From Gammaproteobacteria bacterium (GTDB lineage: Bacteria; Pseudomonadota; Gammaproteobacteria; Burkholderiales; Gallionellaceae): DNA of 64,000 nt. The notes under the pieces are model-generated. The model had not been told where the DNA came from, made no database searches, and worked only from the letters and a program-made list of their open reading frames with translations. This document shows, one piece after another, positions 1-64,000 of this stretch. The stretch's first letter is position 1; each line of letters begins with the position of its first letter. Made by a program: the position numbers and the translations under genes. Where the stretch lies: NCBI GenBank assembly GCA_018813765.1, contig JAHJBC010000006.1, positions 434,001 to 498,000 of the forward strand. The letters run 5' to 3'.

Positions 1-1
1 T

Positions 2-976
2 GTCATGCCGGACACAATGCATTGCCACGATTGCCACAAAGACCATAAGGGGAAGAGCGGCCTGGCAATGCCGGGATCTTCCCGTTGCGTGGAGTGTCAT
101 GCCGGACTCAAGCAAAGTAAGGATGACACGCAATATGCGGATGCGGCGGATTTTGGCAAGAAGCATCCGGTCTTTCGCATCGGGATGGCAAAAGTCGGCG
201 GCGGCGTTAATCTGGTTGCGCCGGACGATAAGGCATCCCTGATAGACAAGACCGGGCTCAAGCTTTCCCACAAGATTCATATGGCGGAGAAAGGCATTGC
301 CGGTGCCCGGAGCGATATTGTGATGAAGTGTCGGGATTGTCACCGGCTCGAAGATTCAGGCGAGCACTTTGCCCCCATCGAGATGAAGCGGGACTGCCAG
401 CAATCGGGTTGCCATCGCCTCTATTACGGCGAGCCGGTAGACGGCAGGGCGTTGCACGGTCCGGTGAGCAGCGTGACGCAATACGTTCGCGATTTTTATT
501 TCAACGAAATCTCGACGCAGTCCGGGATGCCGCATCCAGAATGCAGGCAGTTAAAAGGAAGAGCTGAGCAAAGAATGCTTGATTGCGTCAACATTCTCGC
601 CCAGCAGACTCTGGCTAGCTCGGTGTTCAGGAAAGACATGGGCTGCGGCGAGTGCCATGAGATCACCCAATTGGGCGACACGCCGGCGGATTGGCAATTC
701 GCGCCGGTGAAAATAGCGCGGGACTGGTATCCGACTTCGGTCTTTTCGCATGCAAAGCATAATGCGACGGAATGCATCGCATGCCACGACAAGAAAAATT
801 CCTCGTCGAGCGCCGATATTTCCATGCCCGACATCGAAAAATGCCGCGAGTGCCATACCGGCGAGAATGCAGTGAAATACAAGGTAGCCAGCGGTTGCGA
901 TTCCTGCCACCAATTCCATGGCACGGGAAAGCATGTCTGGAAAAAACAGCAGGAACCGGTCGCGGTGCGGAAGTGA
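2..976 (+). CDS. multihaem c-type cytochrome, 5' truncated by window edge
   Basis: The frame is open to the left edge, so the N-terminus and any signal peptide are missing. About 324 residues remain. Counting from the first Met in view (base 5), haem-binding motifs start near residues 7, 28, 109, 214, 257, 280 and 298 (all CxxCH), plus one CX4CH near 131. That gives at least eight haems and many extra His residues as possible distal ligands. The spacing resembles periplasmic doubled-CXXCH or cytochrome c3-like electron carriers. Such proteins pass electrons between the periplasm or outer membrane and the quinone or cytochrome pool. Partner genes would lie left of the window, so the exact role (iron, sulfur or nitrogen metabolism) cannot be set. 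It converges on the smr-like gene. Confidence 0.85.
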   Translation, partial: VMPDTMHCHDCHKDHKGKSGLAMPGSSRCVECHAGLKQSKDDTQYADAADFGKKHPVFRIGMAKVGGGVNLVAPDDKASLIDKTGLKLSHKIHMAEKGIAGARSDIVMKCRDCHRLEDSGEHFAPIEMKRDCQQSGCHRLYYGEPVDGRALHGPVSSVTQYVRDFYFNEISTQSGMPHPECRQLKGRAEQRMLDCVNILAQQTLASSVFRKDMGCGECHEITQLGDTPADWQFAPVKIARDWYPTSVFSHAKHNATECIACHDKKNSSSSADISMPDIEKCRECHTGENAVKYKVASGCDSCHQFHGTGKHVWKKQQEPVAVRK

Positions 977-1035
977 CACAGGGTGCGAAGGCTCGCCGGC
1001 AGGGCGCTTGCATCCTGCTCTGCAGAGTTCCTCTG

Positions 1036-1569
1036 TCAGATGGATTCGGCGTTTCCTTTCGCTTTCAGCAACACCCTTACCGCTCCGCCGCCGCCCGCAT
1101 TCGGCGGTGCTTCGCAGAACGCCAGCACTTGCGCATGCTGCGTCAGCCAGTGGCGCGTATTCACTTTTAATATCCCGTCGCGTCCCTCGCTGCGCCAGCC
1201 CTTGCCGTGAATGACGTTGACGCAGCGCAGCCCGCGTTGCCCGGCCTGATGCAGGAATTCCGCCAGCAATCTTCTGGCTTCGTCGTTGGTGAGACCATGC
1301 AGGTCGAGTTCGTCCTCTATCGGCCATCTGCTGCGGCGCAGGTCGCGCAGGGTCATGCGGCTGATGCCGTTGCGCAGGAATTCGGTGATGGCAGTGTCGC
1401 CCGCGCCATGGTCGGAGAGGGTGTCGGGGATGGGGGAGGTGAGTGCGGCAGAGATGGGCGCTCTGCGCGGTTTCGGTTTGGGGGTGATGCGGTCCGGAGG
1501 CGGGAGCGGGGTGACGCCTTCCAGCGCCTGCCGGAACAAGTCTGTGTCCTGTTCCGGCTTTTCTTTCAC
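1036..1569 (-). CDS. Smr-domain protein (MutS2 C-terminal-like endonuclease domain)
   Basis: This 177-residue soluble protein has a Pro/basic low-complexity N-terminus (residues 20-60) and a C-terminal Smr domain. The domain shows the diagnostic DLHG signature (about residue 92), an HGKG motif (about 120) and a Gly-rich GGGGAVRVLL strand near the end. Stand-alone Smr proteins of this size (YdaL/SmrA type) are DNA nickases or nucleic-acid-binding proteins. The gene starts 9 bp after the trxB stop on the same strand, so the two are probably co-transcribed. The substrate cannot be deduced from sequence. Confidence 0.85.
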   Translation of the reverse strand: MKEKPEQDTDLFRQALEGVTPLPPPDRITPKPKPRRAPISAALTSPIPDTLSDHGAGDTAITEFLRNGISRMTLRDLRRSRWPIEDELDLHGLTNDEARRLLAEFLHQAGQRGLRCVNVIHGKGWRSEGRDGILKVNTRHWLTQHAQVLAFCEAPPNAGGGGAVRVLLKAKGNAESI

Positions 1570-1578
1570 GCGCTGCCT

Positions 1579-3576
<1,998 letters not shown>

Positions 3577-3583
<7 letters not shown>

Positions 3584-4047
3584 TCGCTGCGCACGATGCG
3601 TCGTGCGCCGTCGTAGCGCGTCTGCCAGTATTTCCAGTGCATCTGCTCGGTGCGCACGCGGTCGCCGGTCTTGGGCGAATGCACGAACTTCCCGTCGCCG
3701 ATGTATATCCCCACATGCGAATATGAAGCCCCCTGCGTGTTGTAGAACACCAGGTCGCCGGGGCGGAGTTCGTTACGGCCGACAGGCGCGCCGACACGGC
3801 TGATCTCGCTGGCGGTGCGCGGCAGGGATATACCCAGCGTCTGGCGATAGACGTGCCCGACGTAGCCGCTGCAGTCGAAACCGCTGTTCGCCGATTTTCC
3901 GCCGTAACGGTATTCCGTGTCGGTCAGGCTCATTGCGTACATCAGCAGATCGTTCATCTCGCTGTCGGAGGCCGTGTACTGGCGTGCAGGCGGCGACGCG
4001 CAGGCGGCCAGCAACAGGATCAGGAGGAGGGCGAGCAGTCTGTTCAT
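3577..4047 (-). CDS. NlpC/P60-family peptidoglycan endopeptidase, lipoprotein
   Basis: The 156-residue product begins with a hydrophobic signal ending in a lipobox (LAAC, Cys16), so it should be a membrane-anchored lipoprotein. The NlpC/P60 cysteine peptidase domain follows, with FDCSGYV (catalytic Cys59), HVGIYIG (His111) and the third polar residue around His123 in FVHSP. Such proteins, like E. coli Spr/MepS or NlpC, cut peptide cross-links in peptidoglycan. I chose the ATG at the signal peptide; the open frame runs 35 codons further upstream without homology-like character. Convergent with mltB. Confidence 0.9.
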
Positions 4048-4132
4048 GGCTGGGAAATGTAATGCACCGGGCGGAGAGATGCAAACTTGCCCGGAACGGC
4101 AGAGAAGCAACCGTAAATGAATTGCTCGCATG

Positions 4133-4167
4133 AAAAAGCCGCCGCACGGCAACGTGCGGCGGCTTTT
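4133..4167 (-). terminator. strong stem-loop terminator after sqr
   Basis: A 14-bp perfect stem (AAAAGCCGCCGCAC pairing with GTGCGGCGGCTTTT, 7-base loop region) sits just 3' of the sqr stop on the minus strand. Its U-run on that strand is five long. The A/T ends on both sides make it potentially bidirectional, protecting sqr and the NlpC gene promoter from each other. Confidence 0.85.
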
Positions 4168-4186
4168 CGGTTTCGTCAGGCCGATC

Positions 4187-5458
4187 TTACTTCAGCTTTT
4201 CGATACCCAGCATCTTCATGATGCTGCCCTCGTAGAACGGCTCGGAAGTGCCTTTCTTCATCTTGCGGATGAAGTACTTCTCGAACGCGACCTTGGCCAG
4301 GTGCACCCACTTGCCTTCGGAGAACCAGTTCACGTTGCGCGGCGGGATCTGCGGGATGGCGACGAAGGCCACGCCGCTCTCGCCGAAGTCGGCCAGGCAC
4401 ACGGCGTTCCAGGTGGCTTCCTTGTCGGCAGGCTGGCCGGTCAGGTCGGCATGGATGTTGTGCACGGTGGCTGTCACCATGGACTCGATCATGTAGCCGG
4501 TCTTGGGCGTACCGACCGGGATCGGTGTCGCTTCGACCGGTGGGATGGCGACACAGACGCCGACCGCGAAGATGTTCTTGTACTTCTGGTTGCGCTGGTG
4601 CTTGTCCACCGTGACGAAGCCGCGCGCCTGCACCAGGCCCTCGAGGCCGAACACGGCATCCACGCCCTTGAAGGCGGGCAGCATCATGCTGTAGCTGAAG
4701 GGCAGCTCGTGCTTCATCTTCTCGTTGCCCATGTCGTCGTGCTCGGTGACATACATCTTCCCGGCTTCGACCTTGGTGACCTTGGCGTTGCAGATCCACT
4801 TGATGTGCTTGTCGCGCATGCCGGACTCCAGGATGCCCTTGGAGTCGCCCACGCCGCCGAGACCGAGGTGGCCGATGTAGGGCTCGGAGGTAACGAAGGT
4901 CATGGGAACCTTGGTGCGAATTTTGCGCTTGCGCAGGTCGGTTTCCATGATGAAGGCATATTCGTATGCCGGGCCAAAACAGGATGCGCCTTGAACCGCG
5001 CCGACCACGATGGGGCCGGGCTTTTCGCAGAAGTTCTCCCAGTCGTCATACGATTTCATGGCATGGTCGGTGTTGCACACCGAATAGGTGTGGCCGCCGT
5101 GAGGGCCGAGACCTTCGACTTCTTCGAAGGCCAGCTTGGGGCCGGTAGCGATCACCAGGTAATCGTACGGCATCATGGTGCCATCGTTGAGTTCGAGTTT
5201 GTTCTCGTCCGGATGCACGCGCTTGACGCCTGCGGAGTTGAATTCGATGCCCTTGCGCTCGAGGTAGCTGCGAATCGGGAATTCGATCTGCTTGCGCTCG
5301 CGCCATTTGACGCCAACCCACGGATTCGATGGGGTGAACTGGAAATTCTCGCTGCTGTTGACAACGGTGACCTTGTGCTGCTTGTCCAGCTTTTCACGCA
5401 TTTCGTAGGCTGCCGGCATGCCGCCGACGCCTGCTCCCATGATGACTATATGAGCCAT
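4187..5458 (-). CDS. sqr: sulfide:quinone oxidoreductase, type I
   Basis: Sqr oxidises sulfide to polysulfide sulfur and passes electrons to quinone. It is a monotopic membrane flavoprotein facing the periplasm. The 423-residue product has the FAD motif GAGVGGMPAA (residues 9-18) and three cysteines, Cys128 (SVCNTDH), Cys160 (GASCFGP) and Cys354 (AVCLADFGE). These align by position with the three essential cysteines Cys127, Cys159 and Cys353 of the Rhodobacter capsulatus type I enzyme. VCVAIPPVEATPIPVGTPKT (about 301-320) is another type I hallmark. The gene stands alone between a terminator and a NarL-like regulator. Two candidate operator sites lie in the 150 bp upstream. Confidence 0.95.
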   Translation of the reverse strand: MAHIVIMGAGVGGMPAAYEMREKLDKQHKVTVVNSSENFQFTPSNPWVGVKWRERKQIEFPIRSYLERKGIEFNSAGVKRVHPDENKLELNDGTMMPYDYLVIATGPKLAFEEVEGLGPHGGHTYSVCNTDHAMKSYDDWENFCEKPGPIVVGAVQGASCFGPAYEYAFIMETDLRKRKIRTKVPMTFVTSEPYIGHLGLGGVGDSKGILESGMRDKHIKWICNAKVTKVEAGKMYVTEHDDMGNEKMKHELPFSYSMMLPAFKGVDAVFGLEGLVQARGFVTVDKHQRNQKYKNIFAVGVCVAIPPVEATPIPVGTPKTGYMIESMVTATVHNIHADLTGQPADKEATWNAVCLADFGESGVAFVAIPQIPPRNVNWFSEGKWVHLAKVAFEKYFIRKMKKGTSEPFYEGSIMKMLGIEKLK

Positions 5459-5564
5459 GATTTCCCCTTATTATTTATGGATGACGAACACTGTCCCGGA
5501 ACGGAACAGCGTTCACCCGCTGCCTTGCAGCCAAGCCCCGCAATTAGGCGCAATCGCGGGGTGG

Positions 5565-5586
5565 AGTGTCTATAACCACATCGGGT
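5565..5586 (-). promoter_or_regulatory. 22-bp motif upstream of sqr, repeated upstream of the yfcE-like gene
   Basis: On the minus strand this reads A-CCCGATGTGGTTATAG-ACACT and lies about 107 bp upstream of the sqr start codon. An exact 22-base copy occurs on the plus strand at 7737-7758, ahead of the phosphoesterase gene. The embedded TATAG stretch could be a -10-like element. Exact conservation at two intergenic sites flanking the NarXL-like pair suggests a shared regulator, perhaps that pair itself. This is inference. Confidence 0.5.
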
Positions 5587-5597
5587 GGATGATTATA

Positions 5598-5609
5598 ACC
5601 CGTAGGGGT
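5598..5609. promoter_or_regulatory. ACCC-N4-GGGT palindrome upstream of sqr
   Basis: The site reads ACCCGTAGGGGT inside ATAACCCGTAGGGGTGG, about 140 bp upstream of sqr and just 3' of the NarL-like stop. Related ACCC-N4-GGG sites occur upstream of the NarX-like kinase, between sat and soeA, and upstream of soxY. Short G/C tracts flanked by A/T are typical of CsoR/RcnR/CstR-family operators, but no such regulator is encoded in the window, so the assignment is a hypothesis. Confidence 0.4.
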
Positions 5610-5612
5610 GGG

Positions 5613-6284
5613 TCAGGCGTTCTTTGATTCGCTGCCCGAGTCGTTCTGTTCCTTGGCGAACAAAACGGCAGCCTTGACCCGGGAAGACAGGTTGAGCTTG
5701 TTGAGGATGTGCCGCACATGCTGCTTGACTGTGTCGTAGCTGATCTTGAGCGTCTGTGCGATGGCTTTGTTGCTTTCGCCGCGCGACAGCAACTGCAATA
5801 TCTCGCGCTCGCGCTCCGTCAGCAGTTTGAGAGAGTTCTTCGGTTCCTGACCGGGCTGGTCGCCGCGCAGCATGTCTATCATCTTGACCGTCATGCTGGG
5901 GGCGACCACCATCTCGCCCGCCGCGACGCGGCGGATCGCATCGACCACTTCTTCCGGCGCCATGTCCTTGAGCAGGTAGCCGCGCACGCCGGCCTTGATC
6001 GCGTTGCCCAAGTCGGTCTCGGAATCGCTCATGGTCAGCAGCACAGCGGGTATGGTGCAACCTTCCTTGCGCAATTGCTCGATCATGGACAGTCCGTCCA
6101 TCGGTTTCATGCGCAGATCGACGATCAGCAGGTCGGGTTGCAGAACGATCAGGGCGCGCAGGTCTTCGATGTTGTCGACCGCGCCGAGTACGTTGAAACC
6201 GTAACAGTGAGAGAGTAGTTCGCTCAGGCCGCGCCGGCACAGGCTCTGGTCGTCCACCAGCGCGATTTTCAGTACTTCAGACAT
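5613..6284 (-). CDS. NarL/FixJ-type response regulator
   Basis: The 223-residue protein has an N-terminal receiver domain with acidic pocket DD11-12, phospho-acceptor Asp56 (LLIVDLRM) and the conserved Lys in GYLLKD (about 107). A C-terminal LuxR-type helix-turn-helix (LTEREREILQLLSRGESNKAIAQ, shown here as its first and last parts, about residues 150-172) binds DNA. The gene overlaps the upstream histidine kinase by 8 bp, so the two form one operon and a cognate pair. The proximity of sqr and shared motifs nearby make sulfur-oxidation genes plausible targets, but this is not proven. Confidence 0.9.
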   Translation of the reverse strand: MSEVLKIALVDDQSLCRRGLSELLSHCYGFNVLGAVDNIEDLRALIVLQPDLLIVDLRMKPMDGLSMIEQLRKEGCTIPAVLLTMSDSETDLGNAIKAGVRGYLLKDMAPEEVVDAIRRVAAGEMVVAPSMTVKMIDMLRGDQPGQEPKNSLKLLTEREREILQLLSRGESNKAIAQTLKISYDTVKQHVRHILNKLNLSSRVKAAVLFAKEQNDSGSESKNA

Positions 6285-7500
6285 GCAACATCCTCCAGTT
6301 TGCCCCCGGTTCCGGGAAGTATAGTTGTACGCAGGTTCCCAATCCCCTGGTGCTTTCCACCTTGATCTCGCCGCCGATGCGGTGCGCCCTTTCGCGCATG
6401 ATGACGATGCCGTAATGTCCTTCCAGCGGCGAGAATGTGCCGATGCCGTTGTCCTCTACCGTGAACACGTAGTACCCGCACTTGTGATCGACGATCAGGC
6501 GCGCATGGCTGGCGTTGGAATGCTTGGCAATGTTGGACAGCGCCTCACGCACGATGTTGTAGGTCTGTATCTCGTGTTCCAGCGGCAGGTCGAGGTCGGC
6601 GACGCGCATGGAACAGTCGAGCACGATGGACTGCTGGCGGCGGAACTGTCCGGCCAGTTCCTGCAGTGCCCGCAACAGGCCGGCAGGGTTCATCTCGCTG
6701 CGGAAATCGGTGATCAGGGAACGTACTGCTTTCTGGCTGATCTCCAGTGCCTCATCTACGTCGCGGGCATACTTGGTTGCCATCAGTTCGTTCTGGTTGC
6801 GTACGGCATCGCCCAGCAGCGAGGTGCCCATGCGTGCATAGTTCAATGTCTGGGCCAGCGAATCGTGGATCTCGTTGGCGATGGATTGACGCTCCATCAG
6901 CAGTTCCGCGCGTTTGGCCTCGCGGCCGGATTTGATATGTTCGATCAGGCTGCCGAGCAGGTCGGCGAAACCGATCGCCATATTGGCGGCGCCACTGGAT
7001 GCGGATTGCGGGGTGTCGAAGAACAGGGTGAACACGCCGAGCCGGACTTCCGGCGCGCTGCGGCTTTCCAGCGGGACGGAGATCACCGAACGGAATTTTC
7101 GCTGCGGGGCGTCGCCAAGACGGGTGATGCAGGCATTGACGTCGGTCGAACAGAGCCCATGCTTGAAGGCGTCCTTGCCGCAGTCTTCGCAGGCCAGTTC
7201 GACGATGCGCTCCGCTTCCAGTTCTTCCCCGCTCAGGCCGACGGCGCTGATGACCTGCAGGGTCTGTTCGTCGGGCAACGGGATGCGTATCACCCCGGCG
7301 CGTGCCTTGATGAAACTGACGGCCGTCTCGAGGAATGCGTTGAGCAGGGTTCCGAGATCGCCTGAACGGGATGCGGCGAATTCCTGCTCGACACAGGCAT
7401 CCAGCCCCCCGTTCTTGCCGGGGAGCTCGAATTCCGGGTCGCGCGTCCAGAAGAACGCAGCTTCGACCGACTCATCCGCAGGCTTCGGTTTTCTATTCAT
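6277..7500 (-). CDS. soluble NarX-type sensor histidine kinase with Cys-containing GAF domain
   Basis: The 407-residue kinase has no membrane segment. Residues about 45-195 look like a GAF sensor domain; a HisKA_3 dimerisation segment follows with phospho-acceptor His212 (EIHDSLAQTLNYARMG), then a HATPase_c domain with an N-box (IVREALSNIAKHSNA) and a DNGIG G1 box near 358-362. The GAF domain holds four closely spaced cysteines (104, 107, 117 and 124), suggesting redox, thiol or iron-sulfur sensing. The gene lies upstream of, and overlaps, the NarL-like gene. Its first ten codons and leader are part of a perfect 78-bp tandem duplication. Confidence 0.88.
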   Translation of the reverse strand: MNRKPKPADESVEAAFFWTRDPEFELPGKNGGLDACVEQEFAASRSGDLGTLLNAFLETAVSFIKARAGVIRIPLPDEQTLQVISAVGLSGEELEAERIVELACEDCGKDAFKHGLCSTDVNACITRLGDAPQRKFRSVISVPLESRSAPEVRLGVFTLFFDTPQSASSGAANMAIGFADLLGSLIEHIKSGREAKRAELLMERQSIANEIHDSLAQTLNYARMGTSLLGDAVRNQNELMATKYARDVDEALEISQKAVRSLITDFRSEMNPAGLLRALQELAGQFRRQQSIVLDCSMRVADLDLPLEHEIQTYNIVREALSNIAKHSNASHARLIVDHKCGYYVFTVEDNGIGTFSPLEGHYGIVIMRERAHRIGGEIKVESTRGLGTCVQLYFPEPGANWRMLHV

Positions 7501-7626
7501 TTCGTCAGAAAATCACAATATCTCAATATGTTGCAGGATTGCGCCATCCTCATCCGCAGGCTTCGGTTTTCTATTCATTTCGTCAGAAAATCACAATATC
7601 TCAATATGTTGCAGGATTGCGCCATC
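7471..7626. repeat. perfect 78-bp tandem duplication over the kinase start
   Basis: Bases 7471-7548 and 7549-7626 are identical. Each unit contains the ATG, the first ten codons and about 48 bp of leader of the NarX-like kinase. The upstream copy therefore carries a second ATG (7576-7578) in the same frame, but a TGA at 7513-7515 interrupts it. Perfect identity implies a recent event. Confidence 0.95.
7513..7578 (-). CDS. possible 21-codon leader ORF created by the duplication
   Basis: The distal duplicate copy retains the kinase start codon and its first ten codons, then reads through the duplicated leader to a TGA 12 bp before the real kinase ATG. If translated, it gives a 21-residue peptide starting MNRKPKPADE. 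Termination so close to the genuine start could permit translational coupling. There is no evidence of function other than its position. Confidence 0.3.
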   Translation of the reverse strand: MNRKPKPADEDGAILQHIEIL

Positions 7627-7645
7627 CGTTGCGCGCTGCAATCAA

Positions 7646-7657
7646 ACCCGGTAGGGT
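7646..7657. promoter_or_regulatory. ACCC-N4-GGGT palindrome upstream of the NarX-like kinase
   Basis: ACCCGGTAGGGT lies about 146 bp upstream of the kinase start, just outside the 78-bp tandem duplication, and 155 bp upstream of the divergent phosphoesterase start. It matches the half-site layout of the site upstream of sqr. It could serve either divergent transcript. Confidence 0.35.
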
Positions 7658-7736
7658 AAGCCGCTTCCCTCGTATTATCAACCAAAAATTGTTCCGGAAT
7701 CCCCGCAAACAACCCATCGGGGCTATGTGTCGACCT

Positions 7737-7758
7737 ACCCGATGTGGTTATAGACACT
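7737..7758 (+). promoter_or_regulatory. 22-bp motif, second copy, upstream of the yfcE-like gene
   Basis: This is an exact copy of the motif at 5565-5586, here oriented toward the phosphoesterase start 54 bp downstream. The core is CCCGATGTGGTTATAG. In both places the motif points toward the nearest downstream gene, as expected of a promoter-proximal activator site or a shared core promoter. Confidence 0.5.
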
Positions 7759-7811
7759 TTGTACACGAATTCCGCCTAATGCGAAACGATTTCCACGATT
7801 ACGAAAAGGGT

Positions 7812-8342
7812 ATGAAGATCTGCATCGTTTCCGACAGTCATGACCGCTCCCCTCCGCTGGAGGCGGCGATCATGGAGGCGCAAGCTGCCGGTGCGGAGGT
7901 CGTCATCCACTGCGGCGACCTGATCGGCGTCAATACCCTGCGAGCTTCGCTCAAGCTCGGCATTCCAATCCACGCGGTGCATGGCAACAATATCGGCGAT
8001 GTGGCATCGCTGTACCGCACAATGGGCAAGAGCGGCGGGCTGTTCACCTATCACGGGCAGGAAGCCGTGCTGGAAATCGGCGGACGCAAGATATTCGTCA
8101 CGCACATGCCGCATCATGGCCATGCATTTGCCTGTACCGGCGATTACGATCTGGTCTGTCACGGCCACAGCCATTCTCCTCATGTAGGCACGCAGGTCGA
8201 TGTCAACGGCGGCCATTGCTGGCTGGTCAATCCCGGTTCGGTCGCAGGCATCGACGCTCCCGGCGTCAAGTCAGTGCCGACCTGGGTACTGGGTGATCTG
8301 GGCCGGATGAATTTCGAGATACGCAAACTACCGCAGGCTTAA
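7812..8342 (+). CDS. YfcE/MJ0936-type metallophosphoesterase
   Basis: The 176-residue protein is a compact calcineurin-like phosphoesterase. Metal-binding motifs are visible in order: SDSHDR (about residues 7-12), HCGDL (35-39), HGNNIGD (57-63, with N in the canonical GNCD position), THMPHHGH (about 97-104) and CHGHSHSPH (about 117-125). These enzymes hydrolyse phosphodiesters with Mn-type metal pairs; the physiological substrate is unknown. I chose the ATG preceded by AAAAGGG; an in-frame ATG 11 codons upstream has no comparable ribosome site. It is divergent from the NarX-like kinase. Confidence 0.85.
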   Translation: MKICIVSDSHDRSPPLEAAIMEAQAAGAEVVIHCGDLIGVNTLRASLKLGIPIHAVHGNNIGDVASLYRTMGKSGGLFTYHGQEAVLEIGGRKIFVTHMPHHGHAFACTGDYDLVCHGHSHSPHVGTQVDVNGGHCWLVNPGSVAGIDAPGVKSVPTWVLGDLGRMNFEIRKLPQA

Positions 8343-8490
8343 CGAGCGCTTCTATCGCCACGAATCAAACCATCCTCGACGTCGTCAACTAGCCGAAGAA
8401 ATTGCAGGACATCGCCGGGAAGTAATCTGCTTCCCGCAGCGCCGACGGCATGCCCGGCAACGACGGAGGGCATCTGACTTGGCGTGGCGT

Positions 8491-8496
8491 TATAAT
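8491..8496 (+). promoter_or_regulatory. -10-like TATAAT upstream of the rhodanese gene
   Basis: A consensus TATAAT lies 34 bp upstream of the rhodanese ATG. No convincing TTGACA-like -35 element occurs at 16-18 bp spacing, so activator dependence or coincidence are both possible. The gene has its own GGGGAGCC ribosome-binding region. Confidence 0.3.
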
Positions 8497-8529
8497 CCCC
8501 GCATCAGTTAATAAGACAGGGGAGCCAGC

Positions 8530-8916
8530 ATGCAACACCTTCAACCCAAAGAAGCCTTCGAATTCATGAAGGCCAATCCCGAGGCCGTTTTCATCGATGT
8601 GCGCAGCGAGATGGAACACATGTTCGTCGGTCATCCGCGCGGTTCCATCCTGATTCCCTGGGTGGACGGTCCGGATTGGGAGATCGACCCGCATTTCGTC
8701 TCCAAGGTGCGCAAGGCTGCCAGCGTCAACCGTCCCGTCGTGCTGATCTGCCGTTCCGGCCGCCGCTCTGCCGATGCCGGAGAAGCGCTCGAGCAGGCCG
8801 GGATGAAAGACATCTACAACGTGGCACACGGTTTCGAGGGCGACCTCGACGATACGCATCACCGCAATTCCCACAACGGCTGGCGCTTCGATGGCCTGCC
8901 CTGGGCGCAGACGTAA
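8530..8916 (+). CDS. rhodanese-domain sulfurtransferase
   Basis: This single-domain rhodanese of 128 residues carries FIDVRSEMEH (about residues 20-29) and the active-site loop CRSGRRSADAG with the persulfide-forming Cys near residue 74. Single-domain rhodaneses pass sulfane sulfur to acceptors such as TusA or DsrE-type proteins, which fits the sulfur-oxidising context. Unlike sox- or dsr-linked forms it has no signal peptide, so it should be cytoplasmic. A small unknown gene follows after 28 bp, and an aldehyde dehydrogenase after that, in the same orientation. Confidence 0.9.
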   Translation: MQHLQPKEAFEFMKANPEAVFIDVRSEMEHMFVGHPRGSILIPWVDGPDWEIDPHFVSKVRKAASVNRPVVLICRSGRRSADAGEALEQAGMKDIYNVAHGFEGDLDDTHHRNSHNGWRFDGLPWAQT

Positions 8917-8944
8917 CAATGCCGATCAGGAAAAGCAAACCGAC

Positions 8945-9343
8945 ATGACTATCATTCCAGATTTCTCCGAATCCGAGCAGAAACACGTTGCCGCCATCCT
9001 GTTCGAGCGCTACGGCAAGTTCATCCCCATGCAGTTGGCTGATAGCGAACTGCAACTCGGCGGCGATACCGCAGAGCTGACCGACTGTCCGACCCTTTAC
9101 TGGAACGAGCGCGGCGCGCACTTCATCGTCTGCAAGGTTGCAGCCGGACGTTTCCGCTGCCAGTTCTTCTATTCCGAAGCAGAGCAATACGGTACCGGCA
9201 AGGACGACTACGAGAATCTGGAAGAGTGCGTCAGTACCCTGCTGCAGGTGCAGTCCGACCACGAGCGTCAGCTTGTCAACGTCTCGACCGGCGCGACCGC
9301 AACTACCCATGATGGCGAGTATCACGGGTCGTCGATGGTCTAG
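8945..9343 (+). CDS. conserved-looking hypothetical protein, 132 aa
   Basis: I do not recognise this family. The product is acidic and soluble, with no signal peptide or membrane segment, and contains four cysteines (one in TDCPTLYW, one in FIVCKV, one in FRCQFFY, one in EECVSTLL). The start was placed at the ATG giving MTIIPDF, because the open frame upstream overlaps the rhodanese gene. It lies between the rhodanese and an aldehyde dehydrogenase gene, with gaps of 28 and 15 bp, so co-transcription is likely. Confidence 0.65.
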   Translation: MTIIPDFSESEQKHVAAILFERYGKFIPMQLADSELQLGGDTAELTDCPTLYWNERGAHFIVCKVAAGRFRCQFFYSEAEQYGTGKDDYENLEECVSTLLQVQSDHERQLVNVSTGATATTHDGEYHGSSMV

Positions 9344-9358
9344 GCCGGACTCGCTGCC

Positions 9359-10723
9359 ATGACCTTCGCGAGCCACGATCCTTCCGGTGACAAGCTGATC
9401 CAGACATTCCCTGCATGGGATGCGGCGCGCATGCATCAAGCGCTGGAAGATTCCCATGCAGCGCAACAAGCATGGAGTCTGACGGACTTCGCGCAACGCG
9501 CCGATGTGTTACGCAGGGCGGCACAGCAACTGCTGGTGCAACGCGACCGCTATGCCCTCCTCATCACGCTGGAGATGGGCAAGCCGCTGCGCGAGGCGCG
9601 CGCCGAGGTGGAGAAGTGCGCCACGGCCTGCGACTACTACGCGCAGCACGGCGAGCGATTCATGCAGACGGAGACTGTAGTTTCCGATGCGGGCAAGAGT
9701 TATATCGCTAGGCAACCGCTTGGTGTGGTGCTCGCCATCATGCCGTGGAACTTCCCTTTCTGGCAGGTGTTCCGCGCCGCCGCCCCGGCGCTGATGGCGG
9801 GCAACGCGCTGGCGCTGAAGCATGCGCCCAATGTGCCGCAGTGCGCGCTTGCCATCGAGGCGCTGTTCGGGGAATGCGGACTGCCGAAGTCCGTGTTCAC
9901 CAACCTGACGATCGAGGTTGATCTGGCCGCCGAGGCCATCGCCAGCCCGCATATCCATGCGGTCACACTCACCGGTTCCGAAGCGGCCGGGCGCAAGGTG
10001 GCTGCGCTCGCGGGACAACACCTGAAGAAATGTGTGCTGGAACTGGGTGGCTCCGATCCCTTCATCGTGCTGCACGATGCGGACATGCAACTGGCTGTCG
10101 ACAATGCGGTGGCTTCGCGCTTCCTTAACGGCGGCCAATCCTGCATCGCAGCCAAGCGCTTTATCGTCGTGCCGCAGATCGCGGAAGAATTCGTGCAGCG
10201 CCTCGGGGAGCGGGTGGATGCGCTCAAGGTCGGCGATCCGATGAGCGAAGATACGCAGGTCGGTCCCATGGCGCGGCTAGACTTGCGCGACACCCTGCAT
10301 CGGCAAGTCGCCGATTCCATCGCGCAGGGGGCCACCGCAGTTTGCGGGTGCGAGCCGCTGGCTCGCGCCGGGTTCTTCTACCAGCCTTCCGTTCTGGATC
10401 ACGTGGTCGCGGGCATGCGCGCGCATGACGAGGAACTGTTCGGGCCGGTGGCGGCCGTCGTCCGCGCCGCGGACGAGGAAGATGCCTTGCGCATCGCCAA
10501 CGATACGCGCTTCGGACTCGGCGCATCGGTCTGGAGCGTGGATAACGCGCGAGCCGAGCGCATGGCGTCAAGGTTACAGGCGGGCTGCGCCTTCGTGAAC
10601 GGCATGGTCAAGTCCGATCCGCGCCTGCCGTTTGGCGGCATCAAGGCATCTGGCTATGGACGCGAGCTGTCCATGCTGGGAATGCATGAGTTCGTGAACG
10701 CGAAGACGGTGTGGATACGATAG
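9359..10723 (+). CDS. NAD(P)-dependent aldehyde dehydrogenase (succinate-semialdehyde dehydrogenase-like)
   Basis: This 454-residue ALDH-superfamily enzyme oxidises an aldehyde to the carboxylate. Visible landmarks are PWNFPFWQ (about 129-136), TLTGSEAAGR (about 203-212, cofactor loop), catalytic Glu229 in LELGGSDPF, and nucleophilic Cys262 in NGGQSCIAAKR. The short length and the motif set fit the Sad/GabD succinate-semialdehyde group; substrate specificity cannot be fixed by reading. It starts 15 bp after the unknown small gene and is probably the last gene of the rhodanese operon. Confidence 0.85.
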   Translation: MTFASHDPSGDKLIQTFPAWDAARMHQALEDSHAAQQAWSLTDFAQRADVLRRAAQQLLVQRDRYALLITLEMGKPLREARAEVEKCATACDYYAQHGERFMQTETVVSDAGKSYIARQPLGVVLAIMPWNFPFWQVFRAAAPALMAGNALALKHAPNVPQCALAIEALFGECGLPKSVFTNLTIEVDLAAEAIASPHIHAVTLTGSEAAGRKVAALAGQHLKKCVLELGGSDPFIVLHDADMQLAVDNAVASRFLNGGQSCIAAKRFIVVPQIAEEFVQRLGERVDALKVGDPMSEDTQVGPMARLDLRDTLHRQVADSIAQGATAVCGCEPLARAGFFYQPSVLDHVVAGMRAHDEELFGPVAAVVRAADEEDALRIANDTRFGLGASVWSVDNARAERMASRLQAGCAFVNGMVKSDPRLPFGGIKASGYGRELSMLGMHEFVNAKTVWIR

Positions 10724-10844
10724 CGGTGCGGTGAGCATCGCATTTCGCCCCCGCTTCGATATTAGGCGATAATTGACATTTTGATATCTCTTAAGGCTGC
10801 TTAAACGATCCTGGATCCTTGAAAGGATCGGGCAGAGGTTCTCT

Positions 10845-12134
10845 TTGAAGACCAGTCATAACACAGGCAATACTGAAGCGATGTGTGTCCTCCTCGGCAA
10901 AGCCCGGGAGGCGATCCTGCATGGCGGGTATGACGACCTTGCCGCAACGGCAGCGGAGTTATCCGGCCTGATCAGGATGCAGCATCCGCCCCTGCAGGGC
11001 AATGAGATGTCAGCGCTGGTGAGGCCATTGATCGCTGTTGCCGATATCCTGTCTCAGGATCAGGAATATCTGCCTGCCGCAATCACGGCTTATGTGGACG
11101 CAGCGCACTATTCTTCCGGCTGCAATGACGATCTGCAAAGGCAATCCATAATCAAGTTGCTCGAAATGACAGAGTGCCTTCCTGCCTCGGCGGACCGGAT
11201 CAAGGCTTATCATCTTGCCGGGCAGGAGGCGCCCGCAAACAGCCAGTTCGCCGCGCTGGCCAAGCACAAATCCAGAGAACAGAAATATCCCGGCTACTTC
11301 AAGATGAGAGCTTCAACCGAATTGCCCAGACAGGACGAGGCGATCATTGAAGCAGATCTGAAGTTGGCACTGGGCGACGAGATCAACTGTGTCGTGCGAC
11401 AGCAAGCGCCATCGGGAGAGATACAGTATTCGGTCGTTGTTGTGCGCGGTTTTTCACGGGGCAGGCTCACCTATGCCGGAGTCGAGCAGGCGAATGAACT
11501 GCTGCGCACAAGGACGGGAGAGGAGCTTGACCGGATTGTCGTTCCCGCAAACGTACTGCCGAAACATACCCGGCGCGACATCGACTTTTTGTCCCGCCTT
11601 CAGGGGGGGGGAATACACGTGGATGCGAACCATGGCCGTGTGCGCGATGCGTCGGGTGCGGTCATCGCATATGTATTGTCAGATGGCGTAAATCCCGATC
11701 GTGCGAGATATATGGGAATCGACACGCATGGGATCGTCCCGCATGATGGGAAGCTCGTCGTACCAATCGAGACGATCAGGTTCCACGCCGATCCGGCCTT
11801 GATCGGGAAATGGAGCTGGATGCCCGCCAGGGGAGGGAACCTGAGGTCGCGCATTCCCCGACACGAACATGCACTAACCATCCTGTCACTCCAGACATAC
11901 GGGATAACGCCTTGCGGAGATGAGGAAAGCCGTGAAAAAAGCGGCTATATAGAGGTCGCGTCAGCAGACAAGGGCAAGCTGACCAACATCGTCAGTCAGC
12001 ATCATCTCCAGCAGCGGAACGACTATCTGTTGAAGTTTGCCGAAGCCCTTCCAAGCTTTGCAAGCAGCATCGCGGTCGCCGCCTACAAGGATGCCTGCGG
12101 CACCGTATCCGGTCTGCGGCATCGCAAGAAGTGA
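10845..12134 (+). CDS. unknown 429-aa protein containing a G9 tract
   Basis: I recognise no family. The product is soluble, with a helical N-terminal third (about 1-140) that resembles a helical-repeat or TPR-like fold, and a beta-rich middle. There is no signal peptide. Start is a TTG preceded by CAGAGG; an ATG 12 codons later is the alternative. Nine consecutive Gs at 11603-11611 encode part of LQGGGIH, and a one-base change there would truncate the product near its middle. It stands alone between the aldehyde dehydrogenase and the convergent DsrC-like gene. Confidence 0.6.
   Translation: MKTSHNTGNTEAMCVLLGKAREAILHGGYDDLAATAAELSGLIRMQHPPLQGNEMSALVRPLIAVADILSQDQEYLPAAITAYVDAAHYSSGCNDDLQRQSIIKLLEMTECLPASADRIKAYHLAGQEAPANSQFAALAKHKSREQKYPGYFKMRASTELPRQDEAIIEADLKLALGDEINCVVRQQAPSGEIQYSVVVVRGFSRGRLTYAGVEQANELLRTRTGEELDRIVVPANVLPKHTRRDIDFLSRLQGGGIHVDANHGRVRDASGAVIAYVLSDGVNPDRARYMGIDTHGIVPHDGKLVVPIETIRFHADPALIGKWSWMPARGGNLRSRIPRHEHALTILSLQTYGITPCGDEESREKSGYIEVASADKGKLTNIVSQHHLQQRNDYLLKFAEALPSFASSIAVAAYKDACGTVSGLRHRKK
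11603..11611 (+). repeat. G9 homopolymer inside the unknown gene
   Basis: Nine Gs in a row lie within coding sequence about 60% into the gene. Runs of this length are prone to slipped-strand mispairing, and a frameshift would terminate the protein early. Confidence 0.8.
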
Positions 12135-12234
12135 CAGCGACGGGGGGCTGTACCCACGACGCGTTCATTCCGCTCAGGCAGGCCGCTTTCCCGGCCATGG
12201 ACGCCGACAAGACCGCCCGCACAAGCGACAGCAT

Positions 12235-12600
12235 CTACATAGAACTGCCGAACGAGGGATCGTTGGTGTGCGGCGGCAATGGCAATCCTGCCAGATGGGT
12301 GGCCTGATTCACCGGGCCGTGCGGGAACAATTCATACAGGAATCCGCGCCCGTGCCTCTCGCAGAAATGCTCTTCCAGATCACGCAATACCAAGCGCGCC
12401 GGGTCTTCGTTTCCGCGTTCACGGTAGCGTTCGCGCAGGTAATAAATCACTTCCCAGTGCTCGTCGCTTAATTCGAGGCCGAGAATCTCGGCTTGATGGG
12501 TGACGTAGTGAGGTGACCAGAGAGTGAGATCCGACATATTGCCCTCTGGATCGCTCTCGTAACGCAGGGGATTGCTGATGGCTTTGTTGATGTCGAGCAT
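12235..12600 (-). CDS. DsrC/TusE-family protein lacking the C-terminal cysteines
   Basis: The 121-residue product has the DsrC fold signatures LSDEHWEVIYYLRERY (about 45-60), a conserved Arg-Leu helix (about 67-80) and YELFPHGPVNQATHLAGLP (about 89-107). Canonical DsrC carries one Cys where this protein has Thr101, and a second near the C-terminus, where this protein has only a PSFGSSM tail. The sole cysteine is Cys80. It therefore cannot carry a trisulfide in the DsrC manner and may be a regulatory or accessory paralogue. A strong AAGGAGGT site supports the chosen start. It is divergent from a FixL-like kinase gene. Confidence 0.85.
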   Translation of the reverse strand: MLDINKAISNPLRYESDPEGNMSDLTLWSPHYVTHQAEILGLELSDEHWEVIYYLRERYRERGNEDPARLVLRDLEEHFCERHGRGFLYELFPHGPVNQATHLAGLPLPPHTNDPSFGSSM

Positions 12601-12790
12601 AATGACCTCCTTCTGCTCAATTGGCTGGACATGACGTTACCTATCCTGATTTTTCATCATCCAGCCACCAAGTAATTTTGTCAACTATTGATTGAATTCC
12701 GGAAAAGATCCAGAATGAAACGATGTTTCTGTACGCAGTGGATGTAATGGAATAAAGTGAAAAGCCGAGCAATCAGCCCCGATACCATCT

Positions 12791-12800
12791 GGGGGGGGGG
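12791..12800. repeat. G10 homopolymer in the leader of the FixL-like kinase gene
   Basis: Ten consecutive Gs lie 83 bp upstream of the kinase start and about 190 bp upstream of the divergent DsrC-like gene, in a position where length changes could alter promoter spacing. Confidence 0.8.
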
Positions 12801-12882
12801 ATGGGTCGGCTGAATTGGTTGCACCATGGGTCTTTAAGCTGGCGTAAAGTGCGGCGGAGAGTCCAGATCTCGCAAAGGGGAT

Positions 12883-14142
12883 TTGTTGACAGCTTCAAAA
12901 GAAAAACCGGTTGCTGAGCACGATGGTCACCTTCCGTCCCCGAAGGACGAAGCATCTGTGCGCGCAGCGTTACATGCAACCGATGGCGGGGAGGACGTAT
13001 TGCTGCGGCTTGAACGCAGGAACCGGGAACTGGAGCGCATGGTTGCCGCGGCGACGAAGGTACGCGATCACTATGTCGACCTTTATGAGTCCGCCCCCAT
13101 CGCCTGCCTGACACTCGATGCCAAGGGGGCGATAGCAGATGTGAATCTGTCAGCTTGTAGCCTGCTGGGACTGGAACGTGGTAAAAAGGATCATCGGGCA
13201 TTCGAGAGCCACATACCCAAAGAAGATGTTAAGTACTGGCGTCAACTCCTCAAACATGCAAAACAGTCTGGTCATCAGCAGGGCTGTGAACTCACCCTCA
13301 GGCGCATCGACGGCACGCGATTTCAGGCCTCGCTGGAAATCCGCTATGCAGAGGTTGGCAGTGCTTCGGCGATCAGCATCGTGCTTGCCGATATCTCCAA
13401 TCAGAAGCGCCGGGAAAAGGACACGATGGACTGGCGCAAGGAAATGGCGGAATTGAGAAAGATGCAGATCGCTGCCCAGACTGCCACCGCCATCGCACAC
13501 GAACTCAACCAGCCCTTGCTCGCCATCTCAAACTACAGCGAGGCAGCGGTCAAGTTTCTGGGGGCGGAGAGTCCGGACCTGCACAAGGTGACCAAGGCTG
13601 TGCAGGGTTGCCAGCGCCAGGCGCATCGCGCCGGCGAGACGATCCATGAATTGCTCGATTATTTGAGTCTCAAGGAAATCCAGGTCGAGGCCATCAACCT
13701 GAACGAGATCATCGGGCAGGTGGTGGATGCGGCGAGATCGGAGCACGAATTGCAGTTCGATTCGGTGCTGCTGCTTGAGGACGGGCTGCCGCCGGTGCTG
13801 GCCAACCGCATCCATGTCGAAAAAGTCATCTTCAATCTGCTGCGCAACGGCATCGAGGCCATGCACGAATCGGAAGTGCCGCAACCGTCCATCACGGTGA
13901 CGGTATACACCAAGGGCGACGTGAATTCCGCTCAAGTGACCATTCAGGACAACGGGCCGGGCGTGAAGGAGGAGAATCTGCAGCAGCTGTTCAAGCCGTT
14001 CTTCACCACCAAGGTCAAGGGCATCGGCATGGGGCTGGCTGTCAGTCGCTCATTGATCGAAGCCAACGGCGGGCAGCTCTGGATCGATCCCTCGGAAGGG
14101 CCGGGCGCGACTTTTCATCTTACTTTACCGTTTGCATCATGA
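12883..14142 (+). CDS. PAS-domain sensor histidine kinase (FixL-like)
   Basis: The 419-residue soluble kinase has a short coiled region (about 40-62), a PAS domain (about 65-175) with the typical YESAPIACLTLDAKGAIADV opening, a HisKA segment with AIAHELNQPL (phospho-acceptor His near 206) and a HATPase_c domain with a N-box (NLLRNGIEAMHES), DNGPG and GMGLAVSRSL. ELNQPL places it in the FixL/DctB-like class. Tandem TTG codons serve as start, preceded by AAAGGGG. Its stop overlaps the FixJ-like regulator start (ATGA). No haem-binding His is obvious in the PAS domain, so its ligand is unknown. Confidence 0.88.
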   Translation: MLTASKEKPVAEHDGHLPSPKDEASVRAALHATDGGEDVLLRLERRNRELERMVAAATKVRDHYVDLYESAPIACLTLDAKGAIADVNLSACSLLGLERGKKDHRAFESHIPKEDVKYWRQLLKHAKQSGHQQGCELTLRRIDGTRFQASLEIRYAEVGSASAISIVLADISNQKRREKDTMDWRKEMAELRKMQIAAQTATAIAHELNQPLLAISNYSEAAVKFLGAESPDLHKVTKAVQGCQRQAHRAGETIHELLDYLSLKEIQVEAINLNEIIGQVVDAARSEHELQFDSVLLLEDGLPPVLANRIHVEKVIFNLLRNGIEAMHESEVPQPSITVTVYTKGDVNSAQVTIQDNGPGVKEENLQQLFKPFFTTKVKGIGMGLAVSRSLIEANGGQLWIDPSEGPGATFHLTLPFAS

Positions 14143-14750
14143 GCGATACTGCGCAAATCTATATAGTTGATGATGATGCGGCAGTGCTGGATTCACTCAG
14201 CATGCTGCTGGAGGCCAGCGGATATACGGTTGCAACTTTCTCATGCGGGAAGGAATTCCTGAAGGCCTGCACCCCGGAGACTTTCGGCTGTCTCATTCTC
14301 GATGTGGATATGCCGAGCATGGATGGTCCTGCGATACAGGAGGAACTTAACCGGCGCGGCCTGAACCTGCCGATCATCTTCCTGACCGGGCACGGCACCA
14401 TCCCGTTGACCGTGCGCACCCTCAAGGCCGGCGCGCTGGATTTCCTGACCAAGCCGGTCGCCGGAGCGGTATTGCTCGAACGTGTGAGCGAGGCGATGGG
14501 AAGATGTACGCGGCAGTTTGAACAGAAGCAGGCATCTCTTTCCGTCACCGCGCGCCTTGCGACATTGACTGCGCGCGAACGAGAAGTGATGAAGCTTGCC
14601 GTCGAAGGATATACCAGCAAGGAGATCGCGCAACGTCTGGCGATCAGCTACCGCACGGTGGAGATACACCGTGCCCATCTCATGCAGAAGAGCGGCGCAT
14701 CCAACATGCTGGAACTCGCCCGCATCTTGGCCCACGAGACACAGCACTAA
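14139..14750 (+). CDS. FixJ-family response regulator
   Basis: The 203-residue protein has a receiver domain with DDD11-13, phospho-acceptor Asp55 (CLILDVDMPSMDG) and KP at about 107-108, joined to a LuxR-type helix-turn-helix (LTAREREVMKLAVEGYTSKE, about 143-162). It overlaps the kinase gene by 4 bp and is its evident partner. The ELNQPL kinase plus FixJ/TtrR-type regulator combination often controls redox or sulfur-compound respiration genes. Targets here may include the divergent DsrC-like gene or the adjacent nitroreductase, which is inference. Confidence 0.9.
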   Translation: MSDTAQIYIVDDDAAVLDSLSMLLEASGYTVATFSCGKEFLKACTPETFGCLILDVDMPSMDGPAIQEELNRRGLNLPIIFLTGHGTIPLTVRTLKAGALDFLTKPVAGAVLLERVSEAMGRCTRQFEQKQASLSVTARLATLTAREREVMKLAVEGYTSKEIAQRLAISYRTVEIHRAHLMQKSGASNMLELARILAHETQH

Positions 14751-14818
14751 GCCCGTCCTGCATACGTATTCGTACGGATTATTTCCACCTGCGGTTTGAT
14801 GCAACATCAAATCGAAGG

Positions 14819-15439
14819 ATGGGGAAGATGATTTCCATACGATCGACGGCGGGCAGAAAACCATTGGGACGTAACGTATTCGAGGCAATCCTCGCGCGTC
14901 GCTCGGTCCGGGCGTACACCGCAGAGATACCGGATTCCGCAATGGTGAGTACCCTGCTCGAAGCCGCTGTGCGTGCGCCGACCGCCACTCAGGAAGAACC
15001 GTGGGCCTTTCTTGTGATTCAGAACCGGGAAACGCTGCGCTGGTTGTCAGATCTGGCCAAGCCGGTGTTCATCAAAGAGGTGCGCTCCCGCCATTCGCAG
15101 GGAGTCAGCCACTCGTTCGAACATTTGGACCAGTCCGACTTCGACATCTTCCATGGTGCCAATACGCTCATCGTTATCTGCGCGAGGATGACGAGTCCGT
15201 TTGTCAGCGCAGACTGCTGGCTGGCCGCAGAAAATCTGATGCTGGCGGCTTGCGACCTGGGGCTGGGTACTTGCGTGATCGGTTCGTCGATTTCGGTGCT
15301 CAACACCCAGAAGGTGAAAAGGGAACTCGACATTCCGGATGAGTATGCGGTCGTCGCTCCGGTGATCGTCGGTATACCCGACGCAGAGACGGCGGCAACT
15401 TCGCGGAAGGCGCCGCTGATCCTGGCGTGGAAACAATGA
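14819..15439 (+). CDS. nitroreductase-family flavoprotein
   Basis: The 206-residue product shows the family's RRSVRAYTAEIPD (about 27-39), RAPTATQEEPWAFLV (about 52-66) and the C-terminal GLGTCVIGSSI loop (about 149-159). Such FMN proteins reduce nitro compounds, quinones or other electrophiles using NAD(P)H. The insert SQGVSHSFEHLDQSDFDIFH in the middle is a feature of a subgroup annotated only broadly. Two start codons are possible; the second ATG (14828) has better spacing from GGATGGGGA. It follows the FixJ-like gene after 68 bp. Confidence 0.82.
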   Translation: MGKMISIRSTAGRKPLGRNVFEAILARRSVRAYTAEIPDSAMVSTLLEAAVRAPTATQEEPWAFLVIQNRETLRWLSDLAKPVFIKEVRSRHSQGVSHSFEHLDQSDFDIFHGANTLIVICARMTSPFVSADCWLAAENLMLAACDLGLGTCVIGSSISVLNTQKVKRELDIPDEYAVVAPVIVGIPDAETAATSRKAPLILAWKQ

Positions 15440-16010
15440 AAATGCAAAAAGTTCGAATGGGGTGTTCGCGGCAACGGGTTTGCCTGACGCCATAACCGCA
15501 ATACGGGGGTGAATAAATGTCAACAAGAAGCTATCTGGCCCGCAGGGCCATATATCAGAGCCAGCACCAAGACGAAGCAGGCGGAAGCCGGACGGTACAA
15601 TCATCGCCCGCTTTTCAAGGCTGGACCGGCGTCGACGATACTGTGTGCGTGGTGAAACCCGGCGAGGAACAGCCCGGCGATACCGGCGGGAATGATTCCG
15701 CCAAGGACAGGGCTTCATCGATATGAGCCAGGGTGGCATCATTCAGGTGCGTTCTTGCGCCTTAAAATCCACATCTTGCGTGTGGATAATCAGTGCGTTA
15801 TCCAACATTGTGGTATGCGCCAGATCATTGCCCATGTACTCTGTCCGGGTAGGCATTTCTGCGTATATGACCCAGTTGGGATCGGATGTAATGTGCAAGC
15901 AATAACAATACATCCACACGCAATGCCGGATTCCGCACGAGTCTTCATCGGTGATCATTGTCGCCGCTTTCAGGACGTGACGAGAAACGTGGATACAGGA
16001 GAGAGTAGTC
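15440..16010. other. 571-bp intergenic region without a convincing gene
   Basis: Short open frames exist here on both strands, but none has family-like sequence, a good ribosome site or codon use like its neighbours. A 7-bp hairpin (ATCCACA with TGTGGAT, 15767-15787) lies near the middle. The final 60 bp should hold the promoter for the chemosensory cluster, and GGAGAGAG precedes the cheY-like start. A short minus-strand stretch could encode a hydrophobic Gly/Ile/Leu-rich peptide and may be a gene remnant. Confidence 0.5.
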
Positions 16011-16376
16011 ATGAAGAAGATCCTTTTGGTCGATGATTCGACCACCATCCTGCTTAGCATGTCTGCCATTCTCACCAAAGCCGGATATGAGGCGTCGACG
16101 GCCGGTAACGCCGACGAAGGGCTGACCAAGCTGAAGGGCGGCCTCAAACCCGACCTGCTCATCACCGATCTCAACATGCCGGGCATGAACGGCATTGATT
16201 TCATCAAGGAAGTGCGCAAGCTTCCCGACCACAAATTCATGCCTATCCTGTTCCTTACCACCGAATCGCAGCAGGCCAAGCGCGACGAGGCCAAGGCCGC
16301 CGGGGCTTCCGGCTGGCTGGTCAAACCCGTGGATGCGGCGCAACTGGTGGGCACCATCAAACTGGTGGTCAAGTAA
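16011..16376 (+). CDS. CheY-like single-domain response regulator
   Basis: This 121-residue stand-alone receiver has the acidic pair DD8-9, phospho-acceptor Asp53 (LLITDLNMPGMNG) and a KP switch lysine near 105. It resembles the PilG/PilH- and CheY-type receivers that accompany MCP-CheA arrays. It is first in the chemosensory cluster and is followed 27 bp later by an MCP-like gene. No CheZ phosphatase is seen in the window, so dephosphorylation may involve other routes. Confidence 0.9.
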   Translation: MKKILLVDDSTTILLSMSAILTKAGYEASTAGNADEGLTKLKGGLKPDLLITDLNMPGMNGIDFIKEVRKLPDHKFMPILFLTTESQQAKRDEAKAAGASGWLVKPVDAAQLVGTIKLVVK

Positions 16377-16403
16377 CAGTCACGATCCGAAAAGGGCGAT
16401 ACG

Positions 16404-17681
16404 GTGTCGGTCGATATCAATATCTACAAGAAACGCTCCAGGAACATCGCCCTGATCGCGGCGGCGGCCTGCGCCGTTGCGGTGGCGTTGCTGTTCGACC
16501 CGCTACGCGGATGGCTTGAACTTGCGCTTGGCTCCGGCGGGCGCCTCGTCGACGCAGTGGGTGCGTTCATCATCGTGCTGGTCGGTTTTCTGGTTGGACG
16601 GATACTCTCCTGGATGATCTACAAGGACAGCCTGCTGGGGCTGGATGCGCTCGAACAGCAGCTCGACCGCCAACTGAGTGGCGATGAGGAGATCATCAAC
16701 AATGCGACGCTGGACCTGGGCGAGCTGCCTGCGCTGACCAATCTGCTCAACGAGCAGTTGCGTGCCATCACCAGCGAGACCGAGCAATCCGCCTTCAAGA
16801 TCATGGAGCGCCTGCAGTCCATTGATGGTGTGGTCAACGACCTGATGGGAACTGTCACCGCCAGCGCCAAGGAGGCCGATGACATGATCGAATCGGGCGA
16901 GCAGGCGATCAGTTCCAACGTGCGGCTGATCGAGAGTCTCAACCGCTATATCCAGGAGCGCTATGCCGAATTCGATGCCGACCGCGCCAGCATCACGCTG
17001 GTGGTGCAACAGGCAAGGTCGCTCAACGAACTGGTCGACCTGATCAAGCATATCTCGTCGCAGACCAACCTGCTTGCGCTGAATGCCGCGATCGAGGCGG
17101 CGCGCGCGGGCGAGAGCGGCAGGGGTTTCGCGGTGGTGGCGGACGAGGTGCGCAAACTGTCGGCGGAAACCGATCAGGCCGTTTCGCGCATCCAGGAAGG
17201 CATCAGCCATGTGGCCAAGACCATCGAGGAGCAATTCCGTTTCAAGCTCGAACATTCCAACATCGAGCAGCAGAAGGAAGTGCTGGAGAGTTTCACCCGG
17301 CACCTGGATGGCATGAGCAGCAATTACCACACCTTGATGAAGCACGACGAAGCGATGCTCGCCCAACTCAGCCAGACCAGCCAGACCCTGTCGTCCATGT
17401 TCATGGAGGTGCTGGCCAGCATCCAGTTCCAGGATGTCACCCGGCAGCAAATCGAGCAGGTGCAGGGCGCACTCGTGCGGCTCGATTCGCACATCGCCGA
17501 ACTGGTGGAAATGATGCGCAGCAAGGATTTCAGCAATGCCGCTTCGATCCAGGAGCACATCGAGCAGATCTACAAGGGCTACGTGATGGATACCCAGCGA
17601 GATGTCCATCACTCCGCCATGGGCGAGGAGGGCAAGAGCGGGCCAGCGCCACCGCCACCGGCGAAGATCGACCTGTTCTAG
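16404..17681 (+). CDS. MCP-signalling-domain protein with short N-terminal membrane region
   Basis: The 425-residue product has two N-terminal membrane segments (about 15-32 and 50-70), a long helical region and the methyl-accepting hairpin tip [21 protein letters not shown] (here split for length: [14 protein letters not shown] then [19 protein letters not shown], about 213-250). There is no periplasmic sensor domain or HAMP, so it probably senses a cytoplasmic or membrane cue. The C-terminus ends in a Pro-rich linker and KIDLF, similar to the KIELF end of the CheD-like protein at 24282-24938. Start is GTG with AAAAGGG upstream. Confidence 0.85.
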
Positions 17682-17710
17682 GCAGCAGCAGCAACGCGGT
17701 CACAAGGGAG

Positions 17711-18055
17711 ATGAGCATGAAGAAACAGCACACCACGACGATCAAGGAAGACATGACCATCTACAACGCTGGCAGGCAGAAGGACATGCTGCTGAAAGCG
17801 CTGGAGGGATGTCAGGAACTGGATATCGATCTTTCGCAGGTCGGCGAGATGGATACCGCCGGATTCCAGTTGTTGCTGCTGGCCAAGCGCGAGGCAACCA
17901 AGGCCAGCAAGTCCTTGCGCCTGACCGGGCACAGCAAGGCGGTGACCGACCTGATGGATCTGTACAACATGGCGGGCTACTTCGGCGATCCGGTGGTCAT
18001 ACCGGCCGAAGAGGGAGCGCCGCGTAAAGCGGCTAACGGCAGGCAGGCAACCTGA
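17711..18055 (+). CDS. STAS-domain protein (anti-sigma-factor antagonist-like)
   Basis: The 114-residue protein is a single STAS domain with ELDIDLSQVGEMDTAGFQLL (about 36-55), the canonical helix start where a Ser or Thr is phosphorylated; here the sequence is DTAGFQ. In chemosensory clusters such domains may tether CheA arrays or relay to a partner-switching system. An alternative ATG two codons downstream has better spacing from AAGGGAG. It ends 12 bp before cheA. Confidence 0.85.
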   Translation: MSMKKQHTTTIKEDMTIYNAGRQKDMLLKALEGCQELDIDLSQVGEMDTAGFQLLLLAKREATKASKSLRLTGHSKAVTDLMDLYNMAGYFGDPVVIPAEEGAPRKAANGRQAT

Positions 18056-18067
18056 ACAGGGGGAAAC

Positions 18068-20245
18068 ATGGACGCGATACAGCAAGCCTTTGTGGTTGAG
18101 AGCCGCGAACTGTTGCAGGCGATGGAGGACAATCTGCTGCAGATGGAGAGCAGCGGCGGCGATGCCGAGACCATCAATGCCATCTTCCGTGCCGCGCATA
18201 CTATCAAGGGCGGGGCCGGAGTCATCGAATGCAAATTCATCGTCGAGTTCACGCATGTGCTGGAGAACGTGCTGGACGAGATGCGCTCGGGGACGATAAA
18301 GCCCGATCCCGAACTGATCGAGGTGCTGCTTGCCTGCTCTGACCAGCTTGATTCGCTGGTCGGCTGCGTGGAGAGCGAGTGCGAACCGGATGACGAAGTG
18401 AACAAGGCCAGCGTTGCGCTGCGCCAGAAGTTGCAGCGTTTCCTGGGCAATCCAGCCGCCGCAACCGGCGGGGTGGTGCCAAGCGAAGCGAAGGTGGAAG
18501 TGAGCGGTGGCGGTGGCGAGATGGAGACCGACAACTGGCACATCTCATTGCGCTTCGGCCACGATGTGCTGCGCAAAGGCATGGAACCTTCCGCCTTCCT
18601 GCGTTACCTCAATGAGCTGGGACGCATCGTCCATCTGGTCACCCTGCCTGACGGCATACCGGATGCGGACGAGATGGATCCGGAATCCTGCTACCTGGGA
18701 TTCGAGATCTCCTACCAGTCAGACGCCGACAAGGCCAAGATAGACAGCGTGTTCGACTTTGTGCGCGATGACTGCCTGATCCACATCTGGCCTCCGCACA
18801 GCAAGCTGGCCGACTTCATCAGTTCCATCGAGGAGCTGCCCGAAGACACCATGCGGTTGGGCGAGATACTCATCAAGTGCGGCGCACTGACGCAGCAGGA
18901 ACTGGACCAGGCCCTCAGCGTCCAGTCCGACCGCAGTCAGGAAACCGAAGCACAGCCGCGCATCGGCGACGTGTTGGTCAAACAGGGGGCAGTCACGCCG
19001 GAGGTGGTGGAAGCGGCCGCCGTCAAGCAGAGCAAGGTCGCCGAAAAGAAATCACTGGAGTCGCAACTCATCCGCGTGCAGGCGGCCAAGCTCGACCTGC
19101 TCATCGATCTGGTTGGCGAGATGGTCATCGCCAGTGCGGGCGCCAACATGCTGGCGCACCGCAGCGGCGAAGCGGCGCTGGTGGAATCGACCTCGGTCAT
19201 CGCCATGCTGGTGGAGCAGATCCGCGACAGCGCGCTGCAACTGCGCATGGTGCAGATCGGCGACACCTTCACCCGCTTTCAGCGCGTGGTGCGCGACACC
19301 AGCCACGAACTGGGCAAGGATATCGAGCTGGTCATCAGCGGCAGCGAGGCGGAACTTGACAAGTCGGTGGTGGAAAAACTGGGCGACCCGCTCATGCATC
19401 TGGTGCGCAACGCCATCGATCACGGCATCGAGTCGCCCGATGTGCGCGTTGCCAACGGCAAACCGGCACGCGGCACGTTGCGGCTCAATGCCTATCACGA
19501 GTCCGGCAGCATCGCCATCGAGATCATCGACGATGGCGCGGGCATCAGCCGCGAGAAGATACTGGCCAAGGCGCGCGACCGCGGGCTGATCGGTTCCGGC
19601 CAGGTGTTGACCGATAGCGAGACCTACAACCTGTTGTTCGAACCCGGTTTCTCCACGGCGGAGAAGATCACCAACATCTCCGGTCGCGGTGTTGGCCTGG
19701 ACGTGGTCAAGCGCGGCATCACATCTTTGCGCGGCAGTGTGGAGGTGGAGAGCAACGAGGGCGCCGGTTCGACCTTCCGCATCCGCCTGCCGCTGACCTT
19801 GGCCATCATCGACGGTTTCATGGTTGGCGTGGGCAAATTCACCTACGTCATTCCGCTGGGGACGGTGGTCGAATGCATCGAACTCACCGAGAAGGACCGC
19901 GTGGAGACGGCCAACCGCCAGTACATCAACCTGCGCGGCGGGGTGCTTCCCTTTGTGCGGCTACGTGAGCAGTTCGAGATCGCGGAAGCGGCTGGCCGAC
20001 GCGAGAACATCGTGGTGGTGCAATACGCCGGGCAGAAGATCGGCCTGGTGGTGGACGAGTTGATGGGTGAGTTCCAGACCGTCATCAAGCCGCTCGGCAG
20101 CATCTTCAAACACATCAAGGGAATCGGCGGCTCGACCATCCTCGGGTCGGGGGATGTGGCGCTGATCCTAGATGTGCAGTCGCTGGTGGCCTTGGCTACC
20201 GTACAACAGAACCGGGGACAGACGGCGGAAGCGTTGCGAGTCTGA
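18068..20245 (+). CDS. cheA: chemotaxis histidine kinase CheA
   Basis: The 725-residue kinase begins with an HPt domain, phospho-acceptor His44 in [12 protein letters not shown] region about 155-255 follows that is not a standard P2 domain. Two short repeats resembling the type II secretion E N-terminal module ([20 protein letters not shown] near 265-285, and [20 protein letters not shown] near 298-317) come next. Then follow the P3 dimerisation helix, the HATPase domain ([27 protein letters not shown]) and a C-terminal CheW-like regulatory domain. CheA phosphorylates CheY and CheB. The unusual insert between HPt and P3 may bind a cluster-specific partner. Confidence 0.93.
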
Positions 20246-20271
20246 TCGTCCAATCAACCAGGGAGAAGAAA

Positions 20272-21936
20272 ATGTTCAACAATCTGACAGTCAGGGCGCG
20301 TCTGTTCTCACTAATCGGCATGATGTCCGTGTTGCTGATCATCATCGGCTTCATCGGACTGCAAGGCATGGGAGGGTCCAATGCAGGATTGCGCACGGTG
20401 TATCTGGACCGCACCGTCCCGCTGGATCAGTTGGCCGAGATGACAGATCTGATGTCCGAGAATGTACGCCAGTTGCATCTGGCCAGCATGCATGACCCGC
20501 GCCTGCCGGAGAGCAAACTGCATGACCACCCGATCACCAGACACACCGATGTGGTGGAGAAGAACATCGCAGAAGCAGAGAGGATATGGAAGGAGTACAT
20601 GGCGACCTATCTGACGCCGGAGGAGAAGGTACTGGCCAAGAATTACGAAGAGGTCAGCAGCGAAATGGTCGGCAAGGGAATGCAAGCGGTGATGCCGATC
20701 TTCAAACAGGGGAAATTCCTCGAGGGCAACGAGGCGATGGTCAAGGTGGTCGGCCCGCTGGCGGTCAAGACGATGGAAGCGTCCGATGCCTTGAAGGGTT
20801 TGCAGGTGAATGTCGCCAAGGATGAGTTCGAGAAGGCCGTAACCGCCTATGAGCGCATCCGTCTGATCGCCATCGTCAGTATTATTCTGGGTGTCTCGCT
20901 AGCCGTGCTGATCGGCTACGTGATCGTGCGTAACCTGATGAAGCAACTGGGCGGGGAACCGGACTATGCCGCCGGGATCGTGAAACAGGTCGCACAGGGC
21001 GATATGCGGGTCAGCATCGCGACCAGGAGCGGGGATTCGAGCAGTCTGCTGTTCGATATCAGGAACATGGTGGCCAAGCTGTCGGAGATCATCACGTCGG
21101 TGCGTAGCGGGGCAGATTCGCTGTCGAGCGCATCGGAGGAGATCAGCGCCACGGCGCAATCGCTGTCGCAGGCATCATCAGAGCAGGCGGCGAGCGTGGA
21201 AGAGACCACCGCCTCCATCGAACAGATGACCGCCTCCATCAGCCAGAACACCGAGAACGCCAAAGTCACCGACAGCATGGCGAGCAAGGCAGCCAAGCAG
21301 GCGACCGAAGGCGGCCAGGCGGTGGTCAGCACCGTCGAAGCGATGAAGAAGATCGCGGGCAAGATCAGCATCGTCGACGACATCGCCTACCAGACCAACC
21401 TGCTGGCGCTCAATGCCGCGATCGAAGCGGCGCGCGCCGGAGAACACGGCAAAGGCTTCGCCGTGGTGGCGGCGGAAGTGCGCAAACTGGCCGAACGCAG
21501 CCAAGTCGCGGCACAGGAGATCGGCGAACTGGCGGGCAGCAGCGTGAGCCTAGCGGAGAAGGCGGGCAAACTACTCGACGAAATGGTGCCCAGCATCAAC
21601 AAGACCTCGGAACTGGTGCAGGAGATCGCGGCCGCATCGAGCGAACAATCCTCCGGTGTCGCCCAGATCAACGGCGCGATGGGTCAACTCAACCAGACCA
21701 CGCAACAGAACGCCTCGGCATCGGAAGAACTGGCGGCGACGGCAGAGGAGATGAGCAGCCAGACAGAGCAACTGCAGAACGTGATGACCTTCTTCAAGCT
21801 GGAGAGCAACGCGCAACAAGGAGCGGTGCAGGTGAGGCACAAAGCGCCCCCCGCGCATGTGGCCCAAGTAGGCAAGCAGAAGGCGGCCAGACCGGCGAGC
21901 GAGGCTGCGGATGAACAGAACTTCGACAAATTCTGA
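20272..21936 (+). CDS. methyl-accepting chemotaxis protein, 4-helix-bundle sensor
   Basis: The 554-residue transducer has membrane segments at about 10-30 and 198-218. Between them is a periplasmic 4HB-type sensor with a His-rich segment ([20 protein letters not shown], about 66-85), which may bind a metal or haem. A HAMP segment and a cytoplasmic MCP domain follow, with the tip [20 protein letters not shown]. The C-terminus ends in an aromatic tail (NFDKF) that could tether CheR or CheB like the NWETF pentapeptide of E. coli receptors. Its cytoplasmic region is nearly identical to that of the MCP at 22553-24226. Confidence 0.93.
21068..21807. repeat. 740-bp signalling module shared with a second MCP (copy 1)
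   Basis: This stretch aligns without gaps at an offset of 2,278 bp to 23346-24085. It encodes nearly identical MCP cytoplasmic domains, while the sensor halves differ. The high nucleotide identity points to recent duplication or gene conversion. Confidence 0.85.
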
Positions 21937-21948
21937 GAGGAGACAGCC

Positions 21949-22500
21949 ATGAGTCAGGCAACCGATCTGCCGGTCGTCGCTGGACAAGCGAAGACCGACG
22001 AAGAGCAGCAATATCTCACTTTCCTGTTGAGCGGCGAGATGTTCGCCATCGCCATCCTCAACATCAAGGAGATCATCGAATACGACAACCTGACCGAGGT
22101 GCCGATGGTGCCCGACTTCATCCGCGGCGTGATCAACCTGCGCGGCAGCGTGGTGCCGGTGGTGGATCTGTCGGCGCGCTTCGGGCGCAGCCGCACCGAG
22201 GTGTCGCGCCGCACCTGCATCGTCATCATCGAGGTGAGGGGGAGCGACGAGAGCAAGCAGGACATCGGCGTGATGGTGGACAGTGTGTCCGAGGTGCTGG
22301 AGATCCCGCGCAGCGAGATCGAGCCTCCGCCCGCCTTCGGCGCCAAGATTCGCGTCGATTTCATTCACGGCATGGGCAAGGTGGCGGGCAAGTTCGTCAT
22401 CATCCTGGATGCCGACAAGGTGCTTTCGGTGGATGAACTTTCCATGCTTGGACAGGCTGCGGCGTCGCTACCTGCCGGGCAGGCGGAGGCAGCGGCCTGA
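21949..22500 (+). CDS. cheW: chemotaxis adaptor CheW
   Basis: The 183-residue protein is a single CheW domain coupling receptors to CheA. Landmarks are QYLTFLLSGEMFAIAILNIK (about 20-39), RGVINLRGSVVPVVDLSARF (about 61-80, the receptor- and kinase-binding beta strands) and IGVMVDSVSEVLEI. It lies between the two near-duplicate MCP genes, separated by 12 bp from the first and 52 bp from the second, in the same operon. Confidence 0.94.
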   Translation: MSQATDLPVVAGQAKTDEEQQYLTFLLSGEMFAIAILNIKEIIEYDNLTEVPMVPDFIRGVINLRGSVVPVVDLSARFGRSRTEVSRRTCIVIIEVRGSDESKQDIGVMVDSVSEVLEIPRSEIEPPPAFGAKIRVDFIHGMGKVAGKFVIILDADKVLSVDELSMLGQAAASLPAGQAEAAA

Positions 22501-22552
22501 TCGTTTTTCAGAGAATATTTTGTTAACGGATTTCCACTAGCGAGGTGTAGCC

Positions 22553-24226
22553 ATGTTCAAAGATATGACAGTCAAGATGAAGCTGATCGGCGTGGTCGGT
22601 TTCCTGTCCGTGTTGCTGATCGTGATCGGGATCATCGGCCTGCGCGGCATGGGGTCGTCGAACGACAAACTGCAGTCGATCTATGCGGACCGGATGGTGC
22701 CGGCGGGACAACTGGCCATGATCAACAAGCTGCAGGCGGAGAACCAGCGCCAGGTCCACCTGATGTTGATGCACGACCCGCGCCTGCCGGAAAGCAAGCT
22801 GCACGACCACCCGCAGACTTTCCATACCGACAGGATGGCAGAGAACACCAAGAACAACAACGCGACCTGGGAAGCCTACATGTCGACGACTCTGACGCCG
22901 GAAGAGAAGCAGCTGGCCGAGGATTTTCTGTCCAAGCGCAAGCACTACCAGGTCGCGCGCAACAAGGCGCTGGAACTGATCAAGGCCGGTGATTACATGG
23001 AAGCCAACTCCATCATGGTGAAGGAAGCCGGGCCTGCGTTCGTGGCGAATACGGATGCCATCACCAAACTGCTGGAGTTGCAGATTGAAGTCGCCAGACA
23101 GGAGCATGAGAGCGCGGTGGCTGAGTATTCCACCATTCGCACTGTCGCGGTGACTTCTATCGCCATCGGTGTGCTGCTGGCCTCGTTCATGGGTTACCTG
23201 ATGATTCGCGGCATCCTTAACCAACTGGGCGACGAGCCGGCAATGGTGGCAGGGATTGTGGGTCGGATCGCCAGCGGCGACTTCACCGTGCGCATCGACA
23301 CACGCGCCAACGACCAGTCCAGCCTGCTGTTTGCCGTGAAGGGCATGGTTGCCAAGCTTTCGGAGATCATCACCTCGGTGCGCAGCGGTGCGGACTCGCT
23401 GGCGAGCGCCTCGGAAGAGATCAGCGCCACCGCGCAATCATTGTCGCAGGCATCCTCCGAACAGGCAGCCAGCGTCGAAGAAACCACCGCCTCCATCGAA
23501 GAGATGACTGCCTCCATCAGCCAGAACACCGAGAACGCCAAAGTCACCGACAGCATGGCGGGCAAGGCGGCCAAACAGGCGACCGAAGGCGGGGAAGCCG
23601 TGGTCAGCACCGTCGAAGCGATGAAGAAGATCGCGGGCAAGATCAGCATCGTCGACGACATCGCCTACCAGACCAACCTGCTGGCGCTCAATGCTGCGAT
23701 CGAAGCAGCGCGCGCCGGAGAACACGGCAAAGGCTTCGCCGTGGTGGCGGCGGAAGTGCGCAAACTGGCCGAACGTTCGCAGGTTGCGGCCCAGGAGATC
23801 GGCGAACTCGCGGGCAGCAGCGTGAGCCTGGCCGAGAAGGCAGGCAAACTGCTCGACGAGATGGTGCCCAGCATCAACAAGACCTCCGAACTGGTGCAGG
23901 AGATCGCGGCCGCATCGAGCGAACAATCCTCCGGCGTCGCCCAGATCAACGGTGCGATGGGTCAACTGAACCAGACCACGCAACAGAACGCCTCGGCCTC
24001 GGAAGAACTGGCAGCGACGGCGGAAGAGATGAGCAGCCAGACCGAACAACTGCAGAACGTGATGACCTTCTTCAAGCTGGAGAGCGGGACTGAGCAAGGG
24101 GCTGTGCAGATCCGGCACAAGGCTCCCGCGCATGCGACGCAGATGGGCAAGCAGAAGGCGGCACCAGCCAGGGCGGCCAAACCGGTGAGCGAGGCCCCCG
24201 ATGAACAGGATTTCGACAAGTTCTGA
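22553..24226 (+). CDS. methyl-accepting chemotaxis protein, paralogue of the 20272 MCP
   Basis: The 557-residue transducer has the same plan: a membrane segment near 10-30, a periplasmic 4HB-type sensor with [20 protein letters not shown] (about 76-95), a second membrane segment near 200-220, HAMP, and an MCP domain with a tip identical to its neighbour. The C-terminus ends DFDKF. Sensor halves of the two MCPs are clearly related but diverged, while the signalling halves are almost identical, so the pair probably feeds different stimuli into one array. Confidence 0.93.
23346..24085. repeat. 740-bp signalling module shared with a second MCP (copy 2)
   Basis: Second copy of the module at 21068-21807. 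Substitutions are mostly at third codon positions and no gap is visible, consistent with homogenisation under selection for a shared CheA/CheW interface. Confidence 0.85.
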
Positions 24227-24281
24227 AAGGATGTTGGGACTGACTGATCCATCCCATGGCACGCGGAGATATGGAAGCGGG

Positions 24282-24938
24282 TCAGAACAGTTCGATCTTC
24301 TTTTCGACTGCTTTCTTCTGCGCGGCCAGCGCCCGTTCGTATTCGAGCTCGGCGCGGGCGACCTCGGCCGCGTTGGCTTGGGTGGTGGGGATGCGGCGGC
24401 AGAACGCTTCCCCGCTGCTGGGCACGAACACCACCTTGCGCGACCAGGGACCGTTGAAGTCGGAAGCGACCAGCGGGATGCCTTCGCGCTCCAGCCATTC
24501 GTGGGCGAAAGCCGAGTTGCGCTCGCCGATGTCCATGCGTATCGAACTGACGATGGTGCCGCCGCCGAAGGCCTTGGCGACGAGCCGGTGTTTTTGCGAG
24601 CCGCGATTGAGCAGCGCGTTGACCAGCACCTCCATCGAATAGTCGCCATTCAGGATCACATCAATATCGGTGCCCGCGCTGCTGCTGGTCGGCAGCAGGA
24701 AATGGTTCATGCCGCCGAGTCGCAGTGCCGGGTCGAACAGGCAGACCGAGACGCAGGAACCGAGCAGGGTGGAGATGGGACGTTCGGAGTCCACCGCCCA
24801 GCCGCCGGGATTGATGTTCCGGGCGATGCGTTCGTAATCCTTGCCGGTCTGGTGGGTTGTTTGATCCATGCGGTTGGTGGCGGCTTCAGTTCTGTCTTCT
24901 CTGGGGGGGATTCTACGCTTTCCCGCGAGCGCGGCCAT
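24282..24938 (-). CDS. cheD: CheD-family receptor glutamine deamidase, first copy
   Basis: CheD deamidates receptor glutamines at methylation sites. This product shows the catalytic Cys in LLGSCVSVCLFDP and the catalytic His in GGMNHFLLP, plus FGGGTIV in the domain core. It is 218 residues from the first ATG; a second in-frame ATG (24869, giving MDQTTHQ, 195 residues) is the likelier start, though neither has a strong ribosome site. The C-terminus has a charged helix and ends KIELF. It is transcribed against the rest of the chemosensory cluster and differs strongly from the second CheD. Confidence 0.88.
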   Translation of the reverse strand: MAALAGKRRIPPREDRTEAATNRMDQTTHQTGKDYERIARNINPGGWAVDSERPISTLLGSCVSVCLFDPALRLGGMNHFLLPTSSSAGTDIDVILNGDYSMEVLVNALLNRGSQKHRLVAKAFGGGTIVSSIRMDIGERNSAFAHEWLEREGIPLVASDFNGPWSRKVVFVPSSGEAFCRRIPTTQANAAEVARAELEYERALAAQKKAVEKKIELF

Positions 24939-24964
24939 ATACGTGTAAACAGCTATGATGGCGG

Positions 24965-25828
24965 ATGGGCGAAGATATGAGCCAGACCGTCAACAAAGTA
25001 GAGATTTTTCAGACCATCGCCGCGCAGGTTGCGCATGGCGAGTTGGTATTTTCCACCGGCGCGCAACTGGCGCTCAAGTTGCGCCACGCGCTCGACGATC
25101 CCGATTGCCATATCAACACCGCCGCCCGCCTGATCCAGGCCGAGCCGCTGCTCGCCGCGCGGGTGATCGCCATCGCCAATTCGGTGGTCTATAACCGCTC
25201 CGGGCGCGAGATCGCCGATGTGCATGTCGCCGTCGCGCTGCTCGGCTTCCGCACCATACGCTCGCTGGCGATGGCGTTGGTGGCGCGGCAGATGGCGGGG
25301 CGCTCCAAGGTGCCGGAGTATCGGCAGATGGTGGATCAGCTGTGGGAGCATTCCGCGCATGTCGCCTCGCTCGCCCACGCCATTGCGCGCCATGTCACAC
25401 ATCAGGATGCGGAGGCCGCGCTGTTCGCCGGGATCATCCACGAGATTGGCGGTTTCTACATGCTGTCGCGCGCGGAGGAATTCCCCGGCCTGCTGGCGGG
25501 CGACTTCACCGAATGGCTGGAAGGCGGCGAGATCGCGGTCGGACGCGCGGTGCTGGCCAAGCTCAAGGTGCCGGAATCGGTGACCGGTGTGATCGAGACC
25601 TACTGGGACGGTTTCCTGGCGATGCCGCCGGTGACCATGGCCGACACCCTGCTGCTTGCCGAACAGCTGGCGCCGGTGCCGTCACCGTTGCACCGCCTCG
25701 ACAACAAGGCACCGGAAGCCTTGCAAAAAGCCAGCATCGAGATGGTGATCGGCGAGGAGAAACTCTCGCTTATCCTGGGCGAGTCGGCGGAGGAGATCGC
25801 CTCGCTGACCAGAGCGCTGCAGTTCTGA
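24965..25828 (+). CDS. HDOD-domain signalling protein
   Basis: The 287-residue soluble protein is almost entirely an HDOD domain, with INTAARLIQAEPLLAARVIA (about 44-63), VALLGFRTIRSLAMALVARQ (about 88-107) and a degenerate HD-type core around HSAHVASLAHAIARHV and AGIIHEIGGFYML. HDOD proteins are non-enzymatic or cryptic signalling modules found with chemosensory and c-di-GMP systems. It starts in the gap opposite the first cheD and is followed 10 bp later by cheR, so it belongs to the second half of the cluster. Confidence 0.85.
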   Translation: MGEDMSQTVNKVEIFQTIAAQVAHGELVFSTGAQLALKLRHALDDPDCHINTAARLIQAEPLLAARVIAIANSVVYNRSGREIADVHVAVALLGFRTIRSLAMALVARQMAGRSKVPEYRQMVDQLWEHSAHVASLAHAIARHVTHQDAEAALFAGIIHEIGGFYMLSRAEEFPGLLAGDFTEWLEGGEIAVGRAVLAKLKVPESVTGVIETYWDGFLAMPPVTMADTLLLAEQLAPVPSPLHRLDNKAPEALQKASIEMVIGEEKLSLILGESAEEIASLTRALQF

Positions 25829-25838
25829 GCGGGCCAAT

Positions 25839-26648
25839 ATGAACTACACCATCAACGACGCCGAGTTCAAACGATTCAGCAGCCTGCTGTACGATATCGC
25901 GGGCATCGTGCTCACCGATGCCAAGAAAGTGCTGCTCACCGGGCGTCTCGCCAAGCGCCTGAACGCGCTGGGCATGTCCAGCTACACCCAGTATTACAAA
26001 TATGTCACCGACGGTACGCATGATGATGAGCTCAATTTCATGATCGACCTGCTGACCACCAACGAAACCTATTTCTTCCGCGAGCCGCAGCACTTCGATT
26101 TCCTCAAGCAGCTCGTGCCGACGCAATTGCGGCAGGGGCAGACCTACCGCGTGTGGAGCGCGGCCGCCTCCAACGGCGCGGAGGCCTACACCATCGCCAT
26201 GATCCTGGCCGAACGGCTCGGGGTGGACGGGCCGTGGGAGATACTCGGCACCGACATCAGCAATTCCATGCTGGAACAGGCGCGCAGCGGACTGTATCGC
26301 ATCGCCGAGGCGGAGAAGATCCCGCTCGAATACCTGAAAAAATACTGCCTCAAGGGCAAGGGGCCGCAGGAAGGCAGCCTGCTGGTGCAGCGCAGGCTGC
26401 GCCAGCATGTGCGCTTCGAGCAACTCAACCTTAATGTCGCCAACATGCGGCGCATGGGCGAGTTCGATGTGATCTTCCTGCGCAACGTGCTCATCTATTT
26501 CGACATCCCGACCAAGCAGCGCGTGGTCGCCAACCTCATCCCCAACCTGAAGCGCGGCGGCTATTTCGTGGTCGGTCATGCCGAATCGCTCAACGGCATC
26601 ACCGACGTGCTACAGACGGTGGAGCCGACCATCTACCGGAGAGCGTGA
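25839..26648 (+). CDS. cheR: chemotaxis protein methyltransferase CheR
   Basis: CheR methylates receptor glutamates using S-adenosylmethionine. The 269-residue product has the small N-terminal helical domain, TTNETYFFREPQHFD (about 69-83) and the SAM-binding region VWSAAASNGAEAYTIAMIL (about 104-122; the usual motif has GCSTGEE in place of AASNGAE), ILGTDIS and VIFLRNVLIYF. It precedes a CheD-like gene by a few bases. Tail motifs of the two MCPs may be its docking site. Confidence 0.92.
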   Translation: MNYTINDAEFKRFSSLLYDIAGIVLTDAKKVLLTGRLAKRLNALGMSSYTQYYKYVTDGTHDDELNFMIDLLTTNETYFFREPQHFDFLKQLVPTQLRQGQTYRVWSAAASNGAEAYTIAMILAERLGVDGPWEILGTDISNSMLEQARSGLYRIAEAEKIPLEYLKKYCLKGKGPQEGSLLVQRRLRQHVRFEQLNLNVANMRRMGEFDVIFLRNVLIYFDIPTKQRVVANLIPNLKRGGYFVVGHAESLNGITDVLQTVEPTIYRRA

Positions 26649-26650
26649 GC

Positions 26651-27154
26651 ATGGCGGACGACGACAGCATCCGCGAGGTCTATCTCAAGCCGGGCGATTT
26701 CTGTTTCGGCGAGGGCAGGTTGCGCATCACCACCGTGCTTGGCTCCTGCATCTCCATCACCCTGTGGCATCCCCAGCTCCGCCATGGCGGCATGTGCCAT
26801 TACATGCTGCCCAGCCGTTTCGAGCCGCGCGGCGAAACGCCGCTGGACGGCAAATATGCCGAGGAGGCGATGGAACTGTTTCTGAAGGAACTGCGCAAGC
26901 GCAACACCCAGCCCGCGAACTATCGCGTCAACATCTACGGCGGCGGTAACATGTTCAGCGAGGCTGCGCCCAAGGGCATGGACATCGGCCAGCAGAACAT
27001 CGAAACGGGATTGCGCCTGTTGCAGCAACACGGTTTCAGCATCGCCTGCGAGCATCTCGGCAGCTTCGGACGTCGCAAGATCGCCTTCGATGTCTGGAAC
27101 GGCGAAGTGGAACTGATTCATATCGATCACAGAAAGCAGATGGCAAATGAATAA
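26651..27154 (+). CDS. cheD: CheD-family receptor glutamine deamidase, second copy
   Basis: This 167-residue CheD has the catalytic Cys in [14 protein letters not shown], the His in [11 protein letters not shown] and IYGGGNMF in the core, so both catalytic residues are present. A GTG two codons earlier overlaps the cheR stop; I chose the ATG. Its stop overlaps cheB by 8 bp, so cheR-cheD-cheB is a tightly coupled adaptation module. Having two dissimilar CheD genes in one cluster is unusual. Confidence 0.92.
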
Positions 27155-28244
27155 GATCAAGGTCATGATCGTCGACGATTCCGCCGTGGTGCGCGAAGTC
27201 ACCAAACAGGTGCTGGAGACCGATCCGGGCATCCAGGTCATCGCTACCGCGATGGACCCGCTGTTCGCCATGGACAAGATGAAAACGCAGTGGCCGGACG
27301 TGATCGTGCTCGATATCGAGATGCCACGCATGGACGGCATCACCTTCCTGCGTAAGATCATGGCGGAGCGGCCGACGCCGGTGGTGATCTGCTCCACCCT
27401 GACAGAAAAGGGCGCGCAGGTGACCATGCTGGCGCTGGCCGCCGGAGCCACCAGCATCATCACCAAACCCAAGATGGGCGTGAAGCGGTTTTTGCAGGAA
27501 GACGCTTCCAACGACCTGATCGAAGCGGTGAAGGCAGCGGCGCTTGCCAACGTGCGCAAACTGGTGGACAGCACCGCGCCGCACGTTGCTGGCGTGGTCG
27601 CGCCCAAGCTCAATGCCGATGCCGTCCTCGCGCCGCCGGGCGCGGCAAGTCTGGACCAGACTTCGGAACAGATTGTCGCCATCGGCACCTCCACCGGAGG
27701 CACCCAGGCGCTGGAAGTGGTGCTTACCGCCTTGCCTCGCGTGTGCGCGGGCATTGTCGTGGTGCAGCACATGCCGGAGATGTTCACCGAGGCATTCGCG
27801 CAACGCCTCAACAGCCTGTGCGAGATCGAGGTGCTGGAAGCGAAGAACAACGACCGCGTGATCCCCGGCCGCGCGCTCATCGCGCCGGGCGGCAAACACA
27901 TGATGGTCAAGCGCAGCGGCGCGCAGTATCACGTCGAGGTGATCGACGGCCCGCTGGTGAACCGCCACCGGCCCTCGGTGGACGTGCTGTTCCGCTCGGT
28001 GGCGAAATACGCCGGACGCAACGCGCTCGGCATCATCATGACCGGCATGGGCGACGACGGCGCGCGCGGACTCAAGGAGATGCGCGATGCGGGTGCCCAC
28101 ACGCTGGGCGAGAACGAGGATACCTGTGTGGTGTACGGCATGCCCAAGGAGGCGAAGAAGCTTGGCGGGGTGTGCGAGGAGGTGCCGTTACAGCAGATCG
28201 CGGGCAGGATAGTGACGGTGCATGCGATGATCTCGGGGCGGTGA
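27147..28244 (+). CDS. cheB: chemotaxis response regulator methylesterase CheB
   Basis: CheB demethylates receptors when phosphorylated. The 365-residue protein has an N-terminal receiver domain with acceptor Asp56 ([13 protein letters not shown]) and a C-terminal methylesterase with the catalytic triad Ser182 (GTSTGG), His208 ([10 protein letters not shown]) and an Asp in MGDDGARGL (about 298). A linker of about 50 residues separates the domains. It is the last gene of the chemosensory cluster. Confidence 0.94.
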
Positions 28245-28280
28245 GCGTTTTTTCAGAGCTGGGCGGTTTTTTCGAGGAAC

Positions 28281-28319
28281 AAAAAAACAGCCGCGCGCCC
28301 CTGCGGGGCCGCGCGGCCT
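28281..28319 (-). terminator. GC-rich stem-loop terminator
   Basis: A long stem (GCCGCGCG...CGCGCGGC with an inner GCCCC/GGGGC) is followed on the minus strand by a run of seven T residues. It terminates the small minus-strand gene at 28340-28510 and separates it from cheB. Confidence 0.85.
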
Positions 28320-28339
28320 GTGACCAGTCGCCGAGTGGT

Positions 28340-28510
28340 TCAGGGCTTCTTGGGTGTGCTGTAAGGCACTTCCTTCTGAGCCGGTTCCCAAGTGGTTTCA
28401 TAGCCCACAAAGAACTGCCCCGGTACGATTTCCTTTTGACGGGTCGTTACGCGGAAGGTGCGGCCTTCCGGAACCTTGGGGCGGCAGAACTGTTTCTTCT
28501 CTTCACTCAT
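28340..28510 (-). CDS. 56-aa small protein of unknown function
   Basis: I do not recognise this family. The start ATG is preceded by AAGGAG at good spacing, and a terminator follows the stop, so this looks like a real monocistronic gene. The product (MSEEKKQFCRP...) is charged and soluble with one cysteine at residue 8, and ends in a Pro/Lys-rich tail (YSTPKKP). No signal peptide or membrane segment is present. Confidence 0.7.
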   Translation of the reverse strand: MSEEKKQFCRPKVPEGRTFRVTTRQKEIVPGQFFVGYETTWEPAQKEVPYSTPKKP

Positions 28511-28609
28511 GATCCAATCTCCTTGGGTTAAAAAATCGTTGCTTGCAGACGGAAGGTATTGCAATCAGGCATATCGATCCCTCCCGTTTTGCTGCTGAAA
28601 TTATACTGT

Positions 28610-29023
28610 TCAGCGTGTGTAATATGCCTTTTTCGGTATCACATGCCGCACGCCCCCCTGGGGGTTTTCCACGTCCCCTTTGTAGCGGGGGATGATGTGG
28701 ATGTGCACATGCATGATGCTTTGTCCGGCGGCCGGTCCGACATTGACGCCGATGTTGTAGCCATCCGGTTTGAATTCCGCGTCGATGAGTTTCTTTTCCT
28801 CCTGGATGAGGCCCATGCAGGCCGCCACTTCCTCCGGCGTCAGTTCGAAGAAGCTCGACACATGTCGCCGCGGGATGACCAGCGTGTGGCCCGGGCTGGT
28901 CGGGTAGGTGTCGCGGGCACTGAACGCGAGTTCATGCTGTAGCGATACCCCCTGCGGATCCGTGCAGAACAGGCAGGGGTTGTTCGGGTCGCGCTTCTTT
29001 TGCTGTGTCGTTCCAGATGTCAA
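28610..29023 (-). CDS. HIT-family nucleotide-binding protein
   Basis: The 137-residue protein has the histidine triad HVHIHIIPR (about 104-112) and the family's SPGHTLVIPRRHV segment (about 43-55). HIT proteins hydrolyse dinucleotides or AMP conjugates. An N-terminal CLFC pair is preceded by a short basic extension. It is divergent from the DUF4279-like gene 60 bp away. In sulfur oxidisers, AMP/APS-like substrates are conceivable, but nothing here shows it. Confidence 0.92.
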   Translation of the reverse strand: MTSGTTQQKKRDPNNPCLFCTDPQGVSLQHELAFSARDTYPTSPGHTLVIPRRHVSSFFELTPEEVAACMGLIQEEKKLIDAEFKPDGYNIGVNVGPAAGQSIMHVHIHIIPRYKGDVENPQGGVRHVIPKKAYYTR

Positions 29024-29083
29024 CAGAACACCTCTTGTCGTACGTTATACTTGGTCCAATATCCAACCAACGAGGAAACCATC

Positions 29084-29491
29084 GTGGCATCGAATAAAGC
29101 ACGCGCTTACTTTGCATTGCTGGGCTACCACTTCAACCCCGACGTCATCACACGCCTGCTCGGCGTGGAACCCACTTCCGTCAACGCCGCCGGCGCATAC
29201 AGCACGCTGGACAAACCGGTCATCAGTTCGTGGGAGTTATCCACGGAGACCCTTTCCGGCGAGGTCGACGTTTTTGCCCTGACCGATACGCTGGTCAAGC
29301 AACTGGAGCCCCTCAAGGACAAGATCGTCGAAGTCTGCAAAAGCCACAACCTGTCTCCCAGGTTGGGCGTGGTGCTGACCTTGTCCGCCGATCAATCCGG
29401 ATCCAGCCCGGAAGTCGGTGTTGGTGCCAGGGCGGTCCGCTTCCTGGCGGATACCGGTTCCTTCATCAACCTGGAAACCAAAGTTTCCTAG
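29084..29491 (+). CDS. DUF4279-like protein
   Basis: The 135-residue product resembles the DUF4279 family, with the opening ARAYFALLGYHFNPDVITRL (about 5-24), a TWELS-like SSWELSTE segment (about 47-54) and a regular alpha/beta pattern to the end. Function is unknown for the family. A GTG preceded by GAGGAAACC was taken as the start; the upstream open frame overlaps the divergent HIT gene. Confidence 0.75.
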   Translation: MASNKARAYFALLGYHFNPDVITRLLGVEPTSVNAAGAYSTLDKPVISSWELSTETLSGEVDVFALTDTLVKQLEPLKDKIVEVCKSHNLSPRLGVVLTLSADQSGSSPEVGVGARAVRFLADTGSFINLETKVS

Positions 29492-29545
29492 CGGTTCTGA
29501 CTTCAAGCCTCACTTAATAATTCAGTCCGGCTGTTTCCCATCTCT

Positions 29546-29660
29546 CCCTTCTCCCGCAAGCGGGAGAAGGGACGGGGATGAGGGACGTTCAGCCTATGCA
29601 ACAAGTCGTTTTACCCCGCCACCCCTCACCCCAACCCATCTCCTGCTTGCGGGAGAGGGG
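29546..29660. repeat. inverted REP doublet (REPIN-like), GGGAG family
   Basis: Two related palindromic units in opposite orientation (29546-29584 and 29623-29660) sit in the gap between two convergent genes. Each has a CTCCCGCAAGCGGGAG-type hairpin followed by GGGG(A/T)GAGGG. Close relatives lie inside hsdM (two copies) and the 3' end of sulP. As a hairpin doublet at a 3' gene boundary it could also act as a terminator or mRNA stabiliser. Confidence 0.85.
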
Positions 29661-29668
29661 CTGCAAGA

Positions 29669-30709
29669 CTAGCTGTTAATCACTCGCTGCTGTGACCGCG
29701 CCAACTTCATCTGTTCCTCGCAATGTTTCAGGCACAGCGGTTGCAGCGCGTGCGGGAAACATTCCATGATCACTTCGAACTCGTCGGCGACCTCTTCGGC
29801 CAGCACGGCGTCGTTGCTCAACTGCGCCAGTGAATTCTGTACCGTCGCCTTGTTCACACGGCAGAGCACGGCCACATGGATGGGCAACTGCTGCTCCATG
29901 CTGACCGTCAATGCCAACTCGTAGGAATTGATCGCTTCTTTCAGCCGTGCGGCATTCTCTTCCGACTCGCCCAGATTGTGCAGCGTGACGCCGCGGTTGT
30001 TGTGGGTGGCCACCAACTCCAGTGCGTAGTCGTCGGCATTGAGCGTGGCCAGCGCATTCTTGTAAGCGACCACCGATTTCTGGAACTGGCGGTTGCCTTT
30101 GAGTTGTTTGCCGAAGGTATACAGGGTGGCGCCCAGTTGATGCAGGGTGAGCATCCAGTCTTGCGGCGACTGTTCCCTGGTCCAGACCTGCAAGGCTTCT
30201 GTGTAGGCATCCACTGCGGTCTTCAATGGCGCTGTCGCTTCGCTCTGGCGGCCCAGCGTCTGGTTGGCCGTGGCCAGATTGTATTGCGTGGCCGCCCATT
30301 GTTGGGGAGCGCTCTCCCGGGTGAATACTTCCAGCGCTTTGCCGAAACACTGGATGGCCCGTTCCAGCGAGGCAACATCCCTGCGTTGCTGGCCCAGTGC
30401 GGCCAGGATGTTGCCGAGATCGTTCTGCTTCGCGGCCCAGTCCTGTGGCTCGCGGTCGCGGCTGATCTTTGCCGCATCGTCGTTCAGTGCCGCTTCCAGC
30501 GCTTCGCGCAAGGGTTCAAAGATCCTCGCGCTGTATCGGTGCTGCTCATAGTTCCCGCGCGTGAAGCGGAAATTGTCCGCCATCGCGACCTGCGTATCCG
30601 GCGCGGCCGCAGCAGCCAGTTCGGCGCTCAGCAGGCCGAGGGAATCGGCGATGGAGCGTTCCAGCGCACGGTTCGGCGGGTAGAGGAGATAGGCGGTGGA
30701 GAAATTCAT
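29669..30709 (-). CDS. tetratricopeptide-repeat protein
   Basis: The 346-residue soluble protein is almost wholly helical, with repeated TPR-like units such as QNDLGNILAALGQQRRDVAS (about 95-115), QYNLATANQTLGRQSEATAP and HQLGATLYTFGKQLKGNRQF, each followed by an alpha pair. QDW and QQW tripeptides recur between units. TPR proteins mediate protein contacts; no partner is indicated. The start overlaps the stop of the FKBP gene by 4 bp (ATGA), so translation is probably coupled. Confidence 0.8.
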   Translation of the reverse strand: MNFSTAYLLYPPNRALERSIADSLGLLSAELAAAAAPDTQVAMADNFRFTRGNYEQHRYSARIFEPLREALEAALNDDAAKISRDREPQDWAAKQNDLGNILAALGQQRRDVASLERAIQCFGKALEVFTRESAPQQWAATQYNLATANQTLGRQSEATAPLKTAVDAYTEALQVWTREQSPQDWMLTLHQLGATLYTFGKQLKGNRQFQKSVVAYKNALATLNADDYALELVATHNNRGVTLHNLGESEENAARLKEAINSYELALTVSMEQQLPIHVAVLCRVNKATVQNSLAQLSNDAVLAEEVADEFEVIMECFPHALQPLCLKHCEEQMKLARSQQRVINS

Positions 30710-31215
30710 TTGGCCCGTTCGAGGATCTCGTTCAGATCGGGATCGGCGCCGACCGGGCCGCCCAGATCGATCTCTTCTTCGGTCGCATCGCGGATGGTCA
30801 GCACTTCCAGCACGAAAGTCACCTCGCGGCCGCACAGCGGGTTGTTGCCGTCGATGGTCAGCGTCTTGTCGTCGAAGCGGGTGACGATGAAGTTGCGCGG
30901 CTCACCCTTGTCGTTCTCCATGGTGATGGTCATGCCGAGCTCGCGATACTCTTCCGGCACATTCTCGATGCGGTCGGTGAATACCAGCGACTCGTCGCGC
31001 TCGCCGTACAGCTTGGAGGTGTCGACCGGCACCTCGATGGTGTCGCCGACCTTCTTGCCGTACAGCTCCTTGGTCACGTCTTCTGACATCACGTCGTTCA
31101 CGCCGTGCACATAGCCGATCGGATAGTCCACGGTGACCAGCACGTCGCCGGTCTTGTTGTCGATGACCTTGTAATTCAGTTCGACGAATTTTTCGTCTGC
31201 AATCGTATCTGACAT
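30706..31215 (-). CDS. SlyD-like FKBP-type peptidyl-prolyl isomerase
   Basis: The 169-residue protein begins with an FKBP half-domain (VELNYKVIDNKTGDVLVTVD), followed by the inserted-flap region with KLYGERDESLVF and a final FKBP strand GNNPLCGREVTFVLEVLTIR. This split arrangement is typical of SlyD. The His-rich metal-binding tail of E. coli SlyD is absent, so it acts as a chaperone/isomerase only. It lies 18 bp downstream of a small unknown gene and overlaps the TPR gene. Confidence 0.88.
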   Translation of the reverse strand: MSDTIADEKFVELNYKVIDNKTGDVLVTVDYPIGYVHGVNDVMSEDVTKELYGKKVGDTIEVPVDTSKLYGERDESLVFTDRIENVPEEYRELGMTITMENDKGEPRNFIVTRFDDKTLTIDGNNPLCGREVTFVLEVLTIRDATEEEIDLGGPVGADPDLNEILERAK

Positions 31216-31233
31216 GTTGGCTTTGACCGTGTC

Positions 31234-31584
31234 TTAAAAAATGGTGGCGCCAAAGATCTTCACTTTGCCGTTCTCGTAACCCAGCACCAGCCGGCCCAGC
31301 CATTCGCCGGGTTTCGCCGAGCTTCTCTGCTTGTACAGCACGGTGACATATTCGCCCCGGCGGATGATGCCCAGATAGTCATAGTCCGGCGACAGGTTCT
31401 TGGCCAGTTCGCTGCGCGCGAACTGCTTGCCCATCTCGATCTCGTTGGCACCCATGATCAGGGTGCTCGAAAAATTGCGCGTGAAGGCACCGTAGTTGCC
31501 TTCGTTGGAATACTTCACCAGATCCGCCCACATGGGATGGGCGATCTCCAATATCTCTGCATCTGTCTTATCAATGATATTCAT
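31234..31584 (-). CDS. 116-aa hypothetical, possibly NTF2-like
   Basis: I do not recognise the family with certainty. The protein is a single alpha/beta domain without signal peptide. The helical first third and the later beta-strand run (GIIRRGEYVTVLYKQ, LGRLVLGYENGKVKIFGATI) suggest an NTF2-like or cystatin-like cone fold. It is first in a run of three minus-strand genes (this, FKBP, TPR) and lies 3' of aprA beyond a terminator. Confidence 0.6.
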   Translation of the reverse strand: MNIIDKTDAEILEIAHPMWADLVKYSNEGNYGAFTRNFSSTLIMGANEIEMGKQFARSELAKNLSPDYDYLGIIRRGEYVTVLYKQRSSAKPGEWLGRLVLGYENGKVKIFGATIF

Positions 31585-31661
31585 CTTCCGAACTCCGTTA
31601 TCTCAGCATGATGCTCATGCATCTTGCGCGAAAATGATTATGCCATTCCTGTGAGACAGAT

Positions 31662-31698
31662 AAAAAGAGGACCAACATGGAATATGCCGGTCCCCTTT
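31662..31698 (-). terminator. stem-loop terminator after aprA
   Basis: On the minus strand a stem of about ten base pairs (AAAGGGGACC with GGTCCTCTTT, one mismatch, 15-base loop) is followed by a T-rich run. It lies 63 bp 3' of the aprA stop and should end the sat-aprMBA transcript. Confidence 0.7.
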
Positions 31699-31760
31699 GA
31701 TACACCTGCAAGTCAACGCAAGCCTGATTGTCAACATCGGCAGATCAGGCCTGCATTTTC

Positions 31761-33650
31761 TTAGTGGTGGTCTACTGGCGCTTTCTCCACATCGCCTACC
31801 AGGTGGTAGAGCGGTGCTTTTTCCATCGTGTACTCGCCGGTCTTCGGATCGCGGCGGGAAACAGTCAGTACGTGCCAGTTCTTGTCGTCCAGCTTCATCA
31901 CGTCGCCACGGTAGTAATAACCGGGCCAACGTGTTTCCTTGCGGAACAGGGTGTGATGGAACACGCTCTCGGAAGTCAGGAAACGATGCTTCAGTTCCCA
32001 TGCACGCAGCAGTTCATGGATGTCGGAAGCGGCAACCTTCTCCAGATCTTCACCCAGAATCGACATCTTCTTCAGACCGATGTTGAGCAGCTTGTCGTTG
32101 GTCATGTAGTTGACGCCGAAACCGCCACAGTACTCATCCATCATCTTCTGCAGACGGTCCAGACCCTGACGCGGGTTGATGAAGTTGGGGTTGACGGTAC
32201 CGGCAACCACTTCATTGCTGAACACGCGATAGGTTTCCATCGGCTTGTACACCTGCTCGCGGCGACGGGCGATCTGGGCGTCGGAGACGCGGATGCCTTC
32301 GGCCTTGCCATCGTCGATGTACTTGCAGGCAGCCTTGGCAGCCAGACGGCCTTCGGTGAAGGAGCCGGACGAGAAGGCGTGCGGCGTACCACCGACCGCG
32401 TCACCCGCGCCGAACAGACCTTCGATGGTCGTCATGCGGTTATAGCCCCAGAAGTATTCCTTCGGCGAGATGTCTTCCGGACCGGAACACCATGCGCCGC
32501 AACCGGTGGCATGCGAACCCATCACATAAGGCTCGGAGGTGGTCAGCTCGGGGTTCTCGTACTTGGGATCCACGTCGGTGGCGGCCCACAACACGGCCTG
32601 ACCAACGGTCATGCCGAGGAAGTTGTGCCAGCCGATCTCTTCCAGATGCGGATCCTGGAACGCTTCCATGGTCACCATGTGGATCGGGCCGCGACCGGCA
32701 TTCACCTCGTTGATGATCGCGTGGTTGCGCAGGCAGGTCGGGATGGGGCGGTGAGTGCGGTGAGACACTTCCGGATCCAGATATTCCTTGCCCACCATCT
32801 GCTGCAGTGCCGGGAACCACTTCGACTCGTACTCTTCACCATAGCCATTCTGGGTATAGGTCTTGAGGTGCAGGAAGTAGGCGCCGACCGGGCCGTAACC
32901 GTCCTTGAAGCGGGCCAGCACGATGCGGTTTTCCATCTGGGTCATCTTGGCACCGGCTTCGATCATCAGACCGTAGGCGGAACCGGAAGACCACGGAGCG
33001 TACCAGACGCGGCCTGCACCTTCGCCGACGGAACGCGGCTTGAAGATGTTGGAAGCGCCACCGGCGCCGCAGATCACGGTCTTGGACTTGAACACGTGGT
33101 AGTTACCGGTGCGGACGTTGAAGCCCACGGCTCCGGCAACGCGGTTCTCCTTGGACTCGTCCATCAGCAGGTGGGTCACGCAGATGCGGTTGAACACCTT
33201 GTCGGCGGACTTCTTGGCTGCTTCGGCAACGATAGGCTTGTAGGATTCGCCGTGGATCATGATCTGCCAGCGGCCTTCGCGCAGGAAGGAACCCTTCTTC
33301 TCGTTGCGCATGATGGGCAGACCCCATTCTTCGAAGTTATGCACCGCGGAGTCGACGTGGCGGGCCATGTCGAACAGCAGGTCTTCACGCACCATGCCCA
33401 TCAGGTCGATACGCGCATAGCGCACGTGATCTTCCGGGTTGTTCTCGCCGAAGCGGGTACCCATGTAGCAGTTGATCGCGTACAGGCCCTGCGCTACCGC
33501 GCCGGAACGCATGATGTTCGCCTTTTCGGCGATCACGATCTTCTTGTCCTGCCCCCAATATCTCGCCTCGAATGCTGCGCCAGTACCGCCCAGGCCCGCA
33601 CCCACAACCAGGATGTCGATATTGTCTTCGATAATTGTCGAGTAGCTCAT
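31761..33650 (-). CDS. aprA: adenylylsulfate reductase, alpha subunit
   Basis: AprA is the FAD subunit that, in sulfur oxidisers, converts sulfite and AMP to adenosine phosphosulfate (APS) in the cytoplasm. The 629-residue product begins with the FAD motif VVGAGLGGTGAAFEARYWG (about 15-33), and has AQGLYAINCYMG (about 52-63) and the FAD-contacting GGASNIFKPRSVGEGAGRVW region. It ends at the length expected of the family. It overlaps aprB by one base and is last in the order sat-aprM-aprB-aprA, with a terminator downstream. Confidence 0.96.
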   Translation of the reverse strand: MSYSTIIEDNIDILVVGAGLGGTGAAFEARYWGQDKKIVIAEKANIMRSGAVAQGLYAINCYMGTRFGENNPEDHVRYARIDLMGMVREDLLFDMARHVDSAVHNFEEWGLPIMRNEKKGSFLREGRWQIMIHGESYKPIVAEAAKKSADKVFNRICVTHLLMDESKENRVAGAVGFNVRTGNYHVFKSKTVICGAGGASNIFKPRSVGEGAGRVWYAPWSSGSAYGLMIEAGAKMTQMENRIVLARFKDGYGPVGAYFLHLKTYTQNGYGEEYESKWFPALQQMVGKEYLDPEVSHRTHRPIPTCLRNHAIINEVNAGRGPIHMVTMEAFQDPHLEEIGWHNFLGMTVGQAVLWAATDVDPKYENPELTTSEPYVMGSHATGCGAWCSGPEDISPKEYFWGYNRMTTIEGLFGAGDAVGGTPHAFSSGSFTEGRLAAKAACKYIDDGKAEGIRVSDAQIARRREQVYKPMETYRVFSNEVVAGTVNPNFINPRQGLDRLQKMMDEYCGGFGVNYMTNDKLLNIGLKKMSILGEDLEKVAASDIHELLRAWELKHRFLTSESVFHHTLFRKETRWPGYYYRGDVMKLDDKNWHVLTVSRRDPKTGEYTMEKAPLYHLVGDVEKAPVDHH

Positions 33651-34132
33651 CAGTATTGCACTCCCTCTTTGATTTCCAGACCATTGGATTGCAGGGTATG
33701 CAATCCACCGTCATCCATACGAATGTATTTCGGCTCATTGAACAGCAGTTGGCTGTTGCGCATTTCCTTGCTGGGGGCGGGCACCTTGGACAGGTCCGGT
33801 GTAGCCGAGCCCCAGGGCTTGGTCGTGATCGGAGCCAGCAGTTCCATGTCTTTCTTGCCGTTACGGAACTTGATGCGCCACGCGATGGTGCCTTTCTCTT
33901 CGTCACGAATCACACGAACGCTGTGTCCGAGCGGTGCAAAGTCGGCATAGCCGCGCACGTCGATGGCGTTGTGCGGACAGGCCTTCACGCAGGAATAGCA
34001 CTCCCAGCACATGCTAGGCTCGATGTTGTAGGCGCGACGCAGACTCTTGTCGATGTGCATGATGTCGGACGGGCAGATGTCAACGCACTCTCCGCAACCA
34101 TCACAACGCGTCATATATACAAATGTTGGCAT
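33650..34132 (-). CDS. aprB: adenylylsulfate reductase, beta subunit
   Basis: AprB carries two [4Fe-4S] clusters and links the FAD of AprA to the membrane anchor. The 160-residue product shows CDGCGECVDICPSD (Cys10, 13, 16, 20) and CWECYSCVKACPHNAIDV (Cys42, 45, 48, 52). The C-terminal half wraps around AprA in known structures. It overlaps aprA by one base and follows aprM after 43 bp. Confidence 0.96.
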   Translation of the reverse strand: MPTFVYMTRCDGCGECVDICPSDIMHIDKSLRRAYNIEPSMCWECYSCVKACPHNAIDVRGYADFAPLGHSVRVIRDEEKGTIAWRIKFRNGKKDMELLAPITTKPWGSATPDLSKVPAPSKEMRNSQLLFNEPKYIRMDDGGLHTLQSNGLEIKEGVQY

Positions 34133-34175
34133 ACGATACTCCTCTATTTCTTATCGAAAATTGGTCAGGACAGCA

Positions 34176-35000
34176 TTAATAGTGTTTGGCGCGTTCGGCC
34201 TTGATGCACAGCCCCATGTTGGGCGGATTCTTGCCCATATACTGGGGCACATCCGGGAACTTGGCATGCACTGCGGGATCGGTCAGGTCGTAGTCTGGCG
34301 GCAGGTTCTCGCGGCCACCGTCGGCCATGATGACGCGCTTCTGGAAAGCCGCAGCCGGCTTGAAGAACATGTGCGCGAACTTGGACCAATACACGCCGCC
34401 GAACAGCATGGTGCTGGACAGGATGAACAGGATAAAGAACACACCCACGCCGCCGCCGGTGAACGACCAGATCAGGGCGAAGGTCGAGGTGGCCAGCACC
34501 GAGACGATGAACAGGTCGGCGCGCACGAAACGGAAAACAGGCAGGCCTTCCGCAGCCACGTCGACGCGGATGGCGAACCAGAACCAGTAGCCGCCGACGG
34601 CCAGCATCAGCGCGCCGATGTGCCACAACTGCGGCAGCAGGGTGGAGGTGGTCCCCGGCGAGAAGATCATGATCGCGGTGGTCACCACGAACAACATGAA
34701 GCCGTACATCATCAGCAGGTGGGAAATCCGGCGTTGTGGGTTGCTGAATTCGCCGGCGGTCATCACTTCGTTGGTCAGCACGCCGACGACCATCGCGACT
34801 TTCTCGCCGCCGCTCACTTCGCGTTTTGCGCTCTTCTGCGCTTTCTTCGCATTTTCGAAGAAGTACTGCGCGCTCTTCTTGTGCAGCATGTCAAGTATCG
34901 TTCCGCCCATGACCAGCAGGACCATCAGAATGATGTAACCCTGCATGTAAGCGGTTGGAATCGATGCCGAAAGATCGACAAAGGGATTGCTAGTGAACAT
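34176..35000 (-). CDS. aprM: AprM, putative membrane anchor of APS reductase
   Basis: The 274-residue integral membrane protein has membrane helices at about 21-38, 96-113, 127-146 and 164-190, and at least one more near 195-215. It has a Gln/Lys-rich cytosolic loop after the first helix. AprM takes electrons from AprB to the quinone pool in many betaproteobacterial sulfur oxidisers; those lacking it often use QmoABC, which is not seen here. It lies between sat (115 bp gap) and aprB. Confidence 0.9.
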   Translation of the reverse strand: MFTSNPFVDLSASIPTAYMQGYIILMVLLVMGGTILDMLHKKSAQYFFENAKKAQKSAKREVSGGEKVAMVVGVLTNEVMTAGEFSNPQRRISHLLMMYGFMLFVVTTAIMIFSPGTTSTLLPQLWHIGALMLAVGGYWFWFAIRVDVAAEGLPVFRFVRADLFIVSVLATSTFALIWSFTGGGVGVFFILFILSSTMLFGGVYWSKFAHMFFKPAAAFQKRVIMADGGRENLPPDYDLTDPAVHAKFPDVPQYMGKNPPNMGLCIKAERAKHY

Positions 35001-35115
35001 CAGTTTCTCCTCAAAAATTGCTGACGAATGACCATCCTGAAACCGGTTGGCCGCCGAGTATGGGAAAAGTTACTTCCAACCCCCGGCGAACCTACCGCCA
35101 TTACTTTTTACTTTC

Positions 35116-36282
35116 TTACAAACTCGCGTAATAGGCTCGCAAGATCTCCAGCACCTCGGGGCGGCTGAACTCTGCGGGCACATTCTCACCTTTGGAGAGT
35201 GAATTGCGCAACTGCGTGCCCGACACTTGCAGCCGGTCCGCGTCGTCGTGCGGGCAGGTCTTGGCCGAGGCCATGCCGCCGCATTTATAACACCAAAACG
35301 AGATATCGATCTTCAGCGCTTCGGTTTCCAGCGCGCCCTTGGGCACCTGGTCGAAGATGTGATGCGCGTCGAACGGGCCGTAGTAGCTGCCGACACCGGC
35401 GTGGTCGCGACCGACGATCTGGTGCGAGCAGCCATAGTTCTGGCGGAACACTGCATGCAGCAGCGCTTCGCGCGGACCGGCATAACGCATGTCCAGCGGA
35501 TAACCGGCCTGCACCACGGTCTTCTTGACGAAATATTTCTCGGTCAGGGTGCCGATGGCCTTGGCGCGCACTTCGGCGGGGATGTCGCCGGGCTTGAGGT
35601 TGCCCAGCAGCGAGTGGATCAGCACGCCGTCGCACACTTCGATGGCGATCTTGGCCAGGTACTCGTGCGAACGGTGCATCGGGTTGCGCGTCTGGAAGCA
35701 GGCGATCTTGGACCAGCCCATCTGGCTGAAGATCTCGCGCGTCTGTTTGGGTGTCTTGAACAGTTCGGGATATTTCTCGGGGAAGCCGCCTTGCGACAGC
35801 ACCTTGATGGAACCGGCCAGGTTGACTTCGCCCTGTTCCATGACCATTTTTACGCCGGGATGCTTGGGATCGGCGGTCTTGTACACCTGCATGCACTCGT
35901 GTGCCTTGTCGATGGTGTACTTCTCGCTGATGGCCATGGTGGCCAGCACTTCGCCGTTCTCGGCGTCGACCAGCGCGATCTCCTGGCCGGTCTTCAGTCC
36001 GTCGGCGACGGCTTGCGCGACCGACAGCGTGATGGGGATGGGCCAGAACAGGCCGTTCGCCATCTTCATGCCATCGCATACGCCTTGCCAGTCGGCCTTG
36101 GTCATGAAGCCATCGAGCGGGGTGAAACCGCCGATGCCCAGCATGATGATGTCGCCCTTCTCGCGCGAGCTGACTTTGACCTGCGGAAGTGATTTTGCCT
36201 TGTCGAGTTCGGACTTGAGTGCGGAACCTTCGAGCAACAACGGATTCAGATTGCCCCCGCCATGCGGGTTGACCAACGCCAT
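35116..36282 (-). CDS. sat: sulfate adenylyltransferase (ATP sulfurylase), dissimilatory type
   Basis: Sat converts APS and pyrophosphate into sulfate and ATP, the final step of the Apr pathway. The 388-residue product has the nucleotide motifs [17 protein letters not shown] (about 197-213), [20 protein letters not shown] (about 289-308) and a C-terminal region rich in Cys ([17 protein letters not shown], about 332-348). That Zn-like site is typical of the dissimilatory Sat. It opens the operon, divergent from soeA across about 250 bp. Confidence 0.95.
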
Positions 36283-36372
36283 ATCGTACCTCCTGAGTAT
36301 TGTATTAATTCGGTCAACTACTTACGAAATCGCAGGTTCGCACACTAGAGCAACATGGATGACTCGGCGATA

Positions 36373-36409
36373 GCCCTCATGGGTTGAGACAGGCACCCCC
36401 CTTACGGGT
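36373..36409. promoter_or_regulatory. two CCC-N4-GGG sites between sat and soeA
   Basis: Two motifs lie 25 bp apart: GCCCTCATGGGT (36373-36384) and CCCCTTACGGGT (36398-36409, within ACCCCCCTTACGGGTTAT). They lie 90-130 bp upstream of sat and 125-160 bp upstream of soeA, so one regulator could control both routes of sulfite oxidation. They resemble sites upstream of sqr, the NarX-like kinase and soxY. Confidence 0.4.
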
Positions 36410-36533
36410 TATGTTTAATCCCTCATCACGGCTATGGCAGTGCCGGGGCTGGATACGCATACTTGCAGCCCGAAAAAAGCCAAGTAATTTCGTAGGGCTG
36501 TTGCACCTCAATACCATATATATACCCCTGCCT

Positions 36534-39449
36534 ATGCCATCGACTCCACTCCATGATCCGTTCGCCCCGCCGGTAGATGGCGCCAAGACCGAGATCAAAA
36601 ATACCACCTGTTATATGTGTGCCTGCCGTTGCGGCATCCGCGTGCACCTGCGCAACGGAGAGGTGCGCTATATCGACGGCAACCCCGACCACCCGCTCAA
36701 CAACGGCGTGATCTGTGCCAAGGGCTCGTCGGGCATCATGAAGCAGTATTCGCCCGCGCGGCTGACCCAGCCGCTGCGCCGCAAGCAGGGCAGCGAGCGC
36801 GGGGCTGGCGAGTTCGAGGCGATCAGCTGGGAAGAGACCTTCTCCATCCTCGCCGAGCGCCTGGGCAAATTGCGCGCGACCGACCCGAAGAAGTTCGCGC
36901 TGTTCACCGGCCGCGACCAGATGCAGGCGCTGACCGGCCTGTTCGCGCGCCAGTTCGGCACGCCCAACTATGCGGCGCACGGCGGCTTCTGCTCGGTGAA
37001 CCTGGCTGCGGGCATGATCTACACCATTGGCGGTTCGTTCTGGGAGTTCGGCGGCCCCGACCTCGAGCGTTCCAAGCTGTTCATCATGATCGGCACGGCG
37101 GAAGACCATCACTCCAACCCGATGAAGATCTCGCTGTCCAAATTCAAACGCGAGGGTGGTCGTTTCATCTCCATCAACCCGGTGCGCACCGGCTATTCCG
37201 CCATTGCCGACGAATGGGTGCCCATCCGTCCCGGCACCGACGGCGCGCTGATGCTGGCGCTGATCCACGAGATCATCGCGCTCGGCCTGTACGACCGCGA
37301 CTTCCTGGTGCGCTACACCAACTCTGGCCAACTGGTTAACCTCGACGACGAGCACGACGAGTTCGGCATGTTCGTGCGCACCGAAGTGGCCAAGGAAGAG
37401 GGCTGCTACGACCCGCAGAACAAGCTGTGGTGGGATCGCAACACCAACAAGGCGGTGATCACGCATACCGAGGGCGCCGATCCCTTCCTGCTCGGCGAAT
37501 TCAAATTATCCGACGGCACCGTGGTCAAGCCCGCGTTCCAGCTGCTGCAGGATCGCGTCAAGGATTACACACCGGAATGGGCGGAGCAGATCACCGGCAT
37601 CCCCGCTGACACCATCAAGCGTTTGGCGCACGAGATGGGCATCACCGCGCGCGACCAGAAGATCGAACTGCCGATCGCGTGGACCGATTCCTGGGGCAAG
37701 GAACATGACACCGTCACCGGCAACCCGGTCTCGTTCCACGCCATGCGCGGTCTGGCCGCGCACTCCAACGGCTTTCAGACCATACGCGCGCTGTCGATCC
37801 TGATGACGCTGCTGGGCACCATCGACCGGCCGGGCGGCTTCCGCCACAAGCCGCCGTTCCCGCGTCCGATTCCGCCGTGCGCGCGCACGCCCAACCACCC
37901 CAAGGCAGTGCAGCCGAACACGCCGCTGGACGGCATGGCGCTGGGCTGGCCGTCCGACCCGGACGACCTGTTCGTCAACGAGGACGGTTCGCCGGTGCGC
38001 ATCGACAAGGGTTTCTCCTGGGAGTACCCGCTGTCGGTGCACGGCCTGATGCACAACGTCATCACCAATGCCTGGCGCGGCGACCCCTACAAGATCGACA
38101 CGCTGCTGCTGTTCATGGCCAACATGGCATGGAACTCCAGCATGAATACCAGCGAAGTGCGCAAGATGCTGGTCGACAAGGAAGAGAACGGCGAATACAA
38201 GATCCCGTTCATCGTGGTGTGCGACGCCTTCCATTCCGAGACCACCGCGTTCGCCGACTTGATCCTGCCGGACACCACCTACCTCGAACGTCACGACGTG
38301 ATGTCCATGCTCGACCGGCCGATCTCCGAATTCGACGGTCCGGTGGATTCGGTGCGCATCCCGGTGTTGCCGCCTACCGGCGAATGCAAGCCGTTCCAGG
38401 AAGTGCTGATCGAACTCGGCACGCGCCTGAAGTTGCCGGCCTTCGTCGACAAGGAAGGCAAACGCAAGTACCGCGACTATCCCGACTTCATCGTCAACTG
38501 GGAGACCGCGCCGGGTTCCGGCATCGGCTTCCTCTCCGGCTGGCGCGGCAAGGGCGGCGAGAAATCCATCAAGGGCGAACCGAACCCGAACCAGTGGGAG
38601 ATGTATGCCAAGAACGATTGCGTGCACCACCATGTGCTGCCGCGCTCGTACCAGTACATGCGCAACTGGAACAAGGGCTACCTCGAATGGTCGCAGCGCA
38701 GCGGCATCACGCGCTACGCCGAACCCATCCTGATCCATCTTTATTCCGAGGTGCTGCAGAAGTTCCGCCTCGCCGCACAGGGCAAGAGCATCACGCGCCA
38801 GCCGCCGAAGCATCTGGCCAAGCGCATCGAGACCTTCTTCGATCCGCTGCCGTTCTACTACGAGCCGCTGGAGACGCAGACCTGCGACAAGCAGAAATAT
38901 CCGTTGTCCGCGCTGACCCAGCGCCCGATGGCGATGTACCACTCGTGGGACTCGCAGAACGCATGGCTGCGCCAGATCCACGCGCACAACTATCTCTACG
39001 TCAACGCCAAGACCGCGAAGGATGATGGCATCGCCGACGGCGACTGGATCTGGTGCGAATCGCAATGGGGCAAGGTGCGCTGCATGGCGCGCTACAGCGA
39101 GTCGGTAGAACCCGGCACGGTGTGGACCTGGAACGCGGTCGGCAAGGCGGCCGGCGCCTGGAACCTGACGCCACAAGCAAACGAATCGCAGCTCGGATTC
39201 CTGCTCAACCACGTGATCTCGGAAGAGTTGTCGCCCGATGCCAACGGCAAGCGCTTCTCCAACTCCGACCCGATCACCGGACAGGCGGCCTGGTACGACG
39301 TGCGCGTGCGCATCTACAAGGCGGAAGAGGGCGAGCCCGAACAGACCTCGCCGCAATTCGAACCCATGAAGAAATATCCCGGTATGAAAGAACATCCGAG
39401 CTGGCAGGCCTACTTCGGCGGCGGCAAGAAGAAGGGCGGTGCGAAATGA
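36534..39449 (+). CDS. soeA: sulfite:quinone oxidoreductase, molybdopterin subunit
   Basis: SoeA oxidises cytoplasmic sulfite to sulfate at a Mo-bis-MGD cofactor. The 971-residue product of the DMSO reductase superfamily has an N-terminal [4Fe-4S] motif (Cys26, 29, 33 and 61), GTAEDHHSNPMKISLSKFKR (about 175-194) and late family motifs. The lack of a Tat signal fits the cytoplasmic location of Soe enzymes. The frame is open 50 codons further upstream, but I chose the ATG giving MPSTPLHDPF. The stop overlaps soeB (ATGA). PhsA/PsrA-type polysulfide or thiosulfate reductases are close relatives; gene context favours Soe. Confidence 0.9.
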   Translation: MPSTPLHDPFAPPVDGAKTEIKNTTCYMCACRCGIRVHLRNGEVRYIDGNPDHPLNNGVICAKGSSGIMKQYSPARLTQPLRRKQGSERGAGEFEAISWEETFSILAERLGKLRATDPKKFALFTGRDQMQALTGLFARQFGTPNYAAHGGFCSVNLAAGMIYTIGGSFWEFGGPDLERSKLFIMIGTAEDHHSNPMKISLSKFKREGGRFISINPVRTGYSAIADEWVPIRPGTDGALMLALIHEIIALGLYDRDFLVRYTNSGQLVNLDDEHDEFGMFVRTEVAKEEGCYDPQNKLWWDRNTNKAVITHTEGADPFLLGEFKLSDGTVVKPAFQLLQDRVKDYTPEWAEQITGIPADTIKRLAHEMGITARDQKIELPIAWTDSWGKEHDTVTGNPVSFHAMRGLAAHSNGFQTIRALSILMTLLGTIDRPGGFRHKPPFPRPIPPCARTPNHPKAVQPNTPLDGMALGWPSDPDDLFVNEDGSPVRIDKGFSWEYPLSVHGLMHNVITNAWRGDPYKIDTLLLFMANMAWNSSMNTSEVRKMLVDKEENGEYKIPFIVVCDAFHSETTAFADLILPDTTYLERHDVMSMLDRPISEFDGPVDSVRIPVLPPTGECKPFQEVLIELGTRLKLPAFVDKEGKRKYRDYPDFIVNWETAPGSGIGFLSGWRGKGGEKSIKGEPNPNQWEMYAKNDCVHHHVLPRSYQYMRNWNKGYLEWSQRSGITRYAEPILIHLYSEVLQKFRLAAQGKSITRQPPKHLAKRIETFFDPLPFYYEPLETQTCDKQKYPLSALTQRPMAMYHSWDSQNAWLRQIHAHNYLYVNAKTAKDDGIADGDWIWCESQWGKVRCMARYSESVEPGTVWTWNAVGKAAGAWNLTPQANESQLGFLLNHVISEELSPDANGKRFSNSDPITGQAAWYDVRVRIYKAEEGEPEQTSPQFEPMKKYPGMKEHPSWQAYFGGGKKKGGAK

Positions 39450-40177
39450 CCCAGCTCGCCCTTGTCATCGACCTCAACGTCTGCGTCGGCTGCCATGCCT
39501 GCGTGACCAGTTGCAAGGAATGGAACACCTCCGGCTCGGCCGGCCCGCTGTGCGACGAGCGTCCTTACGACGCCAATCCGACCGGCACTTTCTTCAATCG
39601 CGTACAGACCTTCGAGATCGGCCAGTATCCGCACAGCGAGACGCTGCATTTCCCCAAATCCTGCCTGCATTGCGAAGATCCTCCCTGCGTGCCGGTGTGT
39701 CCGACCGGCGCGTCGTACAAGCGCAAGGAAGACGGCATCGTGCTGGTGGACTACGACAAGTGCATCGGCTGCAAGTACTGCACCTGGGCCTGCCCGTACG
39801 GCGCGCGCGAGTTCGATGAAAAAGCCAAGGTGATGAAGAAGTGCACCCTGTGCGTGGACCGCATCTACGACATGTCGATGCCGGAGAACGACCGCAAGCC
39901 GTCCTGCGTCAAGGCCTGCCCGACCAGTGCGCGCCTGTTCGGCGACATCCACGATCCGGAATCGGCGGTGTCGCAGGCGATCCGCGAGGACGGTGGTTAC
40001 GCGCTGATGCCGGAGTGGGGCACGCACCCCGCCAACCATTATCTGCCGCGACGCAAGACCAAGCTCAAGATCCACATGGACGAGCTCGAGCGCGCGGACA
40101 ATCCGCTCAAAGTGGATGGCCAGTTGCCCAAACCGGCAAAGGGCGAATCGACGATGGACGATGTGTCGGCATGGTGA
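39446..40177 (+). CDS. soeB: sulfite:quinone oxidoreductase, Fe-S subunit
   Basis: SoeB is a four-cluster ferredoxin-like electron transfer subunit (243 residues). The Cys groups are CVGCHACVTSC (about 12-22), CLHCEDPPCVPVC (about 70-82), CIGCKYCTWAC (about 106-116) and CTLC with CVKAC (about 133-165), the DmsB/PsrB pattern. It lacks a signal peptide. It overlaps soeA by 4 bp and is separated from soeC by a 118-bp REPIN. Confidence 0.92.
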   Translation: MTQLALVIDLNVCVGCHACVTSCKEWNTSGSAGPLCDERPYDANPTGTFFNRVQTFEIGQYPHSETLHFPKSCLHCEDPPCVPVCPTGASYKRKEDGIVLVDYDKCIGCKYCTWACPYGAREFDEKAKVMKKCTLCVDRIYDMSMPENDRKPSCVKACPTSARLFGDIHDPESAVSQAIREDGGYALMPEWGTHPANHYLPRRKTKLKIHMDELERADNPLKVDGQLPKPAKGESTMDDVSAW

Positions 40178-40206
40178 TGATGGGAGCATGCAATCTCTTC
40201 AAACCC

Positions 40207-40324
40207 CGTCATTCCCGCGCAGGCGGGAATCCAGTGGGTTTGCATCACATGCCTTTGGGGTTCGTCTTCCGCGATGCGGAAGAATTGATCGTTGTACTGG
40301 ATTCCCGCCTGCGCGGGAATGACG
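40207..40324. repeat. REPIN/MITE-like element with 29-bp perfect inverted ends, between soeB and soeC
   Basis: The left end starts CGTCATTCCCGCGCAGG at 40207 and its exact reverse complement ends at 40324. Each end forms a CCCGC-GCGGG hairpin, and an internal hairpin CTTCCGC-GAT-GCGGAAG lies at 40266-40282. The element is wedged in the soe operon between the soeB stop and a soeC start that lacks a good ribosome site, so insertion may modulate soeC translation. Short palindromes of this CATTCCCGC type are widespread in proteobacteria. Confidence 0.88.
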
Positions 40325-40343
40325 AATTATTTGGTGTATCGCT

Positions 40344-41315
40344 ATGAAACCAGCTTTCTCCGTGATTTTTCTGACCACTCTGCTCGGTGCCGGGCAGGGC
40401 CTGTTCCTCGCGTTGTTCACGCACCAGACCTATGCGCTGTTCGGCCTGTTGCCGATGCAATCCGACGCCTATTACGGCTTCGGCAGTGCACTGGCCCTGC
40501 TGTTTTTGGGTGGCGGCCTGATCGCCTCGTTCTTCCACCTCGGTCGTCCCGAGCGCGCCTGGCGTTCGGCGGCGAAATGGCGCACCTCGTGGTTGTCGCG
40601 CGAGGTCATCGTGCTGCCCGCGTTCATGGGCGTGGTGTTCATCTACGCCGTCGTGCATGTGTTCGGCTACCTGCCCGAGATCGTGACCCTGCCCAGCGGA
40701 CTGGTCATCGACCTGTCGGTGGTGATCGGCACGGTCGGCACCCTGCTGGCCTTTGCGCTGTTCGTCTGCACCGGCATGATCTACGCCTGCCTGCGTTTCC
40801 TGCGCGAATGGAATTCGCCGCTGACGGTGATCAACTACATCCTGATGGGCGGCTCTTCCGGCTTCATCCTGGCGGCGTTCTTCTCCGCGACTTACGCGCC
40901 GACCGAGACGGACTTCTTCGTCGGCTGGGCCATCATCATCACGCTGCTGGCTTTTGCCGGACGTGCGGCTTCGTTGGTGCGCAACGCGCGCCTGAAACCG
41001 AAATCGACCATGCAGACCGCCATCGGCGTGAAGCACCCCTACATCGTGCAGCGCTCCATGGGTTCCATGGGCGGCAATTTCAACACGCGCGAGTTCTTCC
41101 ACGGCAAGAGCGCATCGTTCCTGCGCGCGATCAAACCGGCATTCCTGATCCTGGCCTTTGTGGTGCCGCTGGCGTTGCTGGCGCTGGGATTGTTCTCTCC
41201 CGCCCTGCTCGGCGTGGCGTTTATACTCCAGTACCTCGGCCTGATGGCGGAGCGCTGGTTCTTCTTCGCACAGGCCAACCATCCGCAGAACCTTTATTAC
41301 CAGACCATAGGCTGA
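40344..41315 (+). CDS. soeC: sulfite:quinone oxidoreductase, membrane anchor
   Basis: SoeC is the DmsC/NrfD-like quinone-reducing subunit. The 323-residue product is strongly hydrophobic with about eight membrane helices (near 8-28, 44-66, 88-108, 115-140, 150-172, 185-210, 265-290 and 295-315). A positive GRPERAWRSAAKWRTSWLSR loop lies near 68-87. It follows the REPIN in the soe operon and ends 10 bp before a SulP gene. Confidence 0.9.
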   Translation: MKPAFSVIFLTTLLGAGQGLFLALFTHQTYALFGLLPMQSDAYYGFGSALALLFLGGGLIASFFHLGRPERAWRSAAKWRTSWLSREVIVLPAFMGVVFIYAVVHVFGYLPEIVTLPSGLVIDLSVVIGTVGTLLAFALFVCTGMIYACLRFLREWNSPLTVINYILMGGSSGFILAAFFSATYAPTETDFFVGWAIIITLLAFAGRAASLVRNARLKPKSTMQTAIGVKHPYIVQRSMGSMGGNFNTREFFHGKSASFLRAIKPAFLILAFVVPLALLALGLFSPALLGVAFILQYLGLMAERWFFFAQANHPQNLYYQTIG

Positions 41316-41325
41316 TCACGACATC

Positions 41326-43167
41326 TTGAAAAGTACACTCGCGCGCAATTACTGGTTACACCGCCTGTTCCCATTCCTGCAATGGAAACATCTGGTGGAT
41401 CGCGATTCCACCCGCGCCGACCTGATCGCGGGCATCACCGGCGCGTTGATCGTATTGCCGCAGGGTGTGGCCTTCGCCACCATCGCCGGCATGCCGCCGG
41501 AATACGGCCTGTATGCGGCCATGATTCCGGCGATCGTTGCAGCATTGTTTGGTTCCTCGTGGCATCTGGTCTCCGGTCCGACCACCGCCATCTCCATCGC
41601 CGTGTTCGCCGCCATGAGCCCGCTGGCCGATCCGGGCTCGCCCGAGTTCATCCGCATGGTGCTCACGCTGACCTTCCTGGTGGGCCTGTTCCAGTTGATC
41701 CTGGGTCTGGCGCGCATGGGGGTGCTGGTCAATTTCATCTCGCACACCGTGGTGATCGGTTTCACCGCTGGCGCGGCGCTGCTGATCGCGGCCAGCCAGG
41801 TAAAAAACTTCTTCGGCATCGCCATCGAACGCGGCTCCCCTTTCCATGTGGTGATCGAACGCTTCATCGAGCAGATCGGCAGCATCAACCCCTGGGTCAC
41901 CGTGGTCGGTGCGGTCACGCTGGCATCGGGCATCCTGGCAAAACGCTATTGGCCGAAAGTGCCCTACATGATCGTGGCCATGGTGGTCGGCAGCGTGGTC
42001 GCGGCCCTGATCAATCTGGAGCTCGGCGTGGAAACCACGCTGATCACCACCGTGGGCGCCTTGCCCGCGCACCTGCCGCCGCTGTCGCTGCCGGACTTTT
42101 CCTACGCGACCATCCACAAGGTGCTGTTCCCGGCACTGGTGGTGACCATGCTGGCGCTGACCGAGGCGGTGTCCATCTCGCGTTCCATCGCGGTGAAATC
42201 GGAACAGCGCATCGACGGCAACCAGGAGTTCATCGGCCAGGGCCTGTCCAACCTGGTCGGCAGTTTCTTTTCCAGTTATGCATCGTGCGGTTCGTTCAAC
42301 CGCAGCGGCGTGAACTATGCGGCGGGTGCGAAGACGCCGATGGCGACGGTGTATGCCTCGCTCTTCCTGGTGCTGGTGCTGCTGCTGGTCGCGCCGCTCG
42401 CGTCCTATCTGCCCACGGCGGCGATGGCGGGCATCCTGTTCCTGGTGGCCTGGGGGCTGATCGATTTCCATCACATCGCCAGCATCAGCAAGACCAGCCG
42501 TTCCGAGACGGTGGTGTTGTGGGTGACTTTGCTGGGTACGCTGGTCGATCTGGAGAAGGGCATCTTCTTCGGCATCCTGCTCTCGCTCGCCATCTACCTG
42601 TTCCGCGTCTCGCGTCCCGGCATCGTGCCGGTGGTGCCGGCGAAGGAAGAGGGCGCTTATCACTTCGTCGGCGCCGAAGATCATCCGCAATGTCCGCAAC
42701 TGGCCATGGTGCGCCTCAATGGTGCGATCTTCTTCGGCGCGGTGGATCATGTGCAGAGCAGCCTGCAGAAGATCGACGAGATCGAGCCGCAGAAGAAGTC
42801 CGTGCTGGTCATCGCGCGCGGTATCAGTTTCGTCGATGTGGCGGGAGCGGAGATGCTGGCGCAGGAAGCGCGCCGCCGCCGCAAGATGGGCGGTGGACTG
42901 TATTTCTACCGCTGCAAGGACGAGATCTACAAGTTCCTGCGCAAGTCGGACAAGCTGGACGATATCGGCGAGGGTGGGTTCTTCCCGACCATGTCGAACT
43001 GGATCAAGCCGATCTATTCCACGCTGGATTCCGAAATCTGCCGCAACTGCACGGCTCGCATATTCTCGGAATGCCATGAGAGATTGCCTGACGGGGAAGC
43101 CCGTCTCCCTCACCTCAATCCTCTCCCGCAGGCGGGAGAGGAGGCGAACGAGAAAGGCAATGTCTAA
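41326..43167 (+). CDS. SulP-family anion transporter with STAS domain, soe-linked
   Basis: The 613-residue protein has the SulP transmembrane core, including LIAGITGALIVLPQGVAFAT (about 33-52) and a STAS domain at about 450-560. A CRNCTARIFSECHERL Cys-rich stretch follows. The final about 20 residues are encoded by a REP-like palindrome (43107-43144), so the gene's 3' end has been rewritten by repeat insertion. Start is a TTG 10 bp after soeC, indicating operon membership and suggesting sulfate or sulfite export. The ion carried is not known. Confidence 0.88.
   Translation: MKSTLARNYWLHRLFPFLQWKHLVDRDSTRADLIAGITGALIVLPQGVAFATIAGMPPEYGLYAAMIPAIVAALFGSSWHLVSGPTTAISIAVFAAMSPLADPGSPEFIRMVLTLTFLVGLFQLILGLARMGVLVNFISHTVVIGFTAGAALLIAASQVKNFFGIAIERGSPFHVVIERFIEQIGSINPWVTVVGAVTLASGILAKRYWPKVPYMIVAMVVGSVVAALINLELGVETTLITTVGALPAHLPPLSLPDFSYATIHKVLFPALVVTMLALTEAVSISRSIAVKSEQRIDGNQEFIGQGLSNLVGSFFSSYASCGSFNRSGVNYAAGAKTPMATVYASLFLVLVLLLVAPLASYLPTAAMAGILFLVAWGLIDFHHIASISKTSRSETVVLWVTLLGTLVDLEKGIFFGILLSLAIYLFRVSRPGIVPVVPAKEEGAYHFVGAEDHPQCPQLAMVRLNGAIFFGAVDHVQSSLQKIDEIEPQKKSVLVIARGISFVDVAGAEMLAQEARRRRKMGGGLYFYRCKDEIYKFLRKSDKLDDIGEGGFFPTMSNWIKPIYSTLDSEICRNCTARIFSECHERLPDGEARLPHLNPLPQAGEEANEKGNV
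43107..43144. repeat. REP-like palindrome forming the 3' end of sulP
   Basis: The segment contains CTCTCCCGCAGGCGGGAGAG with a CCCTCACC head, i.e. the GGGAG-family REP in reverse orientation. It is translated in frame as part of the SulP C-terminal tail. Confidence 0.85.
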
Positions 43168-43259
43168 TTTTGGGGAGCCAAGAAACGCATGATGGGGGTT
43201 GCTTGTGCGACCTCGGGTATAAACAGGTAACAGTCAAAACGATCAACAAGGATTGAACA

Positions 43260-45203
43260 ATGAGCAGTAATACCATCCAGACCAGAACCATTGTCGCCGC
43301 CGTCATCTTCGCGCTGGTCGGCGTGTCCGCATTCATGTTCGCGCCGAGCCGCGAGATCGCCGTCGTACTCAACCTGCTGTTGCTGACCGTGTTCCTGTTC
43401 GCTTTCGAAGTGGTCGGCGTCGATGTGGCGGCGGTCAGCATCATGGTGCTGCTTGGCCTGATCAGCCATTTCGGCGGCCTGATCGATCTGCCCAAACCGC
43501 TGGTGCAGGGCAGGGAGCTCTTCAGCGGCTTCTCCGGCAATGCCGTGATCTCGATCATCGCGGTGATGATCGTCGGCGCGGGCCTGGACAAGACCGGGCT
43601 GATGAGCAAGGTGGCGAGCTTCATCATCCGGGTGGCGGGCAATACCGAGGCGCGCATCATCCCGGCGATCTCCAGCACGGTCGGTTTCATCTCCAGTTTC
43701 ATGCAGAACGTCGGCGCCGCCGCGCTGTTCCTGCCGGTGGTCGGCCGCATCTCGGCGCGCACCGGCTTGCCGATGTCGCGCCTGCTGATGCCGATGGGTT
43801 TCTGCGCCATCCTCGGCGGCACCATCACCATGGTCGGTTCCAGCCCGCTGATCCTGCTCAACGACCTGATCCTGGCTTCGAACAAAGCGTTGCCGCCCGA
43901 GCAGCAGATGGAGACATGGTCGCTGTTCACCGTCACGCCCATCGGCCTGGCACTGCTGGCTTCCGGCATCGCCTATTTCGTCTTCGCCGGGCGTTATGTG
44001 CTGCCGGGCAACACGAGCGAGGGCGTCACCAGCGGCGCCAATGCGATGGATTATTTCCAGGATCTCTACGGTCTCGATTATGCGGTGCGCGAAGTGGTGG
44101 TGCCGCCCGAGAGCCGGCTGGTCGGCAAGACGCTCGAAGACATCGAGCGGCCTTACCGTTTGCGCGTCGTCGCCATCATGCGCGGCAGCGACGACCTGCG
44201 CATGGGGCCTTCGCGCGATGTCGCGATTGCTGCCGGTAGCGTGCTGGGCCTGCTCGGCGCGCCGGAGCGGTTGAACGAATTCGTCGCCGCCAAGGGGCTG
44301 CAACTGCGCGACGAACTGGAGACTTTCGCCGACCAGTTGTCGCCGGCCAAGGCGGGTATCGCCGAGATCGTCATCCCGCCCGGCTCCGAACTCATCGGCA
44401 AGAGCGCGCGCGATGTCTGGATGCGCAAGACCTACGGCATTTCGCTGACGGCGCTGCATCGCGGCGGCAACACGCTGCGCGAAGGCGATGGTGTGCGCGA
44501 CCTGCCGCTGCAGTCCGGCGATGCACTGGTGGTGCATACCGGCTGGGAAGCGCTGGCGCGCCTGGAAAAGGACAAGAACTTCGTGGTCGTCACCACCGAG
44601 TTCCCACACGAGGAATCGCGCCCACACAAGGTGAATGCGGCGCTCTTCTGCTTCGCCGTCGCGCTGCTGCTGATCCTGTTTACCAACACCCTGCTGTCGA
44701 TCTCGCTGATGGCCGGCGCCATCGGCATGATCCTGTTGCGCGTGCTCAGCATCGAGGAGGCCTACCGCGCGGTAAGCTGGAAGTCGGTGTTCCTGCTGGC
44801 CAGCCTGATTCCGCTCGGCCTCGCGGTCGAGACCAGCGGCACGGCAAAATGGATCGCGGAACAGACGCTGTCCCTGCTGGGCGGTACCCCGATCTGGGTG
44901 ATCCAGTTGGCCATCGCCATCCTGGCGACCTTCTTCACGCTGGTGATGTCGAATGTGGGCGCGACCGTGCTGCTGGTGCCGCTGGCGGTGAACATCGCCA
45001 TCGGCGCGGGTGCCGACCCGGCGGTGTTCGCACTGACCGTGGCGCTGGCGACCTCGAACTCCTTCTTCCTGCCGACCCACCAGGTCAATGCGCTGCTGAT
45101 GGGGCCCGGCGGATACCGCGTGGCCGATTACATGCGCGCGGGCGGGGTCATGACAATCCTGTTCATCGCCGTGCTGATGATCATGCTGAACCTGATCTTC
45201 TGA
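43260..45203 (+). CDS. SLC13/DASS-family transporter with two TrkA-C domains
   Basis: The 647-residue protein has about eleven or twelve membrane segments split by a soluble insert (about 275-465) holding two TrkA-C/RCK-C domains. These begin VVVPPESRLVGKTLEDIER and EIVIPPGSELIGKSARDVWM. The family exports or imports sulfate, dicarboxylates or other divalent anions with sodium or protons. It is flanked by two SulP genes beside the soe genes, so sulfate, sulfite or a similar anion is the likely cargo. It follows the SulP gene after 92 bp. Confidence 0.88.
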   Translation: MSSNTIQTRTIVAAVIFALVGVSAFMFAPSREIAVVLNLLLLTVFLFAFEVVGVDVAAVSIMVLLGLISHFGGLIDLPKPLVQGRELFSGFSGNAVISIIAVMIVGAGLDKTGLMSKVASFIIRVAGNTEARIIPAISSTVGFISSFMQNVGAAALFLPVVGRISARTGLPMSRLLMPMGFCAILGGTITMVGSSPLILLNDLILASNKALPPEQQMETWSLFTVTPIGLALLASGIAYFVFAGRYVLPGNTSEGVTSGANAMDYFQDLYGLDYAVREVVVPPESRLVGKTLEDIERPYRLRVVAIMRGSDDLRMGPSRDVAIAAGSVLGLLGAPERLNEFVAAKGLQLRDELETFADQLSPAKAGIAEIVIPPGSELIGKSARDVWMRKTYGISLTALHRGGNTLREGDGVRDLPLQSGDALVVHTGWEALARLEKDKNFVVVTTEFPHEESRPHKVNAALFCFAVALLLILFTNTLLSISLMAGAIGMILLRVLSIEEAYRAVSWKSVFLLASLIPLGLAVETSGTAKWIAEQTLSLLGGTPIWVIQLAIAILATFFTLVMSNVGATVLLVPLAVNIAIGAGADPAVFALTVALATSNSFFLPTHQVNALLMGPGGYRVADYMRAGGVMTILFIAVLMIMLNLIF

Positions 45204-45370
45204 GCAGGGGGCGAACGGCAAACCTGCAAACTGTCCACAGATTGCGCAGACTGACCGACGGGAGATGGAACTGCTTATTCGGTGATCTGTGGCGGGATGT
45301 CAAAACATTTACTTTTGGTAATCTGCGTTAATCTGTGTAATCTGCGTGCCAAATTATTTTTGGAGTCGGT

Positions 45371-47518
45371 ATGACTAACCGTCTTGCGCGCTTTCTTCCC
45401 TTTCTGTCCTGGTGGCCGCTTAACGGCAGCAACGTCAGAACCGACCTGATCGCGGGCATCACCGTCGCACTGGTGCTGATCCCGCAATCCATGGCCTACG
45501 CCCAACTTGCCGGGCTGCCCGCTTACTACGGACTGTACGCCGCGTTCCTGCCCGGCATCATCGCGGCGATGTGGGGTTCGTCGGCGCAGCTCGCCACCGG
45601 CCCGGTCGCGGTCGTCTCGTTGCTGACGGCTTCCGCGCTGGCGCCGCTGGCGGCCACCGCTTCCGAACAGTTCGTTGCGCTGGCCATCCTGCTGGCGCTG
45701 ATGGTCGGGGTGATCCAGCTCAGTCTCGGCGTATTCAAGCTCGGCGTGGTGGTGAACTTCCTGTCCCACCCGGTCATCGTCGGTTTCACCAATGCCGCCG
45801 CCATCATCATCGGCCTGTCGCAACTGAACAAACTGTTCGGCGTGTCGATGGGGCGCAGCGAGCATTTCATCAACGACATCTGGGGGGTGCTGCAACAGAT
45901 CGGCGAAACGCACATGCCTACGCTGTTCATGGGCGTGTCGGCGTTCGCCATCATGTGGCTACTGAAGAAATACGCGCCCAAGTTGCCCGGTGTGCTGATC
46001 GCGGTGGCCGTCACTACGGTCGTCAGCTATGGGATCGGTTTCGAACACAACGGCAAGGGGAGCATCGACCAGATCGCCGACGCCGGGGTGCGCGCCCTCG
46101 CCGATGAATTCTCCCGCACCGAGATCAGGATAGAAGAGTTGAATGCGTCCATCGCAGCCAAGTCGGCGGAACTGAAGCATATCGAGAAGGAGCAGGGCGG
46201 TACCCAGCACGGCGCTGCATTGAGGTACGAGACTGAATTGCTCAGGCTGGAGGTCAAGGACAAGGAGAACGAGAACCGTAAGGCGGCGCGCTCGCTGCGC
46301 AAGTTCATCTTCGAGCAGGTTCCCGCGACACAGACACAAGCTGCGAAGCTGTATCTGACCGGCCAGGTGCCACCGGGCGAGACATCCGACGGCTATCGCT
46401 GGCACATCCGCAGGGTGAGCAAGGGCGATCTGAAACTGGTCGGCGGCGGCGAAGTGGTGGGCAGCATCCCCTCCGGTCTGCCCGATGTCAGCCTGCCCAA
46501 GATGAGTTGGGAGACCATCATGGCGCTGCTGTCCAGCGCACTGGTGATTTCGCTGGTGGGTTTCATGGAAGCGATCTCCATCGCCAAAGCGATGGCGGCC
46601 AAGACCAGGCAGCGCATCGATCCCAACCAGGAACTGCTCGGTCAGGGTATCTCCAACATCGTCGGCAGCCTGAGCCATGCCTTCCCGGTGAGCGGCTCGT
46701 TCTCGCGCTCGGCGGTGAATTTGAATGCGGGCGCGGTCAGCGGCCTGTCCAACGTGTTCGCTGGGCTGATCGTGCTGCTCACGCTGCTGTTCCTCACGCC
46801 GTTGTTGTATCACCTGCCGCAGGCGGTGCTGGCCGCGGTGATCATGATGGCGGTGATCGGTCTGGTCAACTTCAAGGCCATCGCGCACGCCTGGCATACG
46901 CACAAACATGACGGCGTCGCCGCCATGGTGACCTTCGTTGCCACGCTGGCGTTCGCGCCGCATCTGGACAACGGCATCATGGTCGGCGCCGGACTGGCGA
47001 TCATTCTTTACCTCTACCGCACCATGAAACCGCGTGTCGCCATCCTCGGCCGCCATCCCGATGGTCACTTGCGCGACGTGAAGGTGCACAACCTGCCGGT
47101 GAGCGAAAACATCATCGCCATGCGTTACGACGGTTCGCTGTATTTCGCCAACGTGCCGTACTTCGAGGACACCGTGCTCGAAGCGGTGGCCAACAACCCG
47201 CAGGCCAAATTTCTGCTGATCGTGGCGGACGGCATCAACCAGCTTGACGCTTCGGGCGACGAAGTCATCCACCATGTGGTGGAGCGTCTGCGTTCCGGCG
47301 GCATCCGCGTGGTGTTCAGCGGACTGAAAAAGCAGGTGCTGGACGTGATGCGCCATTCCGGCCTGCTCAAATATATCGGCGAAGAGAACCTCTTCATGGA
47401 CGAGGAGAGGGCGCTGGAAGAGATCTATGCCGAAGTGCTCAAGGTGAAGCCGGATGCGAAACGCCGCCTGATGAAACCGAGTGTCGGGACCAACGACGGG
47501 GTCAGGGTCTGGTTATAG
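45371..47518 (+). CDS. SulP-family anion transporter with a long coiled-coil insertion
   Basis: The 715-residue protein has the SulP core with LIAGITVALVLIPQSMAYAQ (about 20-39), the second half starting at about 375, and a STAS domain at about 570-690. Between about residues 245 and 365 is an extra segment with a heptad-like coiled coil (RIEELNASIAAKSAELKHIE, and further Glu/Lys-rich stretches). This is longer than the equivalent loop of the neighbouring SulP and could form a dimer stalk or a regulatory arm. The DNA matches the neighbouring gene in style. Confidence 0.88.
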   Translation: MTNRLARFLPFLSWWPLNGSNVRTDLIAGITVALVLIPQSMAYAQLAGLPAYYGLYAAFLPGIIAAMWGSSAQLATGPVAVVSLLTASALAPLAATASEQFVALAILLALMVGVIQLSLGVFKLGVVVNFLSHPVIVGFTNAAAIIIGLSQLNKLFGVSMGRSEHFINDIWGVLQQIGETHMPTLFMGVSAFAIMWLLKKYAPKLPGVLIAVAVTTVVSYGIGFEHNGKGSIDQIADAGVRALADEFSRTEIRIEELNASIAAKSAELKHIEKEQGGTQHGAALRYETELLRLEVKDKENENRKAARSLRKFIFEQVPATQTQAAKLYLTGQVPPGETSDGYRWHIRRVSKGDLKLVGGGEVVGSIPSGLPDVSLPKMSWETIMALLSSALVISLVGFMEAISIAKAMAAKTRQRIDPNQELLGQGISNIVGSLSHAFPVSGSFSRSAVNLNAGAVSGLSNVFAGLIVLLTLLFLTPLLYHLPQAVLAAVIMMAVIGLVNFKAIAHAWHTHKHDGVAAMVTFVATLAFAPHLDNGIMVGAGLAIILYLYRTMKPRVAILGRHPDGHLRDVKVHNLPVSENIIAMRYDGSLYFANVPYFEDTVLEAVANNPQAKFLLIVADGINQLDASGDEVIHHVVERLRSGGIRVVFSGLKKQVLDVMRHSGLLKYIGEENLFMDEERALEEIYAEVLKVKPDAKRRLMKPSVGTNDGVRVWL

Positions 47519-47597
47519 GCGCCGCCCTGAAATCAGTCCTTCCGCTGGCAGGCAGCCAATCTATAATTCCAGGCCTGCAATCCCCAACAACCGAGCC

Positions 47598-49220
47598 ATG
47601 ATCGAAGACATCAAGAAAACCCTGTGGGCAGCCGCCGACAAGTTGCGCGCCAACACCGATGCCGCCGAATACAAACACCTCGTGCTCGGCCTGATCTTCG
47701 TCAAATACATCTCCGACACCTTCGCCGCCCGCCGTGCCGAGCTGGGCCGCCGCTTTGCCGATCCCAAGGACGACTATTACCTGGACGATGCCGGGCTGGT
47801 CGCCGCCGAGCTGGAAGACCGCGACTACTACAAGGAAGTGAACGTATTCTGGGTGCCCGAAAGCGCGCGCTGGGAAGCCATCCGCGCCGCCGCCAAGCAG
47901 CCGGACATCGGCAAGCGCATCGACGATGCGCTCTCCGTCATCGAAGCGGAAAACCCCAAGCTCAAAAACATCCTCGACAAACGCTTTGGCCGCGCGCCGC
48001 TGCCCGACGGCAAACTGGGCGAACTGGTCGATCTCATCTCCACCATCGGCTTCGGCGACGATCCCGGCCAGGCGCGCGATGTGCTGGGGCAGGTGTACGA
48101 ATACTTCCTCGGCATGTTCGCCAGCGCCGAAGGCAAGCGCGGCGGCCAGTTCTACACCCCCGCCAGCATCGTCAAAACGTTGGTCGCCGTGCTCGCGCCG
48201 CATCACGGCAAAGTGTACGACCCCTGCTGCGGGTCCGGCGGCATGTTCGTCCAGTCGGAAAAATTCATCGAATCGCACGGCGGCAAACTGGGCGACGTCG
48301 CCATCTTCGGGCAGGAATCCAACCCCACCACCTGGCGCCTGGCCGCGATGAACCTCGCCATTCGCGGCATCGACTTCAACTTGGGCCGCGAACCGGGCGA
48401 CACCTTCACCAAAAACCAGCACCCCGACCTGCGCGCCGACTTCATCCTCGCCAACCCGCCGTTCAATATCAGCGACTGGTGGCACGGCAGCCTCACCGGC
48501 GATCCGCGCTGGGTCTATGGCGACCCGCCCCAAGGCAACGCCAACTACGCCTGGCTGCAACACATGCTCTACCACCTCAAGCCCACGGGGCGAGCAGGTA
48601 TCGTGCTGGCGAACGGCTCCATGAGCTCCAGCCAGAACAGCGAAGGCGACATCCGCCGCGCCATGGTCGAAGCCGACGTGGTGGAAGTCATGATCGCGCT
48701 GCCCGGCCAACTCTTCTTCAACACCCAAATCCCCGCCTGCCTGTGGTTCCTCCGTAAGCCCCCCTCGCCCGCAAGCGGGAGAGGGGCTGGGGGTGAGGGT
48801 AAAACGAGACAAGGCGAAGTCCTCTTCATCGACGCCCGCAAACTCGGCACCATGATCAGCCGCGTGCAAACCGAATTCACCGATGAAGTGATCGACCGCA
48901 TTGCTGCAACGGTTGCTGCATGGCGCGGCGAACCCTCCCCTCTCCCGCAAGCGGGAGAGGGGCCGGGGGTGAGGGTTAGTAGCGACTACGCCGACATCCC
49001 CGGCTACTGCCGCAGCGTCAAACTCGCAGAAATCGCCGAACACGGCCACGTCCTCACCCCCGGCCGCTACGTCGGCGCAGAAGCAGTGGAAGACGACGAC
49101 GAAGCCTTCGCCGACAAAATGCAAACCCTCACCGAAAAACTGGGCGAGCAAATGGCGAAAGGAACGGAACTCGATCAGTTGATCCGGCAGAAGCTGGGAG
49201 GGCTGGGGTATGACTTCTGA
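47598..49220 (+). CDS. hsdM: type I restriction-modification system, methyltransferase subunit
   Basis: HsdM methylates adenine with the specificity subunit. The 540-residue product has a helical N-terminal domain, the SAM-binding motif DPCCGSGGMF (about 208-217) and catalytic NPPFN (286-290). Two in-frame REP insertions encode Pro/Gly-rich inserts at about residues 388-401 and 447-460, after the catalytic core. I chose the ATG giving MIEDIKK; the stop overlaps hsdS by 11 bp. The locus order is hsdM, hsdS, TA pair, AlbA_2 gene, hsdR. Confidence 0.93.
   Translation: MIEDIKKTLWAAADKLRANTDAAEYKHLVLGLIFVKYISDTFAARRAELGRRFADPKDDYYLDDAGLVAAELEDRDYYKEVNVFWVPESARWEAIRAAAKQPDIGKRIDDALSVIEAENPKLKNILDKRFGRAPLPDGKLGELVDLISTIGFGDDPGQARDVLGQVYEYFLGMFASAEGKRGGQFYTPASIVKTLVAVLAPHHGKVYDPCCGSGGMFVQSEKFIESHGGKLGDVAIFGQESNPTTWRLAAMNLAIRGIDFNLGREPGDTFTKNQHPDLRADFILANPPFNISDWWHGSLTGDPRWVYGDPPQGNANYAWLQHMLYHLKPTGRAGIVLANGSMSSSQNSEGDIRRAMVEADVVEVMIALPGQLFFNTQIPACLWFLRKPPSPASGRGAGGEGKTRQGEVLFIDARKLGTMISRVQTEFTDEVIDRIAATVAAWRGEPSPLPQAGEGPGVRVSSDYADIPGYCRSVKLAEIAEHGHVLTPGRYVGAEAVEDDDEAFADKMQTLTEKLGEQMAKGTELDQLIRQKLGGLGYDF
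48761..48800. repeat. REP-like palindrome inside hsdM (copy 1)
   Basis: The unit reads CCCCTCGCCCGCAAGCGGGA then GAGGGGCTGGGGGTGAGGG, and is translated in frame as PSPASGRGAGGEG-type sequence. It matches the hsdM second copy and the doublet at 29546-29660 in design. Confidence 0.88.
48937..48975. repeat. REP-like palindrome inside hsdM (copy 2)
   Basis: CCCCTCTCCCGCAAGCGGGA followed by GAGGGGCCGGGGGTGAGGG sits about 176 bp after the first copy. It is read in frame in another phase, giving SPLPQAGEGPGVRV. Confidence 0.88.
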
Positions 49221-50550
49221 AGTCCGGCGAATTGTAAAACTTGCCGCATGTGCATCCTTTCAAGAAGGCTACGTTAATCCGTCGCAGAGAGACCCCGGTT
49301 ATTTCGGTGACGACTACAAGTGGTTGCGAGCAACAGATTTGAATGATGGCTTTGTGTTTAATACAAGTCGAGGGTTGTCCGCCAAAGGGTTCGCAAGTGC
49401 AGGGAAAAGTGCACTGTTGTTTGCGCCAAATACTTTGGCAATTAGCAAGTCAGGAACAATCGGGCGTGTAGGGATACTTAAAGATTACATGTGCGGCAAT
49501 CGTGCGGTCATCAACATTAAGGTCAATCCAGATTGCGATACGCGCTTCATTTTTTACACGCTCCTTTTGAATCGGCAAAAAATTGAATCTCTTGCCGAAG
49601 GAAGTGTTCAGAAGAATCTCTACGTGTCATCACTTGGGAGACTTGAGTTTGAATTGCCAAGCCTCCCAGAGCAGGTGCGTATTTCAGAAACAATTGGTGC
49701 ACTCGACGACCGCATCGCCCTCCTGCGCGAAACCAATGCCACACTGGAAGCCATTGCACAGGCGATGTTCAAATCGTGGTTTGTCGATTTCGATCCCGTC
49801 CACGCCAAACAACAAGGCCGCGCCCCCGAAGGCATGAGCGAAGCCACCGCCGCGCTCTTCCCCGACAGCTTCGAGGAGTCGGAACTGGGCTTGGTGCCGA
49901 GGGGGTGGAAGGTTAGTCGAGTGGAAGATGTAGCGATTAAGGTTGGCATGGGTCCCTTTGGGTCCAACATCAAAGTCTCGACTTTTGTAGAGCAAGGCGT
50001 TCCCGTGATAAGTGGCCAACATCTGCGAGGTACACTAATGGAAGATTTATCTTTCAATTTTGTAACCGAGGCTCACGCCGAAAGATTGAAGAACTCGTGC
50101 GTTGGCGCAGGAGACGTGGTTTTTACACATGCAGGGAATATTGGTCAGGTGTCACTCATTCACAGTGACGCATTGTTCGATAAGTATGTTCTTTCTCAAC
50201 GCCAATTTTTCCTGCGTTGCAATAAAGAAATAATGTATCCGGAGTGGATAACGTATTTCTTTAGATCGCCCTTAGGCCAGCATTTGTTACTAGCGAATGC
50301 CTCTCAAGTTGGGGTGCCATCCATAGCGCGGCCAGTGACTTATTTGAGGTCAATTCAGTTTGTGTTGCCTCCAATTAATCTACTTCGGCACTTTGCTGAG
50401 ATTGCAGATTCACTGCATCGTCAGGCTATTGCTAATAGGTCACGAATTCAAACCCTCGCCACCCTCCGCGACACGCTGCTCCCCCGCCTGATCTCCGGCC
50501 AACTGCGCCTGCCGCAAGCCGAGGCAGCGCTGGAAGCGGTGACGGAATAA
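49210..50550 (+). CDS. hsdS: type I restriction-modification system, specificity subunit
   Basis: HsdS supplies the two target-recognition domains. The 446-residue product has two diverged TRDs separated by conserved helical repeats (LPEQVRISETIGALDDRIAL, about 157-176, then AIAQAMFKSWFVDFDPVHAK, about 186-205, and LRHFAEIADSL later). Base composition is lower in GC than neighbouring genes within both TRDs, typical of horizontally exchanged modules. The target sequence cannot be deduced. Confidence 0.92.
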   Translation: MTSEVRRIVKLAACASFQEGYVNPSQRDPGYFGDDYKWLRATDLNDGFVFNTSRGLSAKGFASAGKSALLFAPNTLAISKSGTIGRVGILKDYMCGNRAVINIKVNPDCDTRFIFYTLLLNRQKIESLAEGSVQKNLYVSSLGRLEFELPSLPEQVRISETIGALDDRIALLRETNATLEAIAQAMFKSWFVDFDPVHAKQQGRAPEGMSEATAALFPDSFEESELGLVPRGWKVSRVEDVAIKVGMGPFGSNIKVSTFVEQGVPVISGQHLRGTLMEDLSFNFVTEAHAERLKNSCVGAGDVVFTHAGNIGQVSLIHSDALFDKYVLSQRQFFLRCNKEIMYPEWITYFFRSPLGQHLLLANASQVGVPSIARPVTYLRSIQFVLPPINLLRHFAEIADSLHRQAIANRSRIQTLATLRDTLLPRLISGQLRLPQAEAALEAVTE

Positions 50551-50674
50551 TTGCGCCGCTCATTGCGCGCCGTTGCCTGATGGGCTACAAACTAACCCGA
50601 CCTGCGAAACTGGATAAGGCTGCTGGCCACGAGTAGAATCCAAACCCGTTAAACGCCTTGGGAGGGTATCCGCT

Positions 50675-50920
50675 ATGAATCAAGTCATCACTTTGCCGCA
50701 GTCTATGCTCGAGCGCCTGGACAAAGTGGCGCAGGGGTCGCACATGAAGCCCGAGGCGATCATCAAGCAAGCCGTTGCAGATCGCCTGGACTATGAGGAG
50801 TGGTTGCTTGAGCAGGTGGATGCGGGGCTGGCAGAGATAAAAGCGGGCAAGGGTATTCCGCATACTGAGTTTATGAAGCGGGTGGGAGCTTCGCCGAATG
50901 CCCGAAAAAAAGCAGCTTGA
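50675..50920 (+). CDS. CopG-like ribbon-helix-helix antitoxin
   Basis: The 81-residue protein opens with an RHH strand-helix (VITLPQSMLERLDKVAQGS) and ends with a basic tail. The start follows GGGAGGGT. It overlaps the ParE-like toxin gene by 23 bp, a coupling typical of type II toxin-antitoxin operons. It should repress its own promoter. Confidence 0.85.
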   Translation: MNQVITLPQSMLERLDKVAQGSHMKPEAIIKQAVADRLDYEEWLLEQVDAGLAEIKAGKGIPHTEFMKRVGASPNARKKAA

Positions 50921-51179
50921 GTGGTCGCCCAGATCGCAAGTGAATGTAGAGCGCATTCGCGCCTATATTGCTGCGGACAACCCCAAAGCCGCCCAGGATG
51001 TTGTTGATGAAATCGTGATATCTGCCGCTGGATTGAGGGATTTCCCGCTACTCGGCAAGCCTTGGAAGCGCAAATCGCGCAAACTCGTTTTAACAAAATT
51101 CCCGTTCGTCCTCATATATAAACTGACGCCTTCGAAGGTGGTTGTGCTGGCTGTGGCGCATCACAGAATGAAAGCGTGA
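50898..51179 (+). CDS. ParE/RelE-family toxin
   Basis: The 93-residue protein matches the ParE/RelE fold with QVNVERIRAYIAADNPKAAQ (about 14-33), DFPLLGKPWKRKSRKLVLTK (about 47-66) and a final strand with AVAHHRMKA. ParE-type toxins act on DNA gyrase, RelE types cleave mRNA; the short loop sequence fits ParE better. It lies within the restriction locus, between hsdS and the AlbA_2 gene. Confidence 0.85.
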   Translation: MPEKKQLEWSPRSQVNVERIRAYIAADNPKAAQDVVDEIVISAAGLRDFPLLGKPWKRKSRKLVLTKFPFVLIYKLTPSKVVVLAVAHHRMKA

Positions 51180-51423
51180 CCTCTTCATGCCATTCGTCCG
51201 GGGTATTAAAGATTGCTTTAATATCCCGTCGCTCTATTAAAGAGTTGTTTAATACCGTGCGGGTTACGGCTGCGCTTAACTCGACCTGCGAAAAGCGTAT
51301 GAACGGGCGTGTATCATTTCTGCCGTTCTGCCGTTTTCTACACACGTTGCACCGAAACTCGTATGGCAATTGGTCAGCAAGCTGCTGACCAATTGCTTTG
51401 GTCACTTATCAGGAGAGCTGCTG

Positions 51424-52959
51424 ATGTTTGATTTGCAATCACTCGATGATCTGTCACGGCTTTCTGAATCGCTGGATTTGGAATGCAAGTTGGCACAGGG
51501 GCTGGATGGCAAAGGGGCGGTTCCCAAGGAGTTTTGGCCTACCTATTCAGCAATGGCGAATGCTCATGGCGGGGTGGTGTTGCTGGGTGTGCGTGAGAAG
51601 GACGGTGCATTTAGCATTGCAGGGCTGGAAACCCCTGTAAAGGTTCGTGGCGACTTATTCAATACGCTTAACAATCGGGCTAAGGTGAGCGTCAATTTGC
51701 TTACGGATGAGAATGTGATCGAGGCCCAGGTTGAGGGCAAAACGATATTAGTGGTAAGCATCCCCGCTGCTACACGCAAGCAAAAGCCGGTATTCCTGAA
51801 TGGGCAGCCGCTGGGCAATACTTATCGTCGTCTGCATGATGGTGACCGCCGCTGCGATGATGATACGGTGAAGCGGATGTTGGCGGAGCAGTTGGAAGAC
51901 AGCCGCGATAATTACATTCTGAATAAGTTTGGCATGCAGGATATTGAGTTGGAAAGCTTGCGCGCTTACCGCAATGCGTTTGCGGTGCACCGTCCCAGCC
52001 ATCCGTGGGTTGATGTGGGCGATGTTGATTTTTTGCGATTGATAGGCGGTTGGCGTGAGGAGCGGGATTCCGGGGTCGCCGGACTGACGGCTGCCGGGTT
52101 GTTGATGTTTGGGAAATGGTCTTCTATCGCCGAGGCTTTTCCGCTGTATTTTCTCGATTATCAGGAACGGTCAAATGACCCGGATTCACAGACGCGCTGG
52201 CTGGATCGTATCGTTCCAGACGGTTCATGGTCGGGTAATTTGTACGATTTCTTCCGCCGCGTCATTCGCAAGCTGACGGCTGATTTGAAAGTGCCGTTTG
52301 TGTTGAAGGGCGAGTCGCGCATCGACGATACGCCTACGCACCAAGCTTTGCGCGAGGCGTTGGTGAATTGCCTGATTCATGCGGATTACACAGGCCGGGC
52401 GTCGTTGTTGGTGGTCAAACAGCCGACGGGATTTTTGTTCCGCAATCCGGGTGTGTTGCGTGTACCTGCCGCAATGGCGTTGCAGGGCGGCGCGAGTGAT
52501 TGCCGCAACCGCACCTTGCATCAGATGTTTTTGTTCATCAATTTGGGCGAGCGAGCGGGGTCTGGGTTGCCGAAAATTATTGCCGGTTGGAAGGGCGAAG
52601 GGCATTCAATAAGCTTGGCCGATTCGTTTGAGCCGTTTGATCAAACCGTGTTGGAAATGAATTGGAGCGAATCTTCCTTGGCAATTTCCTCCGCAACATC
52701 GGCAGGAAGTTCACCGATAAGTTCACCGATAAGTTCACCGATAAGTTCACCGATAAGTTCACCGATAAGTTCACTAAAGACCGAGGAGCGAATTATTCAG
52801 CGATTGCGTGATGATCCAAAATGCTCCGCCCAGCAGTTGGGCGATGCGCTGGGGATTAGCAAGCGTGCTGTGCTGAAGCAGATAGAGAAGCTCAAGCAGC
52901 AAGGGCGTTTGTCACGTATTGGTTCAGCCAAGGGCGGGCACTGGGAAATATTGAAATGA
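51424..52959 (+). CDS. AlbA_2-domain (RecG-like/Schlafen-type) protein with SPIS repeats
   Basis: The 511-residue protein has an N-terminal AlbA_2 domain ([20 protein letters not shown] through [11 protein letters not shown]) and a central region typical of RecG-like ATP-binding proteins with [12 protein letters not shown] (about 315-326). A C-terminal winged-helix segment ([20 protein letters not shown]) follows a tandem SPIS-repeat linker from a 12-bp VNTR. Such proteins often sit in type I loci and may regulate them or act in defence; no precise role is known. The stop overlaps hsdR by 4 bp (ATGA). Confidence 0.85.
52708..52774 (+). repeat. 12-bp tandem repeat in the AlbA_2 gene
   Basis: Five full units and part of a sixth of AGTTCACCGATA are perfect. 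Each unit adds four residues, so copy number can vary without frameshift, making this a likely hypervariable linker. Confidence 0.92.
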
Positions 52960-55900
52960 CCGAAGACCAACTTGAACAGGAAGCATTAGGCTGGCTGACC
53001 GAGGTTGGTTATTCCACTTTGTATGGTCCCGACATTGCGGTGGATGGCGATGCACCCGAGCGTAGCGATTACCGGCAGGTGGTGCTGGTGGAGCGGTTGC
53101 GTGCGGCGGTGGAGCGGCTGAACCCGGCGATTCCGGCGGCTGTGCGCGAGGATGCGATCAAGCAGGTGGTTGATCTGGGCACGCCGGTGCTGCTCTCGGC
53201 CAACAAGCGTTTGCATCAATTGTTAGTGGGTGGTGTGCCGGTGCAGTATCAGAAGGGGAACGAGACGCGCGGGGATTTTGTGCGGTTGGTGGATTGGGAA
53301 TCTTTCTCCGGCCATCTCACAGAAGGCGAGCGCGGAACAAGCTTAAACCCCCTCCAACTCCCCCTTGTCAGGGGGAGAGCCGAGCCCGCTCCTCCCCTGA
53401 CAAGGGGAGGTTGGGAGGGGTTGGGTTCTAATGGTTTATCCGGCCTAAACGAATTCCTCGCCATCAACCAGTTCTCGATCAAAGGCGCACACCACACGCG
53501 CCGACCGGACATCATCCTGTTCGTGAACGGTTTGCCGCTGGTGTTGCTGGAACTAAAAAATCCCGCCGACGAAAACGCCGACATCTGGAAAGCCTACGAC
53601 CAGATTCAAACCTACAAAGAGCAGATTCCCGATGTGTTCCAGTACAACGAGGTGCTGGTGATTTCGGACGGCAGCGAGGCGCGGCTGGGTTCGTTGTCGA
53701 GCGATGCCGAGCGCTTTATGCAGTGGCGCACGATTGACGGGGTGATGCTCGATCCTCTGGGGCAATTCAACGAGCTGGAGACGATGATACGCGGCGTGCT
53801 GGCTCCGGCCTATCTGCTCGATTACCTGCGTTACTTTGTGTTGTTCGAGGATGATGGTGCGCTGGTGAAAAAGGTGGCCGGGTATCACCAGTTCCATGCG
53901 GTACGCGCGGCGATCAACCAGGTGGTGGTGGCATCGCGCCCCGGCGGCACGCACAAGGGCGGCGTGGTGTGGCATACGCAGGGCAGCGGCAAGAGCATTA
54001 CCATGACGTGCTTTGCCGCGCGCGTGATGCAGGAGGTGGCGATGGAAAACCCGACCATCGTGGTGATCACCGACCGCAACGATCTCGACGGGCAGTTGTT
54101 CGGGGTGTTTTCGCTGGCGCAGGATTTGTTGCGCGAGCAGCCGGTGCAGGCGGATACACGGCAAGACCTGCGCGCGAAATTGTCCAACCGTCCATCGGGC
54201 GGCATTGTGTTCGCCACCATTCAGAAGTTCATGCCGGGCGAGGATGAAGATACCTTTCCGGTGCTTTCCGACCGCAGCAATATTGTGGTGATCGCCGACG
54301 AGGCGCACCGCACGCAATACGGGTTTGAGGCGAAACTCAAAACCTATAAATCTCCCGTAGGTCGGGTTAGCGATAGCGTAACCCGACAACCTGCCGATGA
54401 AGTGTCGGGTTACGCTGCGCTAACCCGACCTACACATAGTTTCGCGGCTGAAGATGCTGCGGGGATGATGCGCTATCAGGTCGGCTACGCGCAGCACCTG
54501 CGCGACGCATTGCCCAACGCCACCTTTGTCGCCTTCACCGGCACGCCGGTATCCAGTGAGGACCGCGATACCCGCGCCGTGTTTGGTGAATACATCCACG
54601 TTTACGATATGCAGCAGGCCAGGGAAGACGGCGCGACGGTCGCCATCTACTTCGAGTCGCGGCTGGCCAAGTTGTCGTTGAAGGCGGATGAACTCTCGCA
54701 GATCGACGATGAGGTGGACGAGCTGGCCGAGGATGAAGAAGAAAGCCAGCAGGCCAAACTGAAGAGCCGCTGGGCCGCATTGGAAAAAGTGGTGGGGGCG
54801 GAGCCGCGCATTGCGAGTGTGGCGGCCGACCTGGTGGCGCACTTCGAGGAACGCAGCAAAGCGCAGACCGGCAAGGCGATGGTGGTGGCGATGAGCCGCG
54901 AGATTTGCGTCCATTTGTACAACGAGATCATCAAGCTGCGCCCGGCCTGGCACGATGCCGATCCCGAAAAAGGCGCGATCAAGATTGTGATGACGGGCTC
55001 GGCCAGCGACAAGGCGCTGCTGCGTCCGCACATCTATAGCTCGCAAGTGAAGAAACGGCTGGAGAAGCGCTTTAAAGACCCGGCTGATCCGATGCGCCTG
55101 GTGATCGTGCGCGATATGTGGCTGACCGGATTCGACGCGCCGTGCGTGCATACCCTGTATGTGGACAAGCCGATGAAGGGGCATAACCTGATGCAGGCGA
55201 TTGCGCGGGTGAATCGCGTGTTCAAGGACAAGCAGGGCGGGCTGGTGGTGGACTACATCGGCATCGCCAACGAGTTGCGCAGCGCGTTGAAGGAATACAC
55301 CAACAGCAACGGGCGCGGCAGGCCCACGGTGGATGCGGCGGAAGCCTATGCCGTGCTGGAAGAGAAATTGGACATCCTGCGCGGTTTGCTGCACGGCTAC
55401 GATTACAGCGACTACCTTACCGCAAGCCACAAACGGCTGGCGGGTGCGGCCAACCATGTGCTGGGCGAGAAGGATGGCAAGAAACGTTTTGCCGATACCG
55501 CGCTGGCGATGAGCAAGGCGTTTACGCTGTGCTGCACGCTGGATGAAGCCAAGGCGGTGCGCGAAGAAGTGGCGTTTTACCAAGCGGTGAAAGTCATCCT
55601 GACCAAGCGCGACATCAGCCAGCAAAAGAAGACCAACGAGGAGCGCGAACTGGCGATCCGGCAGATCATCGGCTCGGCGGTGGTGTCGGAAGAGGTGGTG
55701 GATATTTTTGATGCGGTGGGTCTGGAAAAGCCGAACATCGGCATCCTGGACGATGCCTTCCTTGCCGAGGTGCGCAACCTGCCGGAGAAGAATCTGGCGG
55801 TGGAATTGTTGGAGCGCTTGCTGCAAGGAGAGATCAAGACGCGCTTTGCGGGCAATATCGTGCAGGACAAAAAGTTCTCTGATCTGCTCTCGGATGTGAT

Positions 55901-56288
55901 CAAGCGTTATCAGAACCGCGCCATCGAAACCGCGCAGGTGATCGAAGAACTGATCGGCATGGCCAAGAAGTTTCGCGAGGCGGCTAATCGTGGTGTTGCG
56001 CTGGGCTTGAATGATGATGAGGTGCGCTTTTATGATGCGCTGGCCGACAACGAATCTGCCGTGCGCGAACTATCCGATGAAACGCTGAAGAAGATCGCCC
56101 ATGAACTCACGGAGAGCCTGCGCCAGAACCTGACCGTGGATTGGTCTGCGCGGGAAAACGTGCGCGCCAAGTTGCGGCTGATGGTGAAGCGCATCCTGCG
56201 CAAATACAAATATCCGCCGGATCAACAGGAAGTGGCAATTGAGCTGGTGTTGCAACAGGCGCAGGCGCTGGGAGAGGCTTGGGCGTAA
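52956..56288 (+). CDS. hsdR: type I restriction-modification system, endonuclease subunit
   Basis: HsdR translocates and cleaves unmethylated DNA. The 1,110-residue product has a PD-ExK nuclease with [20 protein letters not shown] (about 181-200), a Walker A motif [11 protein letters not shown] (about 338-348), the DEAH box ([10 protein letters not shown], about 447-456), FTGTP and a helicase C-terminal motif with AIARVNR. Two in-frame REPIN insertions occur, at about residues 131-156 and 468-493; the second lies between the DEAH box and the FTGTP motif. Both keep the frame open, so the protein is probably still made; activity is uncertain. Confidence 0.9.
53346..53422. repeat. 77-bp REPIN inside hsdR (copy 1)
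   Basis: Two inverted arms, AACCCCCTCCAACTCCCCCT (53346 onward) and its near-complement ending at 53422, carry CTCCCCCT-TGTC-AGGGGGAG-type hairpins. The unit is translated as [20 protein letters not shown] and onward. The element differs in sequence from the hsdM REPs and from the second hsdR element. Confidence 0.88.
54357..54433. repeat. 77-bp REPIN inside hsdR (copy 2), GTAG-headed
   Basis: The element begins GTAGGTCGGGTTAGCG and ends with the inverse, CTAACCCGACCTAC. Each arm has a GTCGGGTTA/TAACCCGAC stem. The 5' GTAG tetranucleotide is the known recognition head of RAYT-associated REPs. It is read in frame through the helicase region of hsdR. Confidence 0.9.
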
Positions 56289-56745
56289 CAGTCACCGCTT
56301 TCTGGAATTTGCCAGGGCAGCTTTGGTTGAAAGCGGCTGCTGGTAGCCAATCTTTCTGTTGGCTGCTTCGGACGAAAATCGGACAACCCCTGTCGAATGC
56401 AGCCATGGTTATTACCGCTGATGTGCTGCCCAATCATGGCTGTCGCTAATCCTTCATGATCTGCGGGCCAGTTTGTTTTTGTGTGGGCTGGAGTAACCGA
56501 CTCTTGCGCGTCGGCCAAACCGGCTAACCGCACGAATGTTATTGACCTTCTGCCGCCGCTGACGCAAGCCACTGTTTGATAGCGGGAACATGCAGATCGC
56601 TGCCGCAAGACTGAGAAATTCGATCAAGTTTTTCATAACCCCTAAGGGGTATGGAGGAATACCCGTGCAGGTGATGGACGCTATGTTGCATGTGATATCA
56701 AATCCGCTACTAATCTGATTCTATTAGCTATATTAGGAGATGTTA
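56289..56745. other. intergenic region between hsdR and soxY
   Basis: No convincing gene was found in this about 450-bp stretch. Small open frames on the minus strand lack family-like sequence. The last 110 bp contain the candidate operator described separately, and TTAGGAG precedes soxY. Confidence 0.5.
56638..56650. promoter_or_regulatory. perfect 13-bp palindrome upstream of soxY
   Basis: ACCCCTAAGGGGT is perfectly symmetric about its central A and is flanked by ATA on the left and AT on the right. It lies 96 bp upstream of the soxY start. Related ACCC-N4-GGG sites occur upstream of sqr, the NarX-like kinase and the sat/soeA promoters. Confidence 0.45.
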
Positions 56746-57228
56746 ATGCAGTTGCAGGGTCGAAACGCGGTAGATATCGGTCGTCGCCATGCCCTCAAAA
56801 CGGGTGGGGGCTTGGGTCTTGTGGGTGTTCTGGCTGTACTGGGGCTGTTGCCGAAGTCGGCCTGGGCTGGAGTGGACCGCAAGGTTTTCGAAGCAACCTC
56901 GCTGAAAGACGCTTTCAAAGCGATGGGCGGCTTGGCTCCTGCCGACAGCAGCCAGATACTGCTTGACGTGCCTGGAGCCGCCGAGAACGGCGCCATGGTG
57001 ACCGTTACCGTGGAAAGCAAATTGCCCCGTACCGAGCAGATATCCATTCTGGTCGACAAGAATCCAACTGCACTTGCCGAGAACTTCACGATACCGGAGG
57101 GGACGGAACCCTTCATTACCACCCGCATCAAGATGGCCCAGACCGCAACCGTGGTCGTGCTGGTCAAGGCGGACGGCAAATTCTACAAAGTCGGCAAGGA
57201 AGTCAAAGTCACGGCGGGGGGATGCTGA
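56746..57228 (+). CDS. soxY: SoxY, sulfur-carrier subunit of SoxYZ
   Basis: SoxY carries thiosulfate-derived sulfane sulfur on a C-terminal cysteine in the periplasm. The 160-residue precursor has a Tat-type signal (GRRHALKTGGG, Arg13-Arg14, then a hydrophobic run, likely cut after AWA near 41). The C-terminus ends TAGGC, so the protein stops immediately after the carrier Cys; canonical SoxY ends GGCGG. The start was chosen at the second ATG, seven bases after TAGGAG. The stop overlaps the soxZ start. Confidence 0.92.
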   Translation: MQLQGRNAVDIGRRHALKTGGGLGLVGVLAVLGLLPKSAWAGVDRKVFEATSLKDAFKAMGGLAPADSSQILLDVPGAAENGAMVTVTVESKLPRTEQISILVDKNPTALAENFTIPEGTEPFITTRIKMAQTATVVVLVKADGKFYKVGKEVKVTAGGC

Positions 57229-57539
57229 TGTCGAGTCCAACCAAGATGCGCGCCTCCGTTACCAATGGCGTGACCGAAGTGCGTGCGCTGATGCAGCACG
57301 AGATGGAGACCGGCCGCCGCAAGGATGAAACCGGCAAACTCGTGCCGGCCTGGTACATCACCGATTTCAATGTGCTGCATAACGGCAGGACAGTGCTGGA
57401 AGGCCAGTTCGGCACTTCCGTTTCCAAGAATCCATTTCTGGTGTTCCGCTTCAAGGGCGGCAAGGCCGGAGACAAGCTGTCGCTCTCGTGGACGGATAAC
57501 CGCGGCGAGAAGCGTACCGACGAGGCGGAGATAAGTTGA
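57228..57539 (+). CDS. soxZ: SoxZ, partner of SoxY
   Basis: The 103-residue SoxZ has an immunoglobulin-like beta sandwich with RASVTNGVTEVRALMQHEME and the family's WYITDFNVLHNGRTVLEGQF (about 42-61) plus a final NRGEKRTDEAEIS strand. SoxZ has no signal peptide and is co-exported with SoxY. Either of two ATGs could start it; the second overlaps the soxY stop. No soxAX or soxB occurs in the window. Confidence 0.93.
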   Translation: MSSPTKMRASVTNGVTEVRALMQHEMETGRRKDETGKLVPAWYITDFNVLHNGRTVLEGQFGTSVSKNPFLVFRFKGGKAGDKLSLSWTDNRGEKRTDEAEIS

Positions 57540-57631
57540 TGATGAAATGAGTATGGGCCTGTCCGAATCGCCAACGGACGGGTGGTTGTTGTAATTGAAC
57601 AAATAAAAAAATATTAGAGGAAAGGGAAAAG

Positions 57632-58270
57632 ATGGGAGAAGAATCTCAGAAGCAGCAGCACGCCCCTAAAGAAGGGATCTGGACGAGAATGAGGAGACCG
57701 CCGAAATGCTCTTTCCTGTATCTCCTGGTCGTTGGTGTTGCATTGGGCATCGTCCTGTGGGGCGGACTCAACATGGGCATGGAGTGGACCAACCGTTCCG
57801 AGTTCTGCACCTCTTGTCATGAAATGACCATCCCCTACGAAGAGCTCAAAAAGACCGTGCACTACAAGAACCGTAGCGGCACAACCGTCAACTGCGCCGA
57901 CTGCCATGTGGCCAGCAGCAAGACCCCCGTCGATTACATGTACAAGTCGCTGCAGAAACTGCTGGCGGCGCGCGACATCGTCGGCCATATCACCGGGGTG
58001 GTGGATACACCGGAGAAATTCGAGGAGCACCGGCTGACCATGGCCAAGCGGGTGTGGGCGCGGATGGAGAGTCGTGATTCCAAGGAATGCCGCAACTGCC
58101 ACAACTTCGCCACCATGGATCCGGACAAGCAGAAAGCGCGTTCGCAGATCAAGCACGAGGAAGCGCAGGAAGACAAGATCACCTGCATCGAGTGCCACAA
58201 GGGTATCGCGCACAAGCCGGTCCATACCCAGCTGGAACAAAAGGAAGATGAAGCACCGGCCGCAATCTGA
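57632..58270 (+). CDS. NapC/NirT-type tetrahaem cytochrome c
   Basis: The 212-residue protein has one N-terminal membrane anchor (about 27-48) and four CxxCH motifs (near residues 59, 90, 150 and 190). NapC/NirT proteins accept electrons from, or donate them to, quinones at the periplasmic face. The gene stands 92 bp after soxZ and 60 bp before a second cytochrome gene. In a sulfur-oxidation cluster it could be the electron exit to the quinone pool, or the entry for a reductase. Confidence 0.9.
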   Translation: MGEESQKQQHAPKEGIWTRMRRPPKCSFLYLLVVGVALGIVLWGGLNMGMEWTNRSEFCTSCHEMTIPYEELKKTVHYKNRSGTTVNCADCHVASSKTPVDYMYKSLQKLLAARDIVGHITGVVDTPEKFEEHRLTMAKRVWARMESRDSKECRNCHNFATMDPDKQKARSQIKHEEAQEDKITCIECHKGIAHKPVHTQLEQKEDEAPAAI

Positions 58271-58330
58271 AGCTGCATGGCGGGGCGGCTGCCATGCAGC
58301 CCCGCAGTCATTACAACGTACCCGGAGTCA

Positions 58331-59341
58331 ATGAAGATGAAAAAAATCGCTGTTACCCTGATGAGCGTCCTGATCGCCGGTCCCGTGCTGGCGGCCCCCG
58401 ACTGGAGCAAGGTGCCTGCCGTCAAAGTGCCGCTGTTCTATCCCGGCCAGTCCGGCCTGGAATGGGTGCTGATCAAGAAGGACCATTCCGCTGCCAACCA
58501 GATCCTGGAAAAGAAGCGCGCCTGCGTGAAATGCCACGACACCGATGCGGTGGAGATCGGCGACAAGATCGCGGCCGGCAAGCCGGTCGGCAACGAGCGC
58601 CAGCCGCTGGACAACGCCGTGCCCAAGGGCAAGGCCGGTTCCATTCCGGTCTCGGTGCAGGCCGCGCATGACGGCAGCAAGATCTACCTGCGTTTCGAGT
58701 GGGATACGCCCAAGGCCGGCGGCGGCAAGAAGATGGATCCCAAGAACGACACCAAGCTGACCGTGATGTTCGATGACAACAAGGTCGAATATGCCGACCG
58801 CGGCGGTTGCTGGGCGACCTGCCACCAGGACTTGCGCGGCATGTCGGATGCGAACGATGCGGGCGCCAAGGGGCACGCCAAGGCCAAGGCGCTTGGCTGG
58901 GGCGAGGGCGCGACCAAGTACATCAAGGAGTCGCGCACCGGGCTCAGCGTGACCGGCAATACCCGCGGCGGCTGGGACAAGCTGAGATCGGACGCCGAGA
59001 TCGAGGCGGCGCTGAAGGAAGGCAAATTCATGGACCTGATGCAGTTCCGCAGCAAGGAGAAGGCCGTTGACGGTTACGTGCTGGAAGCGCGCCACATGGA
59101 TGGGGGCAAGGCGCTGGTCAAGGCCGAAGGTAAGAAGGGCGGCAAGCACTGGACCGTGACCTTCGTACGCGACCTGAAGGGCACCGCCCCCGGCGACCAC
59201 TCCATCGAGGCGGGCAAGCTCTACAACTTCGGCTTCGCCATCCACGACGACAACGCCGACGGCCGCTTCCATCATGTGTCGCTGGGCTACACCCTTGGTC
59301 TGGACAACGACAAGGCAGATTTCAACGCAGTAAAGCAGTAA
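58331..59341 (+). CDS. EbdC-like haem-binding cytochrome domain protein with one CxxCH and one CX3CH
   Basis: The 336-residue precursor has a signal peptide (cut near VLAAP, about 20-23). It carries a CVKCH haem motif near residue 65 and a CWATCH (CX3CH) site near 158. The fold resembles the gamma subunit of ethylbenzene/DMSO dehydrogenase-like enzymes (cytochrome c-552-like domain), with beta-rich segments such as KIYLRFEWDTPKA. It should be periplasmic. The CX3CH site may bind a second haem or another ligand. It lies between the tetrahaem and the fcc genes, so electron relay is likely. Confidence 0.8.
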   Translation: MKMKKIAVTLMSVLIAGPVLAAPDWSKVPAVKVPLFYPGQSGLEWVLIKKDHSAANQILEKKRACVKCHDTDAVEIGDKIAAGKPVGNERQPLDNAVPKGKAGSIPVSVQAAHDGSKIYLRFEWDTPKAGGGKKMDPKNDTKLTVMFDDNKVEYADRGGCWATCHQDLRGMSDANDAGAKGHAKAKALGWGEGATKYIKESRTGLSVTGNTRGGWDKLRSDAEIEAALKEGKFMDLMQFRSKEKAVDGYVLEARHMDGGKALVKAEGKKGGKHWTVTFVRDLKGTAPGDHSIEAGKLYNFGFAIHDDNADGRFHHVSLGYTLGLDNDKADFNAVKQ

Positions 59342-59433
59342 GGCAACACAATAAAAAGCAGCAAAGCAGCACAGCAGGGGGAGTAAACACACCCGATTCG
59401 GGGAAGCGTTTTTCACACAGAGAGGAGCAAAAC

Positions 59434-60012
59434 ATGAAAATGAAATGGAGTGGATTGGCTTTGGCACTCGGTGCCTTGGTCTTTTCGGCAGCGGCGAATG
59501 CGGCACCGCCCAGTGCGGCGATGCTGTCCAACGCTTGTGGCGGTTGCCACGGCACCCACGGTGCCAGTGCCGGACCGAGCATGCCCAGCCTGGCAGGTCA
59601 GTCCAAGGTGTTTTTCATCGATGCCATGAAGAAGTTCCGCAGCGGTGATCGTCCCGGTACGGTGATGAGCCGTCTGGCCAAGGGTTACACCGACGAGCAG
59701 ATCGTGGCGATGGCCGATTTCTTTGCCAAGCAGAAGCCGCAGGCTCAGGACACCGCAGTCAATCCTGCGTTGGTCGCCAAGGGCAAGACTGTCTACGACA
59801 ACGCCTGCAAGCGCTGCCACCTGGAGAACGGCAAGGAGTTTGAGGAAGACACGCCAATCGTTGCAGGACAGTGGCTCACCTATCTGCAGATCCAGATGAA
59901 CGAGTTCCAGAGCGGTGCACGCAAGATGTCGGAGAAGAAGGCGGAGAAGGTGAAGCCGCTGACCGCAGCCGACTGGGAAGCCGTGGCGCATTTCTATGCC
60001 AGCCAGAAATAA
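59434..60012 (+). CDS. fccA: dihaem c4-like cytochrome, likely FccA
   Basis: The 192-residue precursor has a signal peptide (about 1-23, cut after ANA) and two CxxCH sites, CGGCH (about 35-39) and CKRCH (about 125-129), each followed by a Met-containing c4-type fold. The size and the position directly before fccB match the dihaem subunit of flavocytochrome c sulfide dehydrogenase. It delivers electrons from FccB to small cytochromes or oxidases. Without structural confirmation it could also be a general c4 cytochrome. Confidence 0.82.
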   Translation: MKMKWSGLALALGALVFSAAANAAPPSAAMLSNACGGCHGTHGASAGPSMPSLAGQSKVFFIDAMKKFRSGDRPGTVMSRLAKGYTDEQIVAMADFFAKQKPQAQDTAVNPALVAKGKTVYDNACKRCHLENGKEFEEDTPIVAGQWLTYLQIQMNEFQSGARKMSEKKAEKVKPLTAADWEAVAHFYASQK

Positions 60013-60028
60013 CAGGGAGAACGACAAC

Positions 60029-61297
60029 ATGACTATGGAACGCAGAAATTTCCTGAAGCTGCTCGGCGCTGGCGCCAGTGCAGCAACACTGGGCCTGGCC
60101 GGATGTGCCTCGGGACCGAAATACACCGGCGGACGCAAAGTGGTGGTGATCGGCGGCGGTTACGGCGGCACCATCGCGGCCAAGTACATCCGCATGATGG
60201 ATGCCACCATCGAGGTGACCCTGATCGAGCGCAACGACCATTTCGTTTCCTGCCCGTTCAGCAACCTCTACCTCGGCGGCATCCTGCCCGATCTGTCCTC
60301 GCTGACCATCAAGTACGACAAGCTGGCGGCCAACCACGGCATCAAGGTGGTGCAGGCTGAAGTCACCGGCATCGACGCGGCGGCCCACAGCGTGACGACC
60401 AGTGCCGGTGTGTTCAAGTACGACAGCCTCGTGGTCTCTCCCGGTGTCGAGTTCCGCACCGACGAGATCAAGGGTTATGACCACGACGTCATGCCGCACG
60501 CATGGAAGGCCGGTCCGCAGACCGTGCTGTTGCGCAAGCAGCTCGAAGCGATGAAGCCCGGTGGCACCGTGGTGCTGTCGATCCCGCTGGCACCGTTCCG
60601 CTGCCCGCCCGGACCGTACGAGCGCACCAGCATGATCGCCATGTACCTGAAGGAGCACAAACCCGGTTCGAAGATCATCGTGCTGGATGCCAATCCGGAC
60701 ATCGTCTCGAAGAAGGGCCTGTTCCTGAAAGGCTGGAAGAAGCACTACGAGGGCATCATCGACTACCGTCCCGCCAAGAAGGTCACGGAAGTGGACAACA
60801 AGAAGATGACCGTGCTGATCGAGGGCATCGAAGAGGTCAAGGGCGACGTGATCAACGTCATCCCGCCGCAGAAGGCAGGGCATATCGCCCATGTGGCCGG
60901 CCTGGTCGGTCCCGACGGCAAGTGGTGCCCGGTCAACCCGATGACGTTCGAATCCACCCTGAAGAAGGACATCCATGTCATCGGCGATTCGTCCATCGCC
61001 GGCGCCATGCCCAAGTCCGGCTACTCGGCCAACTCGGAAGCCAAGGTCTGCGCCACCAACATCGTGGCCAGGATGAACAGCCGCGAGCTCACCGAGATGT
61101 CGGGCGTCAACACCTGCTACAGCTTCCTGTCGGCCAAGGAAGCGGTCAGCGTGACCGGCGTGTATCAGGTGGACAAGGAGAAGCATGCCATCGTCGCGGT
61201 GAAGGGTTCGGTCGGCGTCTCGCCCGACCTGTCCGAGCTGGAAGCGGTGTATGCGCAAAGCTGGGTCAAGAACATCCTCACCGAGATGTCGACCTGA
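60029..61297 (+). CDS. fccB: FccB/SoxF-like flavocytochrome c sulfide dehydrogenase flavoprotein
   Basis: FccB oxidises sulfide in the periplasm through FAD and a redox disulfide. The 422-residue protein has a Tat signal (RRNFLKLL, residues 5-12) followed by LAGC, a lipobox-like site at Cys26, suggesting a membrane-tethered form. FAD-binding VVVIGGGYGGTIAA lies at about 38-51. Cys192 (RCPPGPYER) and Cys363 (NTCYSF) are placed like the redox disulfide of the Allochromatium enzyme. A perfect terminator follows, so this ends the soxYZ-fccAB transcript or sub-transcript. Confidence 0.9.
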   Translation: MTMERRNFLKLLGAGASAATLGLAGCASGPKYTGGRKVVVIGGGYGGTIAAKYIRMMDATIEVTLIERNDHFVSCPFSNLYLGGILPDLSSLTIKYDKLAANHGIKVVQAEVTGIDAAAHSVTTSAGVFKYDSLVVSPGVEFRTDEIKGYDHDVMPHAWKAGPQTVLLRKQLEAMKPGGTVVLSIPLAPFRCPPGPYERTSMIAMYLKEHKPGSKIIVLDANPDIVSKKGLFLKGWKKHYEGIIDYRPAKKVTEVDNKKMTVLIEGIEEVKGDVINVIPPQKAGHIAHVAGLVGPDGKWCPVNPMTFESTLKKDIHVIGDSSIAGAMPKSGYSANSEAKVCATNIVARMNSRELTEMSGVNTCYSFLSAKEAVSVTGVYQVDKEKHAIVAVKGSVGVSPDLSELEAVYAQSWVKNILTEMST

Positions 61298-61317
61298 TAG
61301 CGGTACAAGCAAGGCAG

Positions 61318-61353
61318 AACCCTGCCTGGCAATTTGCCAGGCAGGGTTTTTTA
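61318..61353 (+). terminator. stem-loop terminator after fccB
   Basis: A perfect 12-bp stem CCCTGCCTGGCA with TGCCAGGCAGGG, a short loop and a T6 run follow the fccB stop by 20 bp. Confidence 0.93.
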
Positions 61354-61429
61354 ACTATGGGACATATCGTTCCTGCATAGCTGAACAATAAATACACGCG
61401 GGAACCGCGATTACCGGGAGAAACCATCC

Positions 61430-62527
61430 ATGGAAGCATCAACACTGACCACCACCATCGTCTGGGCCGGATTCGGTCTGGGCGTCGTGTTCGGCTACAT
61501 CGCTAACCGCACCAATTTCTGCACGATGGGCGCCATCTCCGACGTCGTGAACATGGAACACTGGGGGCGCATGCGCGCATGGCTGCTCGCCATCGCCGTG
61601 GCCATGATCGGCGTCAACCTGCTGGGATATAACGGCGCCGTCAGTTTCTCTGACACGCTTTATGCAAGCAAAAACTTCTACTGGCTGGGCTTCCTCGTGG
61701 GCGGGCTGTGCTTCGGCGTCGGCATGACGCTGGCCGGCGGCTGCGCCAACAAGAACCTGGTCCGTCTCGGCGGCGGCAACATCCGCTCGCTCGTCGTGCT
61801 GTTCTTCATGGGCTTCGCCGCCATCGTCACCATGAAAGGCGTGCTGGGCACTTTCCGCATCAGCGTGCTGCAATCTTCGCCGGTGACCGTGCATTTCGAA
61901 AACGGACAACTCATGCCCGCGCTGTTCGCGGGAGCCGAGGGTGCCCATTCCCTGCAACTCATCCTCACCGGGGTGCTGGCGCTGGCGATACTGGCCTTCG
62001 TCTACAAGGATGCGAAGTTCCGCAAGAGTCTGGACAACAACCTGGCCGGCATCGTCGTCGGCCTCATCGTGGTGGCGGGCTGGTATGTCACCGGCCACAT
62101 GGGTTTCGCCGAGAATCCCGAAACGCTGGAGATGACCTATTTCGGCACCAACTCCAACCGGCCCGAATCGATGTCGTTCGTGGCGCCGACTGCCTATACC
62201 CTGGAATACCTGGCCTACTCGACCGATGTCTCGCGCGTGATCACCTTCGGCATTGCAACTGTGCTCGGCATCGCGCTGGGTTCGTTCGTGCATGCATGGT
62301 TCTCGAAGTCGTTCCGCCTTGAATCCTTCGCTTCCGTGCAGGATCTGGGCAATCACATCGTGGGCGCGATCCTGATGGGTTTCGGCGCGGTCTGTGCGGC
62401 GGGCTGCACCATCGGTCAGGGCATCACCGGTGTCTCCACACTTTCACTGGGTTCGCTGCTGGCCCTGCTGTCCATCATCGCGGGCTCCGCTATCACGATG
62501 AAGATCCAGTTGGCGATGATGGAATGA
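61430..62527 (+). CDS. YeeE/YedE-family (TsuA-like) sulfur-compound transporter
   Basis: The 365-residue integral membrane protein has about nine membrane helices and two conserved Cys-containing family motifs: GGCANKNLVRLGGGNIRSL (about 103-121) and AAGCTIGQGITGVSTLSLGS (about 323-342). TsuA-type proteins take up thiosulfate through a chain of cysteines, and other members move sulfur atoms to sulfur-carrier proteins. It starts 133 bp after the fcc terminator in its own transcript and may feed sulfane sulfur between periplasm and cytoplasm. Confidence 0.88.
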   Translation: MEASTLTTTIVWAGFGLGVVFGYIANRTNFCTMGAISDVVNMEHWGRMRAWLLAIAVAMIGVNLLGYNGAVSFSDTLYASKNFYWLGFLVGGLCFGVGMTLAGGCANKNLVRLGGGNIRSLVVLFFMGFAAIVTMKGVLGTFRISVLQSSPVTVHFENGQLMPALFAGAEGAHSLQLILTGVLALAILAFVYKDAKFRKSLDNNLAGIVVGLIVVAGWYVTGHMGFAENPETLEMTYFGTNSNRPESMSFVAPTAYTLEYLAYSTDVSRVITFGIATVLGIALGSFVHAWFSKSFRLESFASVQDLGNHIVGAILMGFGAVCAAGCTIGQGITGVSTLSLGSLLALLSIIAGSAITMKIQLAMME

Positions 62528-62606
62528 TCGAGGTGGGAGGTCCGGTGCTTCGGATCGGATGTTAGTCCGACTGAGCGGCAAAATTATTGTCTGAAGGTTG
62601 GTTGTG

Positions 62607-62643
62607 AAAATGGCTGATGAACGGAATTCTTCAGCCATTTTTT
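62607..62643 (+). terminator. stem-loop terminator after the YeeE/YedE-like gene
   Basis: The stem AAAATGGCTGA pairs with TCAGCCATTTT around a 13-base loop, followed by two further T residues in a T-rich run. Confidence 0.88.
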
Positions 62644-62645
62644 AG

Positions 62646-62714
62646 GGGCTTAGAGGGCTTAGGGTCAGTAGAGGGCTTAGGGTCAGAGGGGCTTAGTAGA
62701 GGGCTTAGGGTCAG
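62646..62714 (+). repeat. degenerate GGGCTTAGGGTCAG tandem repeat
   Basis: Three AGAGGGCTTAGGGTCAG-like units and shorter pieces of the same lie between the terminator and the truncated RAYT copy. They probably arose by serial duplication of the transposase upstream end. Confidence 0.75.
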
Positions 62715-63028
62715 GTCTTGCCTTTTGCCTTAATCAAAACCCCTCCTCCTGTGATACCTTTCATCCATGTCCAGGCCACTGCGAATCGAATTTGCCGGAG
62801 CGCTCTACCACGTCACCTCGCGCGGTGACGGGCAGGAAGATATTTATCTGGATGACGCTGATCGGGCACTATTCCTTGAAGTACTCGAGGAAGTTGGCGA
62901 ACGGTTCAACTGGACACCCCATGCCTACTGCCTGATGAGCAACCACTACCACCTGCTGCTGGAAACGCCCGACGGCAACCTCGCCAAAGGCATGCATTAG
63001 ATTTTGGGGTCATTAGATTTTGGGGTCA
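62708..63028 (+). repeat. 288-bp direct duplication of the RAYT 5' end and its leader
   Basis: Bases 62708-62995 align with 63023-63310 at an offset of 315 bp with few differences. Between them, ATTAGATTTTGGGGTC occurs twice in tandem (62996-63027). Confidence 0.9.
62767..63000 (+). pseudogene. truncated RAYT copy, N-terminal 77 codons only
   Basis: The 5' part is nearly identical to the intact RAYT at 63082-63933 (MSRPLRIEFAGALYHVTSRG) and includes the HYH motif, but after KGMH it runs into TAG. The break lies exactly where a 16-bp direct repeat (ATTAGATTTTGGGGTC) begins. It lacks the catalytic Tyr region and should be inactive. Confidence 0.88.
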
Positions 63029-63081
63029 GGTCTTGCCTTTTGCCTTGATCAAAACCCCTCTTCCTGTGATACCTTTCGTCC

Positions 63082-63933
63082 ATGTCCAGGCCACTGCGAA
63101 TCGAATTTGCCGGTGCTCTCTACCACGTCACCTCACGCGGTGACGGGCAGGAGGATATTTATCTGGATGACAATGATCGGGAGCTATTCCTTGAGGTACT
63201 CGAAAATGTCGGCGAACGGTTCAACTGGACACCTCATGCCTTCTGCCTGATGGGCAACCACTACCACCTGCTCCTGGAAACGCCCGACGGCAACCTCGCC
63301 AAGGGCATGCGCCACCTCAACGGCGTCTACACCCAGCGCTTCAACCGCAAACACAAACGCGTAGGGCACGTCTTTCAGGGGCGCTACAAAGCCATCATCG
63401 TACAAAAGCAAACCTACCTGCTTGAACTCGCCCGCTACATCGTCCTCAACCCCGTGCGTGCGCGCATGGTACGCAGCGCCAAAGACTGGCCGTGGAGCAG
63501 CTACCGAACCACCGCTGGCATGGCAGATACCCCGCCATGGCTAACCACCGACTGGATACTTTCATCCTTCTCAGACAAACGCGGCGAAGCCATCGAGCGC
63601 TACAAGACATTCGTCGCCGAAGGAAAAAACCAGCCCGCCCTGTGGGAACAACTCAAAAACCAAATCTACCTCGGCACCGACGCGTTCGTGGCAATAATGC
63701 AAGCCAGGAAACCGGTCAAGGAAGACCTGAGTGAAATCCCGCTGGGGCAAAGACGAACCATGGCAAAACCGTTGGAGCATTATGCCGAGTGCGGCGGCAC
63801 AAGAGACGAAGCCATCGTCAATGCCTACGACAGCGGCGCATACGGACTGAAAGAAATCGGCGACCACTTCGGATTGCACTACTCCAGAGTAAGCCGAATA
63901 ATCGCCAGCCAGCGCAAGGCCAAAGAAGGCTGA
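63082..63933 (+). CDS. REP-associated tyrosine transposase (RAYT, TnpA_REP)
   Basis: RAYTs are single-copy HUH-type relatives of IS200 transposases that mobilise REP/REPIN sequences. The 283-residue product has the N-terminal MSRPLRIEFAGALYHVTSRG, the HUH-like HYH in MGNHYHLLLE (about 57-66), and the RARMVRSAKDWPWSSYR region (about 125-142) with the candidate catalytic Tyr. A C-terminal helix-turn-helix (GLKEIGDHFGLHYSRVSRII) follows. REP-type palindromes elsewhere in the window, including the GTAG-headed element in hsdR, are candidate substrates; which family it acts on is unknown. Confidence 0.93.
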   Translation: MSRPLRIEFAGALYHVTSRGDGQEDIYLDDNDRELFLEVLENVGERFNWTPHAFCLMGNHYHLLLETPDGNLAKGMRHLNGVYTQRFNRKHKRVGHVFQGRYKAIIVQKQTYLLELARYIVLNPVRARMVRSAKDWPWSSYRTTAGMADTPPWLTTDWILSSFSDKRGEAIERYKTFVAEGKNQPALWEQLKNQIYLGTDAFVAIMQARKPVKEDLSEIPLGQRRTMAKPLEHYAECGGTRDEAIVNAYDSGAYGLKEIGDHFGLHYSRVSRIIASQRKAKEG

Positions 63934-63941
63934 TGCACAAA

Positions 63942-64000
63942 ATGAAACTGCCGCCATCTCTTCTATTGCTTGCGATTTCGGGAGTCGTTTCGCCCGAGGT
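63942..64000 (+). CDS. start of a probable exported protein, cut by window edge
   Basis: An ATG directly after the RAYT stop opens a frame beginning MKLPPSLLLLAISGVV, which looks like a signal peptide. An in-frame ATG at 63933 is an alternative. Only about 19 codons are in view, so identity is unknown. Confidence 0.35.
   Translation, partial: MKLPPSLLLLAISGVVSPE

Follow-up and report, generated by a model that had tools for sequence, protein, structure and literature searches.

A restriction system with in-frame palindromes

The window, a stretch of 64,000 nucleotides from a Gallionellaceae genome, contains a type I restriction-modification (R-M) system in which hsdM and hsdR each host two palindromic elements, E1-E4 (Table 1). 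The original prediction of two 39-bp palindromes in hsdM and two of 77 bp in hsdR, all leaving the frames open, was confirmed from the sequence, as was the position of E4, which splits the helicase region between DEAH and FTGTP. Pattern searches of the window's hsdS found no palindrome of families A, B or C.

Table 1. Genes and palindromic elements of the window
Feature	Position	Strand	Details
hsdM, type I R-M methylase, hosts two palindromes	47598..49220	+	N6_Mtase 3.4e-102, HsdM_N 2.6e-21 (Pfam)
E1, solo family A1 palindrome, 39 bp, in hsdM	48761-48799	-	translated PPSPASGRGAGGEG
E2, second A1 palindrome, 39 bp, in hsdM	48937-48975	-	perfect hairpin 48937-48962
hsdS	49210..50550	+	Methylase_S 4.8e-22 (Pfam)
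hsdR, type I restriction subunit, hosts two paired palindromes	52956..56288	+	HSDR_N, SWI2_SNF2, T1RH-like_C (Pfam)
E3, inverted pair of family-B palindromes, 77 bp, in hsdR	53346-53422	+	hairpins 53358-53377, 53391-53410
E4, GTAG-headed REPIN, family C, 77 bp, in hsdR	54357-54433	+	hairpins 54361-54387, 54404-54429
Y1_Tnp (RAYT-like) gene	63082..63933	+	flanked by its own short inverted repeats

E1 and E2 belong to one family and are read in frames that differ, giving SPASGRGAGGEG and, in E2, SPLPQAGEGPGVR. The hairpin of E1 is imperfect, and the element holds the exact 23-mer CCCTCACCCCCAGCCCCTCTCCC (48777-48799, minus strand). The heads of E1, E2 and E3 begin with CCCTCACCCC and CCCCTCCC; the GTAG head is absent and there is no CGTC end in their sequences. 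E4 carries GTAGGTCGGGTTAGCG at either outer end. The original prediction is to be corrected in that families A and B lack the GTAG end of RAYT-type REPs and resemble palindromes adjacent to DUF559 genes. In its layout E3 is similar to the termini of the DUF559 units of Deinococcus. Judged by sequence, only E4 is a RAYT-type GTAG REPIN.

Both host genes are under purifying selection, with dN/dS of 0.09-0.14 for hsdM and 0.06-0.10 for hsdR (each against four homologues). The overall range of 0.06-0.14 bears out the expectation that the restriction genes remain constrained and the frame selected for, and pseudogene decay was rejected on this ground. E3 and E4 overlap segments 118-162 and 453-509 of the HsdR model, both with pLDDT <50, and E1 a low-confidence loop of the HsdM model, the low confidence at the inserts coming partly from too few aligned rows. 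The homologue alignment and these model segments support the view that the in-frame inserts fall in loops.

Empty sites and recurrent insertion

Most homologues keep the loops that host E1-E4 short. E1 adds a net 36 nt relative to all 7 aligned homologues, and two homologues outside that alignment (L005, L028) have inserts of their own in the same loop. At E3, the site is unoccupied in three of the five relatives in the alignment, which have 60 nt where the window has 183, and the other two have different inserts; one further relative was not extracted. E2 adds about 33 to 39 nt relative to two repeat-free relatives (5 of 9 chosen relatives were not extracted) and E4 about 51 to 63 nt relative to three (a fourth carries the same element, and one was not extracted), though the E2 and E4 loops differ in length even where repeats are absent. 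Other repeats occupy the E2 loop in relatives, and in L423 the loop holds a DUF559 cassette. The HsdM of G020, 91% identical, lacks E1 and has a different repeat at E2. A GTAG element of the same type as E4 lies at the E4 site in the HsdR of Methylovulum.

Of the 104 loops at each HsdM site, we put the 34 longest through a stem test. At the E2 loop, p <= 0.03 was reached by the loop of the window and by those of 7 of 33 homologues, where about one would be expected by chance; L007 and L008 are closely related to each other. At the E1 loop this level was reached by 2 of 33 (L005 and L026, the second showing no repeat by eye). It was not reached by the window's own E1 loop (p 0.17), by loops with half elements (L147, L024, L028) or by those with ATTCCCGC-type repeats (L125, L132), so no higher figure is given.

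As the inserts are patchy, come from several unrelated families at a site and are missing in near relatives, they point to repeated insertion, and an ancestral protein domain was rejected. The original prediction counted the same inserts in unrelated genera as evidence against it, and read literally this went against it: same-family inserts are found in these HsdM loops across other genera and phyla. The HsdM of L423 has lost its frame after its cassette, one frameshifted allele of the kind that the prediction took as counter-evidence if common.

Palindrome families and their hosts

Allowing up to 3 mismatches, the family A pattern matches the 3.14-Mb genome 38 times and its reversed control 4 times; family B has 9 against 0. 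On these controls chance palindromes were rejected for both families. Family C gave 13 matches with up to 2 mismatches against 9, which is too close, so its count was restricted to 7 exact 16-mers; the printed copies head GTAG hairpins.

All 6 exact copies of A1 in this genome lie inside open reading frames, and A2 has 96 exact copies over 12 of 34 genomes of the genus. The apparent split, A1 within genes and A2 between them, might have indicated targeted insertion. In genomes rich in it, A1 is mostly intergenic (36 of 51 examined copies), which makes survival of old in-frame copies the simpler reading.

The early focus on restriction genes proved too narrow, since AcnA, PolA, Mfd, RecJ, MutL, MutS, CysS and MiaA of the same genome also bear such palindromes, and relatives fill the same linkers of these proteins with repeats. 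PurL, EarP and MetG are likewise among the insert hosts. The insertion sites in AcnA and MiaA are empty in 5 of 5 relatives, those in MutL, RecJ, Mfd and a CobG/NirA-like gene are empty in relatives, and the PolA linker is filled by repeats in 15 of 30 genomes, patchily on the PolA tree. Of the 18 gene families that host inserts in the genus, 8 are repair or R-M genes by our own grouping, and the p-values for host-function enrichment assume background fractions of 1, 5 and 6%. Genes were called with a codon score trained on the window, which chose the wrong strand at L253 (RecJ).

Outside the genus, A1 is internal to 22 open reading frames, 17 of which are R-M or DNA methylase genes, 16 of them assigned by Pfam names and the other, a DUF1156 host, counted with them as a methylase. 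In L325 and L333 the palindrome lies ahead of the first Pfam domain, and without both the count is 15 of 20. Copies near the end of a reading frame (L201, L209, L216, L343, L401, L405:2431, L399, L419) or in a doubtful short one (L195) were left out. This bias of A1 hosts is apparently new.

Palindromes beside DUF559 and RAYT-like genes

The domain DUF559 (PF04480) is a little-studied Vsr-like PD-(D/E)XK nuclease. Among 29 DUF559 loci fetched by protein only, with no use of the palindrome, 24 have a hairpin with a polypyrimidine arm within 350 nt and 5 lack one; such a hairpin lies beside 11 of 46 control genes (p 8.8e-7). On plasmids alone the hairpin occurs at 16 of 17 DUF559 loci and 3 of 27 controls (26 of 43 plasmid records were left out of the sample). 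The plasmid loci with a hairpin come from several phyla, often with a matching palindrome on each side of the gene. Viral contigs taken by themselves showed no significant excess (hairpins at 8 of 12 loci and 8 of 19 controls, p 0.27); this count leaves out L355, judged to duplicate L354, and the weak, short matches L362-L368. When loci were collapsed by hand to one per plasmid genus (except Pseudanabaena, with both retained) and to a single locus where two viral ones shared a palindrome, 18 of 23 had the hairpin (p 2.3e-5). The hairpin criterion was sharpened after 17 of the 29 loci had been inspected; the 12 fetched after that first look gave 11 of 12 against 3 of 20 (p 2.9e-5).

Some of these palindromes are close to those of the window. 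The A/B consensus of our genome matches at 7 of 29 DUF559 loci and 2 of 46 controls, and an outward inverted bracket of A or B head plus arm is found at 5 of 29 (three from Deinococcus) and at none of 46 (p 0.007). Heads point outward at L353, L374, L375, L378 and L382, of which L374 has exact A1 and L375, L378 and L382, the three Deinococcus loci, have B-type brackets; the orientation is opposite in L332 and in the HsdS of L423. Inside a cyanobacterial BREX-linked methylase gene, exact A1 flanks DUF559 on both sides. Whole cassettes, palindrome-DUF559-palindrome, lie inside HsdS (L332, L423, at the central WF(V/I)DF region), Mod (L335), HsdR (L178) and the E2 loop of HsdM (L423); L332, L335 and L423, like L227, were found via the palindromes. 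Searches around A1 (39 A1-centred stretches and one A2 stretch) gave only 2 DUF559 matches, both in L423, and there is no DUF559 in the window or in the 233 kb of own-genome stretches searched.

Families A and B thus seem to resemble palindromes that flank DUF559 genes, a likeness that is apparently new: we found no paper joining the two among the matches listed for CC-licensed PMC articles, where PMC8861277 contains both words. The Caulobacter protein VsrA, a Vsr-like DUF559 protein, accounts for an SOS response when the methylase ScmA is missing and has been proposed as a T:G mismatch repair nuclease (PMC12907096); the word stem palindrom is absent from the portion of that text available.

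RAYT-like genes gave a different picture. No A, B or C palindrome lies beside the Y1_Tnp gene of the window, which was rejected on this ground as the mobiliser of A and B. The polypyrimidine hairpin was found within 350 nt at none of the four RAYT-like loci examined in the genome, and these four have no A or C motif except an A-type hairpin motif about 1.5 kb off at L063. A fifth Y1_Tnp match, L064, a sub-threshold fragment beside L061, is outside these counts.

Discussion

We read E1-E4 as mobile palindromes, E1-E3 of a DUF559-linked class and E4 of the RAYT type, and give this whole reading a probability of about one half. The palindromes would have inserted into loops that are exposed and disordered, in a type I restriction system that still works, and persist there because the change in length is a multiple of three and no stop codon arises, and the inserts would be translated as short Gly/Pro/Ser-rich peptides. 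E1 and E2 (family A) and E3 (family B) may form a second class, with a C-rich head and a hairpin with a polypyrimidine 5' arm, whose members bracket DUF559 genes. The autonomous unit would then be palindrome-DUF559-palindrome, and solo or paired palindromes its non-autonomous copies or remnants. Such units appear to favour genes for R-M, for other defence systems and for DNA repair, and may represent a type of mobile element not described before, with restriction and repair genes as its landing sites. By analogy with the action of TnpA-REP on REPs, the nuclease may bind the hairpins and nick or cut a target into which the palindrome is copied, and we infer that DUF559 mobilises the palindromes. 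The viral contigs, with no significant excess, and the mixed orientation lower our confidence in this reading.

More tentatively, as a possibility of some weight, the cassettes may be a mobile element that crosses phyla, with a Vsr-like DUF559 gene between C-rich palindromes, inserting in frame into R-M, BREX, CRISPR and repair genes. E1-E3 would be its translated footprints, free of the nuclease, and the whole would be a REP system additional to that of RAYT, choosing its targets in a homing-like way.

It is somewhat unlikely that all four elements are ordinary REP/REPINs mobilised by RAYT and that DUF559 is a passenger inserting into REPINs as IS elements do. REP-targeting IS elements have been published (PMC1525189, as far as the available text goes), the genome has Y1_Tnp genes, E4 is a GTAG REPIN, and family A is in mixed orientation around DUF559. 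Families A and B, however, have no GTAG end, and the hairpins at 0 of 4 RAYT-like loci examined against nearly all plasmid DUF559 loci, in several phyla and often paired, also argue against it.

R-M genes move horizontally, and the inserts could have arrived with genes acquired from donors rich in these families, with no present mobility here. The low copy number of A1 in this genome, its mostly intergenic position elsewhere and the Methylovulum element at the E4 site would fit. We consider this quite unlikely, given that the AcnA, MiaA and MutL inserts are absent from the relatives examined and that so close an HsdM as that of G020 is without E1 and differs from the window's in the repeat at E2.

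Patchy presence, peptides and frames that differ at one site, low-confidence loops and hosts such as AcnA, PurL, EarP and MetG make it very unlikely that the inserts are adaptive and modulate restriction or repair, as in the mutator proposal of PMC3733652, even if the bias towards repair and R-M hosts, seen in our genus and in the available part of that paper, speaks for it. Skipping or removal of the palindromes at the RNA or protein level (bypassing or splicing), to which mRNA hairpins predicted from the palindromes might lend themselves, is extremely improbable, as the frame is kept, needlessly under bypassing, Pfam matched no intein domain in the host genes scanned, and the window inserts, adding about 33 to 123 nt, are too short for an intein or group I intron.

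If DUF559 is indeed the partner of E1-E3, some palindromes would gain a mobiliser and a domain of unknown function a role. The partnership would also give a reason for the location of the palindromes in restriction and repair genes, with a selfish element reshaping the linkers of these proteins.

Comparison with known systems

In-frame REP insertion as such is already known. Di Nocera et al. 2013 (PMC3733652) described REPs with GTAG or CGTC ends in frame within open reading frames of many species, many of which act in repair or replication of DNA. In the parts of that paper available, loops were suggested, recB of two Xanthomonas was hit at nearly matching positions, the REPs were without a dedicated transposase, and the gathering of translated REPs in repair genes was left unexplained. 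The palindromes of this genome are like these REPs in lying in frame and in having repair genes among their hosts, but families A and B have neither end, and the R-M hosts and DUF559 partner seen here are absent from the same parts of that account.

The predicted likeness to the Rickettsia palindromic elements is supported, as these too are palindromes translated in frame in unrelated proteins. We know of no nuclease-bearing unit for them. They differ from E1-E3 in sequence and are CGTC-ended according to the available text of PMC3733652. The REPIN/RAYT (TnpA-REP) system shares a head plus hairpin, solo and in inverted pairs, and E4 belongs to it, whereas families A and B have no GTAG and are not beside the genome's RAYT-like genes examined.

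Inteins, like the DUF559 cassettes, have DNA-metabolism hosts. With Vsr-like (EDxHD) homing endonucleases such as I-Bth0305I the cassettes share a Vsr-like nuclease, as far as the available parts of PMC6083498 and PMC3943268 go. Unlike homing endonucleases and inteins, they involve no intron or intein, have palindromic ends and are read within the frame of the host gene.

Results

The original prediction of in-frame REP/REPIN insertions in two restriction genes was borne out: hsdM has two 39-bp palindromes and hsdR two 77-bp paired palindromes, and the frame is open at all four (table). E1 and E2 belong to one family (A, subfamily A1) translated in two different reading frames, while E3 is of family B and E4 is a GTAG REPIN of family C. 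The genome holds 38 family A copies (up to three mismatches) against 4 for the reversed pattern, 9 family B copies against 0, and 7 exact copies of family C.

Features of the window and of two further loci
Feature	Sequence	Positions	Remarks
hsdM	window	47598-49220	identity by Pfam
E1, 39-bp palindrome	window	48761-48799	in hsdM
E2, 39-bp palindrome	window	48937-48975	in hsdM
Two small genes	window	50675-51179	between hsdS and hsdR; putative CopG/ParE-type toxin-antitoxin pair (by eye)
Schlafen/AlbA_2-domain gene	window	51370-52959	
12-bp tandem repeat	window	52707-52786	in Schlafen/AlbA_2 gene; in frame, SSPI units
hsdR	window	52956-56288	identity by Pfam
E3, 77-bp paired palindrome	window	53346-53422	in hsdR
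E4, 77-bp paired palindrome	window	54357-54433	in hsdR
Y1_Tnp (RAYT-like) gene	window	63082-63933	between inverted repeats GGTCTTGCCTTTTGCC / GGCAAAAGGCAAGACC; truncated second copy directly upstream
Mod-type methylase frame	L422	2194-3942	three A1 copies in a single ORF
Cmr2/Cas10 frame	L424	1439-4546	two A1 copies in frame

Alignment with homologues showed E1 to be a net addition of 36 nt relative to all seven HsdM homologues aligned; two further homologues, which the alignment script did not extract, have inserts of their own there. The E3 site spans 60 nt in three relatives against 183 nt in the window, and two relatives have different inserts. One relative (G020), with a 91% identical HsdM, lacks both E1 and E3 and carries a different repeat, translated RHSRESGNP, at the E2 site. 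Another (G012) has a GTAG REPIN at the E2 site and another insert at the E3 site, and Methylovulum HsdR has an E4-type element at the E4 site. Both genes are kept under constraint, as had been proposed (dN/dS 0.09-0.14 for hsdM and 0.06-0.10 for hsdR, four homologues each). On AlphaFold models the inserts lie within or overlap segments of pLDDT below 50 (HsdM 393-401 and 452-461 in 540-residue numbering; HsdR 118-162 and 453-509), values that are low partly because aligned rows are missing there.

By eye, the E2 loop holds repeat-like inserts of several families among 103 HsdM homologues of many phyla. In a stem test on the 34 longest HsdM loops, p was at most 0.03 at site 2 in 7 of 33 homologues, including one Planctomycetota and one Anaerolineae MAG, and in the window itself, whose site 1 loop did not reach this level. 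The E1 loop is occupied by A1 in three loci from other genera (L334, L392, L423).

All six exact copies of the A1 23-mer in this genome lie within ORFs, two in hsdM and one each in AcnA, PolA, Mfd and an ORF without a family match (L092). RecJ, MutL, MiaA and others host near-exact copies, and MutS hosts family B. The AcnA and MiaA sites are empty in 5/5 relatives. Empty sites also occur among relatives for MutL, RecJ and Mfd, although G007 shares an insert in the latter two, and for a CobG/NirA-like gene (2 relatives seen); the alignment covered no relative for the VWA gene. For the CysS linker (L084), the relatives G007, G014 and G020 have other repeats, repeat-like inserts that differ from one relative to another. 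PolA was found in 32 of the 34 genus genomes and read in 30; 15 have repeat-derived linkers (14 flagged by DNA, G005 by peptide alone), scattered across the PolA tree.

Across the genus there are 38 exact A1 copies in 16 of 34 genomes. Of the 32 outside our genome, 24 are ORF-internal (23 by gene caller, RecJ of G007 by separate evidence), with three near a start, a single one in a short ORF of doubtful status and four intergenic; by our own grouping, 8 of 18 host gene families act in repair, replication or restriction. The sister family A2 has 96 copies in the genus. All 12 of our own are intergenic, as are 24 of 26 other loci examined, with 2 near a start. Many (L222-L251) sit 19-50 nt off the adjoining gene, often directly 3' and in one orientation, a placement like that of a 3'-end element.

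The class holds 99 A1 copies in 21 of 370 genomes, our six included. Of 28 classified non-own copies, 15 are in ORFs and 13 intergenic. Of the 51 copies in 39 A1-centred stretches from six A1-rich genomes, 36 are intergenic, four of them already among the 28, and the other 15 lie in ORFs. The search pattern is blind to gene function, and 17 of the 22 internal hosts outside the genus (terminal cases excluded) belong to restriction-modification systems or encode DNA methylases: HsdM (L323, L334, L392, L423), HsdR (L324), HsdS (L332, L423), a type I methylase (L328), N6_N4 methylases (L325, L333, L335, L422), MmeI/Eco57I-like proteins (L339, L344, L403), a type ISP protein (L404) and a DUF1156 protein (L405), which we take to be a methylase. 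L335, L347, L405, L422, L423 and L424 all come from one genome, G179. The other five hosts are an NRPS, a TPR protein, a SNF2 helicase, Cmr2 and one without a Pfam match.

DUF559, a Vsr-like nuclease domain, adjoins A1 in two of these hosts, HsdS of L332 and the Mod-type methylase of L335; each contains a palindrome-DUF559-palindrome cassette in frame. A further cassette turned up within the HsdR of a Lentisphaerae MAG (L178) when 2.58 Mb of collected loci were scanned; this locus had been chosen for its HsdM and not through a palindrome. A cyanobacterial cassette, in an Eco57I-type methylase adjoining brxC, is flanked on either side by the exact A1 23-mer. One type I operon (L423) combines A1 at the HsdM E1 loop with DUF559 cassettes at the HsdM E2 loop and in HsdS; its HsdM is out of frame past the cassette. 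In the window's genus, a free-standing DUF559 gene (L227, chosen through A2) is preceded by A1-like and A2 palindromes. Three Deinococcus DUF559 genes have B-type palindromes. On plasmids of two Deinococcus species (L375, L378), a B-flanked DUF559 gene occupies different positions in the hpa catabolic operon, which suggests mobility.

We then considered DUF559 loci collected by protein only (12 viral-contig, 17 plasmid), with 46 other genes from the same loci as controls. Perfect hairpins whose 5' arm is polypyrimidine lay within 350 nt of 24/29 DUF559 genes against 11/46 controls (Fisher 8.8e-7), or 18/23 with near relatives collapsed by hand (2.3e-5). The plasmid subset was clear (16/17 against 3/27; 3.6e-8) and the viral-contig subset not significant (8/12 against 8/19; 0.27). 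The hairpin definition was sharpened following a first look at 17 of the 29 loci; the 12 fetched later gave 11/12 against 3/20 (2.9e-5). Head-plus-arm sequences of our own genome's A or B occurred at 7/29 loci against 2/46 (0.023), and outward-headed A/B brackets at 5/29, three of them Deinococcus, against 0/46 (0.007). In L332 and HsdS of L423 the palindromes are oriented the opposite way. Polypyrimidine-arm hairpins within 350 nt were found at 0/4 RAYT-like loci of our genome, and no A, B or C palindromes were seen adjoining the window's Y1_Tnp gene. Most A1 copies examined have no DUF559 nearby.

Discussion

These associations suggest a mobile unit whose nuclease would help the palindromes to spread, with frame-breaking copies presumably removed by selection. 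The order could also be the reverse, with DUF559 inserting into existing REPINs. Two results count slightly against the mobile DUF559 unit: taken by itself, the viral subset falls short of significance, and orientation is mixed. Old A1 copies may persist longer in frame than between genes, and this would account for low-copy genomes retaining A1 chiefly within genes.

The solved relative of DUF559, 3hrl, is named endonuclease-like. Caulobacter VsrA is a DUF559 protein and is reported to be responsible for an SOS response in cells without the methylase ScmA (PMC12907096). Our literature search found no paper connecting DUF559 with palindromes. Palindromes that are inserted in frame and translated are already known, many of them from repair genes (PMC3733652). 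What seems to be new is the bias towards restriction-modification genes, the repeated occupation of HsdM loops across phyla and the association with a DUF559 partner.
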